Positions 1 to 64,000 of a stretch of DNA of 64,000 nucleotides are shown piece after piece; the stretch's first letter is position 1, and every line of letters begins with the position of its first letter. A program made the position numbers and the translations under genes. The stretch is taken from positions 1 through 64,000 of the forward strand of contig WALV01000065.1 of assembly GCA_015522645.1 (NCBI GenBank), read 5' to 3'. The DNA comes from Candidatus Tiamatella sp. (GTDB lineage Archaea; Thermoproteota; Thermoprotei_A; Sulfolobales; Acidilobaceae). Below the pieces are notes generated by a model, which was given only the letters and a program-made list of their open reading frames with translations, was not told where the DNA came from and did no database searches.

Positions 1-171
1 GTCTATGCTTAGTGCTCCTACTGGTCCTGTTGCTGTTGTTCTTTGGCCTATCCATCCGCTGAAGTATGCGTATAGTAGTGTGCTTAGTGCTACTGCTATT
101 AGTGTCATGAGTACTACTGTTACAAGGTATGAGACTCCCCGGTTGTTCTTCTTGTTTTTACTCAAAAACAC
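1..171 (-). CDS. Archaeal type IV pilin-like protein, 5' part only
   Basis: The reverse strand reads from a GTG at 171 through 57 codons and leaves the window at base 1. The peptide begins with a basic segment (KNKKNNRG) followed directly by a hydrophobic stretch of about 25 residues starting VSYLVTVVLM. This is the layout of an archaeal class III (prepilin peptidase) signal, with cleavage expected after the Gly and the hydrophobic helix kept as the assembly domain. A GGGGGTG ribosome binding site precedes the GTG. The gene faces away from the KaiC-like ATPase gene. Pilus or adhesion subunit is inferred; most of the protein lies outside the window. Confidence 0.72.
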   Translation of the reverse strand, partial: MFLSKNKKNNRGVSYLVTVVLMTLIAVALSTLLYAYFSGWIGQRTTATGPVGALSID

Positions 172-417
172 GACACCCCCTAATTCTTACATTATTCTTT
201 CCCTTTTGAATGTCTAGTTATGAATAATACTAGTTGTCATCCAATATATTATTTATTACCACAAAACAATTCAATAACAGGTAAAGCCAACACTAAAGAC
301 AATAGAAAAACACTAAAATCTTTTATATTTACATAAAATAAACCTAGGGTAATGAGGGAAACCAAACGCTAAGAGATATCTCTCACACTTGATGAAAGAA
401 TAGTAAAGTGATATAAA
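172..417. promoter_or_regulatory. AT-rich divergent promoter region
   Basis: This 246-base gap between the pilin-like gene (left) and the ATPase gene (right) is strongly A+T rich. It holds TATA-like runs such as CTTTTATATT near 320. A GTGAT Shine-Dalgarno core sits just before the ATG at 418. I see no RNA gene or coding frame here, so it most likely carries the two divergent promoters. Confidence 0.45.
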
Positions 418-1866
418 ATGGAGGAGTTACAGGACCAGGAGACCCGTACAGGAGTCCCCGAGGATAGCGGCTTCAGGTTCGGCGTTAGCGGCCTCGATTC
501 TTTGCTTGTTGGTGGTTTGAGGGGTGGTTCTCTGCTGGTTGTCGCTGGTCACCCGGGTGCTGGTAAGACTACTTTGGGAGCGTCTTTGTGTGCCGCGAAC
601 GCTTTGGAGGGTAGGAGGTGTATTTATTTTAGTGTTCAGGAGCCTAGGGAGAAGCTTTATGCTAACTTGAAGCGTGTCGGTTTGGATTTGGAGGGTTTGG
701 AGGAGCGTGGTTTACTCAGGTTCGTCAAGCTCCCCCTTGTCAGTGATGGTGAGGCTGCAAGGGAGGTTCTCGACGAGATAGGTAGTGAGGCGGCGGAGTA
801 CGGTGCTAGGGTTGTCGTCGTGGACAGCGTCACACCGATACTTAAGGCTGTACGGGATAGTGTTAAGAGTAGGAGCGTCCTCCAGGAGTTCTTCGCCACC
901 CTACCCCTGATGCTGAACGGCATTGTTGTACTGCTGGCTGAGATCCCGATTATAGAGGAGAGGGTCGAGCTCGGGGACATAGAGTTCGTCGCGGACACGA
1001 TACTTTTATTAACGCACAGGGTGGAGAAGAACAGGCTCATAAGAGAGATAATCATAAGGAAAGCCAGGGGATCACCACTCACAATAGCCAAGGTACCATT
1101 CGCAATAACAGCCAAGGGACTAAAAGTATACACACCACCAAACCTAGAAACAATACCAGCACTAGAAGAATCCAAAAAATACAAACTACCATGCGACGTT
1201 ATAGCGAAGTATACGGGTTCCTTGTTCGGGGGTACGAGTGTTTATATTTCGTATCCTCCTGACGCTAGACCTCCTAGGATACTCGGTTTTATCCTGTTGA
1301 CTGGTTTTATTAATAATGCTAAATTGATGGTGATCACGTTTAGGCTGCCTCCTTCCCAGATTAAGAGAGTTATATTTAACGAGTTAGTGGGGAACGCTTG
1401 CCCTGGTTCTACTATAGGGGAACTGGAAAGGTATATTAAGGAGAAAGTGGAGTTCCTCAGCTATAATCCCTCGGCTTTTAGTTTGGAGGAGCTTTATAGT
1501 AGGATTCTTTTCACCGTTGATAAAATACGGCCTGATATTGTTAGTTTCCTGGGCTCTGATGTCCTCCTATTCGAGGACCGCTCCCAGTACGATCTCATCA
1601 TGAACCTGCACTTATATTTCAAGCTAAAAGGTATCCTGTTATTTAACCTAGGAGCCCACGCGTCTGATTTAGAGTATAATGTTTATTCCAGGTTCGCCGA
1701 CGTCGTCGCTAGGTACATATACTACCGTGACCCACAGGAGGATAGGGTCAGGTATAAACTTTATCTTTGGAGAGTGGGGCTTGACCCTAGAATTATTCCA
1801 TATAAACAGTTGGAGAAGTGTAATATGGAGATGGCTAGCATCACTAATTCTTGCAGGAGCTATTGA
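418..1866 (+). CDS. KaiC/RadA-like RecA-superfamily ATPase
   Basis: A 482-residue protein with an N-terminal RecA-type ATPase domain: Walker A GHPGAGKTT (residues 44-52), a FSVQE strand carrying the likely catalytic Glu (about 75), and Walker B RVVVVDS (131-137). The fold resembles KaiC, FlaH and RadA-paralogue proteins. The C-terminal 250 residues match nothing I can name. The single ATPase domain excludes true double-domain KaiC. It faces a pilin-like gene, so a link to surface appendages is possible but unproven. Codon use changes sharply between about 1012 and 1196 (see findings). Confidence 0.75.
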   Translation: MEELQDQETRTGVPEDSGFRFGVSGLDSLLVGGLRGGSLLVVAGHPGAGKTTLGASLCAANALEGRRCIYFSVQEPREKLYANLKRVGLDLEGLEERGLLRFVKLPLVSDGEAAREVLDEIGSEAAEYGARVVVVDSVTPILKAVRDSVKSRSVLQEFFATLPLMLNGIVVLLAEIPIIEERVELGDIEFVADTILLLTHRVEKNRLIREIIIRKARGSPLTIAKVPFAITAKGLKVYTPPNLETIPALEESKKYKLPCDVIAKYTGSLFGGTSVYISYPPDARPPRILGFILLTGFINNAKLMVITFRLPPSQIKRVIFNELVGNACPGSTIGELERYIKEKVEFLSYNPSAFSLEELYSRILFTVDKIRPDIVSFLGSDVLLFEDRSQYDLIMNLHLYFKLKGILLFNLGAHASDLEYNVYSRFADVVARYIYYRDPQEDRVRYKLYLWRVGLDPRIIPYKQLEKCNMEMASITNSCRSY

Positions 1867-1893
1867 AGAGCGTGGCTGAAGGGTTTCACGGGA

Positions 1894-3051
1894 TTATATG
1901 ATGACTCCCGCGATAACCGGTAGGAGTATTGTCCCTGAGAGATCCGTGATTCCAGTGATTAGCGGTAGAATAGTATTATCCGGGTCTATTTCTTTGTTAT
2001 GCGTTGCCTTGACCAGTATACTCGATAGTATACTCCCTATGAGAGCTACTAGTAACCCGGCTATGTAGACTGTTATTATCATGTCAGCTAGCGGGGTTTT
2101 GCTGTAGGCTTTGTTTATTACTGGCAGTATGGTCATCGTGGGGAACATTGCGATGTGGGCTTCCAGCAGTAGAACAAGCTCGTCTGCACTGAATTTATAG
2201 GGTTTCCTGCTCGCGGTTCCAAGGTATGCCATTGTGCTTGTTTTTGCAGCTACAACGGCGGATACGGCGCCGACGTCTTCGAGGAAACTCGGGTATAAGG
2301 GGAGCAATCCTTTTTCGTCTAATATTCTTGCCGACCATTTCGCTAGTATCGCGCCTGTGATTGACTCGAGGATTGATACTAGGAGCAGGCTACTCATTGT
2401 TTGGACGAATATTGTCCTCGATTTTCTGTTGATTGTTAAGATTGTTGTGACTAGTACTAGTGTAATGCTCGTTAGAGTTGTCAGTATAATGGGGTGTGTT
2501 ACAATGATATGCCCTAGTATAGTTGCCGCTACCAGGCTCGGTATTGTTATACCGTCCCCTAGGACTGTTATTACAGGGGCGGACACCTTATCCGGGTCTA
2601 CTCCCTTCTTGAAGAAGAGCACGCTGAGGAATATGGTGCCCGGTAGCATTACTGTCCAGGAGATGATTGTTGATAATATGCTTATGGCTATGGTTAATGG
2701 AATGCTTATACCGCTGAAGAATCCTGCGAGGAAGCCTACTATGATGGAGTTTGAAAAACTCAGGGCTATACCATGGCTCCACTCGTTCTTAGCTACAGCC
2801 CTGTACTTGTCCTCGTATAATCCTAGGTGCAGGTTTGTCGAAACCCTTGAAGCCATGCTCGTGTAGATGCTGCCTCTCATGTTTGCTAGTCCTGGCAGAA
2901 CCGCGAGTGACTCAGGGTGGTTCGAGAAGAAAACGACGAATAGCGCCATTATAGAAATGTTAAGTATGTCTCCCAAGTTAGCCGCTAGGAGGCCCCCTGT
3001 AATCTCCCCAGTGTCTCTCAGGTACCTTTTAGGGGGCCTCCACTCAACCAA
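1894..3051 (-). CDS. MgtE/SLC41-like divalent cation transporter
   Basis: A 385-residue polytopic membrane protein with about ten hydrophobic segments in two repeated halves. The first half carries LPGLANMRGS (residues 52-61) and the second a DVGAVSAVVAAKTSTMAYLG segment, matching the pore-lining motifs of the MgtE membrane domain duplicated as in SLC41. No cytoplasmic N or CBS regulatory domain is present, so it is the transmembrane-only archaeal form. Mg2+ or another divalent cation is the likely substrate. The start is a TTG at 3051 behind a GGTG core. It lies just downstream of argS on the same strand. Confidence 0.7.
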   Translation of the reverse strand: MVEWRPPKRYLRDTGEITGGLLAANLGDILNISIMALFVVFFSNHPESLAVLPGLANMRGSIYTSMASRVSTNLHLGLYEDKYRAVAKNEWSHGIALSFSNSIIVGFLAGFFSGISIPLTIAISILSTIISWTVMLPGTIFLSVLFFKKGVDPDKVSAPVITVLGDGITIPSLVAATILGHIIVTHPIILTTLTSITLVLVTTILTINRKSRTIFVQTMSSLLLVSILESITGAILAKWSARILDEKGLLPLYPSFLEDVGAVSAVVAAKTSTMAYLGTASRKPYKFSADELVLLLEAHIAMFPTMTILPVINKAYSKTPLADMIITVYIAGLLVALIGSILSSILVKATHNKEIDPDNTILPLITGITDLSGTILLPVIAGVII

Positions 3052-3099
3052 GACTCTACACCACTTTCACACACCGTTTAGCTTGCCACGTTGGAATTG

Positions 3100-5058
3100 C
3101 TACATGCGGGGCGTTAGCGGGATTCCCGTCAGCCCCATCCCCAATCCAAGCATTTCCTTCACGAGTAGGGTTAGGGCGGCTTTATACATTTTTGCACCGT
3201 AATCTTCTTCTTGGAGCACACTGTCCCTTTGGTACCAGCTATTGAACTTGTCTGACAGCTCGATCAGATAGTTCGCGAGTAGCTCTGGTTTCAGATCGTC
3301 CGCGGCTTTCGCGGCGAAATAGGGTAAGCGTATGGCTGTTAGTAGGAGATCCCGCACTAGAGGGCCCCCGGCAGTGGCGTAGTTAATGTTCTCCCAGTTT
3401 ATCCCCCTTAGTTTTCTTAGTATACCGTTGGCTCTGGCATATGTGTACTGTATGTACGGGCCGCTGCTTCCCTCGAAGCTCGTCGCCCTGTCCACAGAGT
3501 AGGTTATCGGTCTCATGGCGTTTATCGATATCATCGAATACCTGACTGCTCCAACAGCTATTTTCCACGCTATATCCTCCTTCTCAGCCTCACTCATCCC
3601 CGGGTTTCTCTTGGCGACCTCGTTCAAAGCTTTTTCAAACGTTTCCTTCAATACGGTGTCCAGGCCGAGGAGCCTCCCTTTCCTCCCGGACATTCTCTCC
3701 CCTGGAAGCCTCACTATCTCGTACGAGTAGTGGAGAGTGTTCAGGGCCTCCCTCTCGTACCCGAGCGTGTATAGTGCTAGCCTTATTTGGATCTGAGGCA
3801 GCCTCTGGTCTGCTCCTATGACGTTGATAACGTTGTCTGCACCGGTCTTCTCGTACTTATATATGGTGTACGCTATGTCACGGGTTGTATATAACGTGGT
3901 TCCATCGCTTCTGACAAGTATCAGTGGCGGTATTTCGATCGTTTTAGGCAGCTCGATGTGTCGAGCCACATCTTCCGACGAAACTGTCTCACTCAAGTCT
4001 AGTGCAAGTGCTCCCTTGTACATTGTTGCATGGGGGCTCCTCTTTGCTTCATCGATTATTATCCACACTAGCCCGCTCCAAACGATATCGCTCTCCCAAT
4101 CCCAATCGTCGAAGTATACATCCATTAATCCAAGTGTTTCCCTGAAGCCTTCCAAGCTTGCTTCAACGCTCTCCCTAATAAGCCGTACTATCTCCTCGTC
4201 GGACTTGCTCTCATATGAACGCATAATATACTTGAGCTTCTCAAACGGGTCGCTCTCCTCTTCCAGCTTCTCAAAAGCCTCTAGTAGCTCGTCACCCAAA
4301 CCTTTAGGAGCGTTATCGATTACCCGGGATAAGTCTATTAAGAGATCATCCCTCCTCCTTATAAGGTCTTTTTCCTCCTCGTCTGACCCGGCTTCCCCGA
4401 TTTTCCTCGTTAGATCACTTATGTCTAGGAGTAAGTGCGTCATACTATATATGTACCCTAGGATCCAGTCCGGTTTTACGCCGTACTTCTTCGCCAGCTC
4501 CCTTATACTTACTCCTATAAGCATGCCTCCTAACGCGGCAACCGCGGACTGCCTACCCACGTCGTCTACGTAGAACCTGGTGTTGACGCTGTGCCCGCGG
4601 GCCTTCAGCAGTCTGGACAATGTATCGCCTAGACTGCTATTCCTCGCATGCCCCATGTGGAGTGGGTGAACAGGGTTCGCGCTCGTGTGCTCGATAACTA
4701 TTGTCTTCCTCTCCTTTGTCTCCGGTACTTTTACGCTACTCCTACAGAGGATGCCGAAGTATTCCCGCGATAATTCTTCCTCGTTCAACGTTATATTCAG
4801 GTATCCTTTAACGAGTGAGGTGTTCGAGATGTATTTGGATAACCCTTCGTTACTGGTGATTTTATTCTTTAAAGCGGAGAATAAGTCGTGGGAGTCAACG
4901 TCTAACTGCTTGGTATACCTCATTAAGGGGAAGCTGAGATCACCATATTTGGCCCCGCTGCTTGTTCTAATCAACTTGAGGAGATCACTCCTACTATCTC
5001 CGGTAGCCTCTGAGAGTAGGCTAGCTATCCCGTCTACTAGCTCGTAATAGGGATCCAC
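3100..5058 (-). CDS. argS: Arginyl-tRNA synthetase
   Basis: A 652-residue class I synthetase that charges tRNA-Arg. The N-terminal Add-1 type domain is followed by the HIGH signature in the form HMGH (residues 134-137) within SANPVHPLHMGHARN. The KMSKS counterpart is degenerate (RMSGRKG, about residue 455), as is usual for ArgRS. The C terminus is the all-helical anticodon-binding domain ending in TPRM. The GTG start shares its G with the TAG stop of the DUF167 gene at 5058, so the two are translationally coupled. Length is normal for archaeal ArgRS. Confidence 0.96.
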   Translation of the reverse strand: MDPYYELVDGIASLLSEATGDSRSDLLKLIRTSSGAKYGDLSFPLMRYTKQLDVDSHDLFSALKNKITSNEGLSKYISNTSLVKGYLNITLNEEELSREYFGILCRSSVKVPETKERKTIVIEHTSANPVHPLHMGHARNSSLGDTLSRLLKARGHSVNTRFYVDDVGRQSAVAALGGMLIGVSIRELAKKYGVKPDWILGYIYSMTHLLLDISDLTRKIGEAGSDEEEKDLIRRRDDLLIDLSRVIDNAPKGLGDELLEAFEKLEEESDPFEKLKYIMRSYESKSDEEIVRLIRESVEASLEGFRETLGLMDVYFDDWDWESDIVWSGLVWIIIDEAKRSPHATMYKGALALDLSETVSSEDVARHIELPKTIEIPPLILVRSDGTTLYTTRDIAYTIYKYEKTGADNVINVIGADQRLPQIQIRLALYTLGYEREALNTLHYSYEIVRLPGERMSGRKGRLLGLDTVLKETFEKALNEVAKRNPGMSEAEKEDIAWKIAVGAVRYSMISINAMRPITYSVDRATSFEGSSGPYIQYTYARANGILRKLRGINWENINYATAGGPLVRDLLLTAIRLPYFAAKAADDLKPELLANYLIELSDKFNSWYQRDSVLQEEDYGAKMYKAALTLLVKEMLGLGMGLTGIPLTPRM

Positions 5059-5363
5059 TACCCTGCACCCCTACAGATCTTCCTAGCCAGTTCACCGCAG
5101 TCAACGCCGTGAACCCTCACTGTTTTATCCCTAGACTTGAACCCGGATTCTATAATGGCTTTTACCCTCAGCTTCTTCTTGAACAGTCTGGCAATATCCT
5201 CGTTAGCCTTACCGCCTAGTGGAGGAGAAGTGACGTGAACCACTATATAGCCATCGTCATACAGGATCCCATCCCTCTTTGAAGAGGGATGCACCTGTAT
5301 CTTTAGAATACAGTCATTCCTGTCTCTTATAACCAGTTTACTAATCGCTTCCGAGCAGTCCAC
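5058..5363 (-). CDS. DUF167 (YggU-like) protein
   Basis: A 101-residue protein of the UPF0235/DUF167 family. Diagnostic segments are LKIQVHPSSKRDGI near residue 20 and SPPLGGKANEDIARLFKKKL around 46-65. The family has a known small alpha/beta fold but no settled function. The start is a GTG at 5363. Its stop overlaps the GTG of argS by one base, so the pair forms an operon. The family assignment is secure; the role is unknown. Confidence 0.85.
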   Translation of the reverse strand: MDCSEAISKLVIRDRNDCILKIQVHPSSKRDGILYDDGYIVVHVTSPPLGGKANEDIARLFKKKLRVKAIIESGFKSRDKTVRVHGVDCGELARKICRGAG

Positions 5364-5466
5364 GCCTCTAACACCAGGCTGGTTTATTATCCAGTGACAT
5401 TAATAACCTGGGGTTTACTATCTCTTCAATATGGTTTAACTGTATAATTGTGAGGTGTAAAGAGGT

Positions 5467-6483
5467 ATGCGCCCCAGAGTCTTCGTGACCAGGGAAATAC
5501 CGGGTAAAGGGCTTGAAATGATTAAGCAGCACTTTGACGTGGAAGTTTGGAGCGAGTACACCGCCCCTCCCTACGAGGTTATCTTGGAGAAAGCAGGGCA
5601 GGTTGACGCGCTTGTCACGCTGCTGACGGATAAGATAGATTGCGGTTTGATCGAGGCGGGTGCGAGGAACAGGCTGCGGATAATCAGCCAGTACGCGGTT
5701 GGGTTCGATAACATAGATATTGGTTGCGCGACTAGGAACGGTGTGTACGTGACGAATACCCCGGGTGTACTAACCGACGCTACAGCCGATCTGACTTGGG
5801 CTTTAATTCTGGCGACGGCTAGGAGAATAGTTGAAGCAGATAAATTCGTTAGAAGCGGGGAATGGTATGAGACTGAAACAGGATGGCATCCCATGATGAT
5901 GCTCGGCCTAGAGGTTCATGGAGCTACTTTAGGTGTCATAGGAATGGGGAGAATAGGTAGAGCCGTCGCGAGGAGGGCTAGAGGATTCGATATGAGGGTA
6001 TTGTACTACGACAAGTACAGGCTCCCGGAGGAAGCCGAGAGAAGCCTCTGCGTGTCATACGTTGACTTGGACACGCTCTTGAGGGAGAGCGATGTAGTCA
6101 CTATACACACACCGTTAACCAAGGAGACCTACCATTTAATAGGCGAGAACGAACTGAGGAAAATGAAGCCAACAGCTATCCTGGTTAACACTAGTCGGGG
6201 CAAGGTTATAGACACCTATGCCCTGGCTAGAGCGTTATCAGAGAAGTGGATAGCGGGAGCAGGCCTCGATGTCCACGAAGAGGAGCCCCTGCCGCCGGAC
6301 CATCCGTTAGTGAAGCTTGATAACGTAGTGCTTGCACCCCACATAGGTAGTGCCACCCATAAAACCAGGGCCAGGATGGCGGCGCTCGTTGCGGAAAACC
6401 TTATCGCATTCCTAAACGGTGAAGCACCGCCGACCCTGGTTAACAGGGAGGTAGTGAAGGTGAGGAGCCCTGGATTCAAATGA
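5467..6483 (+). CDS. gyaR: Glyoxylate/2-hydroxyacid reductase
   Basis: A 338-residue D-isomer-specific 2-hydroxyacid dehydrogenase, closest in pattern to Thermococcus glyoxylate reductase, which reduces glyoxylate to glycolate. The Rossmann motif is GMGRIG (159-164). Asp182 follows the second strand and suggests NADH preference. Catalytic residues are Arg244 (NTSRGK), Glu273 (DVHEEEP) and His292 (APHIGSATH). The ATG follows a double purine-rich site (GAGGTGTAAAGAGGT). The stop overlaps the apparent start of the DUF2283 gene. Broad 2-oxoacid specificity in vivo cannot be excluded. Confidence 0.88.
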
Positions 6484-6721
6484 GCAGAGCGGGTACGAGG
6501 AAACGCTGGAGAAAACGGCGGGCCTCCCTGTTGCGGACATAGAGAAAATATGGTTCGACTATGACAAGCAGAACGATATACTCTACATTAACTTCGGATA
6601 CGATATTGAAGACGCTGATGAAAGCATTATGACGGAGAACGATATAGTCATAAGGATAAAGAATAATAGGATAACAGGGATAACAGTCTTCGATTTCTCA
6701 AGAAGAGTAGGAGGTTTATAG
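6470..6721 (+). CDS. DUF2283 family small protein, apparent CTG start
   Basis: The frame runs 83 residues and ends in TAG at 6719-6721. The body ([16 protein letters not shown], then [20 protein letters not shown]) matches DUF2283/YuzE-like proteins, in which a Y-D-x-x-x-D-x-L-Y-I core is diagnostic. The open frame begins after a stop at 6461-6463 and contains no ATG, GTG or TTG before the conserved core. The only near-cognate codon is CTG at 6470, placed four bases after GGTGAGG (6459-6465). It overlaps the end of gyaR by 14 bases. Family function is unknown; some members sit in toxin-antitoxin loci, but no partner is seen here. Confidence 0.7.
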
Positions 6722-6726
6722 AAAAA

Positions 6727-7146
6727 CTATTCTATGGAACCACTGCTAGAACCCAATTCTTCTATTACATCTGGCGGAAGACTACTTCTATCCGAGTAGT
6801 GTACAGTATAGAACTTGGGGTTGAGCCTGCTAAGAATGACTTCGAAACCACGCCATGGATCAGCGTTCTCCCCGCAAGTGTAAACGTCGACAGTAGCATA
6901 CCTATAGCCAGGCCAGGTATGTATGCTTATGTGGCTCTCTAGCACGAGTGCAATAACACTTACACCGCCTTTCTCTCCTTCTATCCTCCAAGACTTCAAG
7001 TCGTATAATGTAGCACCCGCCTCCTCCACCGCCTTCTTAACAGTATTTACCAGTAACTCCTCGTCCCATAGTATATCAGGGTTCACGCCGTACATGTTTC
7101 CATATACATGCCTCCCTATAACGAAGTCTTCCACCACAGTTGCCAC
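6727..7146 (-). CDS. AdoMet/arginine decarboxylase family proenzyme (pyruvoyl)
   Basis: A 139-residue pyruvoyl-dependent decarboxylase precursor. Self-cleavage is expected between Glu70 and Ser71 in LESHISIHTW. His76 and Cys91 keep the exact spacing of the Thermotoga AdoMetDC residues Ser63, His68 and Cys83. In crenarchaea this family includes both S-adenosylmethionine decarboxylase and a paralogue that became arginine decarboxylase. The GRHVYGNMYG and GGVSVIALVLESH wording recalls the arginine form, as does the agmatinase gene at 30.9 kb, but I cannot settle it here. The usual HTWPE is HTWPG. Confidence 0.82.
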   Translation of the reverse strand: MATVVEDFVIGRHVYGNMYGVNPDILWDEELLVNTVKKAVEEAGATLYDLKSWRIEGEKGGVSVIALVLESHISIHTWPGYRYATVDVYTCGENADPWRGFEVILSRLNPKFYTVHYSDRSSLPPDVIEELGSSSGSIE

Positions 7147-7200
7147 CCTGAGTTTTAAGGTCGGGGTGAATGTTATATGTTTTTAAGTATTTCTCGGTTT

Positions 7201-7276
7201 CTAGATACATATGGATCTAGGGAATTTTTTAACATTAAAGAAGAAGAGATATGCAGGGTTTTAAACAAAGTTTAAA
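7201..7276. promoter_or_regulatory. Two inverted repeats upstream of the subtilase gene
   Basis: Within the gap between the divergent decarboxylase and subtilase genes lie two perfect inverted repeats. CTAGAT and ATCTAG arms with an 8-base spacer span 7201-7220. TTTAAAC and GTTTAAA arms around AAA span 7260-7276. TATA-like sequence (TACATAATATATTG) follows at about 7284. They look like operator sites for one or both divergent genes; this is inferred from position and symmetry only. Confidence 0.4.
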
Positions 7277-7340
7277 TTAACTAATACATAATATATTGTA
7301 TAAAATGACCTACTCACAAGTTAGGTTAAAGGTGATACTC

Positions 7341-10300
7341 GTGAATAAATTATCAATAGTCCTAGCTGTTGTTCTCATTGGAATAGTAGCACTCGGCACA
7401 ATACCTCCGATGCTATCAACAGCTTCATCCAATCAACTAGAATTCAAGCAGTATAACTGGCTCTCCAAGGTGGATAAAAGACTGTTAGACCCCTCGATAT
7501 ACACCTCGGAAAACCATTTACCGTATATTTCCGGGAAAGCAGCTTCAACTATCGAAGACTTCAAGAGCAGTATGAGTAAACAACTCCTCAATCCCACTGA
7601 AGGAAAAGCTAGAGCCCTAATCCTATACAAGGGAGGGATAAAAACCCTGGAATTCATAAAGAAAAACGCGCTAGTCTACAATGGGTTCACCGATAAAAAC
7701 GGTGGGATACTATCGGCATGGGTAACCATGAGCCAAGTGAAGAAGCTGGCGAGCAACCCAGGAGTCATATCAGTATCACTGCAGAACAACATAAAGATCG
7801 GTACACCAAGAGCCCCTGACTCGCCGGCCAGTATCCCAGTAGCAATAAAGTCATCCGCAGAAGCCTCCAGCGGGTCATACAACCTTGAAATGGCCCCAGA
7901 AATCACTGGAGCCACATATGCATGGAGTCACGGATACAACGGAACAGGCGTGAAAGTAGGAGTAGTCGACACTGGAGTAGATTTCGGCGAGTCGGATCTA
8001 GGGCTACAGGCAATAGCCAGAGACGACAATGGCTTACCCCTCTTATTCGATGCCGATGAGATGGGTTTAGCATTAACCGTTAACCCAACAAACGTTACTG
8101 GAAACACTATCACAGTATTACCATTCGCTAACGGTAAATATGGTGACTACGTATTGTACTACGACGCCGGTGACGGTGGATTATGGCTGACTAATTCATC
8201 CATAGTCTTCGTGTACAACATGAACACTGGAAACTACACGTACGAGGCAATGCCCGTTGTCTACAGGAATTTCACACTGCCTCCCGGTGTAAATACTACA
8301 ACACCAGTCAATTTCGGGTTGATCTCTGAGAATATATATGTAGGCAACCTGTTCGTGTGGCTACTAGCACCAGCTATAACTGTAGACTATAATGGAGACG
8401 GAACATACGATGCTGTCTACATAGACCTATCATCAATATATTATATGCTACTAGATTCACTACACAATCTCGGAGTAATCAGCGAGCAACCAAACGAAAG
8501 CCTCCTTGACTACAGCTTCTCAGACGAACCAGCAATCTCATACGGCCATGAAATTGCTGCCAGAGACTTCACTGGAGACGGGGTAAACGACCTTAGCTTT
8601 GGTGCACTAGCTGGAGCCTTCAATGACGCAAACGGTATATTCGGGGTCAATGCAACCCTCGGCTGGTATAATGATTACGAACGCAACGGCTGGATAATCC
8701 CTGGGTTCGATTATAAGCATGGCCAATGGTTTGACTTGGTATTCGACTTCTATGGGCATGGAACAGAGTGCGCACATGTAATAGCAAGCCGTGGAAAAGT
8801 CGCGAGGCCCACATCCGGCCCATTCGGTAGTACAACAAAAGTCAACTATGTTGGAATAGCGCCGGGAGCCAAGCTTGGAGCCGCTCCAGCTTTATGGATC
8901 GGAAATGTATTAACCGCAGAGCTCTGGCTGTCTGGATGGGATCTTGTTAGTCCAACCAACTTTACATGGGTATACACTGGTGCACACAAAGTAGACGTGA
9001 TCAGTAACAGTTGGGGTATGAGTTACCTGCTACTCAACGGCTTCGCATCTGACGCTGATGTCATGAGCCTATTCGAGGACTTCATAACGTTGACCACGGG
9101 AACCGTGATAGTCCACGCTGCAGGCAACGGAGGGCCTGGATTCGGTAGCATGACTATTCCGGGGGCAGCTACTAACGTTATAACGGTAGGAGCCTCGACG
9201 CTCTTCCACTATAGGCCCATATATAACTACCTGCCAGGGGGATACTACCAGGTTGTCAGCTGGAGTGATAGGGGACCCACACAGTACGGGTATCCTAAAC
9301 CTGACGTGGTTAACATAGGAAGCTTCGAGTACAGTGTTGCCAGGGTTATCGATGGACTGGGAGACGGTACTATGAACCTGGACTTGTTCGGTGGGACAAG
9401 TGAAGCGACACCTATGACTGCGGGGGCTGTGGCGATCATAATTCAGGCCCTCAGAGACAACGGTTTATGGAACTTTACCAGTCCAGCAGAGCAGTCCTCA
9501 TTCATTAAAGCCTTGCTGAAGAGTACAGCAACAGACCTAGGCTACGATCCATTCACACAGGGATCGGGTCACGTTAACATTAAATCCGCTATCCAATATA
9601 TAGAGGAAGGCAAAGGCATACTGGCGTATTCGAGTGACTCCACCCGCAATATGGCTATGCTGCTCGAGACCACTATGAGCACACTAATTGGATGGAGTCC
9701 TAGTGGAGTGGGTAAACTATTATCAGGTTCCTATGATACTGCATTATACTTTGGCGTGATGATTCCAGGGTCCACGAAGACAATGTCACTGAATCTGGTT
9801 AAGTCGAATGCAACAAGCAAAGTCTCAGTTAAAGCAGTTCACATCAAGCAGAAACTAGCTCTATCACTGTGGAGGCTAGTAGACACCGGGTTATCAACTC
9901 TATACGTTCCTGGAAAAGGGTTCGTCCCCTTCGGGAAGCCGTATGCATGGATCTCCGGGAAGGATCTCTATCTCAATCTAACAGCGATTCCACCAGGATC
10001 AAGGCTCCTATTGGCGATAAACCCAACTATCGCTAAGTTCTTAAAGGCGGATCTAGCTGAAATCAAGATATCCTATCCATACAATGTGATGGATCCCTAT
10101 GGAAGACAAGGCAATTACACGCCGATGGTTTACATGGGTGCCGAGATGAGTTATTGGATAGACTTTACCGGGGATCATAAGGTTGAAACGAACGAGACAG
10201 GGAGAATACAGTACGATATAAGGGAAGGGAACACGTATCAAATACAAATAGGGGATCTACAAAAGGCCTACAAGCTAACAGAGGACAACATGCTAAGCTT

Positions 10301-11477
10301 CCTGCAGAACTACTTCGGCATCAATGTGAACCCTGCAAACACTACTATGGCCCCCATAATAGACTTCAGAATATTCAGCAACAACTACTATGGAACCAAT
10401 ACTACTCCAACTAAAGTAACGGGAACAATGGAATTATACGATAGATACGACTGGAACTGGATAAGTGTTCCATCAACAATCGGGGGATCAGAGATTAATG
10501 TGACAGCGAGCATTCCAGCTAACGCTAATCCCGGAGTATATGAAGGGTACCTAGAGATAACAAGCGACTCTGGAACCACGCTGGTTCCTATTACAATATC
10601 AGTACCTGCAGTAATAGATTCAGCCGTCACACAATCATTCATAAGTCCACAAGCCTCATCGGAGTTCTACAATAACAACGAGTATACAAACGCGTTAGAC
10701 CAGAGCTGGAGGCCAGAGGTAGGAGACTGGAGAACATTCCCAGTACTAGTTAACAATACAGATAATAAGATCGGAGCCCTCGAAGTGTCAGTCACGTGGA
10801 GTAATCCGGAAACCAGTTTCGACGTCGGCATAATAGGACCAGGATTCAATGATTTAGCAGCCTGGTTCTATGGAGGTACACCGGCATGGGTCGATGGCTC
10901 GGTACTAGCATTGAAAGACTCAATAGGACTAATAAACGGGTTACCATACGCGTATTTCGACTGGCCAACAACCACTAGGGCAAGCGTTGTCGCATATGTA
11001 CCATCCGGCTTATTCAGTAATTACGACGGCTACCTGCTATACTGGGTCATAGTACATCAGGTATTTTCTGCGACAGGCACGGATAGACCTGTAGTTACAG
11101 TAAAAGGATACAAACAGTATACTAACAACTTCATCTCACTGGCAAATGGGTCGAAAGCATCGGTGACAACATACTTTGAATCCACTGGTCTCGGAGCAGT
11201 ATTCGTACCGAATAACTCTGTTACAATAATACCCCTAGGATCAACAACAGGCTATCTAAACGTTACACCAGTATTGACCAAGCAGTTAACCCACGTGTCA
11301 TCAATTAAAACAGCTATAGAAGCATCACCAGATGCTCATGGAGTGTTCCTAGTAATGATACCGGTTGTCGGGGCAAACCCAGGTATAATATGGGGTAACG
11401 AGAAGCAGGGTCAGAGCTATGTATTCCTATATGAACCTTCAGTAATGTATATAACGCTAATAGTGAACGTAAGCTAA
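7341..11477 (+). CDS. Large secreted subtilisin-like serine protease
   Basis: A 1378-residue S8 peptidase. The GTG at 7341 is preferred because GGTGAT lies five bases upstream and the protein then opens with a clean signal peptide (NKLSIVLAVVLIGIVALG). A propeptide of about 160 residues follows. The catalytic residues are Asp210 (VVDTGVD), His473 (YGHGTECAH), Asn596 (HAAGNGG) and Ser687 (GGTSEATP). About 260 residues separate Asp from His, far more than in minimal subtilisins, and this insert holds calcium-type loops DYNGDGTYD (349-357) and DFTGDGVND (409-417). The 650-residue C-terminal part is beta-rich with many N-x-S/T sites and has no obvious membrane anchor. Pyrolysin- or STABLE-like surface proteolysis is the likely role. 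Confidence 0.88.
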   Translation: MNKLSIVLAVVLIGIVALGTIPPMLSTASSNQLEFKQYNWLSKVDKRLLDPSIYTSENHLPYISGKAASTIEDFKSSMSKQLLNPTEGKARALILYKGGIKTLEFIKKNALVYNGFTDKNGGILSAWVTMSQVKKLASNPGVISVSLQNNIKIGTPRAPDSPASIPVAIKSSAEASSGSYNLEMAPEITGATYAWSHGYNGTGVKVGVVDTGVDFGESDLGLQAIARDDNGLPLLFDADEMGLALTVNPTNVTGNTITVLPFANGKYGDYVLYYDAGDGGLWLTNSSIVFVYNMNTGNYTYEAMPVVYRNFTLPPGVNTTTPVNFGLISENIYVGNLFVWLLAPAITVDYNGDGTYDAVYIDLSSIYYMLLDSLHNLGVISEQPNESLLDYSFSDEPAISYGHEIAARDFTGDGVNDLSFGALAGAFNDANGIFGVNATLGWYNDYERNGWIIPGFDYKHGQWFDLVFDFYGHGTECAHVIASRGKVARPTSGPFGSTTKVNYVGIAPGAKLGAAPALWIGNVLTAELWLSGWDLVSPTNFTWVYTGAHKVDVISNSWGMSYLLLNGFASDADVMSLFEDFITLTTGTVIVHAAGNGGPGFGSMTIPGAATNVITVGASTLFHYRPIYNYLPGGYYQVVSWSDRGPTQYGYPKPDVVNIGSFEYSVARVIDGLGDGTMNLDLFGGTSEATPMTAGAVAIIIQALRDNGLWNFTSPAEQSSFIKALLKSTATDLGYDPFTQGSGHVNIKSAIQYIEEGKGILAYSSDSTRNMAMLLETTMSTLIGWSPSGVGKLLSGSYDTALYFGVMIPGSTKTMSLNLVKSNATSKVSVKAVHIKQKLALSLWRLVDTGLSTLYVPGKGFVPFGKPYAWISGKDLYLNLTAIPPGSRLLLAINPTIAKFLKADLAEIKISYPYNVMDPYGRQGNYTPMVYMGAEMSYWIDFTGDHKVETNETGRIQYDIREGNTYQIQIGDLQKAYKLTEDNMLSFLQNYFGINVNPANTTMAPIIDFRIFSNNYYGTNTTPTKVTGTMELYDRYDWNWISVPSTIGGSEINVTASIPANANPGVYEGYLEITSDSGTTLVPITISVPAVIDSAVTQSFISPQASSEFYNNNEYTNALDQSWRPEVGDWRTFPVLVNNTDNKIGALEVSVTWSNPETSFDVGIIGPGFNDLAAWFYGGTPAWVDGSVLALKDSIGLINGLPYAYFDWPTTTRASVVAYVPSGLFSNYDGYLLYWVIVHQVFSATGTDRPVVTVKGYKQYTNNFISLANGSKASVTTYFESTGLGAVFVPNNSVTIIPLGSTTGYLNVTPVLTKQLTHVSSIKTAIEASPDAHGVFLVMIPVVGANPGIIWGNEKQGQSYVFLYEPSVMYITLIVNVS

Positions 11478-11487
11478 ATCACCCTCC

Positions 11488-11493
11488 TTTTTT
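11488..11493 (+). terminator. T-run terminator after the subtilase gene
   Basis: A pyrimidine-rich stretch with six consecutive T starts about 11 bases after the TAA stop of the protease gene. T-tracts of this kind are the usual archaeal termination signal. A new TATA-like element (CTATAAAA, about 11518) for the next gene follows at once. Confidence 0.5.
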
Positions 11494-11561
11494 AATCCCT
11501 CCGGTCAACATATTATCTATAAAACCCGGAAAGCCTAGTTATTCATTTAACGGTGATATTC

Positions 11562-12050
11562 ATGGCACAGATCAAGGTAATAGACTTAGAAGTCCCAGAG
11601 GGAACTAATATAATAGTTGGCAGGACCCACTTCATTAAAAGCGTTGAAGATATCTACGAGGCTTTAATAACCTCCTGCCCCTCTATAAGATTCGGTATAG
11701 GCTTCTGCGAGGCTAGCCAAGATAGGCTTGTCCGCTATGAGGGTAATGACACGGAGCTGGAGAAGCTTGCATCTGAAGCTTGTTTGAAGGCTGGAGTAGG
11801 CCATATGTTCGTCATATACATAAATGAGGCGTGGCCTATTAACATCTTAAACAGGCTTAAACAAGTTATGGAGATAGTGTCCATAGACGCTGCGACAGCT
11901 AACCCTGTTCAACTCGTCATAGCGGAAACCGGGCAGGGAAGGGCCCTTCTAGGCGTGGTTGACGGCTTCACGCCAACCGGTATTGAGGGACACGAAGATA
12001 GGAAGAAGAGAATAGAGTTCCTCAGGAAAATAGGCTATAAACTAGGGTGA
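11562..12050 (+). CDS. Adenosine-specific kinase
   Basis: A 162-residue protein of the Ado-specific kinase family (PF04008), found mainly in thermophilic archaea and thought to phosphorylate adenosine to AMP for purine salvage. The conserved run includes FGIGFCEASQDRLVRYEGND, GVGHMFVIYI, and the C-terminal GIEGHEDRKKRIEFLRKIGYK. I place the start at ATG 11562, preceded by GGTGAT; an in-frame GTG nine bases upstream overlaps that site and is less likely. A TATA-like element upstream suggests an independent transcript. Confidence 0.85.
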   Translation: MAQIKVIDLEVPEGTNIIVGRTHFIKSVEDIYEALITSCPSIRFGIGFCEASQDRLVRYEGNDTELEKLASEACLKAGVGHMFVIYINEAWPINILNRLKQVMEIVSIDAATANPVQLVIAETGQGRALLGVVDGFTPTGIEGHEDRKKRIEFLRKIGYKLG

Positions 12051-12100
12051 ACAGACTAAGTATTATACTATACGAGTCTATGAGGAGAGCCGCTCTACCG

Positions 12101-12115
12101 AGCCTACGATAGGCT
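12101..12115. terminator. Hairpin between convergent genes
   Basis: AGCCTACGATAGGCT forms a six-base stem with a CGA loop. It ends at the stop codon of the convergent DUF998 gene and lies about 50 bases after the adenosine kinase stop. It could serve as a transcript end or stabiliser for either gene; no strong T-run follows on the plus strand. Confidence 0.35.
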
Positions 12116-12728
12116 ATGAGGACGGTCTTGAGTACTGAGTTTCTTTTCCAAGGATAAATGGAGTAGCAACCACCCCGAAATCTATAATCAAGATGCCATA
12201 AGTCTCCAGTATGGCAGTACTAGGCCATCCAACCGTAGCTTCTACTAGAATCGCTATAGGAAAAGCTAGTACGGAAATAATTAGAAGAATCTTCCCTAGC
12301 AGTAGCCTCCTATAATTCGCCGAGAGGAGGATAATAGCTATATCTGACTGGATGAAGAACCATGTCGAAACAAAGGTATGAGGCCTAGTTCCGGAATGGA
12401 ACACTCCGATCAAGCTGAGGAATACACCAGCCAAAGCTAGGTATGCTCCCCCTATAACCCCCACTTTACCCGGGATCCTCCGGGTTAAAAGAACACTATA
12501 AGCTAAAAGTAAGATGCCAACAGTAACCAGCCCATAGTTATAGATCCAGGCGTCACTAGCATCTGGACCGCCGAGATCGCTGTAAGCGTCTCTGAAAACA
12601 TTGAACCACGGGTTCTTGTACCATGAGGCAAAAATGAAGATCCAAGCTAGTATAGGAGAGGATAATCCCAGCACATATATGGCTTTATCTGCAAGTGATC
12701 CTTCACGATTATCAGAGAGGTCCTCCAT
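12114..12728 (-). CDS. DUF998 family membrane protein
   Basis: A 204-residue integral membrane protein with about six transmembrane helices. The first loop carries FRDAYSDLGGP, the conserved SDLG motif of the DUF998 (COG3371) family, and IGVFHSGTRPHTFVS contains the family's conserved His-rich loop. No biochemical function is established for the family. The gene is transcribed convergently with the adenosine kinase gene and away from the glycan cluster, so neighbours give no clue. The ATG start at 12728 is well placed. Confidence 0.7.
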   Translation of the reverse strand: MEDLSDNREGSLADKAIYVLGLSSPILAWIFIFASWYKNPWFNVFRDAYSDLGGPDASDAWIYNYGLVTVGILLLAYSVLLTRRIPGKVGVIGGAYLALAGVFLSLIGVFHSGTRPHTFVSTWFFIQSDIAIILLSANYRRLLLGKILLIISVLAFPIAILVEATVGWPSTAILETYGILIIDFGVVATPFILGKETQYSRPSS

Positions 12729-12861
12729 TCTTCATCCCTAACTAGGTCGGTCTACCTCGATCTCTTCATCTATTGTATGCTATAGCTATGTTGGAGAACT
12801 GTTTTATATTTAACAATAGTAAGCTTCAAATCTGAGGGTGAACTAGGGTAATAAGGATAGA

Positions 12862-13794
12862 GTGGTGCAGGTATTGCTTGAAGTGTTGACTGGGGTATAT
12901 AGGGATTTTACGGGGTTTATCAGCGGGGTGGGAATGAAGTATTATTCGATCGCTATAGTAATCTATGTTACAAGTACGTTTGCGTGGGCTTTCCGATGGT
13001 GGTTCATATTAAAAAGGTTGGGAAATTATTCTTCCTTTAAAGACGTTTATGTAGCCATTATGGGAGGTATACTGGTTAATAATATATCACCCAGCCTAAG
13101 AATGGGAGGTGAGGGTTTCAGAGCTGCATGGCTATGGATTAAGCATAAAACCCCTTTCGATAGGTCTATCTTGGCTATCCTATATGAGAGATTAACGGAA
13201 ATACCAGGGGTTGCTGTTGTAATTGGAATAGCTATAGCGGGAGGCGTCCTTGGAAATTTTAGCGGGAGCATAACCGAGGGCTTAGGTTTCGGGTTAATCG
13301 GCCTAGGCTTCTTTGATGGTACTAGGGGGTTAATACGTGATGTGAAGAAAAGGCTAAAAACGGATTCTAAAATGCTAGTTAGAGATAAAACCCTAACAAT
13401 ATCTGCATCCACGATATCAATTTTAATCTGGTTGCAAGATATTTTCAGGTTCTATTTCATCGGACTAGCCGTTGGCATACATCTCAAGCTACCAGAGGCA
13501 GCATTACTAAGCATAGGATACTTGATATTCGGCATGGCTCCAACCCCAGCTGGACTAGGGTTCGTCGAGGGAGGACTAACGTCTATCCTAGTAGGCCTAG
13601 GTTATTCTATCGATAAGGCGGGTCTACTGGTTCTGGGGGAGCGGCTAATTTCAAGCGTTATTGCCAGTGTGTTAGGCTTAGTTTTAGTGTCAATTAGCGG
13701 GGGAATTCACGCGTTTAAACTGGCTTTGAAGATATCTGGGAAAGCAGAGGAGAGTGAGGAGTATGGAGACTCTGAGAGTAGTTTTGGCGTCTGA
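12862..13794 (+). CDS. Flippase-like (LPG synthase TM/UPF0104) membrane protein
   Basis: A 310-residue polytopic protein of the UPF0104 / lysylphosphatidylglycerol-synthase transmembrane family. Marks are the N-terminal AFRWWFILKRLG segment, the NNISPSLRMGGEGFRAAWLW loop (about residues 73-92) and the C-terminal GMAPTPAGLGFVEGG turn. Such proteins are often encoded with glycosyltransferases and are thought to move or shield lipid-linked precursors. The GTG start at 12862 follows a TATA-like box near 12810. Its end overlaps the GT4 gene by 32 bases, which points to one operon for surface glycan synthesis. Confidence 0.78.
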   Translation: MVQVLLEVLTGVYRDFTGFISGVGMKYYSIAIVIYVTSTFAWAFRWWFILKRLGNYSSFKDVYVAIMGGILVNNISPSLRMGGEGFRAAWLWIKHKTPFDRSILAILYERLTEIPGVAVVIGIAIAGGVLGNFSGSITEGLGFGLIGLGFFDGTRGLIRDVKKRLKTDSKMLVRDKTLTISASTISILIWLQDIFRFYFIGLAVGIHLKLPEAALLSIGYLIFGMAPTPAGLGFVEGGLTSILVGLGYSIDKAGLLVLGERLISSVIASVLGLVLVSISGGIHAFKLALKISGKAEESEEYGDSESSFGV

Positions 13795-15025
13795 CTGGTA
13801 TTTGCCTAGGAAAGGAGGGGTGGAGACAGCTATCTATAATTTAGCTAAGTCTCTATCCGAGATAGGCCATGAGCCTATTGTTCTAACTCATCAAAACAAG
13901 GACTTGCCTGATCCTCCACTTTTAGACTATAATGATGGGTTTCCTGTCGTTCGACTGAAAGTCCCTTTAGACGGAGACGACTATACAACCAGTTACAAGG
14001 CAGCAGTATTGCTGTTTGACTTCATCAAACATAACGGTCCACATATAATTCACGGTCACAGCCTGGTCTCGCCTTTTGCCATATTAGCTATACACGGAGG
14101 GAAAGGTATTTTAGGCATACCTACTGTTCTGACTCACCACAGTTTAATAGCTAGGGAATTGAATTATAGAAGGAAAAGAATGGCTAAGTACGCTGTAAAG
14201 AGAGCCGACATACTGACCGCTGTGTCTTCTATAGTTAAACGGGATCTCGAGGAAATCACTAATGAAAAATACAAGGTCTACTTGACTCCTAATTGTGTCC
14301 GTCTGGAGGAATGGGGAAGAACTGATAGAATGTACGATGGAGACCCGGTTATCTCATTTATTTCTAGGCTGACTGAGAGAAAGAACCCGCTACTGGTAAT
14401 TGAAGCTTTCAAGAGTATACTAAAGCAAGCTCCACAAGCTAGGTTATACATAGCTGGATGGGGCCCTCTTGAGCAAAAGGTTCTCGAAGAGATAAGAAAA
14501 AAGGAGTTAAAAGGCAAAGCCATATTTTTAGGCTCACTGGAAAAACCCCAAGTCAGGGCGCTCCTGGCATCTAGTGATCTATTTCTCATGCCAGGAAGAA
14601 GAGAGGCTTTCTCTATAGCGACACTGGAAGCTCTAGCATTAGGAGTACCTGTGGTTGGATTCGGGAATACCGGTTTAGAAGACATAGTTACCCACGGTGA
14701 AAACGGGTATCTAGCATATAATATCGATGAATTCATTAGGTACTCTGTAGCAATTGTTTCAGACTACCAGTTAAGAAAGGCAATGTCGGCAAAGGCTAGG
14801 GTTTCAGCGGAAAAATTCGATTGCAGAAAAGTGGTCTTAGAATATATTGACGTGTATCGTCGTGCCATGGAAATGTGTAGCAATGAAAGAAGGCTACTCG
14901 TCTATAAACTCTACAGGATAGTAAGAGGGAACCCTGTTAGGCGAGGTGAATGGTGTTACGGAAAGCGGCTTGAATATTATAAAGTGCCGCCTAAAAGGAG
15001 TGGTGTTCCTCACATTCGACATTGA
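13763..15025 (+). CDS. GT4-family glycosyltransferase
   Basis: A 420-residue GT-B fold glycosyltransferase that would transfer a nucleotide-activated sugar to a lipid-linked or protein-linked acceptor. The N-terminal domain begins VVLASDWYLPRKGGVETA with the glycine-rich acceptor loop. The donor domain contains FISRLTERKNPLLVIEAF and the EX7E motif in REAFSIATLEALALGVPVVG. The ATG at 13763 follows GTGAGGAG; a GTG nine bases upstream overlaps that site. Its C terminus overlaps the polysaccharide deacetylase gene by up to 80 bases. The exact donor and acceptor are unknown. Confidence 0.88.
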   Translation: METLRVVLASDWYLPRKGGVETAIYNLAKSLSEIGHEPIVLTHQNKDLPDPPLLDYNDGFPVVRLKVPLDGDDYTTSYKAAVLLFDFIKHNGPHIIHGHSLVSPFAILAIHGGKGILGIPTVLTHHSLIARELNYRRKRMAKYAVKRADILTAVSSIVKRDLEEITNEKYKVYLTPNCVRLEEWGRTDRMYDGDPVISFISRLTERKNPLLVIEAFKSILKQAPQARLYIAGWGPLEQKVLEEIRKKELKGKAIFLGSLEKPQVRALLASSDLFLMPGRREAFSIATLEALALGVPVVGFGNTGLEDIVTHGENGYLAYNIDEFIRYSVAIVSDYQLRKAMSAKARVSAEKFDCRKVVLEYIDVYRRAMEMCSNERRLLVYKLYRIVRGNPVRRGEWCYGKRLEYYKVPPKRSGVPHIRH

Positions 15026-15722
15026 ACCGGATGCCCCCCCATACCAGTCTGACTCAACCCGTGGGTTAGAGGAGGGTTTACCTTGGATACTTGAAATGTT
15101 AAACAAGAGAAGAGTTAAGGCTACATTCTTTATTGTAGGCGAACTAGCTGATAGGTACCCTTCTATAATTGAGGCTATAGTTGGTGGAGGCCATGAAATA
15201 GGGAGTCATGGGTATTCCCATAGAAGAATGGATAAACTACCCCCTGAAGAGGCTCTCAGGGAAATACGGAGGAGCATTGATTCGCTATCTGTGTTCCAAC
15301 AGGTTTCCAGTTTTAGAGCCCCTAATCTTCAACCGCCTAAAATTAATGTTGACGACTATTTATCGCTGGGTATAAAAGTGGATTCAAGCGTAGCTTTCTA
15401 CAAGAACAGATTCTATGATACTCCTATCATGAAGAATGGGCTCCTTGTCCTCCCGGCTACAATTACGAGTAGCACAATCAGATTACCAAAGAAAATAGCT
15501 GTTAGACTTACACTTAACCCGAAAAGGGAGTTCCACGTTTTATTCTATCATCCCTGGGAGTTTACTCGTATAAGAAGAAAACCAATTTATAGGCCTGATA
15601 TTTGGCTGAGAACAGGATTCTATGCCCAGCGCTCACTGGAGTCTATACTTGACGAAGCGGGAAAGAGAGGATACAAGTTTCTTAAAGTAAGCGAGGCTGT
15701 GGATAGAGTGGTATGCAAGTGA
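14946..15722 (+). CDS. Polysaccharide deacetylase family protein
   Basis: A NodB-homology (CE4) protein of up to 258 residues. The metal site is TFDIEPD plus SHGYSHRRMD, and the SFRAPN motif supplies the conserved Arg. The TFD-x-E form resembles the sub-group often found in exopolysaccharide or glycolipid clusters. It completes a three-gene run with the flippase-like and GT4 genes. Two starts are possible: GTG at 14946 (80-base overlap with the GT4 gene) or GTG at 15000, which sits just behind AAAAGGAG and directly before the first strand. I list the longer form. The deacetylated substrate is unknown. Confidence 0.82.
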   Translation: MNGVTESGLNIIKCRLKGVVFLTFDIEPDAPPYQSDSTRGLEEGLPWILEMLNKRRVKATFFIVGELADRYPSIIEAIVGGGHEIGSHGYSHRRMDKLPPEEALREIRRSIDSLSVFQQVSSFRAPNLQPPKINVDDYLSLGIKVDSSVAFYKNRFYDTPIMKNGLLVLPATITSSTIRLPKKIAVRLTLNPKREFHVLFYHPWEFTRIRRKPIYRPDIWLRTGFYAQRSLESILDEAGKRGYKFLKVSEAVDRVVCK

Positions 15723-15761
15723 TACATAGGGATACATAGGAGCATGGATTTCATAGAGGGA

Positions 15762-15869
15762 TGGTAGCCGGGCGGGGATTCGAACCCCGGTCACGGGGGA
15801 TCTCCCCATCCCCCGGTGCGGGCGAGTTGGGCCAGAGCCCCGCATCCTTGGCCGCTAGACGACCCGGCT
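15762..15869 (-). tRNA. tRNA-Gln(CTG) with a 32-nt intron
   Basis: On the minus strand the acceptor stem is AGCCGGG/CCCGGCT, the T arm is CGGGG-TTCGAAT-CCCCG, and the anticodon stem CGGGG/CCCCG is interrupted by an intron at 15800-15831 after position 37. The precursor folds into a regular bulge-helix-bulge. CTCT pairs with GGAG, flanked by three-base bulges GGC and ATC, each cut after its second base, and CCA pairs with TGG inside the intron. The spliced loop CTCTGGC gives anticodon CTG. A1 and the AGCCGGGTCGTCTAG start are typical of archaeal tRNA-Gln. CCA is encoded (15762-15764). Confidence 0.93.
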
Positions 15870-15944
15870 CTCCAATTAACCGTATTGTTGAATACATCTG
15901 GGACTTAAAATTTTCTATACTTTCTGGGAAATAGGAAACGGTTT

Positions 15945-16745
15945 TTAGAACTTCAAAGGTGCGGTAATATATCTTACCCTTGAGTCGTCTGCAGTCTTGA
16001 ATACGAGTTCCAGTGGTCTCTCATGGGAGAACTTTAGATCTACCGAGTCGGCTATACGGGTAAGTGTCAGAATAGTCTTTATGAAACCAATATCGTATTT
16101 AGCGTTCGAGTCTTCCTTGACTTCGAGGGATATCACAGCTGCAGATTCTAAGGTGAGCACTGATTCCATTTTACCCATCGTAGGATCCTCTGTAAAAGCT
16201 CTTATAGCTAGCCGCGGTTCCCCATCAGTGATACGTGCATCCAACTCCATTATGCTGGAGAATGCTTCAACGTCCTTGAGTATCTTCTTTAACGGGTCGG
16301 ATATCACGGTGGCTTCAACGTTATGTTCAAATCGGGGTTCCCTTATTTCAGGTTCGGCGACTTCTATGTTTGGGAAAGCGTATCTCTTAGCTACTACACT
16401 TTCAATATCTATCAATACTCTATCATATGTTGCAGTGATTTGGAGAGGATCGCCCCTCATCCCTCTTTTTAATATGTTTGCAAGCCTGGTTGCATTGAAA
16501 CCAATTCTCGCCTCTTCCTCTGAAACATTGTATTCTAGGAAGGTAGTGCTCGGAATGTATAGGTCTATATAACTTGTTTGAGCTGCATCGAACCCTCTGA
16601 TTTTCACTCCTTCTTTTGTGAAATGCATGTTTGCTTCATCTAGAATTTTACTTAGAGCATCTATTATTTGCTGGAAGGTCCTTGTATCCGGGTATTTCAC
16701 GTCTACTATGACATCGCCCTTTAGTCTTTCTCTTAGGAGGCTCAA
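15945..16745 (-). CDS. pcn: DNA sliding clamp (PCNA)
   Basis: A 266-residue proliferating cell nuclear antigen homologue, the ring-shaped processivity clamp for DNA polymerase, ligase and FEN1. The two-domain clamp fold is seen in GFDAAQTSYIDLYIPS near residue 52, the interdomain region around residues 125-140, and the C-terminal ITAPLKF tail that contacts PIP-box partners. Crenarchaea usually encode several PCNA paralogues that form heterotrimers; which subunit this is cannot be told here. The TTG start at 16745 lies behind AGGTGAACTGGTG. It diverges from the thiamine transporter operon. Confidence 0.93.
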   Translation of the reverse strand: MSLLRERLKGDVIVDVKYPDTRTFQQIIDALSKILDEANMHFTKEGVKIRGFDAAQTSYIDLYIPSTTFLEYNVSEEEARIGFNATRLANILKRGMRGDPLQITATYDRVLIDIESVVAKRYAFPNIEVAEPEIREPRFEHNVEATVISDPLKKILKDVEAFSSIMELDARITDGEPRLAIRAFTEDPTMGKMESVLTLESAAVISLEVKEDSNAKYDIGFIKTILTLTRIADSVDLKFSHERPLELVFKTADDSRVRYITAPLKF

Positions 16746-16818
16746 AGCACCAGTTCACCTGTATTGGATATTAGTGTTTTTCTAGTATAAATTGTCTTGC
16801 CGCTAAGCTTTTATTACC

Positions 16819-16834
16819 ATTACTCAGTAGTAAT
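16819..16834. promoter_or_regulatory. Palindrome in the thiamine transporter promoter
   Basis: ATTACTCAGTAGTAAT has perfect six-base arms around CAGT. It lies just downstream of a TATA-like stretch (CTTTTATTA, about 16809) and 23 bases before the ATG of the binding-protein gene, where a bound repressor would block initiation. An operator for the transporter operon is inferred from symmetry and position only. Confidence 0.5.
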
Positions 16835-16856
16835 AGTTTAATTGGGGTGGTAAAAT

Positions 16857-17984
16857 ATGAGGCCTTGGCAGGCAACGATAGTTGCAATCATACTCGTAGC
16901 ACTCGTCGTTTCAGCAGTATACGCCGTATACTATTCATCCCCTGGCCACGAAGAGAAGAAAATCGTGATCTATACCTATGAAAGCCTCCTAGGCTGGGGT
17001 AAGAATCCCAATGAAACATGGGACCAGGTCTTCGGGGAATTCGAAAGAAGTACAGGTATCAAGGTTGAAGTCGTTAAGTTCGATGATGCAGGGACGGCTC
17101 TTACAAAAGCAATAGAGGAGGCAAAAGCAGGTAGGCATTACGCTGACATTGTAATAGGGATAGACAATATCCTAGTTGCCAAAGCCAAGGAATCGGGCAT
17201 ACTAGAAAAATATGTTCCAAGCAATATAAACGAGATAAACAAAAAACTAATCCAGGCCTTAGACCCAGATGGATATGTCATACCGTATGATTATGGACTA
17301 ATAGCACTAGTATACGACACGAAATACATTCCTCAAACTTCAATGGAGAACCTCACTTTCCAAGACCTACTAACCAGAACGGTGAACATAAACGGTAAAC
17401 AAGTCAAGCTTGTGAACACGCTAGTCACGGAGGATCCCAGGAAAAGCAGTACTGGACTAGGCTTCCTCCTATGGCAGATAGCGGTTTACAAGCATTATAA
17501 CCTAGGAAACTGGACGGACTGGTGGATAAGAGGTAACCCCAGGGTTGTCTCAAGCTGGGGAGACGCGTACGACTTGTTTGATAAGGGTGATTACCATATT
17601 GTGGTAAGCTATGGGACTGATCCAGCTTACTCAATGTACTTCTACAACACTACTAGATATAAGGCGTCGGTAGTAGTTTACCACGGCAAACCAATAGCGT
17701 GGCTACAAATAGAGGGAATAGCATTGCTCAAAGACGCGCCTCACAAGAAATATGCGGAGAAATTCATTGACTGGTTCCTAAGTAAACACGTCCAGGACCT
17801 AATACCTCTAAACAATTGGATGTATCCCGCAAACATATATGTGAAGCTACCAGATGTCTACAAATATGCGATAGACCCGAGCAACGTGGAGCTGGCGAAT
17901 CTATACCTTGGCAATGGGGAGGTACAGCAGAACCTTGAGCAATGGCTTGACCAGTGGTTTGAAACGATTTCAACTCAAGGCTAG
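16857..17984 (+). CDS. thiB: Thiamine ABC transporter substrate-binding protein
   Basis: A 375-residue extracellular solute-binding protein of the ThiB/TbpA family. It follows the E. coli protein closely in pattern: IYTYESLLGWG, DIVIGIDNILVAKA, YVIPYDYGLIALVYD, EDPRKSSTGLGFLLW, SSWGDAYDLFDKGDYHIVVS and a late NNWMYP. The first 25 residues form a signal or anchor helix without a lipobox Cys. The substrate is probably thiamine or a phosphate ester, judged by family. It leads a three-gene operon with permease and ATPase and has a GGGGTGG ribosome binding site. The palindrome at 16819 may regulate it. Confidence 0.88.
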   Translation: MRPWQATIVAIILVALVVSAVYAVYYSSPGHEEKKIVIYTYESLLGWGKNPNETWDQVFGEFERSTGIKVEVVKFDDAGTALTKAIEEAKAGRHYADIVIGIDNILVAKAKESGILEKYVPSNINEINKKLIQALDPDGYVIPYDYGLIALVYDTKYIPQTSMENLTFQDLLTRTVNINGKQVKLVNTLVTEDPRKSSTGLGFLLWQIAVYKHYNLGNWTDWWIRGNPRVVSSWGDAYDLFDKGDYHIVVSYGTDPAYSMYFYNTTRYKASVVVYHGKPIAWLQIEGIALLKDAPHKKYAEKFIDWFLSKHVQDLIPLNNWMYPANIYVKLPDVYKYAIDPSNVELANLYLGNGEVQQNLEQWLDQWFETISTQG

Positions 17985-19539
17985 TATAGCCGGGTTATTC
18001 ACAGTATTTTTTCTCTACTACTTGCCTGTTTTAAACGGGTTAAAAGACGCGTTTAAAACAAGGTTATTCCTATATATACTGAATAACCCTGTTATATCTC
18101 ACTCCCTGAAATTCACGGTTGAACAGGCTACTCTATCGGTTATACTATCCATACTGGTAGGTGTTCCTGCAGGACTTGTGTTAACCGGCTTGGGCTATAG
18201 AGCCTCTAGATGGATAAGAACAATCCTGTTCACGGTATTCATGGCTCCTTCTATGGTAGTAGTAATGGGGTTTACAAGCTTATACGGTGAGAATGGTATT
18301 TTATCATCTAGAATGCATCTCTTCAGCAGACTTGGTGAAGGTTTTACAGGTATATTGGCAGCCCATGTCTTTTACAACGCCCCACTTATCGCTATAATGG
18401 TATATAATAGTGTGGCCAGTATACCTAGAGAATACTGGGATTTAATCTCTTCAGCAGCTAGTCTTTCATCTAGAACTGTTTGGAGGAGGGTACTTTTACC
18501 ATATATGGCGCCAGGCATTGCCTCCGGAAGCCTCCTAGCATTCATATACTGTTTCATGAGTTTCGCCATACCACTCAACCTAGGAGGCCCCCGCTTCAGC
18601 ACTTTAGAGGTCAACATATATATGTACTATAAAATACTCCAAAATGATAGAATAGCAGCTTCAATAGCTCTTCTCCAGTATATTATACTGTTGTCTATAA
18701 TTGCGGTCATGATTAAAGTGTCTTCAGAAGCACCACATGCCCCATTAACTGTTATAGCTAAAGCTAGAACACCTAGATCTGCAAGGCTTCTCTCACTGTC
18801 GTACATCACGATTTTCCTATTATATCTTATCGCACCACTAGTAGGGTCACTCTATTACAGCTTTTACAATCCTATCACAGGGACCTACACTATTAGTTAC
18901 TACCGTCACGTCCTCTCAGCAATATACGATCCCAGGTTGGGTATACCACCTATCAACGTGTTATTCAATAGTCTCTACTATGCATTCATGACTGTGATTA
19001 TATCCCTCGGAATCAGTACTCTGCTCTCAATAGGATGGAGCCGGATTAATGAAGTTTTAGTTGTATCACTATTAGCAATCAGCCCTATCACTTTGGGGCT
19101 AGGTCTTCTCAGAACAATACCTCCTCAGATACCGGTATGGATACCGATAATACTCGCACATACCTTTGCTGGGCTCCCTCTAGCGTTGAGAAGTATAAGA
19201 TTAGGATTGGAGAGGGTTTCACGGAAATATATTGAGGCTAGTTTTTCTCTGGGGGAAAACCTATGGGGGACATTGTTCAGGGTAGCCATACCTATATCCA
19301 GGCAATCGTACATAATAGCTGCTGCTTTCGCTTCAGCTATAAGTTTAGGAGAGTTCAGCGCTACGCTCTTTCTAAGAACCGTGAAGACTACGACATTGGC
19401 AGTGGCTATATATCAGTATAGGTCGCTAAGGATGTTCGGCGAGGCATATGCTGCCAGCGGTGTTCTTTTGCTCCTAACCTTAATAACAATATATATAATA
19501 ACTAGACTGGAGGGTGTAAATTCCAGTGAAAGCCGTTAA
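17959..19539 (+). CDS. thiP: Thiamine-type ABC transporter permease (fused double domain)
   Basis: A permease of about 526 residues with two tandem inner-membrane domains, as in ThiP and the FbpB group. The coupling motifs are EYWDLISSAASLSSRTVWRRV in the first half and KYIEASFSLGENLWGTLFRV in the second, both variants of the EAA loop. Roughly twelve membrane segments are visible. I favour the TTG at 17959, which leaves a 26-base overlap with thiB; an upstream in-frame start at 17908 would add 17 residues without a hydrophobic character. The 3' end overlaps the ATPase gene by 14 bases. Confidence 0.87.
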   Translation: MKRFQLKASIAGLFTVFFLYYLPVLNGLKDAFKTRLFLYILNNPVISHSLKFTVEQATLSVILSILVGVPAGLVLTGLGYRASRWIRTILFTVFMAPSMVVVMGFTSLYGENGILSSRMHLFSRLGEGFTGILAAHVFYNAPLIAIMVYNSVASIPREYWDLISSAASLSSRTVWRRVLLPYMAPGIASGSLLAFIYCFMSFAIPLNLGGPRFSTLEVNIYMYYKILQNDRIAASIALLQYIILLSIIAVMIKVSSEAPHAPLTVIAKARTPRSARLLSLSYITIFLLYLIAPLVGSLYYSFYNPITGTYTISYYRHVLSAIYDPRLGIPPINVLFNSLYYAFMTVIISLGISTLLSIGWSRINEVLVVSLLAISPITLGLGLLRTIPPQIPVWIPIILAHTFAGLPLALRSIRLGLERVSRKYIEASFSLGENLWGTLFRVAIPISRQSYIIAAAFASAISLGEFSATLFLRTVKTTTLAVAIYQYRSLRMFGEAYAASGVLLLLTLITIYIITRLEGVNSSESR

Positions 19540-20485
19540 ACTTGTAAGTTTAACCAAGCAATACACTCGGAACACTGGTATATTCAATGTAAACGTTGCA
19601 TTCGAGGAAGGGCTTTATCATGTGGTTTTAGGTCCATCAGGAGCGGGTAAGTCAACCTTGCTTAGAGTTATAGCAGGATTAGAAGAACAAACATCGGGGG
19701 ATCTCTGCATTAACAATATTAAAATGAATGATGCCCCCCCGTACAAGCGACCTGTCTCCCTGGTGTTTCAAGAGCCTGTTCTATTCCCTCATTTACGAGT
19801 TATAGACAATATATTGTTTCCACTTGAAGCTAAAGGAGTAAGGAAAGACGAGGCTACTAGTAAGGCGGAGAAAATTGCTAGACTGCTTCACATAGGTGAA
19901 CTACTTGATAGAATGCCGGACGAGTTAAGTGGTGGGGAAAGGCAGAGGGTATCAATTGCGAGGGCCTTAATCACCGAGCCTTTAATTGTACTTCTAGATG
20001 AGCCGTATTCCAACTTGGATTTAAGTTTAAGAGAGAACTTGAGATGGGAGATAAGGAGTATATTGAAAAATATGGGTATAACGGTAATCCATGTAACACA
20101 TGACCAGGATGAGGCGCTGGAACTAGCGGATGAGATACACATATTGTATAATGGCAGATTAGTCGACAGCGGGCCTACCCAGAGAGTCTACAGGAAACCT
20201 AGGACGGTGAAAGCCGCTAGAGTCTTGGCTCACAACATTGTTGATATAGACGGGCAATGCCTAATAATTCCGATTGATGGATTCAGCCTAGATTCAACTA
20301 GGTGCGAACGGGTAATGCCATCTAAACTGGTTGAAACCAGGAATAGGAGGGGGTATATGCTGGCTGTTTACGAATTCCAAGGAAACCTGTTGAGAGTTGC
20401 TATTCCAAAAGAATCAAGCCCTCCCAAGAAAGCAGATCTATGTCTCGTGAACTTCACTGAACTTCCATGTTCTAAAGATAGTTAA
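19526..20485 (+). CDS. thiQ: Thiamine-type ABC transporter ATPase
   Basis: A 319-residue ABC ATPase that powers the importer encoded upstream. It has Walker A GPSGAGKST, the signature LSGGERQR, Walker B LIVLLDEP, and the H-loop in VIHVTHDQDEALELA, followed by a C-terminal regulatory extension of about 90 residues typical of the CUT2/MOI-like importers (MalK-FbpC group). The GTG start at 19526 lies inside the 3' end of thiP. Its own 3' end overlaps the convergent cyclo-ligase-like gene by 14 bases. Confidence 0.9.
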   Translation: MKAVKLVSLTKQYTRNTGIFNVNVAFEEGLYHVVLGPSGAGKSTLLRVIAGLEEQTSGDLCINNIKMNDAPPYKRPVSLVFQEPVLFPHLRVIDNILFPLEAKGVRKDEATSKAEKIARLLHIGELLDRMPDELSGGERQRVSIARALITEPLIVLLDEPYSNLDLSLRENLRWEIRSILKNMGITVIHVTHDQDEALELADEIHILYNGRLVDSGPTQRVYRKPRTVKAARVLAHNIVDIDGQCLIIPIDGFSLDSTRCERVMPSKLVETRNRRGYMLAVYEFQGNLLRVAIPKESSPPKKADLCLVNFTELPCSKDS

Positions 20486-21149
20486 AACTGCATTTTAACT
20501 CCTGCATTTCACCGTATTCTGTAACAAAGTGTTTAGTGGGGGTAGCGATCAAACCGATTTTAACATCATGCGATTCTTGCGGCAGTTTTTCCATGGACAC
20601 CTGGATATCGTGAACCGTAGTAGCTATGGGTGTACAGCTCGTAACAAGGCCTTGCTTGGAAAGCATTTCATATTCCTTGTCACCGTAACCTTCTCCTTTA
20701 CCCAGTCTTCCACCATAAACGTCTACAGCCACGCTACCCTCTACTATAAGGTCGATTCTTCTAGTTCTGACTACTAGCTCGTTGGCTGGTAACTCGACTC
20801 CCAATTGGAACGCGCCTCGAATCGTTGAAGCTCTACTGTAAAGTTTCCCGGGTATTTTACCCGGGTCTAAGACAAGGAACCCGCCTTTTAGCCTGGGAGT
20901 GGGCATTATAACCAGTTTACCATCCGTCAAAGCGTAGTAGCGGACGTATCTTTGTGGGGAGTCTGGGTTTACTTTTACTACACTTGCTCTTCTATATATG
21001 CTCGTGTTTCTCAGCTTACTAGCAGCATTGTCTGCTCCCTTGAAACTCGGTATCCTATTGTAGACTGGCCGAGGGAACATGGCTATATTCGACTCCTCCA
21101 TCGATCTCCATACTTTCATTCTTATTTCATGCTTATCCATACGATCCAC
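20472..21149 (-). CDS. 5-formyltetrahydrofolate cyclo-ligase-like protein
   Basis: A 225-residue protein of the 5-formyl-THF cyclo-ligase (MTHFS) fold. The C-terminal GGRLGKGEGYGDKEYEML matches the GxGxGYYDR-like nucleotide and folate loop in its archaeal variant, and KLVIMPTPRLKGGF with IDLIVEGSVAVD fit the core strands. Archaeal relatives form a distinct clade sometimes called MTHFSD-like, and their substrate is untested; many crenarchaea use modified folates. The gene lies six bases downstream of the DGGGP synthase stop region on the same strand, suggesting co-transcription. Confidence 0.78.
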   Translation of the reverse strand: MDRMDKHEIRMKVWRSMEESNIAMFPRPVYNRIPSFKGADNAASKLRNTSIYRRASVVKVNPDSPQRYVRYYALTDGKLVIMPTPRLKGGFLVLDPGKIPGKLYSRASTIRGAFQLGVELPANELVVRTRRIDLIVEGSVAVDVYGGRLGKGEGYGDKEYEMLSKQGLVTSCTPIATTVHDIQVSMEKLPQESHDVKIGLIATPTKHFVTEYGEMQELKCSFNYL

Positions 21150-21156
21150 CTGGTTA

Positions 21157-22002
21157 TTAGAGGCTGCCCAATAGGAATCCTACTAATCCGGACATCATTG
21201 CTGTTAGAACGATCTTCTTATGTTTTAATGCATGCACTCTGTCGGGGTTCTTTAATATGAGCTTGATGGAATAGATAAGAAGGGAATCTGTAATTAGTAC
21301 TGGAATGCCGTAACCATAATCATTTATGTTACCTAGTAGTATGGGCATAGGGCTCAAGAGGATCGCGGTAATATACATTGAAACCGCTATAATACTTGAG
21401 TATCTTTCCCCACGGGTAATGGGGATGGATTTAACTCCTTTTATTTTATCTCCCTCCATATCCGCGATATCCTTTACTATTTCCCTTCCCAGCCCGGTTA
21501 GGAACACCATTAACCAGTAAATCATTATTGTCCATGTGAGCCGCTCAACTATGAGGGCCCCGTAGAGGATTGGTATTCCAATATTATATGCGACCATAAT
21601 ATTACCCGGCATTCCAAGTTTTTTCCCTTTCGCATTATAGTAGACTCCGACGGCTATGCTGAAGGACGCGACGATAAGAGTTATTAGTCCGGTGATCAAT
21701 GAGGATAGAAGCCCCGCTATTCCAAGGAGGACTGATAATTTATACGCCCCTGAAATAGTTGCTTGACCTGTTACTAGAGGCCTATCGAGCCTGTTGGCTT
21801 TATCTATTTCAACGTCATAGATATCGTTAATAATCATTGACACTGCACAGAAGCTGAAGCCTACGATGAAGCCTGATGCAAGCCTAACTAGATCCACTGA
21901 CAAAAGATTCTCGCCAGCCGCGATGCCTGCACCAACTATAACGGCAAAACCGATCATAATGCAATTAGCAGGCCTCATTAAAGCTAAGTAACCTCTCCCC
22001 AT
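21157..22002 (-). CDS. Digeranylgeranylglyceryl phosphate synthase (UbiA family)
   Basis: A 281-residue UbiA-superfamily prenyltransferase. It adds the second geranylgeranyl chain to geranylgeranylglyceryl phosphate in archaeal lipid synthesis. The first Asp-rich motif is NDIYDVEIDKANRLDRPLVTG-like (N-D-x-x-D-x-x-x-D-x-x-N-R) and the second is VKDIADMEGDKIKG. About eight to nine membrane helices are visible. The ATG at 22002 is preferred because GAGGT lies eight bases upstream; an in-frame TTG at 22017 is possible. It is divergent from lysS, with a promoter gap of about 75 bases. Confidence 0.88.
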   Translation of the reverse strand: MGRGYLALMRPANCIMIGFAVIVGAGIAAGENLLSVDLVRLASGFIVGFSFCAVSMIINDIYDVEIDKANRLDRPLVTGQATISGAYKLSVLLGIAGLLSSLITGLITLIVASFSIAVGVYYNAKGKKLGMPGNIMVAYNIGIPILYGALIVERLTWTIMIYWLMVFLTGLGREIVKDIADMEGDKIKGVKSIPITRGERYSSIIAVSMYITAILLSPMPILLGNINDYGYGIPVLITDSLLIYSIKLILKNPDRVHALKHKKIVLTAMMSGLVGFLLGSL

Positions 22003-22076
22003 ACCACTGGACCTCAACGTTAAAGTCTTCAGTTACACTCGAATTATAAATTAAGGCAGGGAGGAGTGGATAAAAG

Positions 22077-23708
22077 GTGCCCTCTAAACACTGGGTTGAC
22101 ACTCTAGCAGAGGATCTAGCGAAAAAGCTTGCTGATAGAAAGAAGAAGGTATACGTGTTCAACGGTGGACTCAGCGTATCCGGTATCCAACATATAGGTA
22201 GACTTAGAGGGGAGATCATACTCCCAGAGATCTTGAGGAGGGTGTTAGAGTCTAAGGGATTCAAGATACGGCAATTACTCACATTATACACGCAAGATGC
22301 TTGGAAAGGAAAGAAGCCTCAACTGGAAGCATTCGATAACCCTCATGAGGCAAGAAAATACACTGGATGGCCGCTGATAAAGGTTCCTGACCCGAGGGGC
22401 TGTCATAGAAATTGGGTGGAACACTATTGGAGCGATTTCGGCCCGTACATCAAGGAGTTCACGGATGGCAGAGTGGAGGTAGTCACGACGACAGAGCTTT
22501 ACAACGGCAAAATGAAGGAGTTCGCACTGGAAACTCTAAGGAAAAGCGAGCAGGTTAGAGGCGTTATTAACAAATACAGGGGACGCAACAAGTATCCGGA
22601 GGGCTGGATACCCTTTGAACCCATATGTAGTAATTGCGGTAGAATAGACAGCACGGTGTCAGTCGCTTATGATGGAGAAGGACTAGTAGAGTATTACTGT
22701 AAAGCTTGCGGTCATAAAGGTAAGGCACGACTGGAAGAGGGCAAACTTAACTGGAGGATAGAGTGGACCGGGGTATGGAAGGTTCTCGAGGTGGACTTCG
22801 AGCCCTATGGAAAAGACCATGCCACCCCAGGAGGTAGCAGGGACTCTTGTAAAGAGCTTGCCATAAAAGTTTACGGGTTTAACCCCCCAGAGGGAGAATG
22901 GTATGAATGGGTATCCCTTAGAATAGGCGGTAAGGAAGCAGATATGACTAGCAGTGGATTCGTAGGGATAACCCCCAGAGAATGGCTGGATATAGCCCAC
23001 CCGCAAATACTTAGATTCCTCTTCGTGTCAACCAACCCTAGGAGAAGAGTTACCATAGATTTACAAGAGATACCTAGGTACTATAATGACTACTACAGAG
23101 CGGAGAGAGTTTATTTCGGCGTAGAATCCACGTGCAATAAGGACGAGGATACTATTCTGTCCAGGTCATATGAGCTATCGCATCCTAGTAGACCGCCGGA
23201 GAGAATGCCGGTTCAGGTTCCGTATACACATGTTGCCCTACTTGTCCAGAATCTTCCCAAGGAGAATATGTTCGAACATGCAGTGGCAAGGTTAAAGCGG
23301 ACAGGCCATGTATCAGTGTTGGATGATTACAGTAGAACTTGGCTTGAGGGTTTAGTTGTTAAAGCATTGAACTGGGTAGAAAGGTATGCCCCTGAATACC
23401 TAAAGTTCAAAGTGCCAGAGGAGCCTCCGTATGAGGTATATAGTGAAATAAGGCATTCACAAGAGTTGAAGGCGCTTGCAGAGAAATTAGCTCAGCTGGA
23501 GTCGTGGAATGAGGAGTCAATAAAGAAGGCGATGATAGAGATAGGAGGCGGTATGAGTTCCAGGGTTAGACGCGAGTTCTATAGGGACTTTTACCTTGCA
23601 ATACTTGGTAAACCACAAGGGCCTAGAGCTGCACCATTACTGTCCGTTCTAGACAAGGATATAGTAGTTGAGAGACTAAAGATTGCTGCAGGAGGCGAAA
23701 ACTATTGA
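22077..23708 (+). CDS. lysS: Class I lysyl-tRNA synthetase
   Basis: A 543-residue LysRS of the class I type, which replaces the class II enzyme in most archaea. The HIGH-like motif is SGIQHIGRLRG (about residues 35-45). Two CxxC pairs (CSNCGR and CKACGH, about 184-215) form a zinc site in the connective insert. The KMSKS counterpart is ADMTSSG. The helix-bundle C-terminal domain follows. The GTG start is at 22077. Its TGA stop overlaps the TTG start of the adenosyltransferase gene (TTGA), so these two are coupled. Confidence 0.95.
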   Translation: MPSKHWVDTLAEDLAKKLADRKKKVYVFNGGLSVSGIQHIGRLRGEIILPEILRRVLESKGFKIRQLLTLYTQDAWKGKKPQLEAFDNPHEARKYTGWPLIKVPDPRGCHRNWVEHYWSDFGPYIKEFTDGRVEVVTTTELYNGKMKEFALETLRKSEQVRGVINKYRGRNKYPEGWIPFEPICSNCGRIDSTVSVAYDGEGLVEYYCKACGHKGKARLEEGKLNWRIEWTGVWKVLEVDFEPYGKDHATPGGSRDSCKELAIKVYGFNPPEGEWYEWVSLRIGGKEADMTSSGFVGITPREWLDIAHPQILRFLFVSTNPRRRVTIDLQEIPRYYNDYYRAERVYFGVESTCNKDEDTILSRSYELSHPSRPPERMPVQVPYTHVALLVQNLPKENMFEHAVARLKRTGHVSVLDDYSRTWLEGLVVKALNWVERYAPEYLKFKVPEEPPYEVYSEIRHSQELKALAEKLAQLESWNEESIKKAMIEIGGGMSSRVRREFYRDFYLAILGKPQGPRAAPLLSVLDKDIVVERLKIAAGGENY

Positions 23709-24235
23709 CGGCCCGGCTCTATACTAGAACGGGGGATGAAGGAACAACGTTTTGCTTCTTCCTAAATAAGAGGGTCCCCAAAGACCATCCGTTAATGGAG
23801 TTCCTGGGAACCCTTGACGAGGCAAATAGTCACATAGGGCTGGCTAGGAGCTTACTTCCACAGTTAAGGGAGCTCGACGAGTTGAATACAGTATTAACTA
23901 GTATTCAGCGTCTAATGTTTAGGATAGGCTTCCTTCCATCTAAACCGGAAAGCTTGTCGGAGGATGATATAACTTGGATTGAGGAATTAATCGACAAATA
24001 CTATGGTGAAGCCCCGTTGAAAAGCTTTATTCTACCCGGAGGCCATATGGCTGCTTCCCAGCTTCATATAGCACGGACAGTTGTAAGGAGAGCTGAAAGA
24101 AGATTAGTCAGCTTGGTAAACGAGGGTTTATACCCTAAACTTGCCTTGAAAGCTATCAATAGACTGAGCGATCTCCTCTTCGCGTTAGCATTATATGTAA
24201 ATAGGATTACAGGGATAGAGGAAACACCCGTCTGA
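23705..24235 (+). CDS. PduO-type cob(I)alamin adenosyltransferase
   Basis: A 176-residue ATP:cob(I)alamin adenosyltransferase of the PduO class, which makes adenosylcobalamin. It carries the ATP loop YTRTGDEGTT (residues 6-15), LDEANSHIGLAR, the FILPGG turn, ARTVVRRAERR with the catalytic Arg residues, and NRLSDLLFALA. The trimeric helical-bundle length is normal. It starts at a TTG inside the lysS stop. No cobalamin synthesis gene is nearby, so it probably serves imported corrinoid. Confidence 0.9.
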   Translation: MTARLYTRTGDEGTTFCFFLNKRVPKDHPLMEFLGTLDEANSHIGLARSLLPQLRELDELNTVLTSIQRLMFRIGFLPSKPESLSEDDITWIEELIDKYYGEAPLKSFILPGGHMAASQLHIARTVVRRAERRLVSLVNEGLYPKLALKAINRLSDLLFALALYVNRITGIEETPV

Positions 24236-24242
24236 ATAATTC

Positions 24243-24330
24243 AATGGGGCTCGGGGGGACAGGCCACCCCATTAACCCATGTAATACTACAGGGTTTCGG
24301 TTGATGGCGTATAAGTCATCGCCCAAATCA
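24243..24330. other. G+C-rich hairpin cluster between convergent genes
   Basis: The gap between the adenosyltransferase and the convergent flavoprotein holds successive stems: AATGGGG/CCCCATT (24243-24249 with 24267-24273), AACCC/GGGTT, and GGCG/CGCC near 24308-24325. It is richer in G+C than the intergenic norm of the window. It could be a double-sided terminator or a short structured RNA. No ribosome binding site supports the 50-codon frame that overlaps it. Confidence 0.35.
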
Positions 24331-24366
24331 TTCAAAATAGGGGATCAGTCGCTTATAATTAACTAT

Positions 24367-25407
24367 TCAAACGAAACTTTTCAGTATGGCTGCTAAAATT
24401 TTGGGGCTCTTTAGAATTAATCTGAGAAGCGAAGTTTTAGTAAAGTCTCCGAGTCCTACCCTTATCAGTACCTCCGGGTTTAGATTCTTGAGAAAATCTG
24501 CTCTTGATTTAGGTGCGAGTTGCTTAACTTTCTCAAGTATTTTCCTCTGTAAATTCACTTTCCAGTATACGTCTGTCCGCTGGATTGCTTTAATGGGGTC
24601 CTCTCCGTTTGATAGGGCTTTAGCTGCAGAGTAACCCATTATCATGGAAGGTCTAATGCCCTCCCCTGTTAAAGGGTAAACCGATCCGGCAGCCTCTCCT
24701 ATTACCAGCGGGTAGGATTCCTCTACACGTATACCACCTACTGCTAGTTTCGCCCCTTCAAGTTTTGATATTGGTTGCGATTCCCTCAGCCTTTCATCTC
24801 TTTTAATGAACCTGTCGAGTAAACTCTTTAGTGTAGACACGTCCTTGAACCCGCCTACACCTACTTTAACTACATGCTTCCCTAGTGGGAATATCCAGTA
24901 GTACCCTATTATCCCTGAGTCGAAGTAGAATTCAAAGAGTTCCCCCCAGGAATACGAGGTTTTAAGATGGAGTTGAATAGCATTAATTGTTTCGCCTTTA
25001 TACCATGGGAATCCACCAGCAATAATCACTCTACCTTTATCAGGACCAAACCTCATTCGCCGGAGATTAACGGGTGATTTATAGAGCACGTCAACACTAT
25101 GCTGGTCGGCAAGAAGCCCCAACATCAAGGGTTTATCAACTACGACCCCTAGGTTCTTACCAGTATAATCTAATACGTGCTCCCCGTCTACGTATAAGGA
25201 TGCTCCATCAATATGCTTCTTCACAGATTCTTCTGGAACTTGGAAGGGTAGAGTTTCAGGGAGAGGGATCCCCCAGCCGCATGGTTTCATGGCAGGCTTA
25301 CGTGCTGCTTCGTGAACTTCAACTTTGAACCCTTCTTCACTCAATTTTAACCCGGCTGAAATTCCAGCGGGTCCAGCGCCGATGATTAAATAGTCTGTTC
25401 CAGCCAC
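24367..25407 (-). CDS. Geranylgeranyl reductase-like FAD oxidoreductase
   Basis: A flavoprotein of about 346 residues in the geranylgeranyl reductase family. It opens with the dinucleotide fold YLIIGAGPAGISAGLKLSEEG, followed by MKPCGWGIP, the family's Cys-containing loop, and later PLVIGEAAGSVYPLTGEG, the FAD phosphate-binding motif. Such enzymes saturate the isoprenoid chains of archaeal lipids or of quinones. I prefer the GTG at 25407 because AAGGTGA lies seven bases upstream and the fold then starts after five residues; GTG 25440 would add 11. Several paralogues are usual, so the exact substrate is open. Confidence 0.8.
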   Translation of the reverse strand: MAGTDYLIIGAGPAGISAGLKLSEEGFKVEVHEAARKPAMKPCGWGIPLPETLPFQVPEESVKKHIDGASLYVDGEHVLDYTGKNLGVVVDKPLMLGLLADQHSVDVLYKSPVNLRRMRFGPDKGRVIIAGGFPWYKGETINAIQLHLKTSYSWGELFEFYFDSGIIGYYWIFPLGKHVVKVGVGGFKDVSTLKSLLDRFIKRDERLRESQPISKLEGAKLAVGGIRVEESYPLVIGEAAGSVYPLTGEGIRPSMIMGYSAAKALSNGEDPIKAIQRTDVYWKVNLQRKILEKVKQLAPKSRADFLKNLNPEVLIRVGLGDFTKTSLLRLILKSPKILAAILKSFV

Positions 25408-25500
25408 TCTGCAAGTCACCTTAACCGCTTTCACCTTCACGTCTCTTTATAAAGCCCCTGTATACTAAATTATTTCAATGATAGTAATAGGGTGTTGTAA

Positions 25501-26307
25501 TTGTTGAATAAGGAAACAAAGATTCTTGAAACAAGGCCCCATCCCGCTAGTTTTCTGGGATCATATTTTCTATGGGGATATCTTTTCTTGGTTTCCCTTT
25601 TAACATACTTGAAGCCTGGTATTTACAGTCCACTTTGTGGTAAAATAACCTTTGTATCTTGTGGTAACATAGCCTTCGTTTCCTGGGCGGTTCTAGTAAT
25701 AGTTCCGTACCTTGTCAGGGCGTATCAGAATGTTTCAATAGGTAATCTTCTACTAGGGATTTTCATAGTAATAATAGGGCCATTATTGGCTTTCATAGGA
25801 TATGGAGACAGATCCTACTCGTATTATACTGGTATAGGCTTAGGATTGATAGGAATGCTTGCAGTCGAGTTGCATAGGAGAGCACACCACTATACAATAA
25901 CTGATAGGAGAATAATCATAGAGTACAACAGCTTTTACAAGAAAAGGAGGAGGGATCTAGTCTACGAAAGGGTGCAGGAGTTCATAGTAGAAAAACCATT
26001 ATTAGGTAGAATATTTGGTTTCGGGCACATATACCCCATTACGGCTTCGAGAATAGGCACCGGTAGTGACGCTGTAACAGTGGGTGGAGGCGTAGCAGCT
26101 AAGGGAGTACTGGGAGGGGTTGCCACTACTAAAACAGTTGAGATGCCTAGAAGCAGGAGCTTTTATATTCTCTATGGTATCCCCGACCCGGAGAGCACAT
26201 ATGATAAACTCGTTAACCTTCAATCGATGAGCCAGTCAGCCCCCTATTTAAGAGAGCTAGTCAGTGATATGAAGAAACTTGTGGAGGATAAAGAGGAGAA
26301 GAAATAG
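25501..26307 (+). CDS. Membrane protein with bacterial-type PH domain
   Basis: A 268-residue protein with about four membrane helices in the first 125 residues. A PH-like (bPH2, DUF304) domain then begins at HHYTITDRRIIIEYNSFYKK and contains the typical DLVYERVQEFIVEKPLLGRIFGFG stretch. The C terminus is charged and probably coiled coil. Such domains are common in archaeal membrane proteins without a defined role. Starts are TTG at 25501 or 25504. It reads away from the flavoprotein and in line with the HD-domain gene. Confidence 0.72.
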   Translation: MLNKETKILETRPHPASFLGSYFLWGYLFLVSLLTYLKPGIYSPLCGKITFVSCGNIAFVSWAVLVIVPYLVRAYQNVSIGNLLLGIFIVIIGPLLAFIGYGDRSYSYYTGIGLGLIGMLAVELHRRAHHYTITDRRIIIEYNSFYKKRRRDLVYERVQEFIVEKPLLGRIFGFGHIYPITASRIGTGSDAVTVGGGVAAKGVLGGVATTKTVEMPRSRSFYILYGIPDPESTYDKLVNLQSMSQSAPYLRELVSDMKKLVEDKEEKK

Positions 26308-26353
26308 AACTTTTAGAGTATATGTTCGACTTTCCAGTAACTGGGGGTAGATA

Positions 26354-27949
26354 TTGAAGCATGGAGGCCTTATAGGCGCCTACAAGTATAGGGCAGTTAT
26401 ATTGGACCCTGTCCACGGGTTCATACCAGTAAACGAGGCTGAGTACAGTCTATTACAGTCACCCTTTATGCGAAGGCTACATGATATAACGCAGCTTGGC
26501 CTCACGTTCCTAGTATACCCGGGTGCTCGGCATACTAGATTCGAGCACAGCATAGGTGTTATGCATTTAATGGGGCGGTTTGCAGAGAAAATAGCGTCAA
26601 TCGTACAGGAAGACTCGGATCTTTGTTCTGCGATAACTAAAAATTGTAGCAAACGGGAGCTGAGGAATTTCATCCAACTCTCAAGGCTAACGGGGCTGCT
26701 CCATGATATAGGTCACTTGCCTTTCAGCCATCAGATGGAGATAGCGCTTACTAACATCGAGTCCAACCGGGGAATATCTTTTCCATGGTCAAAGGAGTTC
26801 AACGGAAAGGTGCATGAGTACTATACAATGAAATTCATCAGATTCATTGGAGAGAACCTAGTAAAGCGGAGGCTGAAGCTACAGCAGCTAATACAGGCCG
26901 TGGAGGATGCCTTATTTAACGATACAGGAAATAGTAAGCCTAGGAAGGATGTACTTGATAAGCTAGGACTCACAGAGGGTTCATATCGCGTTGTAAATCA
27001 ATTAATCTCAGGTACAATTGACGCGGATAGACTAGATTACGTCTTAAGGGATTCTCTCCATACTGGAGTGGTGTATGGTAGAGTAGATATTGATAGGCTG
27101 ATATACGCCTTGACAATAGATATTGCAGGAAGTAAGCCTCACGTTATGTACGATATAAGAGGACTATCCTCCCTTGAAGACATGATTGATTCTAGGATTA
27201 AAATGTACAAATGGCTTTATCTGCACCATAAGAACACATCGTTCTACATAGCACTTACCAAGATTCTACAAGGCATAATTGACAACTGGGATAAAATTAA
27301 ACCACATGTATATCCCCACATAGGCGACATGGACTTCATTCGATTTATGAATCCCGATGTAATAGCGGGTCTTATAGGTAGATCCCAAGTCTCTTTCGAC
27401 GAACACGAGTTTATGCAGGCCGCTAAAATACTGAAGACACTTGGAGACGACGAAGAGAAGAGGTGGGCTTCAAGCATCATGGAAAGAAGGGATCTTTTAC
27501 CCGTATCCATCGTTAAACGCCTCGGTGATATAACTCTCTACGCAAGCAAGCGTCCGCAAGAAGTTATACGCCAACTATCAAACTTCCTAGTAGACGGTGC
27601 GAACGTTTCTAAATTGGAAAATGAGCTTCTAAAGGAATATGCCTTACAGCACGTCAGCAAACTAAGAGAGGAATGTGGGATGAATTATTCTAAGGCAAGT
27701 TTCACTATTTCATCATTAAGTATCGAGAAGAGAGCGTTGAGGAGAGACTTGAAAGTAAAGGGAACAAGGATTCTAGGACTGACGGATGTTTCGAGCCATG
27801 TAAGAGGCATCCATTACTCTGCTAGTGAACCAATAGTCTATGTTCACGTGTATTCGGATGACGAGTGCGAACACTTATACATTAGAAGGAATGTAGAGTC
27901 GATTAAGGAAATGGTGTTCAAGACTATAGAGAAAGTAGTTTTAAACTAG
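26354..27949 (+). CDS. HD-domain phosphohydrolase (COG1078)
   Basis: A 531-residue HD-superfamily metal-dependent phosphohydrolase related to dNTP triphosphohydrolases. The metal ligands are in ARHTRFEHSIGV (H), GLLHDIGHLPFSH (HD) and TIDADRLDYVLRD (D). The start PVHGFIPV is characteristic of the SAMHD1-like branch, so dNTP pool control or nucleotide hydrolysis is likely. The TTG start follows GGGGGTAG. The last four bases overlap the convergent prenyl synthase gene (27946-27949). Confidence 0.82.
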   Translation: MKHGGLIGAYKYRAVILDPVHGFIPVNEAEYSLLQSPFMRRLHDITQLGLTFLVYPGARHTRFEHSIGVMHLMGRFAEKIASIVQEDSDLCSAITKNCSKRELRNFIQLSRLTGLLHDIGHLPFSHQMEIALTNIESNRGISFPWSKEFNGKVHEYYTMKFIRFIGENLVKRRLKLQQLIQAVEDALFNDTGNSKPRKDVLDKLGLTEGSYRVVNQLISGTIDADRLDYVLRDSLHTGVVYGRVDIDRLIYALTIDIAGSKPHVMYDIRGLSSLEDMIDSRIKMYKWLYLHHKNTSFYIALTKILQGIIDNWDKIKPHVYPHIGDMDFIRFMNPDVIAGLIGRSQVSFDEHEFMQAAKILKTLGDDEEKRWASSIMERRDLLPVSIVKRLGDITLYASKRPQEVIRQLSNFLVDGANVSKLENELLKEYALQHVSKLREECGMNYSKASFTISSLSIEKRALRRDLKVKGTRILGLTDVSSHVRGIHYSASEPIVYVHVYSDDECEHLYIRRNVESIKEMVFKTIEKVVLN

Positions 27950-28917
27950 AAACCATAACCTAGGGATAGGTTTGCCTCTTCAAGCATTTTCTCCGCCATA
28001 AAGTATGGAATCAAGGATAGTGCTCTGGTATATTTGTTGTCCGGCAAACTCCAAAGGAGTTTCCCAGTCTCTTCAATAACTATTCTAAGTTTATCGATTC
28101 CTTTCTCTATATAAACATTATAATCGGGCACATCATTATCCCTCCATTCCCTACCAGGGTCGAGGTATTTAATGAAAAGTTTGACTCCTGGCTGGAGATC
28201 CTGCCATTTCAATTTGTCTGAAGGTACGTTTGCCAGGTCAACTATATCATCGGCAATTTGGTACGCTAGACCTAGACTGTCACCGTACTTGTTAAGTGTA
28301 TCGAGGTGCTCATCGCCGCTCGCGGAAATAGCTCCTAGTATCACTGCTAGCCTGAAAAGTGCTCCTGTCTTGTAAATGGCGACATTCTCATAGTCCTCAG
28401 GTTTCAGTATGGGATATAGAAAGCTGTCGGCTACTTCTCCTCTAGTGGTTTGTTCCCAAGCTCGTATAACATGTGTTATCGCCTTGAACCCGTATTTCTC
28501 AACTATTCTCTGAGCAACCGATATTATAAGTACGCTGACTAAAACGGTCTTAGATATACCGTGAGCAATCCAACTTGCTTTTTTATTCCTCCTAAACTCG
28601 TCTACGTCTACTATATCATCTAGGGCAAGTGATGCAGCCTGAACCAGCTCCACAGCCACAGCAGCGTCCAAAGCCTCTAAAGGATCGCCTCCCAAGGCTT
28701 TCGCAGTGAGTATTGTGAGGAAGCCTCTGAACCGTTTGCCTCCCTCAGTTATATACCTCTGGATTTCAAGCACCTGGCCGTGTTTATCGACCGCGAACTC
28801 TTTCAGCTTATCATCTATCATATCCTTCGCATGCAGCCACTCGTCTACAATAACATTCTTTATATCCCTTAATTGCTGGCTGTCCAGCGTCGTCAGCTCC
28901 AATGCCTGCACCTTCAA
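27946..28917 (-). CDS. idsA: Short-chain polyprenyl diphosphate synthase (FPP/GGPP type)
   Basis: A 323-residue trans-prenyltransferase that makes the C15/C20 precursor of archaeal lipids. The first Asp-rich motif is DDIVD (in ALDDIVDVDEFRRNKKAS), shorter than the usual DDxxD-plus-xx forms of FPP-only enzymes, and the second is QIADDIVD. GGKRFRG supplies the substrate Lys/Arg. The frame stays open upstream to 29166, but TTG 28917 is favoured: a TATA-like AATATATG sits about 28 bases upstream and the extra 83 residues would run through the promoter of the divergent threonine dehydratase gene. Confidence 0.88.
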   Translation of the reverse strand: MKVQALELTTLDSQQLRDIKNVIVDEWLHAKDMIDDKLKEFAVDKHGQVLEIQRYITEGGKRFRGFLTILTAKALGGDPLEALDAAVAVELVQAASLALDDIVDVDEFRRNKKASWIAHGISKTVLVSVLIISVAQRIVEKYGFKAITHVIRAWEQTTRGEVADSFLYPILKPEDYENVAIYKTGALFRLAVILGAISASGDEHLDTLNKYGDSLGLAYQIADDIVDLANVPSDKLKWQDLQPGVKLFIKYLDPGREWRDNDVPDYNVYIEKGIDKLRIVIEETGKLLWSLPDNKYTRALSLIPYFMAEKMLEEANLSLGYGF

Positions 28918-28940
28918 TCCATTTAGACAATGAGACGTCG

Positions 28941-28975
28941 GGCATATATTAATACATCTATAAATGTATAAAACA
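28941..28975. promoter_or_regulatory. Divergent promoter, idsA / threonine dehydratase
   Basis: An AT-rich core carries CATATATTAATAC facing left and CTATAAATGTATAAAAC facing right. The left element lies about 28 bases from the idsA TTG at 28917, which implies a nearly leaderless transcript. The right element lies about 40 bases before the TTG at 29006. The spacing fits archaeal TATA elements for both genes and supports the shortened starts chosen for both. Confidence 0.55.
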
Positions 28976-29005
28976 CGCTGTCTTGAACGGCATAGGTGTA
29001 AAGAC

Positions 29006-30232
29006 TTGAGTATAGAAGAGATTTTTAGGGATACCTTAGAAGCACGTGAAGTGCTATCCAAGGCAATACATGTGACACCACTTGATTTCTCTGCAACATA
29101 CTCGAAAATGTTCAAGGCGAAGATATTCCTGAAACTGGAGAATTTGCAGAAAACGGGTTCTTTCAAGGTAAGAGGAGCATATTACAAAATATGGAGTATT
29201 TCTAAGAGGGAGAGAAAAGGGGTAGTCGCTGCAAGTGCAGGGAACCATGCCCAGGGAGTAGCGTTTGCGGCTACAAGCCAGGGAATCCCTTCCATTATTG
29301 TTATGCCGGAAACTGCTCCAATATCAAAGATTGAGGCTACAAGGAATTACGGGGCTGAAGTAGTGCTTCATGGAAGAGTATACGATGATGCTTTAAAAAA
29401 GGCGATGGAGATAGCCGAGGAGAAGGGTTACGTGTTTATTCACCCGTTTGACGATCCGAAGGTAATTGCTGGTCAGGGAACTATTTTGCATGAAGCGTTA
29501 GAGCAGTTAGGAGAACCACCGGACACTATTATAACACCTATAGGTGGGGGAGGCCTCGCGTCCGGGCTGATTGTTGTGGCTAGGCATCTTTGGGGTAATA
29601 AAACTAGGATCATTGGTGTAGAGCCTAGCTATGCGCCTAAATTCACTGAAAGCCTGAGGAAGGGGCATCCAGTTGAAGTCCCCGCCCATCCTGGTATAAT
29701 GGACGGTTTAGTAGTTAAAGTTCCCGGGGAACTGACATTCAGGATAATTTCCAAGTATATAGACGATATAGTCACGGTGGATGATAGAGAAGTAAGTGAA
29801 GCAATTTACATGCTACTCGAACGTAATAAGACTTTGGCTGAGGGAGCAGGAGCTGCTCCTCTAGCTGCACTGCTAACTGGTAGAGTCAAGGTTGGGGATG
29901 GTGAGAAAGTTTTACTAATAATATCAGGTGGTAATATTGATCCTACTAGACTTGTTAGAGTGGTTAATTACGAGCTTGGGAAAGGGCGTAGAATAGTCAG
30001 GCTGGAAGGACTAATACCCGACGAACCCGGGTCTCTGAATAGAGTCCTTGGAATAATAGCTTTAGCTAGGCTTAACATCATAGACATCAGGCATGATAGA
30101 ATAAGTCCGGTATTAGAGCCTGGATGGGCTAAGATTGAAGTTTACGCTGAGGCTCCTAGTGAAGAATCTGTTGGTAATGTTCTAGAGAAACTAAATGGTG
30201 AGGGGTTCCCATTCAAATTACTTCGGTACTAA
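29006..30232 (+). CDS. ilvA: Threonine dehydratase with C-terminal ACT domain
   Basis: A 408-residue fold-type II PLP enzyme that deaminates threonine (or serine) to the 2-oxo acid. The PLP lysine lies in LENLQKTGSFKVRGAY. SAGNHAQGVA is the substrate loop and PIGGGGLASG binds the PLP phosphate. The last 75 residues (VRLEGLIPDEPGSLNRVLGI onward) form an ACT domain, which suggests effector control. I use TTG 29006, behind AGGTG; the ATG at 28964 would start inside the promoter. It could serve isoleucine synthesis or threonine breakdown. Confidence 0.9.
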   Translation: MSIEEIFRDTLEAREVLSKAIHVTPLDFSATYSKMFKAKIFLKLENLQKTGSFKVRGAYYKIWSISKRERKGVVAASAGNHAQGVAFAATSQGIPSIIVMPETAPISKIEATRNYGAEVVLHGRVYDDALKKAMEIAEEKGYVFIHPFDDPKVIAGQGTILHEALEQLGEPPDTIITPIGGGGLASGLIVVARHLWGNKTRIIGVEPSYAPKFTESLRKGHPVEVPAHPGIMDGLVVKVPGELTFRIISKYIDDIVTVDDREVSEAIYMLLERNKTLAEGAGAAPLAALLTGRVKVGDGEKVLLIISGGNIDPTRLVRVVNYELGKGRRIVRLEGLIPDEPGSLNRVLGIIALARLNIIDIRHDRISPVLEPGWAKIEVYAEAPSEESVGNVLEKLNGEGFPFKLLRY

Positions 30233-30237
30233 TTGTT

Positions 30238-30546
30238 TTACTCGATAACAGTTATGTTATCGCCTGGGAACCCCATTTCTACCAATATTTCTTTTACTCT
30301 ATCTCTGTGGTCTCCTTGGAGCTCTATTCTTCCGTCTTTCGCTGTTCCTCCCGTTGCAAGCTTTCTCTTCAGCTCTGAAGCTAGTTTCTTTAAGTTCACC
30401 TCTTTCTCGTTTAAACCATCTATTATAGTTACTTCCTTCCCAAAACGCCTTCTTTCTAGGCGGATCCTGATTTCCTGTTGTTCAGTTACAAGCTGTTCAC
30501 AAAGTTCAGGGGGTAAACCTCCGCATAGAGAATCGAATTCACCCAT
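30238..30546 (-). CDS. Translation initiation factor aIF1 (SUI1)
   Basis: A 102-residue SUI1-domain protein, the archaeal homologue of eIF1, which acts on the small ribosomal subunit to check start-codon choice. It shows the [16 protein letters not shown] opening and the [20 protein letters not shown] core that contacts rRNA. ATG 30546 is preferred over the upstream in-frame ATG at 30564, because a GGGTGTAGGG site precedes it. It is convergent with the threonine dehydratase gene. The many non-ATG starts in this window make its role in start selection relevant. Confidence 0.92.
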
Positions 30547-30672
30547 GGTTTTCCCTACACCCATATATGTTTTACACGTAAAGTATACGTGGTCCGTTCT
30601 TATCCTGTGGACTCTGGAAAAAATAAATATTTATCCTCTGAAATGTAAAATTCCGTTTCTAGGTGTAGGTCT

Positions 30673-30849
30673 GTGGAGAGGTACTCCGAGCTTGAGGGAG
30701 AGGATATCGAATACTTGTGTCCTAATTGCGGTGCAATTGTGAAAAAGAGTGAAATTGAGCTTTTACCTAGCTTAATGTGCCCTAGATGCGGTTTTAGAGG
30801 ATTATTTAAACTCAAGAGACCTGGGAAAATACTATTCAGGGCGATTTAA
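30673..30849 (+). CDS. rpoP: DNA-directed RNA polymerase subunit P
   Basis: A 58-residue zinc-ribbon protein matching RpoP/Rpb12. The Cys ligands are C16, C19, C36 and C39 (YLCPNCG and LMCPRCG), followed by FRGLFKLKRP and a basic, hydrophobic end. This spacing and the K-x-R-P tail are typical of the subunit, which sits at the RNAP assembly platform with subunits D, L and N. The GTG start at 30673 follows AGGTGTAGG. A TATA-like AAATAAATATTTATC lies 40-50 bases upstream. It is too short for most gene callers. Confidence 0.88.
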   Translation: MERYSELEGEDIEYLCPNCGAIVKKSEIELLPSLMCPRCGFRGLFKLKRPGKILFRAI

Positions 30850-30858
30850 ATAAGGTAG

Positions 30859-31767
30859 TTATTCCCTCCTACCTCTTTTAATATGATGCATTGCCGCTAA
30901 TTCAATAACCAGTTTACTCGCTAGAATACTGGTGATTTCACTAGGATCATAAGCAGGCGCGGTTTCCATAACGTCGAACCCTACCAGTCTATGGTCTATG
31001 GTGTTCCATAGTACATCTAGGACTAGTGAGGGGGATAGTCCCTCTGGTTCCGGATTCCCTACTCCGGGTGCGTAGGAAGGATCGAATGCATCCATATCTA
31101 TGCTAATGTAATAGTGGTTGCAGTCAGCTAGGAAGTTTTTAAGCTTTAATGACAACATGCTTTCCCCAAGACCTAGTGCTTCGAGGCTGGTAATAATTTC
31201 GTATCCTTTACTTATAGCATACTCGTATTCGTCATCCGAGAAACCTCTTACACCGATGTAAAATAGTTTAAGGTTACCTCCATACTTTTCATTTAACCTG
31301 CGCACTACACTAGCGTGACTATATTTGCATCCCAGGTAATCCTCACGTAAATCCATATGTGCATCTATCCATATTATACATGGATTAATTCTTCTAAAGG
31401 CAGACAACGCCCCTAGTGTACCTAAGTGTTCCCCACCAATAAGCACGGGAACCCTGTTTCCTTCTATGAGGACCTTATAGGCTTCCTCGACTCTCCTAAC
31501 AGTTTCACGGGGATCCCCGTAAACCACGGCTATATCTCCCTCATCACTGATACCTCCAATATCATCGAGGTCGATCCTAGCCCTGAGACTATTGAATTCT
31601 ATATACCTAGAGGCGGTTCTAACAGCATTAGGCCCAAACCGTTGCCCTGTTCTAAATGAGGATGTAGAGTCAAATGGGAACCCAATTAGACTATACAAAG
31701 TTTTCTCCGGCTTAGCCTTGTACCCCCCGAAGGACTCGGGCGCCTCTATCGTGTATAAAGACTTCAA
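30859..31767 (-). CDS. speB: Agmatinase (ureohydrolase family)
   Basis: A 302-residue Mn-dependent ureohydrolase that splits agmatine into putrescine and urea. Metal ligands lie in GGEHLGTLGA (His), WIDAHMDLRE (Asp-His-Asp), the KYSHASVVRR loop and SIDMDAFDP (two Asp). The length and N-terminal GFPFDSTSSFRTGQRFGP fit agmatinase rather than arginase or formiminoglutamase. The decarboxylase family gene at 6.7-7.1 kb could supply agmatine. The 10-base gap to rpoP means these genes are convergent. Confidence 0.88.
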   Translation of the reverse strand: MKSLYTIEAPESFGGYKAKPEKTLYSLIGFPFDSTSSFRTGQRFGPNAVRTASRYIEFNSLRARIDLDDIGGISDEGDIAVVYGDPRETVRRVEEAYKVLIEGNRVPVLIGGEHLGTLGALSAFRRINPCIIWIDAHMDLREDYLGCKYSHASVVRRLNEKYGGNLKLFYIGVRGFSDDEYEYAISKGYEIITSLEALGLGESMLSLKLKNFLADCNHYYISIDMDAFDPSYAPGVGNPEPEGLSPSLVLDVLWNTIDHRLVGFDVMETAPAYDPSEITSILASKLVIELAAMHHIKRGRRE

Positions 31768-31850
31768 CAGTAGTACACCGCTAGTAAAAGTGGGTTAATC
31801 TCTTTATTTATAATCCTATACAAACTCGAAGCAATCAAGGGTTGGTAACT

Positions 31851-33599
31851 ATGGCTGAGGTAGAAGCAGACAAGTACGAAAGACTAATGGATCTCGCGAA
31901 AAGGAGAGGGTATCTTTGGCCTTCATACGAGATCTACGGTGGAGTAGCAGGCTTCTATGACTTAGGTCCTTACGGTGTTATGCTTAAAAGGAATATAATT
32001 GATAAATGGAGGGAAATGTTCGTCAGGAGACACCAACATGTAGTTGTAGAAGTAGAGACACCCATAATCGGCCCCTCAAAAATATATGAGGCCTCGGGTC
32101 ACGTTGGAAACTTCACGGATCCCATAGTTGAATGCTTGAAGTGTGGTAGGAAATTCAGGGCAGATCACTTAGTAGAAGATAAGCTTGGAGTAAACGTTGA
32201 AGGCTTAACACCGAGTGATTTAACTAAACTCATAAGAGAGCATGATATCCGCTGCCCAGTTTGTGGAGGCGAGCTAGGCGAAGTAAAGACTTTCAACTTA
32301 CTATTCGAGACAAAGATAGGACCCTACGAGGCGAGTAAAGGATTCGTAAGACCAGAACTTGCCCAAGGGGTTTTTATTGCTTTCAAAAGAGTATACGAGG
32401 CAATGAGGAATCGTTTGCCAATAGGTATAGCTCAAGTAGGCAGGGTCGGCAGAAACGAGATAAGCCCTCGTCAAGGAGTTATAAGGCTGAGAGAGTTCAC
32501 TATAATGGAGATGGAGTTCTTTATTGATCCTAGAGAAGAAGATTGCCCGTGGTTCCCAGCAGTATCCAATGAGAAACTCCTCATACTAACCCAGGATGCA
32601 CGCTTGAATAAACGTGGTCCACAGCAGTATAAGGTGGGAGAGGCAGTTGATGAAGGAGTAATTTACCATAAATGCTTGGCATACTGGATGGTTATAGGTA
32701 AGAAGTTCATCGAAGAGCTAGGCGTCAGTTCTCAGGATATTATGTTCGAAGACAAGTTACCAGAGGAAAGGGCTCATTATAGCAGCCAAACGTTCGATGA
32801 GAAAGTAAAAGTGTCTAGATGGGGGTGGATCGAGGTTGCTGGACATAGTTACAGGGGAGACTACGATTTATCTCGCCACATAAAGTACAGTGGAAAAGAT
32901 TTAAGGGTATATAAGAGGCTCGATAAACCTCTTATCCGAGAGACAGTAAGATATTTTATAAACAAAGCATTAATAGGGCAGGAATACAAGAATAAGGCTT
33001 CTCTAGTCATTAAGGCAATAGAAGAGGCAGGCGTTGAGAGGTTGTATAAAGAACTGATGGAAAAAGGGTCAATAGAAATAGCAGGCTATCGTGTTACAAT
33101 GGGTATGATTCTGAAGAAAACTATGGAAGAGAAAATTACAGGAGAGAAATTCATTCCACATGTTATAGAGCCCTCGTTTGGAACCGACAGGATAGTGTTC
33201 GTGACACTAGAACATGCATACAGGGAAAAGGAAGGTAGAAGAATACTTAGCCTCCCAAGGAACATAGCTCCAATACAGGTATCAGTTTTCCCGCTTATAG
33301 AGAGAGACGAGGAGCTGAAAAAAGTCTCCTGGAACATCTACACGCTCTTGACGCATGGGGGATTTACTGTTATATACGATGACTCAGGTAACATAGGAAA
33401 GAGATATGCAAGGAGCGATGAAATAGGCGTACCATTTGCAGTAACGGTGGACTACACAACACTGAATGACAATACGGTTACAGTAAGGGATAGAGATACA
33501 TGGCAACAGGTTAGAGTTAACATTAATAGATTGCCAAGCCTAATTAGAATAGCACTTGGAAGCAGGCTTCCACTAGAGGAGCTTGTGAACCAGGTTTAG
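31851..33599 (+). CDS. glyS: Glycyl-tRNA synthetase
   Basis: A 582-residue class IIa homodimeric GlyRS of archaeal and eukaryotic type. Motif 1 is in GGVAGFYDLGPYGVMLKRN, motif 2 in IAQVGRVGRNEISPR, and motif 3 in VIEPSFGTDRIVF. Two CxxC pairs (CLKCGRKF and CPVCGGEL) form a zinc site in the insert after motif 1. The C-terminal anticodon-binding domain begins near APIQVSVFPL. I use ATG 31851; a TTG nine bases upstream is possible. Its TAG is two bases before the ATG of the next gene. Confidence 0.96.
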   Translation: MAEVEADKYERLMDLAKRRGYLWPSYEIYGGVAGFYDLGPYGVMLKRNIIDKWREMFVRRHQHVVVEVETPIIGPSKIYEASGHVGNFTDPIVECLKCGRKFRADHLVEDKLGVNVEGLTPSDLTKLIREHDIRCPVCGGELGEVKTFNLLFETKIGPYEASKGFVRPELAQGVFIAFKRVYEAMRNRLPIGIAQVGRVGRNEISPRQGVIRLREFTIMEMEFFIDPREEDCPWFPAVSNEKLLILTQDARLNKRGPQQYKVGEAVDEGVIYHKCLAYWMVIGKKFIEELGVSSQDIMFEDKLPEERAHYSSQTFDEKVKVSRWGWIEVAGHSYRGDYDLSRHIKYSGKDLRVYKRLDKPLIRETVRYFINKALIGQEYKNKASLVIKAIEEAGVERLYKELMEKGSIEIAGYRVTMGMILKKTMEEKITGEKFIPHVIEPSFGTDRIVFVTLEHAYREKEGRRILSLPRNIAPIQVSVFPLIERDEELKKVSWNIYTLLTHGGFTVIYDDSGNIGKRYARSDEIGVPFAVTVDYTTLNDNTVTVRDRDTWQQVRVNINRLPSLIRIALGSRLPLEELVNQV

Positions 33600-33601
33600 C
33601 T

Positions 33602-33991
33602 ATGGGGGGAATGTGGAATATGAGCGGTGAGGAGAAGAGTATAGACAAGATCTTGGATCTAATACCATCAGCTAGTCAGCTGAAGGAAACCAAGAAAGCC
33701 CTTAGAGAGAAGAGGATAAGAATAAGGTATGACGATGGGTTAGATGAGGATGAAGCTAGGGTATCGCTTAAATTAGCAGGGGAGCTCGGTATAAGGGATT
33801 ACTTAGAGATAGTAGTTGCGGGGAAGAAAAGATTCGCTTTCAAGGCAATAGTGGATGAGAATGCTGAGGAAAACATCGTCTTCGTTAATGGTGATTTGAT
33901 GGAAGAGCACGGTATAGCGGACAATAGTATAGCGACAGTCCGTGCTCATAAGGGCGGTGAGAAACTAGGAGTTAGACTCGATATATCATGA
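33602..33991 (+). CDS. Conserved-looking protein of unknown function, linked to glyS
   Basis: A 129-residue soluble acidic protein that I do not recognise. It starts with a charged helical segment (SIDKILDLIPSASQLKETKK) and continues into beta-rich sequence (RIRIRYDDGLDEDEARVSL, then YLEIVVAGKKRFAFKA). The C-terminal EHGIADNSIATVRAHKGGEK looks like a small barrel turn. ATGs at 33602, 33611 and 33620 are all possible; the last two have GGGGGG just upstream. It follows glyS after two bases, so it is co-transcribed. Confidence 0.6.
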   Translation: MGGMWNMSGEEKSIDKILDLIPSASQLKETKKALREKRIRIRYDDGLDEDEARVSLKLAGELGIRDYLEIVVAGKKRFAFKAIVDENAEENIVFVNGDLMEEHGIADNSIATVRAHKGGEKLGVRLDIS

Positions 33992-34068
33992 GAAAAGGGT
34001 TAAGGTCCTTCTAAAGCACCCCATATAATAGCCCTGGTTTTCTCTAACAATCCCTCGTGGTGTAATAC

Positions 34069-34422
34069 ATGGGGGCTAATTTGCTAGAGGCGATCCTGTA
34101 TCAACGACTGGATTTACTGGACTATGCTGAATCATTACTCGAGAAGGTAAAAATGAATGGCAATGACCTGGAAACAGAGAGAGAACTAGTGCATATAGTC
34201 AATAGACTGAGGACGCTTCGTGAACGAATAGAGCTTGTAATACCTGTTACTAAGGATAAGGACGTTGAGACACTGCTTTCATACTATACTTACATTTCAA
34301 ATCCGAGGGAAATTGAGATCCTAACGTACATTAAAAACTTAGGTGTAGGTAGTGAAAGGTTTAGAGGGGAAATAGAAAATGACATTGAAAAATTAACAGC
34401 TCTTCAAAGGAAGCTAGAATAG
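34069..34422 (+). CDS. Small helical protein of unknown function
   Basis: A 117-residue, almost entirely helical protein with heptad-like Leu/Ile spacing (LLEAILYQRLDLLDYAESLL, later LRTLRERIELVIP and the last 30 residues). It is rich in Glu and Lys, with no Cys or recognisable catalytic motif. A coiled-coil or helical-bundle adaptor is likely. A GGTG core precedes the ATG at 34069. It lies between the glyS unit and a PhoU-like gene in the same direction. Confidence 0.55.
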   Translation: MGANLLEAILYQRLDLLDYAESLLEKVKMNGNDLETERELVHIVNRLRTLRERIELVIPVTKDKDVETLLSYYTYISNPREIEILTYIKNLGVGSERFRGEIENDIEKLTALQRKLE

Positions 34423-34496
34423 AAGGAATATGATAATGCCTTAAGCCGTCACCCGTAGATCCTATGGTTGAGTGAACTTTAACTTTTTAAGCAGCT

Positions 34497-34533
34497 ATCC
34501 TAGATAGGATTCATTTAGAAATCGCTCAGCGAT
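34497..34533. promoter_or_regulatory. Two adjacent palindromes upstream of the PhoU-like gene
   Basis: ATCCTAGATAGGAT (34497-34510) and ATCGCTCAGCGAT (34521-34533) are two perfect inverted repeats ten bases apart. They lie just after a TATA-like CTTTTTAAG (about 34483-34491) and before the ribosome binding site of the next gene. They may be operator half-sites or a leader hairpin pair. Inference only. Confidence 0.38.
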
Positions 34534-34554
34534 ATAAAGCATCAGGTGTCTATA

Positions 34555-35262
34555 ATGGAGGAAGAATACTATGATGAAGAAGAAATGTATAGTGAGAATA
34601 ATGTTGTAGAGGAATCCATAGCGGAAATGAGTATTAGGGAACAATTATCGAATATAGCTATAAACTTCTCCGGCATGGCATCCACTGCGGGTAAAATGGT
34701 TGAGATAGCTTTAAACGCTGACAATGATCCCCTTGCAGTTGAAAAACTCAGGAAAATATATGAACGAGAGATCTTGGGAATAAAAGAAAAAATCGACGGG
34801 GGAAGAGAGAGATTATTCAGGTACCTATCAAGAATGAGGGAGACGATATCGTACTTATCAGCCTACGCACAGGTGTCCATATTATACACAAAGACAGCGC
34901 AATACATTGAAGGGTTCACATATAGACTCTTCCTTTATACAAGCAAATACCAAAAAATAGATGATGATGTTAAAAAGGATTTGACGAAGCTTATGAATAT
35001 TCTAAATGAAATGTCAAGCAGTCTCCTAAGGGTATTTAGGAGCATAGGAGTTAACAAAACCATTGTAAGAGAAGCTATATCAGACGTTAAAATAAAGGAA
35101 GAAGAAGCAGACTCGATCTATAGAACACTCTATGTCAAGGTAATAGAAAGATACTCGGGGAATGTAAAGAACCTGCTTCTCCTAGAGAACCTGGTGAACA
35201 GCCTGGAAAACTCGATTGACTTACTGAAAGACATAAGTGACTATAGTCTAATTCTCATCTAA
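34555..35262 (+). CDS. PhoU/DUF47-like helical protein
   Basis: A 235-residue, mainly helical protein with an acidic, tyrosine-rich N-terminal tail (EEEYYDEEEMYSENN). The body has long amphipathic helices and ends LLENLVNSLENSIDLLKDIS, which resembles the EDxxD-type metal-binding helices of PhoU/DUF47 phosphate-transport regulators, although the canonical Asp/Glu motif is weak. The ATG at 34555 is preceded by AGGTG; a GTG at 34546 overlaps that site. No phosphate or sulfate transporter is adjacent, so the role is open. Confidence 0.5.
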   Translation: MEEEYYDEEEMYSENNVVEESIAEMSIREQLSNIAINFSGMASTAGKMVEIALNADNDPLAVEKLRKIYEREILGIKEKIDGGRERLFRYLSRMRETISYLSAYAQVSILYTKTAQYIEGFTYRLFLYTSKYQKIDDDVKKDLTKLMNILNEMSSSLLRVFRSIGVNKTIVREAISDVKIKEEEADSIYRTLYVKVIERYSGNVKNLLLLENLVNSLENSIDLLKDISDYSLILI

Positions 35263-35333
35263 TCATTGTTTAGGCTCCGATATAAGCAACAGTTATACAA
35301 AGCATTCCTAGCGGTTAATTCATAGTCAAATAC

Positions 35334-35906
35334 ATGGCTACTAAATTAAAGGTGCACATAGTGTTATCGAATAAAATCATAGGCTACCTGCATGGAAACT
35401 CTGTTATAATAACTGACTTGGAAGCGTCAAGAAAACTATATTCCAAAGGATTCTATGGAAAGCCTCTAGGTATAGATAAACCAGGTAAAGGTGAATGGCA
35501 GGCACCATTAATCCTTTCCAAGATAGAAGCATTGTATCTCCTTGAGAAGGATGTGCTTGAAATATATTCCATCAAATATGACAGGCCTATAAAACCAGGA
35601 GAGCTAATTGAGCTAATGAGCCCCAGAGAGAGGCTCTTATACTTGGCTTTCAGTGACTTAAGAAACAGAGGTCTAATCGTTCGTTCGGGGCTGAAATTCG
35701 GTGCACCCTTTGCAGTCTATAGATATGGTCCAGGCATTGATCATGCTCCATACATAGTTGAGGTGAAAGAGGATGAAGAAACATTTGACCCTATTGAAAT
35801 AGTTAGAGCTGGTCGTTTAGGGCACAGTGTCAAGAAAACATATGTAATTTCAACAATATCCAGGGAAAATGTTTTTTACATAATATTTAAATGGTTTAAA
35901 CCTTGA
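35334..35906 (+). CDS. endA: tRNA-splicing endonuclease subunit EndA
   Basis: A 190-residue subunit of the enzyme that cuts bulge-helix-bulge introns. The catalytic triad candidates are Tyr129 (FAVYRYG), His137 (GIDHAPY) and Lys167/168 (HSVKKTY), the expected Tyr-His-Lys order. The short N-terminal domain and EALYLLEKD linker fit the single-repeat catalytic subunit; crenarchaea pair it with a structural partner not seen here. FGAPF replaces the commoner FGxDF. Its natural substrates include introns such as the one in tRNA-Gln at 15.8 kb. Confidence 0.88.
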   Translation: MATKLKVHIVLSNKIIGYLHGNSVIITDLEASRKLYSKGFYGKPLGIDKPGKGEWQAPLILSKIEALYLLEKDVLEIYSIKYDRPIKPGELIELMSPRERLLYLAFSDLRNRGLIVRSGLKFGAPFAVYRYGPGIDHAPYIVEVKEDEETFDPIEIVRAGRLGHSVKKTYVISTISRENVFYIIFKWFKP

Positions 35907-36001
35907 AACTCTATAAGGAATGGTGAACGCGGCCAGTAATAGTATGGTTCTTCTTGGTGGTAAAACATTGTACCAACCTCCTATCAAGGTGGTGTTTCAA
36001 T

Positions 36002-36463
36002 ATGTCCTATAGGGATAATAGAAGGGAAAGGGGTTACGATAGAGACAGGAGAAGACAGGGTAAACCCCATTACGGGGACAGGTCCCGCGGTTCACATAGA
36101 GGCAGAGAGGAATATTCGAGGCAAGGGAAGCCTATGCCGAAACCGAATGGAGACATGTGCAGTCCTTTATGCCCGTATTTCAGGTGTAGTAAGAAGGCAT
36201 TACTAATCACAACTGAGCACTATAGGGGGCAGCCGATTAAAGAAGCATACTGCAGGTGGATAGGGGATAAATGCATAGGGGCACAGTGCCAATACGCATA
36301 CTGTGCATTACAAAAGATGCTCCCAGACGGTAGATGTGGATGGGCGTTGGAGAGAAAGCAGAGATCTAGTAAGGAGTTTGATGAAGAATTGGAGGGAGAG
36401 GAATATAGCTTCAGGTCGAAGAGTCTTCTAAGCAAGCTTGGATTTAAGGAGGATGAGTTTTAG
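36002..36463 (+). CDS. RG-rich, Cys-rich protein of unknown function
   Basis: A 153-residue protein with a very basic N-terminal 45 residues (YRDNRRERGYDRDRRRQGK and further R/G/S/D repeats), resembling RGG-type RNA-binding tails. The middle has a dense set of Cys: CSPLCPYFRC, then CRWIGDKCIGAQCQYAYC and DGRC, enough for one or two zinc or Fe-S sites. The C-terminal 35 residues are acidic. ATG 36002 is chosen for its GGTGGTG site. The gene follows endA and overlaps the convergent ubiX by 20 bases. An RNA-linked role is inference. Confidence 0.62.
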   Translation: MSYRDNRRERGYDRDRRRQGKPHYGDRSRGSHRGREEYSRQGKPMPKPNGDMCSPLCPYFRCSKKALLITTEHYRGQPIKEAYCRWIGDKCIGAQCQYAYCALQKMLPDGRCGWALERKQRSSKEFDEELEGEEYSFRSKSLLSKLGFKEDEF

Positions 36464-37022
36464 TCATCCAGTGATCGTATAAATTGTTTGCAATACCGAG
36501 GACGTCAAAAATTTTTCCAGCAATAAAGTCTATCAAGTCGTCTATACTTCTTGGTTTACCGTAGAAACCGGGGGACGCAGGAAGGACTATTACCCCTCTT
36601 CTCGCCAGTTTTACCATGTTCTCAAGTTCAGCTACACCCAGAGGAGTTTCCCTGGGAACCACTATAAGCCTCCTCCCTAAACGTAGAATCGATGCAGCTG
36701 CTCGTGTAACCAGGTTATCTTGGAGGCCAGTTGCTATTTTAGAGATGGTATTCATACTAGCGGGTACAATTACCATGCAGCCGGGTACTCCACTGCTACT
36801 AGCGAATGGGGCTGTAAAGTCCTTCTCCTGGAATATTGGAATTTGAGAGGGAACCCGTAAATTCCTGCCGAGTTCTATTCTAGCTACATTTAAAGCGGAA
36901 TCTGTTACAATAACACCTTTTACCGCTAAATCACTTTGAACAGCTATTTCAAGGAATCGCTCCGCGTAAACAACCCCGCTTGCGCCTGTTACAGCTACTA
37001 AAATATCCTTGCATCCGGGCAC
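36444..37022 (-). CDS. ubiX: UbiX-like flavin prenyltransferase
   Basis: A 192-residue flavin prenyltransferase that attaches a dimethylallyl group to FMN to make prenyl-FMN for UbiD-type decarboxylases. It has the Rossmann start [34 protein letters not shown], and [20 protein letters not shown]. The GTG start follows GGGTGAG. In many archaea this cofactor is needed for the anhydromevalonate phosphate route to isoprenoids, so a lipid link is plausible; no ubiD homologue is in the window. The gene overlaps the macrodomain gene by 25 bases. Confidence 0.9.
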
Positions 37023-37549
37023 TTAGACTCACCCAAGACTTTCGAAACTCCAGCTAGCATCTCATTATAAGCATTCCTGCCATAGGCTATGAATACTACA
37101 ATTTCCGGATGATCTGTTTCAAGTAAAACCTTAGCCATAGCCTCTGATACCTCTATTATGCTTAGACCGCCTACCCCAGCTCCCATAGCTGGAAAAGCTA
37201 TGCTGCTAACCCCTAGCTGGACAGCTTCTTCCAAGGCCGCCTTTGTAGCTTTCATGGCGTTTTCCAAGGGTATCTTCATAGCGGGATACTCCATAGTTGG
37301 TGCGTGAATAACGTATTTTGCCTTAAGCTTCCCTGCACTAGTTACTACAGCTTCACCAACAGGTACCGGTCCTTTTTTAACAGCCTCCTCCTCGATCCCG
37401 ACACCTCCTTTCCTTTTGATAGCTCCAGCTACGCCTCCCCCCATCCACAGCTGACTGTTTGCGGCGTTAACAATGGCATCCACCTTCGCCTCTGTAATAT
37501 CCCCCTCAGCAACAACAAGGACCCCACCCGGTATTCTGAAGCATTTCAA
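36998..37549 (-). CDS. Macrodomain (ADP-ribose-binding) protein
   Basis: A 183-residue stand-alone macrodomain. Hallmarks are VEGD-like [19 protein letters not shown], the [15 protein letters not shown] phosphate loop, and [12 protein letters not shown]. Family members bind ADP-ribose and may remove it from proteins, or process O-acetyl-ADP-ribose or Appr-1''-P, the last a by-product of some tRNA-splicing routes. It starts at TTG 37549 after AGGTGATTT and overlaps ubiX by 25 bases. EndA is nearby on the other strand, but archaeal ligation does not clearly produce Appr-1''-P, so no link is claimed. Confidence 0.88.
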
Positions 37550-37618
37550 GAGAAATCACCTGGATGTAAATAATTAAGCCTCCACCACCATAAATCTATA
37601 CGTAACGTGCGGTTTTAT

Positions 37619-37831
37619 ATGGTGTTGAAGCCCTTGCCGAGGAAACGGATTACAGCTGAAGACAAAGTGTTGAGTGTTCTGGAGAAGGCTGATAGGCCTT
37701 TGAGAGTCACGGAGATATCAAAGCTTTCAGGGGTAAATTATAATACTGTAAGGGGAGTGCTATATAGGCTTATGAAAGAAGGATTAATAACCAGGTATCT
37801 TGGCGGTTACCTTCTCAAGAGGAGAAGATGA
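37619..37831 (+). CDS. Small winged-helix DNA-binding protein
   Basis: A 70-residue winged-helix protein. The core EDKVLSVLEKADRPLRVTEISKLSGVNYNTVRGVLYRLMKEG is a clear helix-turn-helix followed by a wing (LITRYLGGYLLKRRR). It is the size of a minimal single-domain archaeal transcription factor or of a subunit-like adaptor. The ATG at 37619 has no ribosome binding site, and a leaderless transcript is likely; a GTG at 37607 is also in frame. It shares direction with the DHH gene 53 bases downstream. Confidence 0.7.
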   Translation: MVLKPLPRKRITAEDKVLSVLEKADRPLRVTEISKLSGVNYNTVRGVLYRLMKEGLITRYLGGYLLKRRR

Positions 37832-37884
37832 AGTTGTTACATTTGTGTTAAACTGGTAACATAGGTAAGTGAGGCGGCAATGCA

Positions 37885-38931
37885 TTGAGTGACTGTAAAG
37901 TCGTAGCTATCGGCGACTGGGATGCAGACGGGACGGTTGCAACTGCCCTAATTAAGTATTCCCAAAAAGTGCTTAAATCCTATCCCATTAACGGAGACTG
38001 TGATTTCCAGGCACTCCCCGCCGGTCCCCGTAGTATAGATAGCGTACTCGAGGAACTCGATTGTTCCACTCTTCTAATGATACTGGATATCCCGTATACT
38101 CCGACGGTTAAAAGTGCTATAGAGTCATTTAGGTCCCGTTGCAGCGAGTCGAGGATAATCTATATTGATCATCATAGATCAACGATAGTGTCGACAGACG
38201 AGCTAGAGGATAAGTATAAGATAGAGGTAATCACAGGAGTGACTCCTACCAGTATTTTACTCTACAATATTCTTAGGAGTCTAGGGTTAACTCTAACACC
38301 GAGACTGAAGGAGTTCTCAAAAGCCATAGGTATACTAGAGCACAGTAGCCGATATTTGGAGGAGGGGGTTTCACGGAGGATGGTGGACCTCGCCGCTAGT
38401 ATATCAAAGGCTCTTAACGTAGAGCATGATCCTGAATTATGGCAAAGATTTGTTGACTGGTTAGCTTCACCGCTCCCCTTTGATGAATTTAAATTTAGGC
38501 CTAAAACATTTAAGACTGAGTCAAAAGTCGAAGTAAGAGATCTTTCTCAAATCATAGCTGACGAGAGAGACCGTGAGCTGAAGGAAGTTTCACGAGAACT
38601 AGCAATGACAGCTCAAAACTTGGGCTACATAAAATTCATAGATGCGAGAAAGAAATGGAGGAAGAGAGGTGCCACTGCTCTTGCATCGAAGATATACGGC
38701 ATTCTCCACAGTCCAGTAGCACTTCTGGTATCGACATCGGAGGGCCATAGCCTTCTAATCATACGGGCTGGGAGGGGTCTTGCTCAAAGAATAATAGATT
38801 ACCTTGACGTGCAGGGGATTGTAGTTGACAAGGGGGGTCATGGGAATATAGCAATGGCGCGAATTAGAGATGACGTTACACTAGATAAACTAAAGCTGCT
38901 TTTGAGAAGAGCAGTTGTAAGTGCTATGTAG
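37885..38931 (+). CDS. DHH-family phosphoesterase
   Basis: A 348-residue DHH superfamily protein related to RecJ-like nucleases and nanoRNases. Motif I is GDWDADGT, the DHH motif is IYIDHHRST (Asp95-His96-His97), and the C terminus carries a DHHA1-type GGHGNIAMARI motif. It lacks extra nucleic-acid domains, so it could degrade short oligonucleotides or cyclic dinucleotides as well as ssDNA. The TTG start at 37885 follows a GAGGCGG site. The AGACAACTGTCT repeat 6-17 bases after the stop may end its transcript. Confidence 0.82.
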   Translation: MSDCKVVAIGDWDADGTVATALIKYSQKVLKSYPINGDCDFQALPAGPRSIDSVLEELDCSTLLMILDIPYTPTVKSAIESFRSRCSESRIIYIDHHRSTIVSTDELEDKYKIEVITGVTPTSILLYNILRSLGLTLTPRLKEFSKAIGILEHSSRYLEEGVSRRMVDLAASISKALNVEHDPELWQRFVDWLASPLPFDEFKFRPKTFKTESKVEVRDLSQIIADERDRELKEVSRELAMTAQNLGYIKFIDARKKWRKRGATALASKIYGILHSPVALLVSTSEGHSLLIIRAGRGLAQRIIDYLDVQGIVVDKGGHGNIAMARIRDDVTLDKLKLLLRRAVVSAM

Positions 38932-39037
38932 TTTTTAGACAACTGTCTGAGTGTGAATAGGCAAAGAATGTTATTACTTAATCCCATGAATAATCAAATC
39001 AGGTATGCTTGCTACCCGTATCACGTGGTGAATAATT

Positions 39038-40219
39038 ATGCCGCAACCCTATATAATAGACATGATTAGAACTCCTGTAGGAAGATTCGGTAAAAGCTTA
39101 AGAAACGAGCACCCGGCAGAACTCGCTGCTTTTGCAGCGAAACAATTGGTGGAACGAACAGGTATCCCATCTAAGGAAATAGACTTTATAATAATGGGAC
39201 ACGCTATAAGAGCAGGTACGAGTATGGATACTGCTAGGCAGGTGGTACTGAGAGCCGGGTTTCCAGAGGAAATCGATGGAATGACTGTTGACATGGTATG
39301 CGCTAGCGGAATGGCTTCAATTGTAACTGCACATCAAATAATCAGAAACGGTGATGCCGACATAATCATAGCAGGAGGAGTAGAGTCGATGAGCTATGCT
39401 CCTATAATGCTTCCAAGTAGTGCCAGATGGGGTATTCGCCATCTCATAGGAAAGAAGGCGGAACTAGTTGACTCAATGGTTCATGATGGGCTATTTGATA
39501 TACTAGAGAACCGTATAATGGGTGAAGAAGCTGACCTGGTAGCTAAGAAGCACAATGCAACTAGGGAGGAACTAGACTGGATAGCGTACGAGAGTTTCAG
39601 AAGGGCAGCTGAAGCCTGGGACAAGGGGTATATGAAAGACTATGTTGTTCCATACGAGAAGAACGGCCAGACCCTTCTAGATACCGATGAAGGTATAAGA
39701 AGAGATACCAGTATAGAGAAACTCGGGCGACTTCCACCAGCGTTTTTCCCTGACGGGCTACACACGGCAGGTAATAGTAGCCAACTCAGTGACGGAGCAG
39801 CAGTTCTCCTATTGATGAGTGAGAGTAAGATGAAGGAACTCGGATACAAGTCCAAGGCCCGAATACTGGGCTACACGTATACGGCCCTCGAAACTTGGAG
39901 GTTCCCAGAGGCGCCTGTCTATGCTGTAAGGAAACTACTGGATAAACTAGGTATGGGTATGAATGATGTTGATTACTGGGAAAACAATGAAGCATTCGCC
40001 GTATCTAGCTGGCTTGTACATCATCTTTTAGGCATTCAATATGAGAAATTGAATGTTCACGGTGGAGCGATAGCTATAGGGCATCCTCTCGGAATGAGCG
40101 GTGCTAGAATAACTATAGAACTAATTAATGTGCTAGAGAAGCATGGAGGGAAAAGGGGAGTCGCAAGCATATGCCACGGATTAGGAGGAGCTGCGGCACT
40201 AGCATTAGAATTAGTCTAG
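39038..40219 (+). CDS. Thiolase (acetyl-CoA C-acetyltransferase type)
   Basis: A 393-residue thiolase with the nucleophilic Cys in MVCASGMAS, the NEAFAVS motif, the acidic-loop GGAIAIGHPLGMSGAR with the catalytic His, and the second Cys-His pair in SICHGLGGAAA. The full catalytic set suggests a genuine condensing or cleaving thiolase rather than the SCP2-like scaffold proteins that accompany archaeal HMG-CoA synthase. It could feed acetoacetyl-CoA to the mevalonate pathway or act in fatty-acid breakdown. The start follows GGTGAATAATT. It ends one base before the thioesterase stop. Confidence 0.9.
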   Translation: MPQPYIIDMIRTPVGRFGKSLRNEHPAELAAFAAKQLVERTGIPSKEIDFIIMGHAIRAGTSMDTARQVVLRAGFPEEIDGMTVDMVCASGMASIVTAHQIIRNGDADIIIAGGVESMSYAPIMLPSSARWGIRHLIGKKAELVDSMVHDGLFDILENRIMGEEADLVAKKHNATREELDWIAYESFRRAAEAWDKGYMKDYVVPYEKNGQTLLDTDEGIRRDTSIEKLGRLPPAFFPDGLHTAGNSSQLSDGAAVLLLMSESKMKELGYKSKARILGYTYTALETWRFPEAPVYAVRKLLDKLGMGMNDVDYWENNEAFAVSSWLVHHLLGIQYEKLNVHGGAIAIGHPLGMSGARITIELINVLEKHGGKRGVASICHGLGGAAALALELV

Positions 40220-41371
40220 TCAACCCTTATGCTTTCTAAGCCATTCAGCCATCCTTTGGTAATCACCGAATCTATCAGTGAAGCTGGAAAGGAGCTTCAT
40301 CCTTTGCCTTCTCCTAGCTTCCCCTTCAGCAACTAATTCTAGTTCCTCATCCGTTGACGGCTTGTACTGTGGTACCGGCCTAGATCTCCCATCCGGCCCT
40401 ACATGAACTAACGTGAAGTATGCAGTTGTTATATGTCTCTCTTCCCCCGTCATCTCGTTACGTGCAACCACCTTGATCGTTACTTCAATGCTTCTTTTAC
40501 CAACGAATGTGAGAGCAGAGTAAAATTGTATGGTTTCTGAAACCCATATAGGGGAGTAGAAGCAGGTGTAATCTACTGATGCCGTGACCACTGGATCATG
40601 CACATATCGAAGTCCAGTGATCCCGGCAAGCTCGTCCATTATGTACAGTAGTTTACTTGCATCTACTACATCTAGCATGACAGTATCTTCTGGATACGCG
40701 AATCTATAGCTTTCAAGGGCCATTCCCGGGACGAGGGGTCTAGGCTTGCCTATATTATGTACAACATCTTTTCTCTTTGTTCTACACCTGTTTCCTAGGC
40801 TTCTACGCCTCATAGCGTCTAGGAAAAGCATTTCCTCCACGCTATCAGAAGGCTTCACTATCGCCTGGACTTTCCTAGGCTTAAGGTTTCGGTCCACTGC
40901 AACCATAGTTAAATGCGCTAATGTCGTCACCCTTCGTTTACCAGTAGTAGGGTTTTCAGCCTCCATAAGAGTGGTTAACGAGAGGCTTGTTTCTCCAACT
41001 AGTTCAATCCAGCTGGTCACAACACTATTCTCCCCTATTCTTACCGGGGAAACGAAGAATACATGGTCTAAACTGGCTAATACAACTGGGCCTCTCGCCA
41101 CTCTGGATGCGGCTAGGTTCGAGGTAGCTACGATCCATTCTAGTGCAACACCTCCGTGAAGCACGTTTATTGGGTTAGCATGCCTGGGGAGCACTGTGTA
41201 TATTGCCTCAACTACCGTTTTAGATATGCTGCATATTCTTCCCTCTATTCTGGCGGTCAATCTTTTTCCCTTACCTAGAATTATTGAATGGGGTAATCTA
41301 TAAACAATAATAGTGTAAACCATATCTCTATAGAGGGGCGTTGAGGTGGAACCCCTGAACATCAGAGCCAT
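40220..41371 (-). CDS. Acyl-CoA thioesterase with two hotdog domains
   Basis: A protein of up to 383 residues with tandem hotdog domains of the Acot7/YciA group. Each repeat shows a helix after the first strand (INVLHGGVALEWIVATSNLA in the first, VVDASKLLYIMDELAGITG in the second) and a V-x-A-S-[LV]-D strand with the catalytic acid. It would hydrolyse acyl-CoA, possibly the product side of the thiolase it converges with. The start is uncertain: 41371 just after the translin stop, or TTG 41260, which follows a TATA-like GTTTATAGA by about 40 bases. Confidence 0.82.
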   Translation of the reverse strand: MALMFRGSTSTPLYRDMVYTIIVYRLPHSIILGKGKRLTARIEGRICSISKTVVEAIYTVLPRHANPINVLHGGVALEWIVATSNLAASRVARGPVVLASLDHVFFVSPVRIGENSVVTSWIELVGETSLSLTTLMEAENPTTGKRRVTTLAHLTMVAVDRNLKPRKVQAIVKPSDSVEEMLFLDAMRRRSLGNRCRTKRKDVVHNIGKPRPLVPGMALESYRFAYPEDTVMLDVVDASKLLYIMDELAGITGLRYVHDPVVTASVDYTCFYSPIWVSETIQFYSALTFVGKRSIEVTIKVVARNEMTGEERHITTAYFTLVHVGPDGRSRPVPQYKPSTDEELELVAEGEARRRQRMKLLSSFTDRFGDYQRMAEWLRKHKG

Positions 41372-41392
41372 TAGCCTTGATGAGGCCTCGCA

Positions 41393-42022
41393 TCACTGAG
41401 CCCCTCTAAACTTCTCCATTAAACCGATGAGCTCGTATCGTGATTCAAGGTCTACTAGAAAAGCTTTCGTGTCATCGACTAGTCTCCTATCAACATCAAC
41501 CTTCCTTCTAAGACCGGGAATCAATGAGTCGGGATAATCCAAGCCTTTCAATTCAGTGTAAATGGTATACATCCAATTGAATAATTTTTCAGCGGAATCT
41601 ATATTCTTCTTCCCCAAATAATCCAAAGCCATTCTCCTAAGCTCACCTATAGTATCTGCTAACCCCTGTAAATATGGGACTATCGGCACATCGATGTCGG
41701 AGGGTGATGGAATATAGTTTCTTGAGACTATGCTATAGAAAATTTCAGCTTCCACGTACTCCGAGACCGCGTTGTTCACGAAACCACTATAATAAAGCTC
41801 GGGATGTGGTTGAGTCATTTCAAGCAATCTTCTACTAGTCTTCCTGCACTCATCTAAATGCTTCAACGCGTTGTCAAGGTCTCCCTCGTGTAGTTTAGTT
41901 ATACACCATCCGCTTAGTCTGATTACGTCCCTACTGATTTTCAAGGCTTCATTTCTAACACTATCAAGAACATCTAACTTCTCCTTTATACTAGAGATTA
42001 TTCCAGTTAAACTAGAGTCCAA
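41393..42022 (-). CDS. Translin-family protein
   Basis: A 209-residue helical protein with the translin signature: an N-terminal VRNEALKISRDVIRLSGWCI stretch, YVEAEIFYSIVSRNYIPSPSDI in the middle, and the closing LRRKVDVDRRLVDDTKAFL. Translin assembles into octameric shells that bind ssDNA and RNA, and archaeal forms may have RNase activity. It starts at TTG 42022 behind GAGGTGTGGG. It is followed on the same strand by the thioesterase gene, 21 bases later by the long start. Confidence 0.85.
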   Translation of the reverse strand: MDSSLTGIISSIKEKLDVLDSVRNEALKISRDVIRLSGWCITKLHEGDLDNALKHLDECRKTSRRLLEMTQPHPELYYSGFVNNAVSEYVEAEIFYSIVSRNYIPSPSDIDVPIVPYLQGLADTIGELRRMALDYLGKKNIDSAEKLFNWMYTIYTELKGLDYPDSLIPGLRRKVDVDRRLVDDTKAFLVDLESRYELIGLMEKFRGAQ

Positions 42023-42116
42023 TCATCCCACACCTCAATCGGTTATTTATTCCTGCAGTCTCCAATAAAACCTATTGAAAAGCAATGTTCACTATGGTAA
42101 TGGGAGGTCGTATTCC

Positions 42117-42617
42117 TTGGACGATAATAAACTATTAGTAGTATATAAGAGAGCCAGAGACCTAGCCATAGCAGGCCTCCTTGAATTAGAGGAGGATTTA
42201 AATATACCTGAAGAAGAGGCTGGTCTCCGCGACTTCCTCGAAGTGCAAGCAGCCATGTCATTCGCAGTGACTTGGGGTTCATTGATACTCGTTTACTATG
42301 GCACGGAGATACCCGTGTATATAGCCAGACTCCCACCTATACATTACTTCTATGTGAACACTGGTTGTACTGATACATGTGACGTGAAAGTAAGGGATGA
42401 GAGTCTCCTGAAATTCTGGGCTTATTTAGCCCTTGGTAAGCTTGACAGAGCATTTAATGCCTTAGGATCTTCATGCCTCAGCCTAGATAGACCTAGAGGA
42501 ATCTGCTTGTCCTATGCGTTTCAGTCGAACTGCAAGAAGTCTATTAAAGCGAAACTTTCACCGTCCGGTGTTGCCGATGAATCGAAATTACCCCCCTATC
42601 TTAGGCGCTGCAGATGA
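42117..42617 (+). CDS. Cys-containing protein of unknown function
   Basis: A 166-residue protein that I do not recognise. The N-terminal half is helical (KRARDLAIAGLLELEEDL) and includes a hydrophobic AAMSFAVTWGSLILVYYG segment. The C-terminal half holds seven Cys (GCTDTC, SSCLS, GICLS, SNCKK, RRCR) and probably a metal site or disulfides. TTG 42117 is chosen for GGGAGG six bases upstream; the frame opens at 42075. It diverges from translin and precedes the TrmB-like regulator gene by about 65 bases. Confidence 0.55.
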   Translation: MDDNKLLVVYKRARDLAIAGLLELEEDLNIPEEEAGLRDFLEVQAAMSFAVTWGSLILVYYGTEIPVYIARLPPIHYFYVNTGCTDTCDVKVRDESLLKFWAYLALGKLDRAFNALGSSCLSLDRPRGICLSYAFQSNCKKSIKAKLSPSGVADESKLPPYLRRCR

Positions 42618-42681
42618 TTCTGTAAGAATTAATATGTAACTAATATGGACTAAATACTATGGAAGTTACAGGTGACTAGTT

Positions 42682-43470
42682 ATATCGGGCTCCGATGAAC
42701 TGGAGAGGATTATAGATCAACTGAAGAAAGCAATGGGTTTAACCACGTATGAGGCAAAACTATACTTGGCTCTTTTAGAAGGAGCTACGACTCCTAGGGA
42801 TGCCAGTATAAAAAGCGGCGTTCCTCTGCCTAGGATATATGACGTTGTAAAGATGCTGGAAGTTAAAGGGTTTGTGGTCCAGGAACCTGAAGGATGGTAT
42901 AGGCCTCTTCCACCTCGGGCTGTAGCTGCTTCCGTGCTGGCTAAAATAGAAGAGGATGCCAGGAAGCAAGCAAGCCTAGTCAGCGACGTGATAAGGGATA
43001 TCGAGAAAATAGTTGAGACTAGGCAGGTAGAGCAGGGATTAACTCATCTACGCGGGATCTATAGTCTGGTCAGCGTTGCCGTTGAGATATCGACGGAGTC
43101 AAGATTCATATATTTCACGGCATTCAAGGCTGTCAAGCGCGCACGGGAGCTGGCTAGAAGCATAATGTCTAGCCTCGCTGACCTCCTCCCTTACAAGGAG
43201 ATCAGGATATTAGTTAAGGAAGGGGCTGATGTTCCACAGGAGGATTTGGATTTACTATACAATATGGGTATAAAGGTTAAGGAGACCCCCTGTGTTTACA
43301 TGGACATGATGGTCGCTGACAAGGCTCTTCTAATAGGTTTCGTTGTCGGTGACGATGTCTATGGTCTTAGAATTCCCGGTGAGGATCTTGTAAAAGAAAT
43401 GAAGTCGCAATTAGATATTATATGGGAGACCTGCTCTCATAATATAGGAGAAGCAAGGGGAGAAAGTTGA
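42682..43470 (+). CDS. TrmB-like transcriptional regulator, apparent ATA start
   Basis: A regulator of 245-262 residues with an N-terminal TrmB winged helix and a C-terminal effector-type region. The helix pattern ELERIIDQLKKAMGLTTYEA followed by KLYLALLEG is the typical TrmB opening, yet the first in-frame ATG (42733) falls in its middle. Between a TGA at 42673 and that ATG there is no ATG, GTG or TTG. ATA at 42682 lies six bases after GGTGA (42671-42675), so it is the best-placed start. Sugar-responsive control is typical of the family. Its TGA overlaps the TTG of pyrH. Confidence 0.8.
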   Translation: MSGSDELERIIDQLKKAMGLTTYEAKLYLALLEGATTPRDASIKSGVPLPRIYDVVKMLEVKGFVVQEPEGWYRPLPPRAVAASVLAKIEEDARKQASLVSDVIRDIEKIVETRQVEQGLTHLRGIYSLVSVAVEISTESRFIYFTAFKAVKRARELARSIMSSLADLLPYKEIRILVKEGADVPQEDLDLLYNMGIKVKETPCVYMDMMVADKALLIGFVVGDDVYGLRIPGEDLVKEMKSQLDIIWETCSHNIGEARGES

Positions 43471-44144
43471 AGATTGTTGTGAAAATCAGCGGCAAATACT
43501 TCACTCCAATAGAACCTGCATATGCGGAAGAACTTGCAGAGGTACTAAGGGAAATTCGAGGCCGAGGGAACAGAATAGCTGTAGTAGTAGGAGGAGGTAA
43601 AACGGCTAGAGACTATATAAAGCCTTTAAGAGAACTAGGAGTAAATGAAGGTTATCTCGACCTGTTAGGTATAAGGGCCTCTCGACTAAACGCTTATGCA
43701 TTAGCTCTTCTACTCGGAGAACAGGCATACCCGGAAATACCCGGAAGCATCGAAGAATTCCTGGAATACTGGGCTACCGGTAGAATAGTTGTAGTAGGAG
43801 GATTCCAGCCAGGTCAGTCTACAAACGCTGTATCAGCATTAATTGCAGAGGCAATAACCGCTGACACTCTCTATAATATGACCAATGTTGACGGTGTCTA
43901 TACCGATGACCCGAAAAGAAACCCAGATGCAGTTAAACTAGACGAGCTGACTATTTCCGAGTTAAAGAAAATACTGGAAAGGAAAAGTGTGAATGCAGGC
44001 ACATACGAACTCTTCGACAGGCTTTCGCTGGATATAATTGAAAGATCGAAGATAATGACAGTAGTTTTGGACGGATCGAAACCTAGGAATCTAATAAAGC
44101 ACCTAGACGGAGGAAAAATAGGAACGTTAGTCAAGCCTAACTAG
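43467..44144 (+). CDS. pyrH: Uridylate kinase (UMP kinase, archaeal type)
   Basis: A 225-residue amino-acid-kinase-fold enzyme that phosphorylates UMP to UDP. Motifs include the N-terminal VVKISGKYF, the VVVGGGKTARDYI loop, GGFQPGQSTNAVSALIAEA and NVDGVYTDDPKRNPDA. The start is the TTG in the TTGA overlap with the regulator gene, so both are translated from one mRNA. The 3' ends of pyrH and the convergent metallo-beta-lactamase gene overlap by eight bases. Confidence 0.94.
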   Translation: MKIVVKISGKYFTPIEPAYAEELAEVLREIRGRGNRIAVVVGGGKTARDYIKPLRELGVNEGYLDLLGIRASRLNAYALALLLGEQAYPEIPGSIEEFLEYWATGRIVVVGGFQPGQSTNAVSALIAEAITADTLYNMTNVDGVYTDDPKRNPDAVKLDELTISELKKILERKSVNAGTYELFDRLSLDIIERSKIMTVVLDGSKPRNLIKHLDGGKIGTLVKPN

Positions 44145-45033
44145 CTTTAATAGTTTTTACAGCATAATCCATTAGTCCTACTGCTGTAGTATATATGAAG
44201 CTACCTTGTACTATCGGATTACTATTTTCCAGGAAGAACAACGCGTTCTCATCGGCTTCTTTTATCCTCTTCAAGAACTCTTCGGGGCTTGTATGACCAC
44301 TCTTAGCGACTTCCAAGGCAATATCCACCCATAGTTTAATCTGCTTCAAGTGGCCCTCCAGATATTTCACCGCGTCATCATAGATACCGTAGTGCGTTGG
44401 TCCTATGTACTGAGGAGAGAAGCCTATCATTTTCTCAATACTAGATACATAGAAATCCGGCTTGAAGGGTGGAGGGGTGGTAGGTATGAATACCTTTACA
44501 TTATTTGTCCTTAGCACTACTCCAGCAGAGTCACCTGAGAGCATTACGCTTGCCTCTGGAATCCAAATGCTTTGATGATGGCTTGCATGACCCGGTGTAT
44601 GAATAAATTGAAGCGTTAATCCTCCTAGATCTATTTTTCCACCATCCTCAGTTTCGAACACTATGCTTTCCTCGCATGGATCAGGTTGACCGTAAGCATC
44701 GGCAACTGGCCCTAGAACAGTTTTACTCGCACTCCATAGTTTACTGGGGTCAACCAAATGCTTCGCCCCTCTGGGGTGAACGTATATTTTCGCTCCCGGA
44801 TAATCTCTAGCAAGCCTACAGCTTGCCCCGCCATGGTCTAAATGTATGTGAGTTGGTATAATGTAGTCTGGCTTTACATCTAGCTCCTCGAGCTTAACTT
44901 TCAGTTTGTTATAACCATTAATCGGCCCTGGATCAACGACAGCTGTCTTATCTCCTCCTAGAACGATGAAAGCGGAAATAAGCCCCTCCCCGACAGGAGT
45001 CACGTCCACGACTAGGATGCTCTCAAGGTGCAA
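44137..45033 (-). CDS. Metallo-beta-lactamase-fold hydrolase
   Basis: A 298-residue MBL-fold enzyme with a complete dinuclear site: THIHLDHGG (H-x-H-x-D-H), HTPGHASHH, LSGDSAG with the bridging Asp, and the last His in GPTHYG. A C-terminal helical region of about 90 residues follows. The pattern suggests a thioesterase or lactonase-like hydrolase; the substrate is unknown. It starts at TTG 45033 behind GGTGAACCCTG. A paralogue at 46864 has the same architecture but lacks the bridging Asp. Confidence 0.83.
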   Translation of the reverse strand: MHLESILVVDVTPVGEGLISAFIVLGGDKTAVVDPGPINGYNKLKVKLEELDVKPDYIIPTHIHLDHGGASCRLARDYPGAKIYVHPRGAKHLVDPSKLWSASKTVLGPVADAYGQPDPCEESIVFETEDGGKIDLGGLTLQFIHTPGHASHHQSIWIPEASVMLSGDSAGVVLRTNNVKVFIPTTPPPFKPDFYVSSIEKMIGFSPQYIGPTHYGIYDDAVKYLEGHLKQIKLWVDIALEVAKSGHTSPEEFLKRIKEADENALFFLENSNPIVQGSFIYTTAVGLMDYAVKTIKAS

Positions 45034-45077
45034 CAGGGTTCACCAAGAGAAATTATTGTACTCATCAGTGTTATAAC

Positions 45078-45085
45078 TATAAATA
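45078..45085 (+). promoter_or_regulatory. TATA-like element before the RNA candidate and tRNA-His
   Basis: TATAAATA lies 31 bases before the first paired base of the structured region at 45116, so a transcript would begin near 45105-45110. The same AT-rich spot may also serve the divergent metallo-beta-lactamase gene. Confidence 0.5.
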
Positions 45086-45115
45086 CGCCAAAATCGATAC
45101 AATTAAGATCTGGTT

Positions 45116-45189
45116 GGGGCCCGGTATGAGAACCCTCTGATTCTTGAGGGTTCTATGAATGGGAACCTGGAATCCAGCTACCCGGCCTC
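45116..45189 (+). ncRNA. Candidate structured RNA (three-way junction) before tRNA-His
   Basis: The 74 bases fold into a closed three-way junction. P1 pairs 45116-45126 with 45179-45189 (eleven pairs with one C-C mismatch and one G-U). P2 pairs AGAACCCTC (45129-45137) perfectly with GAGGGTTCT (45146-45154) around an eight-base loop. P3 pairs CTGG (45167-45170) with CCAG (45174-45177). A 12-base single strand lies between P2 and P3. It is G+C richer than its AT-rich upstream flank and lies between a TATA-like box and tRNA-His. It matches no RNA family I know. It could be a leader of the tRNA transcript or an independent RNA. Confidence 0.5.
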
Positions 45190-45199
45190 TAAGAGATAT

Positions 45200-45277
45200 G
45201 GCCCGGGTAGCTCAGCCTGGCAGAGCGCCGGGCTGTGGACCCGGAGGTCCCGGGTTCGAACCCCGGCCCGGGCCCCA
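45200..45277 (+). tRNA. tRNA-His(GTG)
   Basis: The cloverleaf is complete: acceptor GCCCGGG/CCCGGGC, D arm GCTC/GAGC, anticodon stem CCGGG/CCCGG with loop CTGTGGA giving anticodon GTG, and T arm CCGGG-TTCGAAC-CCCGG. An extra G(-1) at 45200 pairs with C73, the His identity element, and CCA is encoded at 45275-45277. There is no intron. A TTTT follows at once. Confidence 0.96.
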
Positions 45278-45292
45278 TTTTCAACAAGTATT

Positions 45293-45874
45293 TTATGGCG
45301 ATTGACTTATTTTAGGGAGGATGTCCTCCTTGTATATTCTTCTATAGAGTAGTATCACTGGTATTATCATTAGTATCCCCCCTATTATTGCGTATGATAA
45401 TGATAAAGCATTGTTTAAGTAGCCAGTAATCATGGAATAGATCATTATGACCTCTAGCCCTAGAAGATAAGCTCCAACAGTAACTCCGGCTAGAAGCGTC
45501 ACTTCAAATATTTTGTTGACTATTTCACTCTTCTCACGTTGATCAAGGTTACCTGATGACATTACTAGAGTAATTGCAGGCAGATTTATAATATATGGAT
45601 ACTTGTTGATAAGTTTCCATCTGTAGATCGTCACTAATACTATTATTATGTTGGCTAACGGCATTACCGTAGCTAAAACTATGACTGCGAAAGTATTAGT
45701 CGAATAACTAGTTACCTGTCCTTCCGCATTCCAGTGGGTGGGAACTATGGATGGCATATACGTCAAGCTAATAATCGGGGCTGCTATTAACAGGGTTATA
45801 ATTAACAAGTTGGCATATAGGAATTTCCTACCCTTTTCCGTCAGAGGTAACTCTAGGAATAAAGGTGACTCCAT
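45293..45874 (-). CDS. DUF1648/SdpI-like membrane protein
   Basis: A 193-residue membrane protein with about five to six transmembrane helices. The loop MPSIVPTHWNAEGQVTSY (about residues 40-57) is the conserved LPxxVPTHWNxxGxP motif of DUF1648 proteins, which occur in SdpI-type immunity and signal proteins and in many archaeal transporters of unknown substrate. No SdpC-like toxin is nearby, so an immunity role is not suggested. The gene ends 15 bases from tRNA-His on the opposite strand. Confidence 0.72.
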   Translation of the reverse strand: MESPLFLELPLTEKGRKFLYANLLIITLLIAAPIISLTYMPSIVPTHWNAEGQVTSYSTNTFAVIVLATVMPLANIIIVLVTIYRWKLINKYPYIINLPAITLVMSSGNLDQREKSEIVNKIFEVTLLAGVTVGAYLLGLEVIMIYSMITGYLNNALSLSYAIIGGILMIIPVILLYRRIYKEDILPKISQSP

Positions 45875-45911
45875 TATTCAGGACCTATTATTTAAGACTC
45901 ATTATTACTAG

Positions 45912-46751
45912 TTATATATTGTTCGATGAAAGTTCTCTTACCGTTTTAACTAGAAAACGAGTTCTTTTCTCAGATACAGGTTTACCGGCTTTCCCGTCTG
46001 CTTTTAGATACGAACCCACTATTACCCCGTCAGCGTACTTAATTAGGCTCCGAGCGTTCTCTGGCGTAAATCCGCTTCCAATAATTACTGGAGCAGGTGA
46101 GTGTTTCTTCACTATCCTCAGGAACTCGGGGTCCGGAGGCTCCCCGGTTCTCCTCCCGGTTACTATTAACCCATCAGCTCCTCCTCTATTAACAGCGTCT
46201 AGCACCAGCTCCCTGACGGCTTCCTCTATTCTGTAGGATTCTCCTACTCTGGATAACTGTTTAACTCTGAGTGTAAGAGATAGACTTACAGCGTGTTTAC
46301 AGGCAATGTCGCTGTATACCTTTATGCCGGGGTAATTTATTCGGACAGTTTTTATATTAGGTGCTTCCGGAGCTATTATCCCCGAATCAGTTAACAGTAT
46401 TTCCACCAAGTTATCCACTCTAATGAAGTGTGCCCCGGTTGCAACAGCAATAGAATATGCTTCTCTACCAGAGTTCCTAAGTAAATTCAATCCTACTTCT
46501 AAACTAGTGTTTCTTACCGCCTCCCTCGCAATTACCGTGAAAACTGAAATGGTAAGCGGGTCTAATACTCTCGGATAAAAGGGTGCATCACCATAGTTTT
46601 CCAAGATAACACCGTTAAACCCCGCTTCCTCCAGTATTTTCAGCTCTCCTAGAGTATCCTCCAAAATACCTTCTAGGTTCCAATCCACCCTATACGACGT
46701 TGAAGGTAACCGTGGGAGATGAATTACGCCTATAAGCTTAATCCGAGGCAT
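45912..46751 (-). CDS. BtpA-family TIM-barrel protein
   Basis: A 279-residue protein of the BtpA (COG0434) family. Its TIM-barrel pattern is seen in LIGVIHLPRLPST at the start, GFNGVILENYGDAPF, GAHFIRVDN, GGADGLIVTGRRTGEPPD and PVIIGSGFTPENA near the end, which matches the phosphate-binding loop. BtpA is known in cyanobacteria from photosystem I assembly, but archaeal and other members must do something else, perhaps sugar or aldolase chemistry. It starts at ATG 46751. Confidence 0.85.
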   Translation of the reverse strand: MPRIKLIGVIHLPRLPSTSYRVDWNLEGILEDTLGELKILEEAGFNGVILENYGDAPFYPRVLDPLTISVFTVIAREAVRNTSLEVGLNLLRNSGREAYSIAVATGAHFIRVDNLVEILLTDSGIIAPEAPNIKTVRINYPGIKVYSDIACKHAVSLSLTLRVKQLSRVGESYRIEEAVRELVLDAVNRGGADGLIVTGRRTGEPPDPEFLRIVKKHSPAPVIIGSGFTPENARSLIKYADGVIVGSYLKADGKAGKPVSEKRTRFLVKTVRELSSNNI

Positions 46752-46863
46752 TACTATACACCGTAAAGCACTAGAAGCAGGTTTATTCCTAAATATAACC
46801 AGCAGATTATTCCATCTAACATTTAACCTTTACAACTCTTAAATATTAAATAGGTGGCAACCA

Positions 46864-47751
46864 TTGGTATACCTTGATACTGATATTTTCATCCAAATCC
46901 CCCTTGATCCCATCGGGCTTAAAAGTAGCCTGATGGTATATGCATTAAAAACTGATGAGGGATGGATACTGATAGATTCAGGCCCCGAGTCGACTAGCAA
47001 GACTCTTTTATCGGGGCTAATGAGTTATGGCGTTAAACCGGGTAAGGTATTCCTCACGCACATACACTTGGATCACGCAGGCGCAGTCAGTAGCTTATAT
47101 ATGGAATGGAGTAATATAAGGTTCATAGTACATCCAAGGGGGACTCCCCATTTAACTGATCCTTCTAAACTCTGGAGCCAGTCAAGCGAGGTTCTCGGAT
47201 GGCTTGCCCACCTATTCGGGGCTCCCTCTGGAGTACCTGAGAAGGCAATTCAAACAGCACGCGATGGGGAGAAGATAGCGGAAACATTAAAAGTCCTTTA
47301 TACACCTGGGCACGCAAGCCATCATATGAGCCTCTTCGCCGAGGATATGTCCATATTATTCCCTGGAAGTAGCATAGGAATGTTCTTGCCGGTGGGGAAT
47401 ACTAACGTATACATACCGGCATTAACGTATCCCTTAAAACTAGATTTCTACCTTGAAAGTTTAGAGAAGCAATACAGCTTGGAACCCCAGGTCGTGGCGA
47501 TGCCGCACTTCGGTGTGCATGATGCCGGAGAAGTATTTTCAACAGCTAGGAACCAGCTTGACGAGTGGATTAAAACAGCTCAGAAAGCAGTAGATACCGG
47601 TGCATCAACCCCCGAACGTGTGCTTGCTAACATGATCTCGGAATCGAATAATGTTAAGAGGGCATGGGAGTATTCTATAAGGTATGATCCTCTTATGGAG
47701 AAGATCATGTTTGTCATCGCAAAAGGATTGCTAGAGTATTCATCGTCATAA
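46864..47751 (+). CDS. Metallo-beta-lactamase-fold paralogue lacking the bridging Asp
   Basis: A 295-residue MBL-fold protein similar in full length to the one at 44137. It keeps LTHIHLDHAG, YTPGHASHH and the last MPHFGVHD, but the segment equivalent to LSGDSAG reads FPGSSIG, so the Asp that bridges both metals is Ser. It may bind one metal, prefer another substrate, or be catalytically weak. Shared features such as HPRG.PHL.DPSKLW show recent common ancestry. It starts at TTG 46864 behind AGGTGG. The two copies flank the tRNA-His region on opposite strands. Confidence 0.8.
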   Translation: MVYLDTDIFIQIPLDPIGLKSSLMVYALKTDEGWILIDSGPESTSKTLLSGLMSYGVKPGKVFLTHIHLDHAGAVSSLYMEWSNIRFIVHPRGTPHLTDPSKLWSQSSEVLGWLAHLFGAPSGVPEKAIQTARDGEKIAETLKVLYTPGHASHHMSLFAEDMSILFPGSSIGMFLPVGNTNVYIPALTYPLKLDFYLESLEKQYSLEPQVVAMPHFGVHDAGEVFSTARNQLDEWIKTAQKAVDTGASTPERVLANMISESNNVKRAWEYSIRYDPLMEKIMFVIAKGLLEYSSS

Positions 47752-47816
47752 CAATAAGACACAGTGTTTATTTAAATTGTCATAATCAATCAACCTAATC
47801 CAGTGGTGCAAGAAAA

Positions 47817-48566
47817 GTGAAGTACGGTTTCGCAATCCTGTTATTCATAATAGCTATAGCAGCTGGCTACGTCTTCATAGGAGAATATCATTACTACGGG
47901 AATATCGAGGGTAACTACACAAGCATATGTAGCCAGGAATACGCGTATCCTCTGAAGGCTTCAGAACTGGTATATAGGCTTGACTATCATAATGCTGGAG
48001 TATTCTCTAGTAACGGGACATTGAAAGTTGATGTAAGGCCTACAAACAGTATAACATGCAACAACCCCGCTCTATACCTAGGGATAACTGCATCTGAATG
48101 GTCTACTGGAAGGATGGTTTTATGGGAGGAAGGTACTAATGTACCTCCATCATTCGTAGTGATGGCTGTTCACCCGTTACCTGGTACATATTCCAATGCT
48201 ACAGTGGTACCTGACTTCGTACTTGGGGGAATATTAGTTAAGGACAAGGAAGCCCCCATCCAGACTATCGGTGGAATATGGCCTAGTGACCACTATCGGC
48301 TGTCCTCAGGTACAACTGTATTAGTTCACCCCAAGTATGGTCAAATGCTAGTCAGTATTGACCAGTATTATGACAAGAATACTCTAGTGCCTGTCTACTC
48401 TCATCTAAGGGTAGATATACCAAGTATTAATGAGACTATGGAGTATAACTCGCAGCTAGTATCCAACTCTAACTCTATACAGAGTAGAATGAACCTATTA
48501 TTACTGACCGGCTGGGTTGCTGGTTTCGCGGTGATCCTGGGATTCAGGGAGCTCGTAGAGGAGTGA
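47817..48566 (+). CDS. Membrane-anchored extracellular protein of unknown function
   Basis: A 249-residue protein with a signal or anchor helix at each end (YGFAILLFIIAIAAGYVFIG, then LLLLTGWVAGFAVILGF). The 190 residues between are beta-rich with N-x-S/T sites (GNYTS, SNGT, SNAT, INET) and few charged clusters, as expected outside the membrane. I recognise no domain. The first codon is GTG at 47817. Its TGA overlaps the GAGGT site of a small membrane protein gene, so the two are probably one operon. Confidence 0.6.
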   Translation: MKYGFAILLFIIAIAAGYVFIGEYHYYGNIEGNYTSICSQEYAYPLKASELVYRLDYHNAGVFSSNGTLKVDVRPTNSITCNNPALYLGITASEWSTGRMVLWEEGTNVPPSFVVMAVHPLPGTYSNATVVPDFVLGGILVKDKEAPIQTIGGIWPSDHYRLSSGTTVLVHPKYGQMLVSIDQYYDKNTLVPVYSHLRVDIPSINETMEYNSQLVSNSNSIQSRMNLLLLTGWVAGFAVILGFRELVEE

Positions 48567-48574
48567 GGTAGGAA

Positions 48575-48718
48575 TTGAGTATAAGTAGCCAGGACTGCCT
48601 AATAATATGCGCTGGGCTTGGGGTAGTATGGATTCTAGCATTCTCCCTATACTACTCGTTGAAATCGAGGTTAAAGAAATCTTACTGCAAGTCTAGGAGT
48701 GATTCAATAGCGGATTGA
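48575..48718 (+). CDS. Small single-span membrane protein (47 residues)
   Basis: The frame starts at TTG 48575 five bases after GAGGT (48565-48569) and ends in TGA at 48716-48718. It encodes about 23 hydrophobic residues (LIICAGLGVVWILAFSLYY), a basic stretch (KSRLKKSYCKSR) and two further Cys at positions 8 and 12 before or within the helix. It follows the 47817 gene directly and overlaps the convergent thrS by 37 bases. No family is recognised. The strong site and position argue for translation. Confidence 0.5.
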   Translation: MSISSQDCLIICAGLGVVWILAFSLYYSLKSRLKKSYCKSRSDSIAD

Positions 48719-50376
48719 TTGAGTTTCCTATCTTTTATTTCCTCTAATAGTAACTCTAGGAACTGTTCAGGTTTCACCATTCTAGCCTCCCTATTCCCTC
48801 TAGCTCTAACAGTTATCATGCCAGCTTCAGCCTCTTTCTCTCCTATAACAACTATATACGGGATTGCTTGGCTGTATGCTTCTCTTACCCTCTTACCCAG
48901 GCTACTGCTACCAGAGAATACTTCTGTTCTAATATCTTTCTCCTTGAACATTTTAGCTAGTTCAACCGCCTTATCCTCTAGGTTCCTGCTAACGGGAATT
49001 ATTACTATCTGTACAGGGCTTAGCCAGGTGGGTAGTCGGCCTGAGAAGTTCTCGATTATTATAGCCATAAACCTCTCAACACTACCCAGTAAGGCCCTGT
49101 GAACCATAACAGGCCTTCTCTCTCGCCCCTTCTCATCTGTATATACCATGTTGAATCTTTCAGGCAAGTTAAAGTCCACCTGAATAGTCCCACATTGCCA
49201 CCATCTCCCCAGGCTGTCTCTAAAGTCGACATCGATTTTAGGTCCATAGAAAGCTCCTTCACCTTCTTTAACATCATATTTAAGCCCGATCTCCTCCAGA
49301 GCAAGTTTCAATGCTTCAGTAGCCTTATCCCAGGCATCTATGGTGCCGATATACTCTTCCGGTCTTGTTGAAAGACTAACTTTAATGTCATCTCCCTTAA
49401 ACCCGAATAATGAAAGCATCCATAGAAGCTTCTCTAGAATAGCTTTCACCTCATCCTTTACTTGGTCCTCCCTCAGAAATGCATGGCCGTCATCTTGGGT
49501 AAAACCACGTACTCTAAGAAGCCCATATAGCTCTCCCCGTTTCTCCCAGCGGTATACGGTTCCGAACTCAGAGAGCTTTAAGGGGAGGTCGCGGTAGCTT
49601 CTGGGTAACGACTTGTAAATGAGTATGTGACCGGGACAGTTCATCGGCTTTACACCGTACTCGTCTCCCTCAATATTAGCCAGTATCATTTTATCCTTGT
49701 AATGGCTCAAATGACCGCTTATCCTCCATAGGAGGCTCCTATAAACATGCGGCGTGTAAACCTCCTTATATCCCAGGCTATCATTTATTTCTCTCGCCAG
49801 TTTGATTAATTCCTCTCTTATTACCTGTCCTTTCGGGTGGTAAAGAACCAACCCTGCCCCTGCTTCCTCATGGAAGCTGAAGAGATCTAGTTTCCTCCCC
49901 AGAATCCTATGATCCCGTTTCTCCGCTTCCTCGAGCCATTTCAAGTATTCCTCTAGTCTCTCTCTAGAGTCGAAGGCAGCCATATTGACACGTAGTAGAC
50001 TGATGTTTGGCCCTGGGTTATGTGCAGATACATTGATAACGTGAATGTATATCTTTTTCACTGGACGCGGATTCAGTTCTCCTTCAAGCGGAATCTCAAT
50101 ATTTTTGTGAATACATACCTTAGGCCTGCCTAGGCTTTGTAAATACTCGTCTTCCCTGATCTCACAGGTAACACTGCCTCCTCCATCTATGACTCCTAAA
50201 AGGTTCTGAAGTTCATTTACACTCGGGTAGATTCCACCGGTATCGAAGTCGCATGCCAGACCTCTATCCGAAACACTACACCCTAAAGGCTTAAACCTGT
50301 ATTTCTCAGCGATGATACTAGACACTAGTAACCCTGCATAAGCCTGTAAATCTTGGTCTATCATAGCTTCTTTCAA
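48682..50376 (-). CDS. thrS: Threonyl-tRNA synthetase, catalytic form without editing domain
   Basis: A 564-residue class II ThrRS. It has motif 2 in the TVYRWEKRGELYGLLRVRGFTQDD region, the zinc ligands Cys (MNCPGH), His and His, motif 3 in VHRALLGSVERFMA, and a C-terminal anticodon-binding domain. The N-terminal 130 residues do not show the His-rich bacterial editing (N2) motif. Crenarchaea commonly split the job between this catalytic form and a separate editing ThrRS, so a second gene elsewhere is expected. The TTG start follows AAGGTGCTGAGCG. Confidence 0.94.
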   Translation of the reverse strand: MKEAMIDQDLQAYAGLLVSSIIAEKYRFKPLGCSVSDRGLACDFDTGGIYPSVNELQNLLGVIDGGGSVTCEIREDEYLQSLGRPKVCIHKNIEIPLEGELNPRPVKKIYIHVINVSAHNPGPNISLLRVNMAAFDSRERLEEYLKWLEEAEKRDHRILGRKLDLFSFHEEAGAGLVLYHPKGQVIREELIKLAREINDSLGYKEVYTPHVYRSLLWRISGHLSHYKDKMILANIEGDEYGVKPMNCPGHILIYKSLPRSYRDLPLKLSEFGTVYRWEKRGELYGLLRVRGFTQDDGHAFLREDQVKDEVKAILEKLLWMLSLFGFKGDDIKVSLSTRPEEYIGTIDAWDKATEALKLALEEIGLKYDVKEGEGAFYGPKIDVDFRDSLGRWWQCGTIQVDFNLPERFNMVYTDEKGRERRPVMVHRALLGSVERFMAIIIENFSGRLPTWLSPVQIVIIPVSRNLEDKAVELAKMFKEKDIRTEVFSGSSSLGKRVREAYSQAIPYIVVIGEKEAEAGMITVRARGNREARMVKPEQFLELLLEEIKDRKLNQSAIESLLDLQ

Positions 50377-50456
50377 CGCTCAGCACCTTCCCCGGATTTC
50401 CAAGTGTTGAATAGGAATTTGCTAGTTAAAGTAAAAACTCTTAGGTTAAAGAACTA

Positions 50457-51755
50457 TTAGAATTTAAGTACTCCCGGGAACTTTCGATTAACTAATATAA
50501 TTAGTCCCATGAATAATAGGATCCCAACGAGAAGTGATAGCCCATTAAAATATGCTCCATAATGGAAGTCACTGCTATTAAGTATGTATAATGTACCAAG
50601 CTTAGTCCCTACAACTAATTTTTCCCCATTAGGGCTCCATGATAGAGCATAGCCCCCTCCATTCAACTGATCAGTACTCCAGAGTAGGCTCCCTTTGAAG
50701 TTGTAAATATAAAGTGAACCATGGTCTCCCGTATAATGCTCGAACCACTCGGACGACAATGCCACTAAGTCCCCCTTATGACTAGGATCACTGGCAGTTA
50801 GCTGCCCCTTTAGAACGTCTAGACTAATCCCCACCTTCAGATTGCTAGGAGATGTTATGAAAAAACGGTTACTAGGATAACCAACCTCTAACATCAGTTT
50901 CCCATCTAGCCAGAACATGTTCCATATAGCCCCTCCTAGGTAGGCTTTCGAGACCTGCTTACCTAGAGAAGAACCGTTAAACTCGTATGATACTACACTA
51001 TAATACGGAAAACCATGCACTACTATTAGATAATTCATTGACGGTGAAAAGCTGGCTTTCCAAAACTCGCTTGACGAGTTGTAACTGTATATTTGTCTTC
51101 CACTGGAACTATAGATAACTAGCCCACCCAATGTTCTCGGCACGTTTATCGTATAACAAACAGCAAGTAATTTCCCGTTCTTACTCCACTCAACATCATA
51201 TGCCTCCATGAAAGAGTGTCTCACCCATTTAACCGAGCCATTAACATCGAATACATACACCCCGGATGTCGGAACGCCTAATGCAACAGCGATCGATTTT
51301 CCACTAGGGTTTAATGAGGCATCGAATAAATATGCGTGGAGGCTGGTATTCCATAAGATCCTGCCTCCATCGGAATCAAACATGTATACATCGCCAGCTT
51401 TCGTCGCGGCTAATACATACTTACCCTCCGAAACCCATTCTACATTAATAACCGGGGAACTCGTTTTATAACTCCATTTCATTTTTCCACTAGAATCGTA
51501 TACTAGAATTGCCCCTCTCCTATCGGTTAAATTAAATCCGCCTAAACCAACAGCAATTTTATCACCACTTGGACTCCACTCCACTACTCTTACCCACCCG
51601 CCTATATTGTCTATCTCCTGTTCAATCGTGGTTTTCCATGAAATCCACGTGAAGAAGCTATGAACAGCTATCAAGATGCCTGCTAGAGCAAAGGCTAGTA
51701 TTAGTGTTACTGCTAATGACTTAGCGATTCGGAAGCCTGATCGCCCCCATGTCAA
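50457..51755 (-). CDS. Membrane-anchored beta-propeller protein
   Basis: A 432-residue protein with a membrane helix near each end (residues about 13-33 and the last 25) and an extracytoplasmic propeller of repeated blades. Blades show the recurrent pattern W-S-P-x-G-x-x-[IL]-A-V and strands ending in Y or F plus D or N-S-x-G (for example VEWSPSGDKIAVGLG, SLNPSGKSIAVALG, SWSPNGEKLVVGT), as in WD40 or PQQ-like repeats. It may be a sensor or scaffold. The TTG start lies 26 bases downstream of the ABC-2 permease stop on the same strand. Confidence 0.72.
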   Translation of the reverse strand: MTWGRSGFRIAKSLAVTLILAFALAGILIAVHSFFTWISWKTTIEQEIDNIGGWVRVVEWSPSGDKIAVGLGGFNLTDRRGAILVYDSSGKMKWSYKTSSPVINVEWVSEGKYVLAATKAGDVYMFDSDGGRILWNTSLHAYLFDASLNPSGKSIAVALGVPTSGVYVFDVNGSVKWVRHSFMEAYDVEWSKNGKLLAVCYTINVPRTLGGLVIYSSSGRQIYSYNSSSEFWKASFSPSMNYLIVVHGFPYYSVVSYEFNGSSLGKQVSKAYLGGAIWNMFWLDGKLMLEVGYPSNRFFITSPSNLKVGISLDVLKGQLTASDPSHKGDLVALSSEWFEHYTGDHGSLYIYNFKGSLLWSTDQLNGGGYALSWSPNGEKLVVGTKLGTLYILNSSDFHYGAYFNGLSLLVGILLFMGLIILVNRKFPGVLKF

Positions 51756-51780
51756 TACGTATATATGACGTGCGAACGAG

Positions 51781-53076
51781 TTATCTCACTCGCCGGGATC
51801 GTATTTTTCTTACCCTCTTAACTCTATCCCACAGTCCGAGACCAGTAATTAGTATCTCGCTACTAATAACCTTTGAGAGAGCATATAGAACCAACACGGT
51901 TTCAACTATATGGAACAGTATACTTATCCAGACATACTCGTTAATCCCAGTCATAGAGAGCTTTAAAGCTAGAACAGGTGCAGCAAGAGGAGTTGCTGCA
52001 ATTACGTATTTCATTGAGTTACTCAGAGTTGAAAACTGAATCATTGCCAGCCCGTATCCTACGACAAATACTAATGTCCATATAATACCTGCCATTGATT
52101 GACTGCTCCTGACATCCTTCCCGAATATACCCAGTAGCATTGAGAGAGAGGTTGCCAATATAACACCTATAATCAATGCAATAGTAATGGTTGCTAGACT
52201 GTATGGTGTAAGAACATTCCTCATGAGATCCAATGGCATTCCTCCGGCTCCCGATAACCCGCCTACACTATCTATATACAAATACAACCCGCCAGACAAT
52301 CCTAGTGTTGCAAGTATCGAAATTACAATGCTACCAGACAACTTTGCTACAACTATGCTTTGCCTATTCAATGGAAGGCTGAGGAGAACCTCTAGAGTAT
52401 GCTCTTCCTTCTCGACTCCCATAGTGGTTGCAGCTATCTGACTAGCATAGCCTACAACTATAAGCGGGGCAAACACTATGGAGAACAGTAACCCTGTTAA
52501 AGCGTTCACTTGGGCGGAACTATAGTGTTTACCCCCCATACTCACTATCCCCGTAACCCAAACGGGACTGTTTAGGAAGTCAGTTGACACGTTTACATGC
52601 GACGCGAACTTACTCTTCACTATCCCACCGTATCCACTGACAAGTCCCACAAGCGATGTTACCCTACTAGCCTCGGCAATACTCACTTCCTCCATGTAAG
52701 TATAAACAATAACCCTGCCGGGTAGTCCCTTACTCAGATTATAATCGAATCCTGGTGGTATTACTACAACCCCCGTATACCCATTATCCTCGGCGAAGGA
52801 GCCCGGATCATTTGGTATGTTTCTAAGGATAACAGTTTCCCTAGTTATACTCTTTAAATACGAGATAAGATCTTCAGACGCGTTTGTGTGATCCTCGTCT
52901 ATGACAGCTATTCTCATATTGGTGGGTTGAGCTACATATATCGCTTGCTGGGTTCCGTAGCTCATTACCTCTCCTAGAACACCGAACATTACTAGTGGAA
53001 GAATTATCATACCCAGGATTATCCGCGGGTCCCTGAGGAGGTCGAGGATCTCTTTCTTAACCAAGGGCCATATCAT
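51781..53076 (-). CDS. ABC-2 type exporter permease (NatB-like)
   Basis: A 431-residue permease of the ABC-2 family. The N-terminal KKEILDLLRDPRIILGMIILP helix is typical, followed by a large extracytoplasmic domain of about 150 residues, then GVEKEEHTLEVLLSLPLNRQ, the cytoplasmic coupling segment, and five more membrane helices. It pairs with the ATPase gene directly upstream: the ATPase stop TGA and this ATG share one base (53076). Sodium, drug or polymer export is typical of the family; the substrate here is unknown. Confidence 0.82.
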   Translation of the reverse strand: MIWPLVKKEILDLLRDPRIILGMIILPLVMFGVLGEVMSYGTQQAIYVAQPTNMRIAVIDEDHTNASEDLISYLKSITRETVILRNIPNDPGSFAEDNGYTGVVVIPPGFDYNLSKGLPGRVIVYTYMEEVSIAEASRVTSLVGLVSGYGGIVKSKFASHVNVSTDFLNSPVWVTGIVSMGGKHYSSAQVNALTGLLFSIVFAPLIVVGYASQIAATTMGVEKEEHTLEVLLSLPLNRQSIVVAKLSGSIVISILATLGLSGGLYLYIDSVGGLSGAGGMPLDLMRNVLTPYSLATITIALIIGVILATSLSMLLGIFGKDVRSSQSMAGIIWTLVFVVGYGLAMIQFSTLSNSMKYVIAATPLAAPVLALKLSMTGINEYVWISILFHIVETVLVLYALSKVISSEILITGLGLWDRVKRVRKIRSRRVR

Positions 53077-53822
53077 CAAGCACCAACCTCCCTTATCAAG
53101 AACCTAAAAGCCTCCTCCAGATTATGCGCCCCTGTCCTCTCCAGTATGTCGCTTGGGGCACCCTCCGCTAGGAGTTTACCTTTAAAGATTATTCCCACCC
53201 TGTCGCTCAAGTATTCCACTTCAAGCATGTTATGGCTGCTTAACAGAATGGTAATCCCGTATTTCTCCCTGTACTTTTTAATAGTATCCCGTATTTCCAT
53301 GCTGGCCATAACGTCTAAACCGCTGGTAGGCTCGTCTAATATTGCCAGCATAGGATGAGGAGCAAGCGTCCTAGCTATCTGCAGCCTCCTCTTCATGCCT
53401 TTACTGTACGTCTTTATTTTATCAAGCAATCTTTCCCCTAGGCCACTAATTTCCGCTGCCTCACCGGCAATGTCCTCGGGGCTTCTACTCCCCCTGCTAT
53501 AGAAGCCTGCCATAAATTTAAGGTACTCAATACCCTTAAGGTTCCTATAAGCACCGGCTTCCTCGGGCAAATAGGATATCATTTTCCTAACCTCGTTGGG
53601 ATTATCAAGCACGTCCACGCCGAATATATTGACTTTTCCATTCGATGGTTTGATGAGGGTGGCAATGATACGTAGAGTAGTTGTTTTACCCGCTCCATTA
53701 GGACCTATTAACGCGTAGATCTCTCCTTTATCTATGTTGAATGAGAGACCCTCGACGGCATGTACTCCGCTGGGATAAATCTTATGAAGACCGTTCACCT
53801 TAACAGCAGTCTCCTTGTTCAA
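53076..53822 (-). CDS. ABC-2 type exporter ATPase
   Basis: A 248-residue ABC ATPase of the NatA/CcmA-like class. It contains Walker A GPNGAGKTT, a signature in KTYSKGMKRRLQIA, Walker B LAILDEPTSGLD, and the H-loop LLSSHNMLEVE. It is translated just ahead of the permease with a one-base overlap. The TTG start at 53822 lies 41 bases after the small membrane protein gene, so a winged-helix gene, a small membrane protein, ATPase, permease and propeller protein may form one transcription unit. Confidence 0.9.
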   Translation of the reverse strand: MNKETAVKVNGLHKIYPSGVHAVEGLSFNIDKGEIYALIGPNGAGKTTTLRIIATLIKPSNGKVNIFGVDVLDNPNEVRKMISYLPEEAGAYRNLKGIEYLKFMAGFYSRGSRSPEDIAGEAAEISGLGERLLDKIKTYSKGMKRRLQIARTLAPHPMLAILDEPTSGLDVMASMEIRDTIKKYREKYGITILLSSHNMLEVEYLSDRVGIIFKGKLLAEGAPSDILERTGAHNLEEAFRFLIREVGA

Positions 53823-53863
53823 AAGCAGCGCCCCTGATTAGGATACGTTAACTGATTCTAACT

Positions 53864-54199
53864 CTATTTAGTTTTTGTATTCTTGTGAGACTTGGTGTAC
53901 CTAAGAATGCTTGCTATGAGTTTAGCTCCCAATAGCTTGTTTATAGGCATATCTTGGTATAAGTGCTCGTTGTACTTGTTGGCTAAATAATCTATCAGGT
54001 CCTTAGGCATTTTAGCATTCTCCAGCTTACTTCTAAACCGGCGAGTACTACGCCACCTCCATATTTTAAACCTAGCTTTAAGTGTTAGAATACTTATCCC
54101 CAGATCAGACAGTAGTATTGCAAGCAAGCCTGCTGACTCAAGTATAGTCAATATAGTTAAACGTTCTCTGCTAGCTGTACTTCTCCGAGAGCTTGACAT
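53864..54199 (-). CDS. Small basic membrane-associated protein of unknown function
   Basis: A 111-residue very basic protein with one hydrophobic segment (LTILTILESAGLLAILLSDLG region, about residues 14-40), followed by an Arg/Lys-rich stretch (KIWRWRSTRRFRSKLENAKM) and a helical C terminus. No family is recognised. It overlaps the winged-helix gene upstream by 29 bases and has a GGAG site before its ATG, which supports coupled translation. It could anchor the regulator or the transporter at the membrane; that is speculation from gene order. Confidence 0.55.
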   Translation of the reverse strand: MSSSRRSTASRERLTILTILESAGLLAILLSDLGISILTLKARFKIWRWRSTRRFRSKLENAKMPKDLIDYLANKYNEHLYQDMPINKLLGAKLIASILRYTKSHKNTKTK

Positions 54200-54587
54200 A
54201 TCTCCTGTTACCTCTTTTTATGGAGGAAACGAATCCGGTTTTTTCTAGCAGTCTCAACCTGTCATAAATGATTCTTCGAGAAGCGCTACCCCGCACCCTA
54301 CGCATCTCCCTCTCTAGCTCACTCACATGCAATTCACCCTTGCTGGCTAGTATACTAATAATGCTCCTAGTTATTTCGTCTTTGATACCTATACTGATTA
54401 GATCCTGATACGCTTTCTTCATTCTTTTAAATACGCTTGTAACCTTTATAGGAGCTGCTAATCCTAGTTCAACGAGAAAAATAATGAGTGGGGTTAGACT
54501 ATCGTCATAACCTGCTAGGTCATGCAGAATCTTCTCTATTTTATCAATCCGACTGAGCAGATCTTCATGTTCACGTCTCCCAGGCAA
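54171..54587 (-). CDS. Winged-helix transcriptional regulator
   Basis: A 138-residue protein. A coiled helical N terminus (LLSRIDKIEKILHDLAG) and a middle helix pair precede a winged-helix domain: IISILASKGELHVSELEREMRRV, then SASRRIIYDRLRLLEKTGFVSSI, with a basic wing (KRGNRRYVKL). It lies at the head of the ABC-2 exporter genes on the same strand, so it is probably their local regulator. The start is TTG 54587 after GTGGTTAGAG. Confidence 0.7.
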   Translation of the reverse strand: MPGRREHEDLLSRIDKIEKILHDLAGYDDSLTPLIIFLVELGLAAPIKVTSVFKRMKKAYQDLISIGIKDEITRSIISILASKGELHVSELEREMRRVRGSASRRIIYDRLRLLEKTGFVSSIKRGNRRYVKLSEKYS

Positions 54588-54652
54588 CTCTAACCACGTT
54601 GCTTTTATAGGTTCTTACGGCTTTTGCAGGGTAGATTAATCCAATGCTACTG

Positions 54653-55075
54653 TTACTCTTCCTCGTCTTCCTCTTCCAGGTCATTCACTTCTTTAACCCT
54701 TTTCTCAACTAACTTCCCTAAATCACTAAACTCGAATTTGCCGCGTCTATTTCCTATCATGCTTATCAGCCTGCTTGCAACGTTGGCTGCTTCAAGCCTT
54801 TTCTCGAAGTACTCGATGGTCATTTGTTTCGCCATGTCTTCCGGGACACCGGCTTCTATAAGATTAGTATAGAACTTAGCTACATCTTGCCCTATCTTAC
54901 CTCCATCAAGGCTTACGCTGAGTGTTTTCAACATCTCCTCTATAGGTTCCTTGGCTTCTCTTAGAAATTCTGTGACACTCTTAAGAACCATTTTGAGCAT
55001 CAATACGTCTCCACGATCGTCTTCCGGGATCATGTCTAAATATTCTTCTTCCTCCTTTCGCTCCTCTTGGCTCAT
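54653..55075 (-). CDS. Acidic helical protein of unknown function
   Basis: A 140-residue, strongly acidic, almost all-helical protein with charged tails at both ends (SQEERKEEEEYLDMIPEDD and NDLEEEDEEE). The central part has a hydrophobic periodicity suited to a helical bundle and no catalytic motif. I do not recognise it. An inverted repeat with nine-base arms lies 32-71 bases upstream of its ATG (55107-55146), so its transcription may be controlled there. Confidence 0.58.
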   Translation of the reverse strand: MSQEERKEEEEYLDMIPEDDRGDVLMLKMVLKSVTEFLREAKEPIEEMLKTLSVSLDGGKIGQDVAKFYTNLIEAGVPEDMAKQMTIEYFEKRLEAANVASRLISMIGNRRGKFEFSDLGKLVEKRVKEVNDLEEEDEEE

Positions 55076-55106
55076 AGATGATTCGCCTCGAGTAGTATCT
55101 TATGGT

Positions 55107-55146
55107 TTGTTCACTCCTATAGGTTTACTGTATCAGAAGTGAACAA
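55107..55146. promoter_or_regulatory. Long inverted repeat upstream of the 54653 gene
   Basis: TTGTTCACT (55107-55115) and AGTGAACAA (55138-55146) are perfect nine-base arms separated by 22 bases. The repeat lies between the JAMM gene stop and the ATG at 55075. The spacing, about three helical turns from centre to centre, suits a dimeric regulator pair better than a terminator hairpin. Inference from sequence symmetry only. Confidence 0.4.
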
Positions 55147-55156
55147 CTCACATGTT

Positions 55157-55501
55157 TTACCTCGGGTAGACTAGTTTGTATGATTTCTTTGAGACTATGA
55201 GCCATGGGAGAGGCCATAGTTGCATGCCATTCAAGTCTTTTGAACTTGGTTCGGGGGAGCCATAGATATGGGTGTGATATATTCCCATAACTTTAAGGCC
55301 GAGGTTCTCAGCTAATTTATGTGCAGCAAGTATGCCTTGCGGATCCATGTAAAACTCTGTTTGCGGTTTACCTGAAATGTTCTCTACCGGGAATATTACC
55401 CGGTACTTATCGGTTCCTAGTAGGAAACCGCATAGTTCCCTGTCTTTGTTTTTCGATAGCAATCGTATAACGCGTATTAGCTCTGGATCTATATCAGTCA
55501 A
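55157..55501 (-). CDS. JAMM-domain (JAB/MPN+) metalloprotease-like protein
   Basis: A 114-residue minimal JAMM domain. The zinc motif H-x-H-x7-S-x2-D reads GIYHTHIYGSPEPSSKD, and the upstream Glu is in RELCGFLLG. Archaeal relatives can be deubiquitinase-like enzymes acting on SAMP/Urm1-type modifiers or small hydrolases. No ubiquitin-like gene is adjacent. It starts at TTG 55501 inside the end of the phosphodiesterase gene (8-base overlap), so the two are coupled. Confidence 0.8.
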   Translation of the reverse strand: MTDIDPELIRVIRLLSKNKDRELCGFLLGTDKYRVIFPVENISGKPQTEFYMDPQGILAAHKLAENLGLKVMGIYHTHIYGSPEPSSKDLNGMQLWPLPWLIVSKKSYKLVYPR

Positions 55502-56015
55502 GGTAGATGATCCTCCCTTCTAGGGTTGATAGGTCTAGTAATGCTATGCTTGCTTTACCAGTTAGATATCCTAGAACCTCTCCAGGATTCAACAGGATAG
55601 TGTTCCCATGTTTCTCTATGAGAGGCTCATGGGTATGACCGAATAAAATAGCATCGTATTCTCCCGATTTTGCCAGTATTCTAGCTAGTTGGACGGTTTG
55701 CTGTTTCGAGCCGAAGCCATGCAGTAATAGTATTCTCCTTACCCGATTCTCTCCTAACTCGATTTGGTAAGGTGGATGCGAGAGTTTTACACCGCATTCT
55801 CGGGCTACTTGGCTCAATAGAATCTTCTCACCGCAATTGTTCCCGAAAACCGCGTAAACCGGGATCTCTAGGCTACATAGTTCTTTCAGTGTGAAAGGGC
55901 TAACAATGTCGCCTAAATGTATTACGGCTTTGACTTTATTTTCCCTGAATACTGTTAATGCTTTTTTAACATTTGGTATATTGTCGTGTGAGTCACTCAT
56001 TATCCCAACTAACAC
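55494..56015 (-). CDS. YfcE/MJ0936-type metallophosphoesterase
   Basis: A 173-residue calcineurin-like phosphoesterase. Metal ligands appear in GIMSDSHDNI, VIHLGDIVSP, VFGNNCG, LLHGFGS and LFGHTHEP. Relatives cleave phosphodiesters with Mn or Ni; the cellular substrate is not established. I favour GTG 56015 with AGGTGG five bases upstream over the in-frame GTG 56024, which overlaps that site. It is translated ahead of the JAMM protein with an 8-base overlap. Confidence 0.86.
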   Translation of the reverse strand: MLVGIMSDSHDNIPNVKKALTVFRENKVKAVIHLGDIVSPFTLKELCSLEIPVYAVFGNNCGEKILLSQVARECGVKLSHPPYQIELGENRVRRILLLHGFGSKQQTVQLARILAKSGEYDAILFGHTHEPLIEKHGNTILLNPGEVLGYLTGKASIALLDLSTLEGRIIYLD

Positions 56016-56123
56016 GGTTTCCACCTGGTTCTATAATCATTGTTCCCCCTGTGTCTTATAATTCTCGGTTTGATGGGAATTAAGGGTTGACTGTAAAGCT
56101 ATCTCAAAGCTCAAGGGTGCTAA

Positions 56124-56590
56124 TTACAGTAGGTATTCTCCAACGAATACTATGTCGCTTGTTCTAGATAGACTCTTTGCATGATAGGTAGATGGGCTAT
56201 CTCCGAGAACGGGGTCAAACAGTAGTTTTACTGTATACTTATTGTAAAGCAGGCATCTTATTAGTTTACCAGTCAAGAATTCTGGAATTAGTGCATAAGG
56301 CATCCTTAAGCCTTCCCATGTTTCCCTTGTCTGTAATGATAATGTATCTAGGCTCAGGTTTTGTTATTAATTTCTTAAACTTCTTAAACCATAGATTTAG
56401 GAGTCCTGCTAGTATGAAATCAGAATAGACTGCCTTGGCTCTGCCTGAAATGAGTTCGATGCCTTTTAGAGTACTAACTATGCTCATGGTTTTCCCCGAG
56501 TTGTTCTTCCTGGGATTCAGCCAGCAGGGAATAAGTCATAGCCTTGCAATGGCTCCTCTAGGTGTTGGCTCATCAATACCCTCTAGATCT
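56124..56590 (-). pseudogene. Decayed gene with a P-loop-like segment
   Basis: This stretch of nearly 700 bases between genes holds coding-like sequence on the minus strand broken in at least two places. One frame reads GIDEPTPRGAIARL, then a TGA (about 56546), then a piece with NNSGKT like a Walker A loop lacking its first Gly, and continues through AKAVYSDFILAGLLNLWFKK to RILDW before a TAA near 56266. A frame change then allows KLLFDPVLGDSPSTYHAKSL and a stop at 56124-56126. This looks like a frameshifted ATPase remnant. The family is uncertain, and a chance open frame cannot be excluded. Confidence 0.42.
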
Positions 56591-56718
56591 CAAAAGTATG
56601 GTTTGATCAGTAATAAGCGATTACATATTCATTTTTCATATTTATTTAAAAAAATATAAGACAATAACATTTAAATAAAACAGAATTTTTTAATAACCTA
56701 GAAACATGGTTGGTAGCA

Positions 56719-58101
56719 ATGGCTGAGTCCCATTCTATCCTCGAGAAACTGAAACCATCAGATATAGATAACGTTGACCCCCAGAGAGAAGTGGTAGCGG
56801 GGATAACAACGTTTATGACAATGGCATATATTCTATTTGTGAACCCCGCTATTCTATCAGCAACTGGAATGCCCAAAGAAGCCCTGGTTGTCGCCACTGC
56901 AGCAAGTTCCGGCCTAGCAACCCTAATAATGGCATTGTACGCCAAGATGCCTTTCGCTTTGGCTCCTGGAATGGGGTTGAACGGGTATTTCGCTTTTACA
57001 GTAGTCCCGTTTATAGCCGGGATACTATCGAGGGAAGGGGTAGTAGGAGTCGAGGCCTGGCAAGTGGCTCTGGCAGCTGTGTTTGTAGAAGGCATAATAT
57101 TCGTATTGCTCAGCGTAACCAAGGTTAGGGAAAGTGTGGCAAACTCTATACCCAAGAACTTAAAGTACTCGATCGGGGCTGGAATAGGCCTCTTCCTGAC
57201 ACTAATAGGCTTCAATGATGCGGGGTTAATAACGGCACAAGTAACTAAAAACGGGCACTTAATTGCTTTAGCAATGGATGCTAACGCTTTCCATAGCCCA
57301 TCTACGCTCATAGCACTAACCTTCACCCTCATAGCTGCTGTACTCATGTCGCTCCGTATACCAGGCGCTCTCCTTATCTCCATAATCCTAGCTATAACGA
57401 CTGGAATGATAGCGGGTTTAACCAGTCCGCCGAACGCAGTATTCGCTAAACCAGATTTCAGCTTGTTCATGAAAATGAACCTACATGGCCTCGCGGACCT
57501 CGGATTTTTCACTGCAGCAGTAATAGTCTTCACATTCTTCGTCGTGGATTTCTTTGATACGCTAGGAACTGCGACTGGTCTAGCCAGCCTCGCAGGCTAC
57601 ATTAGGAGGGACGGGAAAGTCGAGAGGATAGGAGAGGTATTACTTACAGATGCGTTAGGGACAACATTCGGAGCCATACTAGGGACCAGTACAGTGACCA
57701 CTTACATAGAAAGTGCTAGCGGAATAGAAGAGGGCGGTAGAACAGGTTTGACATCCATTATGGTGGCATTACTGTTCTTCGCGAGCTTGTTCATAGCACC
57801 GCTATTCACAGTAGCACAGGCATATGCTACAGCGCCGGCTCTAATTATTGTTGGCCTATTAATGGCTCGTGCAATCAAGGAAATAGATCTCCACGACTAC
57901 ACTGAAGCCATTCCAGCGTTTCTCACCATAACTAGTATGCCGTTCCTTTACAGTATATCTGATGGAATTGGAATAGGGTTTATAACGTATACTGTCGTAA
58001 AAACCCTCACAGGGAAATGGAGGGATTTAAACCCGGTTGTTGTAGGTGTGGCACTAGTATTCCTAGGTTACTTCCTGAGTCTCCCCAGCATCAGACCCTA
58101 A
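56719..58101 (+). CDS. NCS2-family purine permease (AzgA-like)
   Basis: A 460-residue permease with about 14 membrane segments. The motif APGMGLNGYFAFTVV and the half-helix GTSTVTTYIESASGIEEGGRTGLT are those of the AzgA subgroup, which imports adenine, guanine or hypoxanthine with protons. PREVVAGITTFMTMAYILFVNP at the start is equally typical. The ATG at 56719 is preferred; TTG 56710 is in frame. A very AT-rich stretch (56640-56700) upstream holds the promoter. It fits purine salvage with the adenosine kinase at 11.6 kb. Confidence 0.88.
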   Translation: MAESHSILEKLKPSDIDNVDPQREVVAGITTFMTMAYILFVNPAILSATGMPKEALVVATAASSGLATLIMALYAKMPFALAPGMGLNGYFAFTVVPFIAGILSREGVVGVEAWQVALAAVFVEGIIFVLLSVTKVRESVANSIPKNLKYSIGAGIGLFLTLIGFNDAGLITAQVTKNGHLIALAMDANAFHSPSTLIALTFTLIAAVLMSLRIPGALLISIILAITTGMIAGLTSPPNAVFAKPDFSLFMKMNLHGLADLGFFTAAVIVFTFFVVDFFDTLGTATGLASLAGYIRRDGKVERIGEVLLTDALGTTFGAILGTSTVTTYIESASGIEEGGRTGLTSIMVALLFFASLFIAPLFTVAQAYATAPALIIVGLLMARAIKEIDLHDYTEAIPAFLTITSMPFLYSISDGIGIGFITYTVVKTLTGKWRDLNPVVVGVALVFLGYFLSLPSIRP

Positions 58102-58112
58102 ACTCTTTTTAA

Positions 58113-58403
58113 TCACCAGGACCCATTATCACTGCATCCATCAAGGCACCTATCCAGTATTCTATCTATAAGCTGGGAGGCAAGAGTATCAGGCTCATCT
58201 ATCCCCAGCTTCTTAAATGAACTTACCAAGTACTCTATAGCACTCATATATTCAAGTTCACGAGTTCTCTTCGCGGTAACGGGATCGAGACCTAAGAGAG
58301 GTTTGAGCAGTGTGTATAACTCGATTAAACCGAATGGGTCGAGGGGAGCGTTGAGCTTAAGGGCTTCATTCCTGATAACTGTAGTAGCTTTACGGTTGTC
58401 CAA
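58113..58403 (-). CDS. Small protein of unknown function
   Basis: A 96-residue helical protein with no recognised domain. It is rich in Leu and charged residues (LDPFGLIELYTLLKPLLGLD, AIEYLVSSFKKLGIDEPDTLAS) and ends with two Cys in DRCLDGCSDNGSW. The TTG start at 58403 lies six bases after GGTGTGA, which supports translation. It converges with the purine permease and diverges from the radical SAM gene, so it is probably transcribed alone. Confidence 0.55.
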   Translation of the reverse strand: MDNRKATTVIRNEALKLNAPLDPFGLIELYTLLKPLLGLDPVTAKRTRELEYMSAIEYLVSSFKKLGIDEPDTLASQLIDRILDRCLDGCSDNGSW

Positions 58404-58476
58404 TATCTTTCACACCAGATAATCCTAAAACCCTGGAACAGATTATTTAATTATGGTATAAGTAGAAGGAGGACTT

Positions 58477-59619
58477 TTGATAGTGCTCGAGTTCACTAAG
58501 ATACGACCTGATGCACTCACAATATGGCAAAATCCTGAGGTTAGACGAAGGCTTTCCTGGTACCTATCAGTACTCAAGGAGAGGGCGCCGCCTCGATATA
58601 AAATTGCAAAGGCCTATGTAATAGAAGGCCTTGATCCTGATGAAATGAGTAGTCTTTCATTAAATGAAATGTTGAGGATACATCGCAATATAGCTCCAGA
58701 GTTTAGGGATCTACTAAGAAGGCTGAAAGATGATCCAAGTCGGACGGTTGATGCGAATTCGAGGACTGGGGGAATAAGCTTCCTAGAGTTTAAAATATGG
58801 ATTGCGAGGAAACTAGCTAACCCCTGTATTCTCTGTGAAAGAAAATGCATGATCGATAGGGAGAAAAGAATAGGAGCATGTAGGCTAGATAACAAGGCAT
58901 ATGTACATTCAGCATTTCTACATTTAGGAGAGGAAGCACCCCTCGTTCCAAGCGGCACAATATTTTATGGAGGATGCAACTTTACATGTGTATACTGTCA
59001 AAACCATGATGTAAGCCAGGAATACCCACGGAACGGCGAGCCAGTCAATCCCAGGGAGCTAGCAGCCATTCAGGACGAGCTAGCTGTTGAAGGGGCTAGA
59101 AATATAAACCATGTAGGCGGAGAGCCCACTCCGAGTGCACACATTATACTGGAAAGCATGCTCCACGCTACACACAACAAGCCTCAACTATGGAATAGCA
59201 ATATGTATATGACAGAAGCACTAATGGAAGTCCTTCTAGACGTGATAGACATATGGTTGCCAGACTTCAAGTATGGAAATAATAACTGTGCATTCAGGCT
59301 AAGTGGAATAACAAACTACTGGGAAACAGTTACGAGGAACCTTAAGATGGCCTCAGCCGTGGGGGACATGATAATAAGACATTTGATTCTGCCTAGTCAT
59401 CTAGAATGTTGCACGTTCAAAGTACTCGACTACATTGCGAGGGAATTGCCTTCAAATAACATCCTAGTCAATATTATGGACCAATACAGACCTATGCATC
59501 TTGTGTATAGATATCCTAGTAGATGGAGGGACTTATCTAGAAGACCACTGAGAAGAGAAATAATAGAAGCAAGGAATAAAGCTTCGCAACTAGGAATCTG
59601 CTGGAGGCCGGTATCATAG
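58477..59619 (+). CDS. Radical SAM protein (PflA-related, COG1313)
   Basis: A 380-residue radical SAM enzyme. The [4Fe-4S] motif is GGCNFTCVYCQNHDVSQ (C-x3-C-x2-C), followed by HVGGEPTPSAH, the GGE motif that contacts SAM. A second Cys cluster precedes it (CILCERKCMIDREKRIGAC), as in COG1313 proteins related to pyruvate formate-lyase activases. No partner glycyl-radical enzyme is visible, so the substrate is unknown. The TTG start at 58477 has GGAGG five to six bases upstream. Confidence 0.86.
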   Translation: MIVLEFTKIRPDALTIWQNPEVRRRLSWYLSVLKERAPPRYKIAKAYVIEGLDPDEMSSLSLNEMLRIHRNIAPEFRDLLRRLKDDPSRTVDANSRTGGISFLEFKIWIARKLANPCILCERKCMIDREKRIGACRLDNKAYVHSAFLHLGEEAPLVPSGTIFYGGCNFTCVYCQNHDVSQEYPRNGEPVNPRELAAIQDELAVEGARNINHVGGEPTPSAHIILESMLHATHNKPQLWNSNMYMTEALMEVLLDVIDIWLPDFKYGNNNCAFRLSGITNYWETVTRNLKMASAVGDMIIRHLILPSHLECCTFKVLDYIARELPSNNILVNIMDQYRPMHLVYRYPSRWRDLSRRPLRREIIEARNKASQLGICWRPVS

Positions 59620-59641
59620 AGCCTTAGAAAGAGCCTTAGAA
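59618..59641. repeat. Two tandem copies of a 12-base unit
   Basis: AGAGCCTTAGAA occurs twice in direct succession across the stop of the radical SAM gene and the stop of the convergent permease. It looks like a recent slippage duplication in the narrow gap between the two 3' ends and may help end transcription; no further copies were seen. Confidence 0.7.
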
Positions 59642-60520
59642 AGACTTCCTAGAGAACCATTTCACCATAAGGAAAAGTATAACCACCGATGAAACTACTA
59701 GGTTTAGCCATGAACCAATGAATAGTTTGTTTACATCATAAGTTGGGTGAACACCTCCGATTCTCGGAAACACGATTTTATGCAGCCCTGTTAGATACAT
59801 AACTGTCGCTGTGGAGATCTGTGTACTAGCTCTAATCGGATCTAGTAGACTATAATCAAATATTCGCTCGAAGAATCTATCTCCACCGGTAAACCCTACA
59901 AGCCCTGCTATGGTACTTGAAAGAAAATAAAGGCCTATTCCAGATAACAGGCCTGTTAAAGAGCTCCTCGTATAACCTCCTATCCAAGCCGACAACAAGG
60001 TGATAGGGATGGATGATACGGCTGTTACTAGGGGGAGAATTACAACTAGATATACATACGCTTGTGGCCCAACCATGATGTAGGCTGAGATAAGGGAAGA
60101 TAGAGCACCTAGGAAGTAGACCGTTGTAAATACACCTAGGAGGGACAGGGTTTTACCAGCTAGGTATTCGATCCTAGTCAACGGTTTAGCTAATATGAGT
60201 TGTATACCGTTATCCTCGATGTCGGATGCTATTGAATCACCCCCGAAAAGGGAGGCAAATAACCACATATATGCTGCTATACCTGTGGCGGAAAGCATAG
60301 TGCCGCTGCCTATATTTCTTGGAGTACCATACAGGTATAACCATAAATGAGTGCTTTCCTCTACTGGGAAAATGCCTCGAGCTTCTAGGTTGAAATACTT
60401 TACTATGGCAACAGTTACAAATGGAAGCAAAGCAATTGCTAGCATGAAATAAAAGCTCTTCTTATATTTAAGCCTCTTAACCTCATATTCAACCACCCCT
60501 ATAATACTATAGTTCAGCAA
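59636..60520 (-). CDS. ABC-2 type exporter permease
   Basis: A 294-residue permease with six membrane helices. The N-terminal VKRLKYKKSFYFMLAIALLP helix, SDIEDNGIQLILAKPLTRIEYLAGK (the coupling segment, residues about 97-121) and absence of a large external domain fit the shorter, ABC2-membrane-3 type. It is encoded seven bases after its ATPase partner. The TTG start at 60520 is behind a GGGGGAAGTGAT region. The exported substrate is unknown. Confidence 0.8.
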   Translation of the reverse strand: MLNYSIIGVVEYEVKRLKYKKSFYFMLAIALLPFVTVAIVKYFNLEARGIFPVEESTHLWLYLYGTPRNIGSGTMLSATGIAAYMWLFASLFGGDSIASDIEDNGIQLILAKPLTRIEYLAGKTLSLLGVFTTVYFLGALSSLISAYIMVGPQAYVYLVVILPLVTAVSSIPITLLSAWIGGYTRSSLTGLLSGIGLYFLSSTIAGLVGFTGGDRFFERIFDYSLLDPIRASTQISTATVMYLTGLHKIVFPRIGGVHPTYDVNKLFIGSWLNLVVSSVVILFLMVKWFSRKSF

Positions 60521-60527
60521 GTCAGCA

Positions 60528-61460
60528 TCACTTCCCCCGAAGCAGTCTCATATACCCATCTTCTAAGGTCGCTGTCACAGTGTTAACCCTGTATACTCTA
60601 ACTCCAGCCTCAACCAGTTTTCTAACTACTCTATCGACTCCTTCCTTAGAATCCACTATGGCTTCTATACTATCCCCCTTAACCTCAACTCTTCTCAATC
60701 CAGAGTCCAGGAGGACCCTTAACGCTTTCTCCTTATTATCTACTTCTACTGAAATTTTCACACCCAACCCTCCAATAGTTGAAGTTAAATCATCTACCTT
60801 TCCCGTGAACAGGGCTACTCCGTATTTGATTATTGTAACACTATCAATGACTGTTTCAAGCTCTCGTAGCAGATGGCTTGAAACAATAACAGAGGAACCC
60901 CTATTAGCTTTACTTCTAAGAATCTCTCTTATCCTTACAACCCATTCCGGGTCTAAACCAGTCATGGGCTCGTCTAGGATATACACCCGCTTCTCCGGGA
61001 TCAATGCTTGAGCTATTAGTACTCTCTTCTTCTGACCCTTGCTTAGCCTAGATATTCTAGTGTCAGCAAACTCTCCTAACCTGAACTCCTTAATTGCATT
61101 CTCAACCAGTTGCTCGGAGTCCCTTTTTACTAGGCCGTCGAGTCTAGCCATTAGGTATAGGAAATCCCTTACCGTAAGCCATAATGGTAGTTCAATTGTT
61201 TCAGGTGAGAAACCTATCTTACCACGAACCCGGTATCCACCTCTTCCAAGTAGAGGTTCGTTGTCGAGAAGTATCTCCCCGCTATCGGGTATAGTGAGCC
61301 CTACTATACTTTTAAACGTGGTGGTCTTACCGCTACCATTAGGCCCGACAAGACCGTGGATACTTCCCTCATCGACCGAGAAAGAGAGGTTGTTGACAGC
61401 TACTATCGATCCATATGTTTTACTTAGATTCTTCACCACTAGAGACAATAGGTTCTCCAC
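60528..61460 (-). CDS. ABC-2 type exporter ATPase
   Basis: An ABC ATPase of about 310 residues. Walker A is GPNGSGKTT, the signature is ISRLSKGQKKRVLIA, Walker B is RVYILDEPMTGLD, and the H-loop is VSSHLLRELE. The C-terminal 80 residues form an extra domain with alternating strands. The listed GTG start at 61460 overlaps the 3' end of the acylpeptidase gene by 41 bases; an internal GTG would shorten the overlap by about 20 bases. Permease and peptidase genes share the strand, so a three-gene operon is likely. Confidence 0.88.
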   Translation of the reverse strand: MENLLSLVVKNLSKTYGSIVAVNNLSFSVDEGSIHGLVGPNGSGKTTTFKSIVGLTIPDSGEILLDNEPLLGRGGYRVRGKIGFSPETIELPLWLTVRDFLYLMARLDGLVKRDSEQLVENAIKEFRLGEFADTRISRLSKGQKKRVLIAQALIPEKRVYILDEPMTGLDPEWVVRIREILRSKANRGSSVIVSSHLLRELETVIDSVTIIKYGVALFTGKVDDLTSTIGGLGVKISVEVDNKEKALRVLLDSGLRRVEVKGDSIEAIVDSKEGVDRVVRKLVEAGVRVYRVNTVTATLEDGYMRLLRGK

Positions 61461-63408
61461 CTTTAAGGTATTTCTCGAACCAGTCCAGGATCAGCTTCAC
61501 CCTCTCTATACGGGCTTTAGGTTTACCTGTCCGTGAGAGATCATGGTTTTCACCTGGGAAGAGAGCTAGTTTAGTGGCAATGTTCCTCAGTTTCAACGCT
61601 GTATAAAGCTCTACTGCCTGTCCTAGGAAGCACCTATAATCCTCGGTGCTATGTATTATCAAGAGGGGGGTCTCAACATTTTCTATTCCCCAAAGAGGGC
61701 TTTTCTCCATGTATTTCTCAGGAGCAAGCCAAGGAGGAGGGGCTTCAACGTTGCCGAGGATAGCTTCAGGTGTAAAGTACCATCCAATATCCGTTGTTCC
61801 GTAGTCGCTTATCCAGTCGCTGCAACTTCTCTGGGTCACAGCTGCCTTGAAGCGTTTTGTCCGGCTTACAACCCAGTTAGTCATGAACCCACCGTAGCTT
61901 CCTCCGGTCACTCCTAGCTTATCCCCGTCAATCCACGGGTACTTCCTGAGGGCCTCTTCAACTACTTCTATTAGATCCTGGTAGTCCCTACCACCATAGT
62001 CTCCTTTTATGTCAGCGAAATCCTCGGTATACCCATCGCTTCCCCTGGGATTGCTATATATTACCGCGAAGCCTCGCGACGCTAGAGCGTGGAAGTCCAT
62101 CATGAAGCCTTCACCAAACATGGTTTTAGGTCCGCCATGGATATAGAGGACTGCCGGGTACTTCTTAGAATCATCGAAATCCTTTGGCTTCATTATCCAT
62201 GCATCTATATTCTCGCCGTCACTGGTTTTTACAAGGAAGTGCTCGTGGCTTCCTAGCCAAATACTGTTTATGAACCCCACATTATGCCACGTCATCTTCT
62301 TCCTGACACCGGTTTGGGGGTCATAGCAGTATAGCTCGGCTGGCTCCCTGTGGCTCATCATGGTATAGTAGATACAGTCTCTACCGATTGAGAAACCGTC
62401 AATACTGCCGTCACCAAGCTCGTATAGGAGTAACGGGCCTTCACTCCCTTGGTCTAGAACGGCGAGGAATACTCTCCCTTTGACCGATGTGTAAAAGTAG
62501 GCTTTCCCCGCCTTCCATTCCACCGGTTTACCGCATCTAGGGCCTCTACCGTCACTGTTAACACTGTTAGATATATTATAGGGATACATACAGGTTAGAC
62601 ATTCTATTTCACCGTTGGAGGTTATAGTGTAAAGCCTGGCGTGGGCTATTGATACACCCTTATCCCTCGCATAGTTCCATTCCTTGCCGATAAACCATGC
62701 TTTGTTCTCACTGTCAGTCCAGCCTACATTCCATACTATCCACTCTTTAGCTAGAATCCTATCAGCCCGCTCCATTACATCGTATAAGTGTATCTCACTA
62801 AGGTAGGGTTTAAGCTCGTCTGTAGTTAGAGTGTAAACTAGATATCTCCCATCAGGGCTTACAGCGAAATCCTCTATCCACTTATCTCCCCCAGCCTCTA
62901 CCAGGGTTTCCGGTTCCCCGCCTAGTCTTAGTAATTGCAGCTTCTGCTTTACAAAGTAAGTGTACCCGACACCGTTCACATAGACGGGTAGATGCTCTAC
63001 CACGTGAACCACTTCGTTCTGTTTACCATAGCCTGCGAGAACAACGATCTCCTCATCGCCTGCCCATTCATAGTCTTGAATTCCTGCTTCCGCTTTGAAA
63101 GCCAGCCAGGGTTCCCCTCCAGGCTTCATAACCCACAGTTCCCCTGACTTCTCATCCTCTCTCCTAGACAGGAAAGCAACTAGTCTGCCACTGGGACTCC
63201 ATTTTGGACAAGTGTCTGAGGGACCCTTTGTTAGTGGTCTCGGAGTCTCGTCGGGGGAGGCCTCCCAAATTGTGTAAACATACTTGTTTTTCTCCCTATC
63301 CATTCTCCCATGCACATATAGAACCCTGCATTCAGAAGGATTCGCCCTTGGATCGCTGATAAGTGCGAGTTTCACGAGATCTTCCGGTTCGAACTTTTTA
63401 GTGGTCAT
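61420..63408 (-). CDS. Acylaminoacyl peptidase-like S9 protease
   Basis: A 662-residue prolyl oligopeptidase-family enzyme. A seven-bladed propeller (residues about 20-400; blades such as CPKWSPSGRLVAFLS and FAVSPDGRYLVYT) precedes an alpha/beta-hydrolase domain. The nucleophile is Ser504 in TGGSYGGFMTNW, with Asp in IIHSTEDYRC and His in PGENHDLSR. Archaeal relatives release N-acylated amino acids from peptides. The ATG at 63408 has GGGGTG six bases upstream and is preferred over GTG 63417. No signal peptide, so it acts in the cytoplasm. It is the first gene of a unit with an ABC exporter. Confidence 0.92.
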   Translation of the reverse strand: MTTKKFEPEDLVKLALISDPRANPSECRVLYVHGRMDREKNKYVYTIWEASPDETPRPLTKGPSDTCPKWSPSGRLVAFLSRREDEKSGELWVMKPGGEPWLAFKAEAGIQDYEWAGDEEIVVLAGYGKQNEVVHVVEHLPVYVNGVGYTYFVKQKLQLLRLGGEPETLVEAGGDKWIEDFAVSPDGRYLVYTLTTDELKPYLSEIHLYDVMERADRILAKEWIVWNVGWTDSENKAWFIGKEWNYARDKGVSIAHARLYTITSNGEIECLTCMYPYNISNSVNSDGRGPRCGKPVEWKAGKAYFYTSVKGRVFLAVLDQGSEGPLLLYELGDGSIDGFSIGRDCIYYTMMSHREPAELYCYDPQTGVRKKMTWHNVGFINSIWLGSHEHFLVKTSDGENIDAWIMKPKDFDDSKKYPAVLYIHGGPKTMFGEGFMMDFHALASRGFAVIYSNPRGSDGYTEDFADIKGDYGGRDYQDLIEVVEEALRKYPWIDGDKLGVTGGSYGGFMTNWVVSRTKRFKAAVTQRSCSDWISDYGTTDIGWYFTPEAILGNVEAPPPWLAPEKYMEKSPLWGIENVETPLLIIHSTEDYRCFLGQAVELYTALKLRNIATKLALFPGENHDLSRTGKPKARIERVKLILDWFEKYLKGGEPIVSSGEESK

Positions 63409-63570
63409 ATACGACACCCCTAAGGAACTAGTAATTGTATAATTATCCGTGGATAAACTATATAGACTTAGGTCTTAGATAAACCTATCTCTGTTGGGAG
63501 TTAGTATTTATATATGGGATTCTTGGAATAGCCGGACACGGAATAATAAGCCCATAAGAGTGTGGTAGCC

Positions 63571-64000
63571 ATGAAGTTCCTGAGATGTAAGCCGGATGCG
63601 ATACCTGCCCCTACGGGGAAGAGGATTGCAATAATAGGAGCAGGACCAGCTGGACTTGGTGCTGCTGGAGTACTGAGATGCAAGGGGCATGAGGTTGTTG
63701 TTTACGACCAAAACCCTGAGCCCGGAGGGCTAATCGTCTTCGGTATTCCGATAACTAGAATTCCTAAGGAACCGGTGAGGAAAGGTATCAAGGAGCTGGT
63801 TGATGCAGGAGTAAAATTCGTGTTGAATACTAAGGTCGATATGGTAGGAGACCTAGGCCTGATGGATAAGATTGTGTCGCCTAAGAACAGGCTGCACTTG
63901 GAGGATATCATAAAAGAATATGACGCCACTATCATAGCAACAGGTACATGGAAGACTAGGAAAATGGGTACTGAGGGAGAGGACGAGAACGCTGACTGGG
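63571..64000 (+). CDS. GltD/NfnB-like FAD-NAD(P)H oxidoreductase, 5' part
   Basis: The frame opens at ATG 63571 and runs off the window after 143 codons. It shows the FAD fold RIAIIGAGPAGLGAAGVL (residues about 18-35), then EPGGLIVFGIPITRIPKE, which is the small-subunit glutamate synthase and ferredoxin-NADP oxidoreductase signature, and an NTKVD strand. The full protein would bind FAD and NAD(P)H and either feed glutamate synthase or act in electron bifurcation or sulfide reduction. The N-terminal CxxC ferredoxin region of GltD is absent. A TATA-like ATTTATATATG lies near 63508-63518. Confidence 0.85.
   Translation, partial: MKFLRCKPDAIPAPTGKRIAIIGAGPAGLGAAGVLRCKGHEVVVYDQNPEPGGLIVFGIPITRIPKEPVRKGIKELVDAGVKFVLNTKVDMVGDLGLMDKIVSPKNRLHLEDIIKEYDATIIATGTWKTRKMGTEGEDENADW

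Follow-up and report, generated by a model that had tools for sequence, protein, structure and literature searches.

A conserved archaeal tRNA-His leader complementary to both strands of the acceptor stem behind it: a candidate cis-acting switch of tRNA maturation

Introduction

Leaders of tRNA precursors are usually regarded as disposable. Here, we analysed a locus of Candidatus Tiamatella sp. that raises the question of what a structured leader might do for the tRNA behind it: in the window (the whole stretch of 64,000 nt under analysis), a predicted RNA element directly precedes the tRNA-His gene. Long leaders are exceptional among archaeal tRNAs, and promoters were located 30–49 nt upstream in 44 of 46 cases in Thermofilum (PMC3218864). 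We compared the element with tRNA-His leaders of related archaea and found that its conserved strands are antisense to both acceptor strands of the tRNA itself.

Results

The tRNA-His(GUG) gene occupies positions 45201–45277 of the forward strand, on which all parts of the element lie as well; CCA is encoded, as is G-1 at 45200. A first-pass annotation had described a three-way junction at 45116–45189, behind TATAAATA (45078–45085) and about 10 nt ahead of the tRNA. The coordinates agree, with 10 nt between the end of the element and G-1, and the fold was reproduced: P1 (45116–45126 with 45179–45189) is paired at 10/11 positions with one G-U and one C-C mismatch, while P2 has nine pairs (approximately 45129–45137 with 45146–45154) and P3 four (45167–45170 with 45174–45177). 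The isolated 74 nt reach a minimum free energy of −32.3 kcal/mol (z = −2.8), equalled by 0/200 shuffles; since the reverse strand folds equally well, this single-sequence fold is weak evidence alone and the comparative evidence decides. The hairpin element is real and beyond chance, and the static three-way junction is not its conserved feature. P3 (CUGG/CCAG, stem-loop at 45167–45177) is not conserved and is already broken in L003, a sister species of the same genus, so that a fixed junction is not supported. Conserved portions of the window element are 45115–45124, the P2 kink-turn at 45128–45158 and 45178–45187, and its true start is U45115, one base before the start first assigned.

The two outer portions are complementary to the tRNA, a relation absent from the earlier observations. 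The 5′ strand, L5 (UGGGGCCCGG, 45115–45124), is perfectly antisense to the final 10 nt of the tRNA, here called T3 (CCGGGCCCCA, 45268–45277), which comprise the 3′ acceptor strand, C73 and CCA. The 3′ strand, L3 (CUACCCGGCC, 45178–45187), is antisense to T5, i.e. G-1 and nucleotides 1–10 of the tRNA (45200–45210), with one C bulged. T5 can thus pair with L3 or T3, and T3 with T5 or L5. Paralogous metallo-beta-lactamase-fold-like proteins with HIHLDHGGA / HIHLDHAGA motifs flank the tRNA gene (44137–45033, reverse strand; 46864–47751, forward strand); a search for neighbouring proteins in the genome contigs gave a single irrelevant match.

The genome of the window (1.54 Mb, 71 contigs) holds one copy of the element. 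In most genera of its family, f1, a core of the form (U/A)GGGGCCCGG-N3-GA-[hairpin]-NRUGA lies upstream of tRNA-His. A search of 214 genomes of the order with a covariance model of this core gave strong matches (E < 1e-5) in the family of the window only, one per genome and every one directly 5′ of tRNA-His, which speaks against the earlier suggestion of an independent small RNA. We also gathered tRNA-His genes from other families and compared 65 leaders (f1, f4, f7, f8, f9 and f14). The element extends to five families of the order (f1, f4, f7, f8, f9) and to one genome of a different order in the same class (L202, f14), and it is present in full in L202 and in most of these five families. 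L5 occurs without the rest in very short leaders of genus g4 of f1 (L073, L074) and possibly in f6 (L122–L124) and f10 (L139); the L5-like strands of these leaders read GGGCCCG(G), UGGGGCGCCGCC and UGGGGCC and lie close to the predicted transcription start. The L5 antisense is lost while kink-turn and L3 are kept in L108 and L214 (genus g47 of f9), two natural partial knock-outs that are useful to test the model presented below. The element is absent in the f2, f3 and f11 tRNA-His leaders read, one f1 genus (L008, L015, L019, L022, L027) has neither L5 nor L3, and the feature was not found in the intronless tRNA-His leaders fetched from the phylum beyond the class.

Two further observations concern the same gene neighbourhood. 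In L063 and L064 (f2), a canonical-looking C/D box sRNA (UGAUGA...UUGAUGA...CUGA) is located roughly 60–100 nt 5′ of tRNA-His; it is a different kink-turn RNA at the same place, and the tRNA gene there has a TATA box to itself. Moreover, L083, L085, L094 and L095 carry additional tRNA-His 3′ fragments from the anticodon onward, behind which L085 has a tyrosine-recombinase-like reading frame. In the family of these genomes, integrating elements appear to use tRNA-His for attachment.

Are the leader and the tRNA made as one RNA? The TATA box of the window (45078–45085) is the predicted promoter of both. Across the 65 loci, the centre of the TATA box lies at a median of 38 nt 5′ of the L5 core, the upstream TATA match is better than any inside the leader at 62/65 loci, and some leaders, among them that of L017, leave no promoter room between element and tRNA. 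This arrangement suggests that leader and tRNA-His share one transcript starting around 8–12 nt before L5. The view that tRNA-His has an unusually long, structured and conserved leader that is probably co-transcribed is thereby strengthened.

Between L5 and L3 lies a predicted kink-turn hairpin (45128–45158), composed of GA (45128–45129), P2 (in this assignment 45130–45137 with 45146–45153), the bulge UAU (45154–45156) and a second GA (45157–45158). The covariation among relatives by which the first-pass annotation had proposed to judge the element is present in P2: 90% of cells are paired and 17 are changed on both sides, a result equalled by 0/500 shuffles and abolished by sliding. Loop and stem sequences of P2 vary freely among leaders, and most of the 65 leaders keep the motif GA-stem-NRUGA. 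The 3′ motif after P2 is GATGA in 40 leaders, AATGA in 12, GGTGA in 4 and another in 6, according to an automatic assignment that is wrong in some cases (e.g. L029, L090, L092, L138). In its strand order, GA-P2-NRUGA corresponds to a kink-turn that combines tandem G-A pairs with a 3-nt bulge whose last base is U. The first NC pair frequently deviates from Watson-Crick pairing, and some leaders have C-stems of no more than 2 bp; this applies to many in f9, where the kink-turn would be weak. The spacer between the L5 core GGGCC and GA measures 6–12 nt. Judged by these motifs, the hairpin is predicted to belong to the class recognised by L7Ae and may be bound by this protein. In L102–L120 (f9), tRNA-His has an intron after position 37 with a conserved CCCC..GGGG stem holding GAGAUGA, CAAUGAU or GAUGA, which looks like another kink-turn or k-loop, a putative L7Ae site in the same precursor.

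Complementarity between L5 and T3 is perfect over 8–12 nt in the 65 leaders, and shuffled leaders average 4–7. Among the 30 tRNAs of the window genome, the antisense is specific to tRNA-His, with a run of 10 for this tRNA and of at most 6 for the remaining 29. L5 changes with the acceptor, of which three distinct sequences occur among the elements: GCCCGGG (f1, f9) is met by GGG(G)CCCGG, GCCGCCG (f4, f7, f8) by GGG(G)CCGC(CG) and GCCGUGG (L202) by UGGGGCCGU. Runs of L5 against its own acceptor class versus others were 9.0 vs 6.2, 8.4 vs 5.7 and 9.0 vs 5.0–7.6, where GCCCGGG and GCCCGGA are too similar for such a separation of classes. The match continues beyond the acceptor: in 51/65 leaders, L5 contains as many G as T3 has encoded C. 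At the next position, an encoded A is opposite a leader U in 19 of those 51 and an encoded U opposite a leader A in 26, while 6 do not fit. If CCA is part of the gene, L5 extends as far as A76; otherwise, it matches the trailer encoded in the genome, for instance GAAGGGGCCCGG with CCGGGCCCCUUC in L013. As L5 follows the encoded nucleotides or the trailer (e.g. CCCUU) and not the mature CCA, its partner should be the precursor in cis. These sequences point to pairing within the precursor instead of tRNA mimicry or binding of mature tRNA. The first-pass annotation had considered a sensor of tRNA-His, an idea that holds insofar as the leader is antisense to parts of the tRNA behind it and fails with regard to the partner, for which trailer covariation indicates the cis precursor and not circulating mature tRNA.

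L3, located 3′ of the hairpin, complements the 5′ acceptor strand, and outside f1 the complementarity includes nucleotides −1 to −3. In f9, (A)CCCAGGCCAY faces RUGGCCCGGGU (−3 to +8); the corresponding strands are GCGAUGGCCAAU and AUUGGCCGCCGU in f8 and GCGGCCUC and GAGGCCGC in f7, while several f1 genomes combine CUACCCxGGC with GCCxGGGUAG and include U8-A9-G10. Taking one case per genus and five for genus g38 (n = 24), position −3 forms Watson-Crick pairs with L3 in 23/24 cases and with three different pair types (permutation mean 12.5; 0/20,000 permutations reach the observed value). Position −2 pairs with L3 as A:U in f7 and as U:A in f8 and f9. These extensions to −2 and −3 are not explained by the local pairing of P1 (L5:L3). 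Usually, L3 retains one internal mismatch with T5 that also weakens P1, and it is poorly matched in several f1 genera, namely in L013, L017 and L018 as well as in L005, L007, L009, L011 and L012.

We compared the competing folds by constrained folding, in which either the acceptor pairing or L5:T3 was forced at 60 loci at 37 and 85 °C. The swapped fold with L5:T3 was lower in energy at 60/60 loci, by 1–17 kcal/mol at 37 °C and 1–10 kcal/mol at 85 °C. These energies cover secondary structure only; they ignore tRNA tertiary contacts, modifications, proteins and the ionic milieu at high temperature, and most of these factors work in favour of the cloverleaf. In unconstrained folding, the acceptor stem stayed intact with 2% of native leaders at 37 °C and 0% at 80 °C, and with 57% and 52% of shuffled leaders; other tRNAs folded with 90 nt of upstream DNA kept it in 45–55%. 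Native leaders are thus predicted to abolish the acceptor stem of tRNA-His. Folding of the growing transcript at 37 °C formed L5:L3 first (60/65), next L3:T5 (45/65), and ended with L5:T3 in 64/65 cases, together with L3:T5 in 56/65.

Discussion

But, why should a tRNA carry a leader that competes for its own acceptor strands? Building on the computed conservation, covariation, tRNA-His specificity and energetics, we lean with a little better than even confidence towards a cis-acting conformational switch that gates the maturation of tRNA-His, with a step involving L7Ae as a proposal. The gene would be transcribed with a 5′ leader of about 50–110 nt acting in cis on the tRNA. L5 would pair with T3, made up of the 3′ acceptor strand and C73 followed by CCA or trailer. 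L3 would pair with T5, the 5′ acceptor strand, to which outside f1 the nucleotides about the RNase P site (−1 to −3) are added. This gives two mutually exclusive states: L5:L3 with T5:T3, i.e. a leader hairpin next to a normal cloverleaf, or L5:T3 with L3:T5, in which the acceptor strands are swapped and the D, anticodon and T arms are left untouched. According to the predictions, the swapped form is the more stable of the two and is reached by the nascent chain via L5:L3, L3:T5 and finally L5:T3. It would conceal the 3′ end as well as the site of 5′ cleavage, and neither RNase P nor 3′ processing nor HisRS could act on the RNA before it refolds. L7Ae might bind the kink-turn of the leader and tip the RNA towards L5:L3, making maturation conditional on L7Ae/RNase P. 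It is established that L7Ae switches a kink-turn in the leader of its own mRNA (PMC6298567, PMC5539422), and archaeal RNase P contains L7Ae among its subunits (PMC4245976). The pairing itself is strongly supported; we infer the shared transcript, the binding of L7Ae, the effect on processing, the physiological signal and purpose and the direction of control. The more specific version, a swapped-fold trap released by L7Ae as an RNase P subunit that would couple tRNA-His supply to RNase P and ribosome assembly in hyperthermophilic archaea, is a tentative suggestion and rather unlikely to be correct in full.

Other readings have to be weighed against such a switch. An intron of tRNA-Trp guides the modification of its own exons, and the leader could similarly be a cis-acting guide RNP, i.e. 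half a C/D-like (or H/ACA-like) sRNA with antisense strands that direct modification of the acceptor stem of tRNA-His. With an antisense strand on either side, GA in front and RUGA behind, the kink-turn does resemble D′-C′ with two guides, and L7Ae is common to such RNPs (PMC5539422). We nevertheless consider this reading improbable: in the leaders read by eye, neither outer C (RUGAUGA) nor outer D (CUGA) boxes were found outside L5 and L3, no Rfam model of such RNAs matched, and the spacer of 6–12 nt yields no fixed target under the rule of 5 nt upstream of box D. As a C/D methylation guide, the leader would have the fifth nucleotide upstream of the D′-like NNGA facing G70 in f1, a candidate that we rejected as the spacer varies in f7 and f9. 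The H/ACA form fits in strand order, yet its target would have to be contiguous and to contain an unpaired U, whereas T5 and T3 are about 60 nt apart, and no ANA box has a fixed place (the nucleotides after GGCC are ACA, ACG, AUG, AUU or AUA); it was rejected as well. We give little credence to a decoy acceptor stem, in which L5:L3 would imitate T5:T3 for HisRS, RNase P or another acceptor-stem enzyme. L5 and L3 resemble T5 and T3, with a GGCC/GGCC core frequent in P1; beyond the acceptor, however, they complement T3 and T5 rather than copy T5 and T3, as seen from CCA or trailer and from the covariation at −2 and −3, and the internal mismatch of P1 persists.

Archaeal tRNA-sRNA dicistronic precursors exist (PMC3491384), from which an independent small RNA could be released to act in trans on mature tRNA-His or elsewhere. 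This seems hardly probable here, given that the complementarity tracks the encoded trailer (CCCUU) where CCA is not encoded and that no strong copy occurs away from tRNA-His; sensing of mature tRNA in trans was rejected, since L5 follows the encoded trailer. The fragments in L083 and L085, which mark tRNA-His as an apparent integration site, would suit non-functional inverted repeats left by integration at the tRNA gene or kept alike by template switching. Conservation at the RNA level (kink-turn and P2 covariation), the persisting mismatch of L3, the regular TATA spacing and the spread over several families and two orders make this very improbable. The minimum free energy fold of the isolated 74 nt would suit a static three-way junction that senses the status of histidine or tRNA, but P3 is not conserved, the predicted fold changes once the tRNA is present and no ligand-like conserved core exists besides the kink-turn, which leaves the likelihood of such a sensor close to negligible.

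The switch that we favour shares single traits with several known systems. Closest in kind is the autoregulatory leader of archaeal l7ae (PMC6298567, PMC5539422), likewise a 5′-leader kink-turn proposed to switch structure on L7Ae binding; it covers the ribosome-binding site of an mRNA, whereas here the acceptor strands of a tRNA precursor are switched and the role of L7Ae is only proposed. T-box riboswitches also have a leader strand, of the UGG(N) type, that complements a tRNA at its CCA end, but they bind mature tRNA in trans, read the anticodon and precede protein genes, while the leader described here addresses a cis precursor with the tRNA gene downstream, includes several acceptor-stem base pairs and has no visible anticodon contact. 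Archaeal C/D box sRNAs, among them the cis-acting tRNA-Trp intron, place a kink-turn between antisense strands aimed at a tRNA; the leader differs by its lack of outer C/D boxes, its variable spacing and its targeting of both strands of one helix. With archaeal H/ACA sRNAs it shares a kink-turn and the strand order (5′ GA, 3′ RUGA) under an apical stem, without an ANA box in a fixed place or a pseudouridine pocket with a contiguous target. In the dicistronic sRNA-tRNA precursors of Nanoarchaeum (PMC3491384), a structured RNA is co-transcribed with a tRNA, in contrast to the present case not one complementary to the very tRNA that it precedes. A search of the leader against Rfam (4227 models) returned tRNA models only at the gathering cut-off, to which relaxed thresholds add chance matches. 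We found no report of such a tRNA-His leader in open-licence full text, and to our knowledge no conserved tRNA leader is known in which both acceptor strands of the downstream tRNA have an antisense counterpart. In their study of these archaea, which covered unusual tRNAs and the spacing of promoters, Chan et al. (PMC3218864) do not mention tRNA-His.

The leader looks like an undescribed way of controlling how a tRNA is made. Its co-evolution with both acceptor strands in several families and two orders argues for selection for an alternative precursor fold, and such a fold implies a regulated or chaperoned step in the making of one particular tRNA. tRNA-His is special in that G-1, its main identity element, must survive RNase P (PMC10100707). 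The finding therefore opens a testable link between leader structure, the choice of the RNase P site and tRNA identity.
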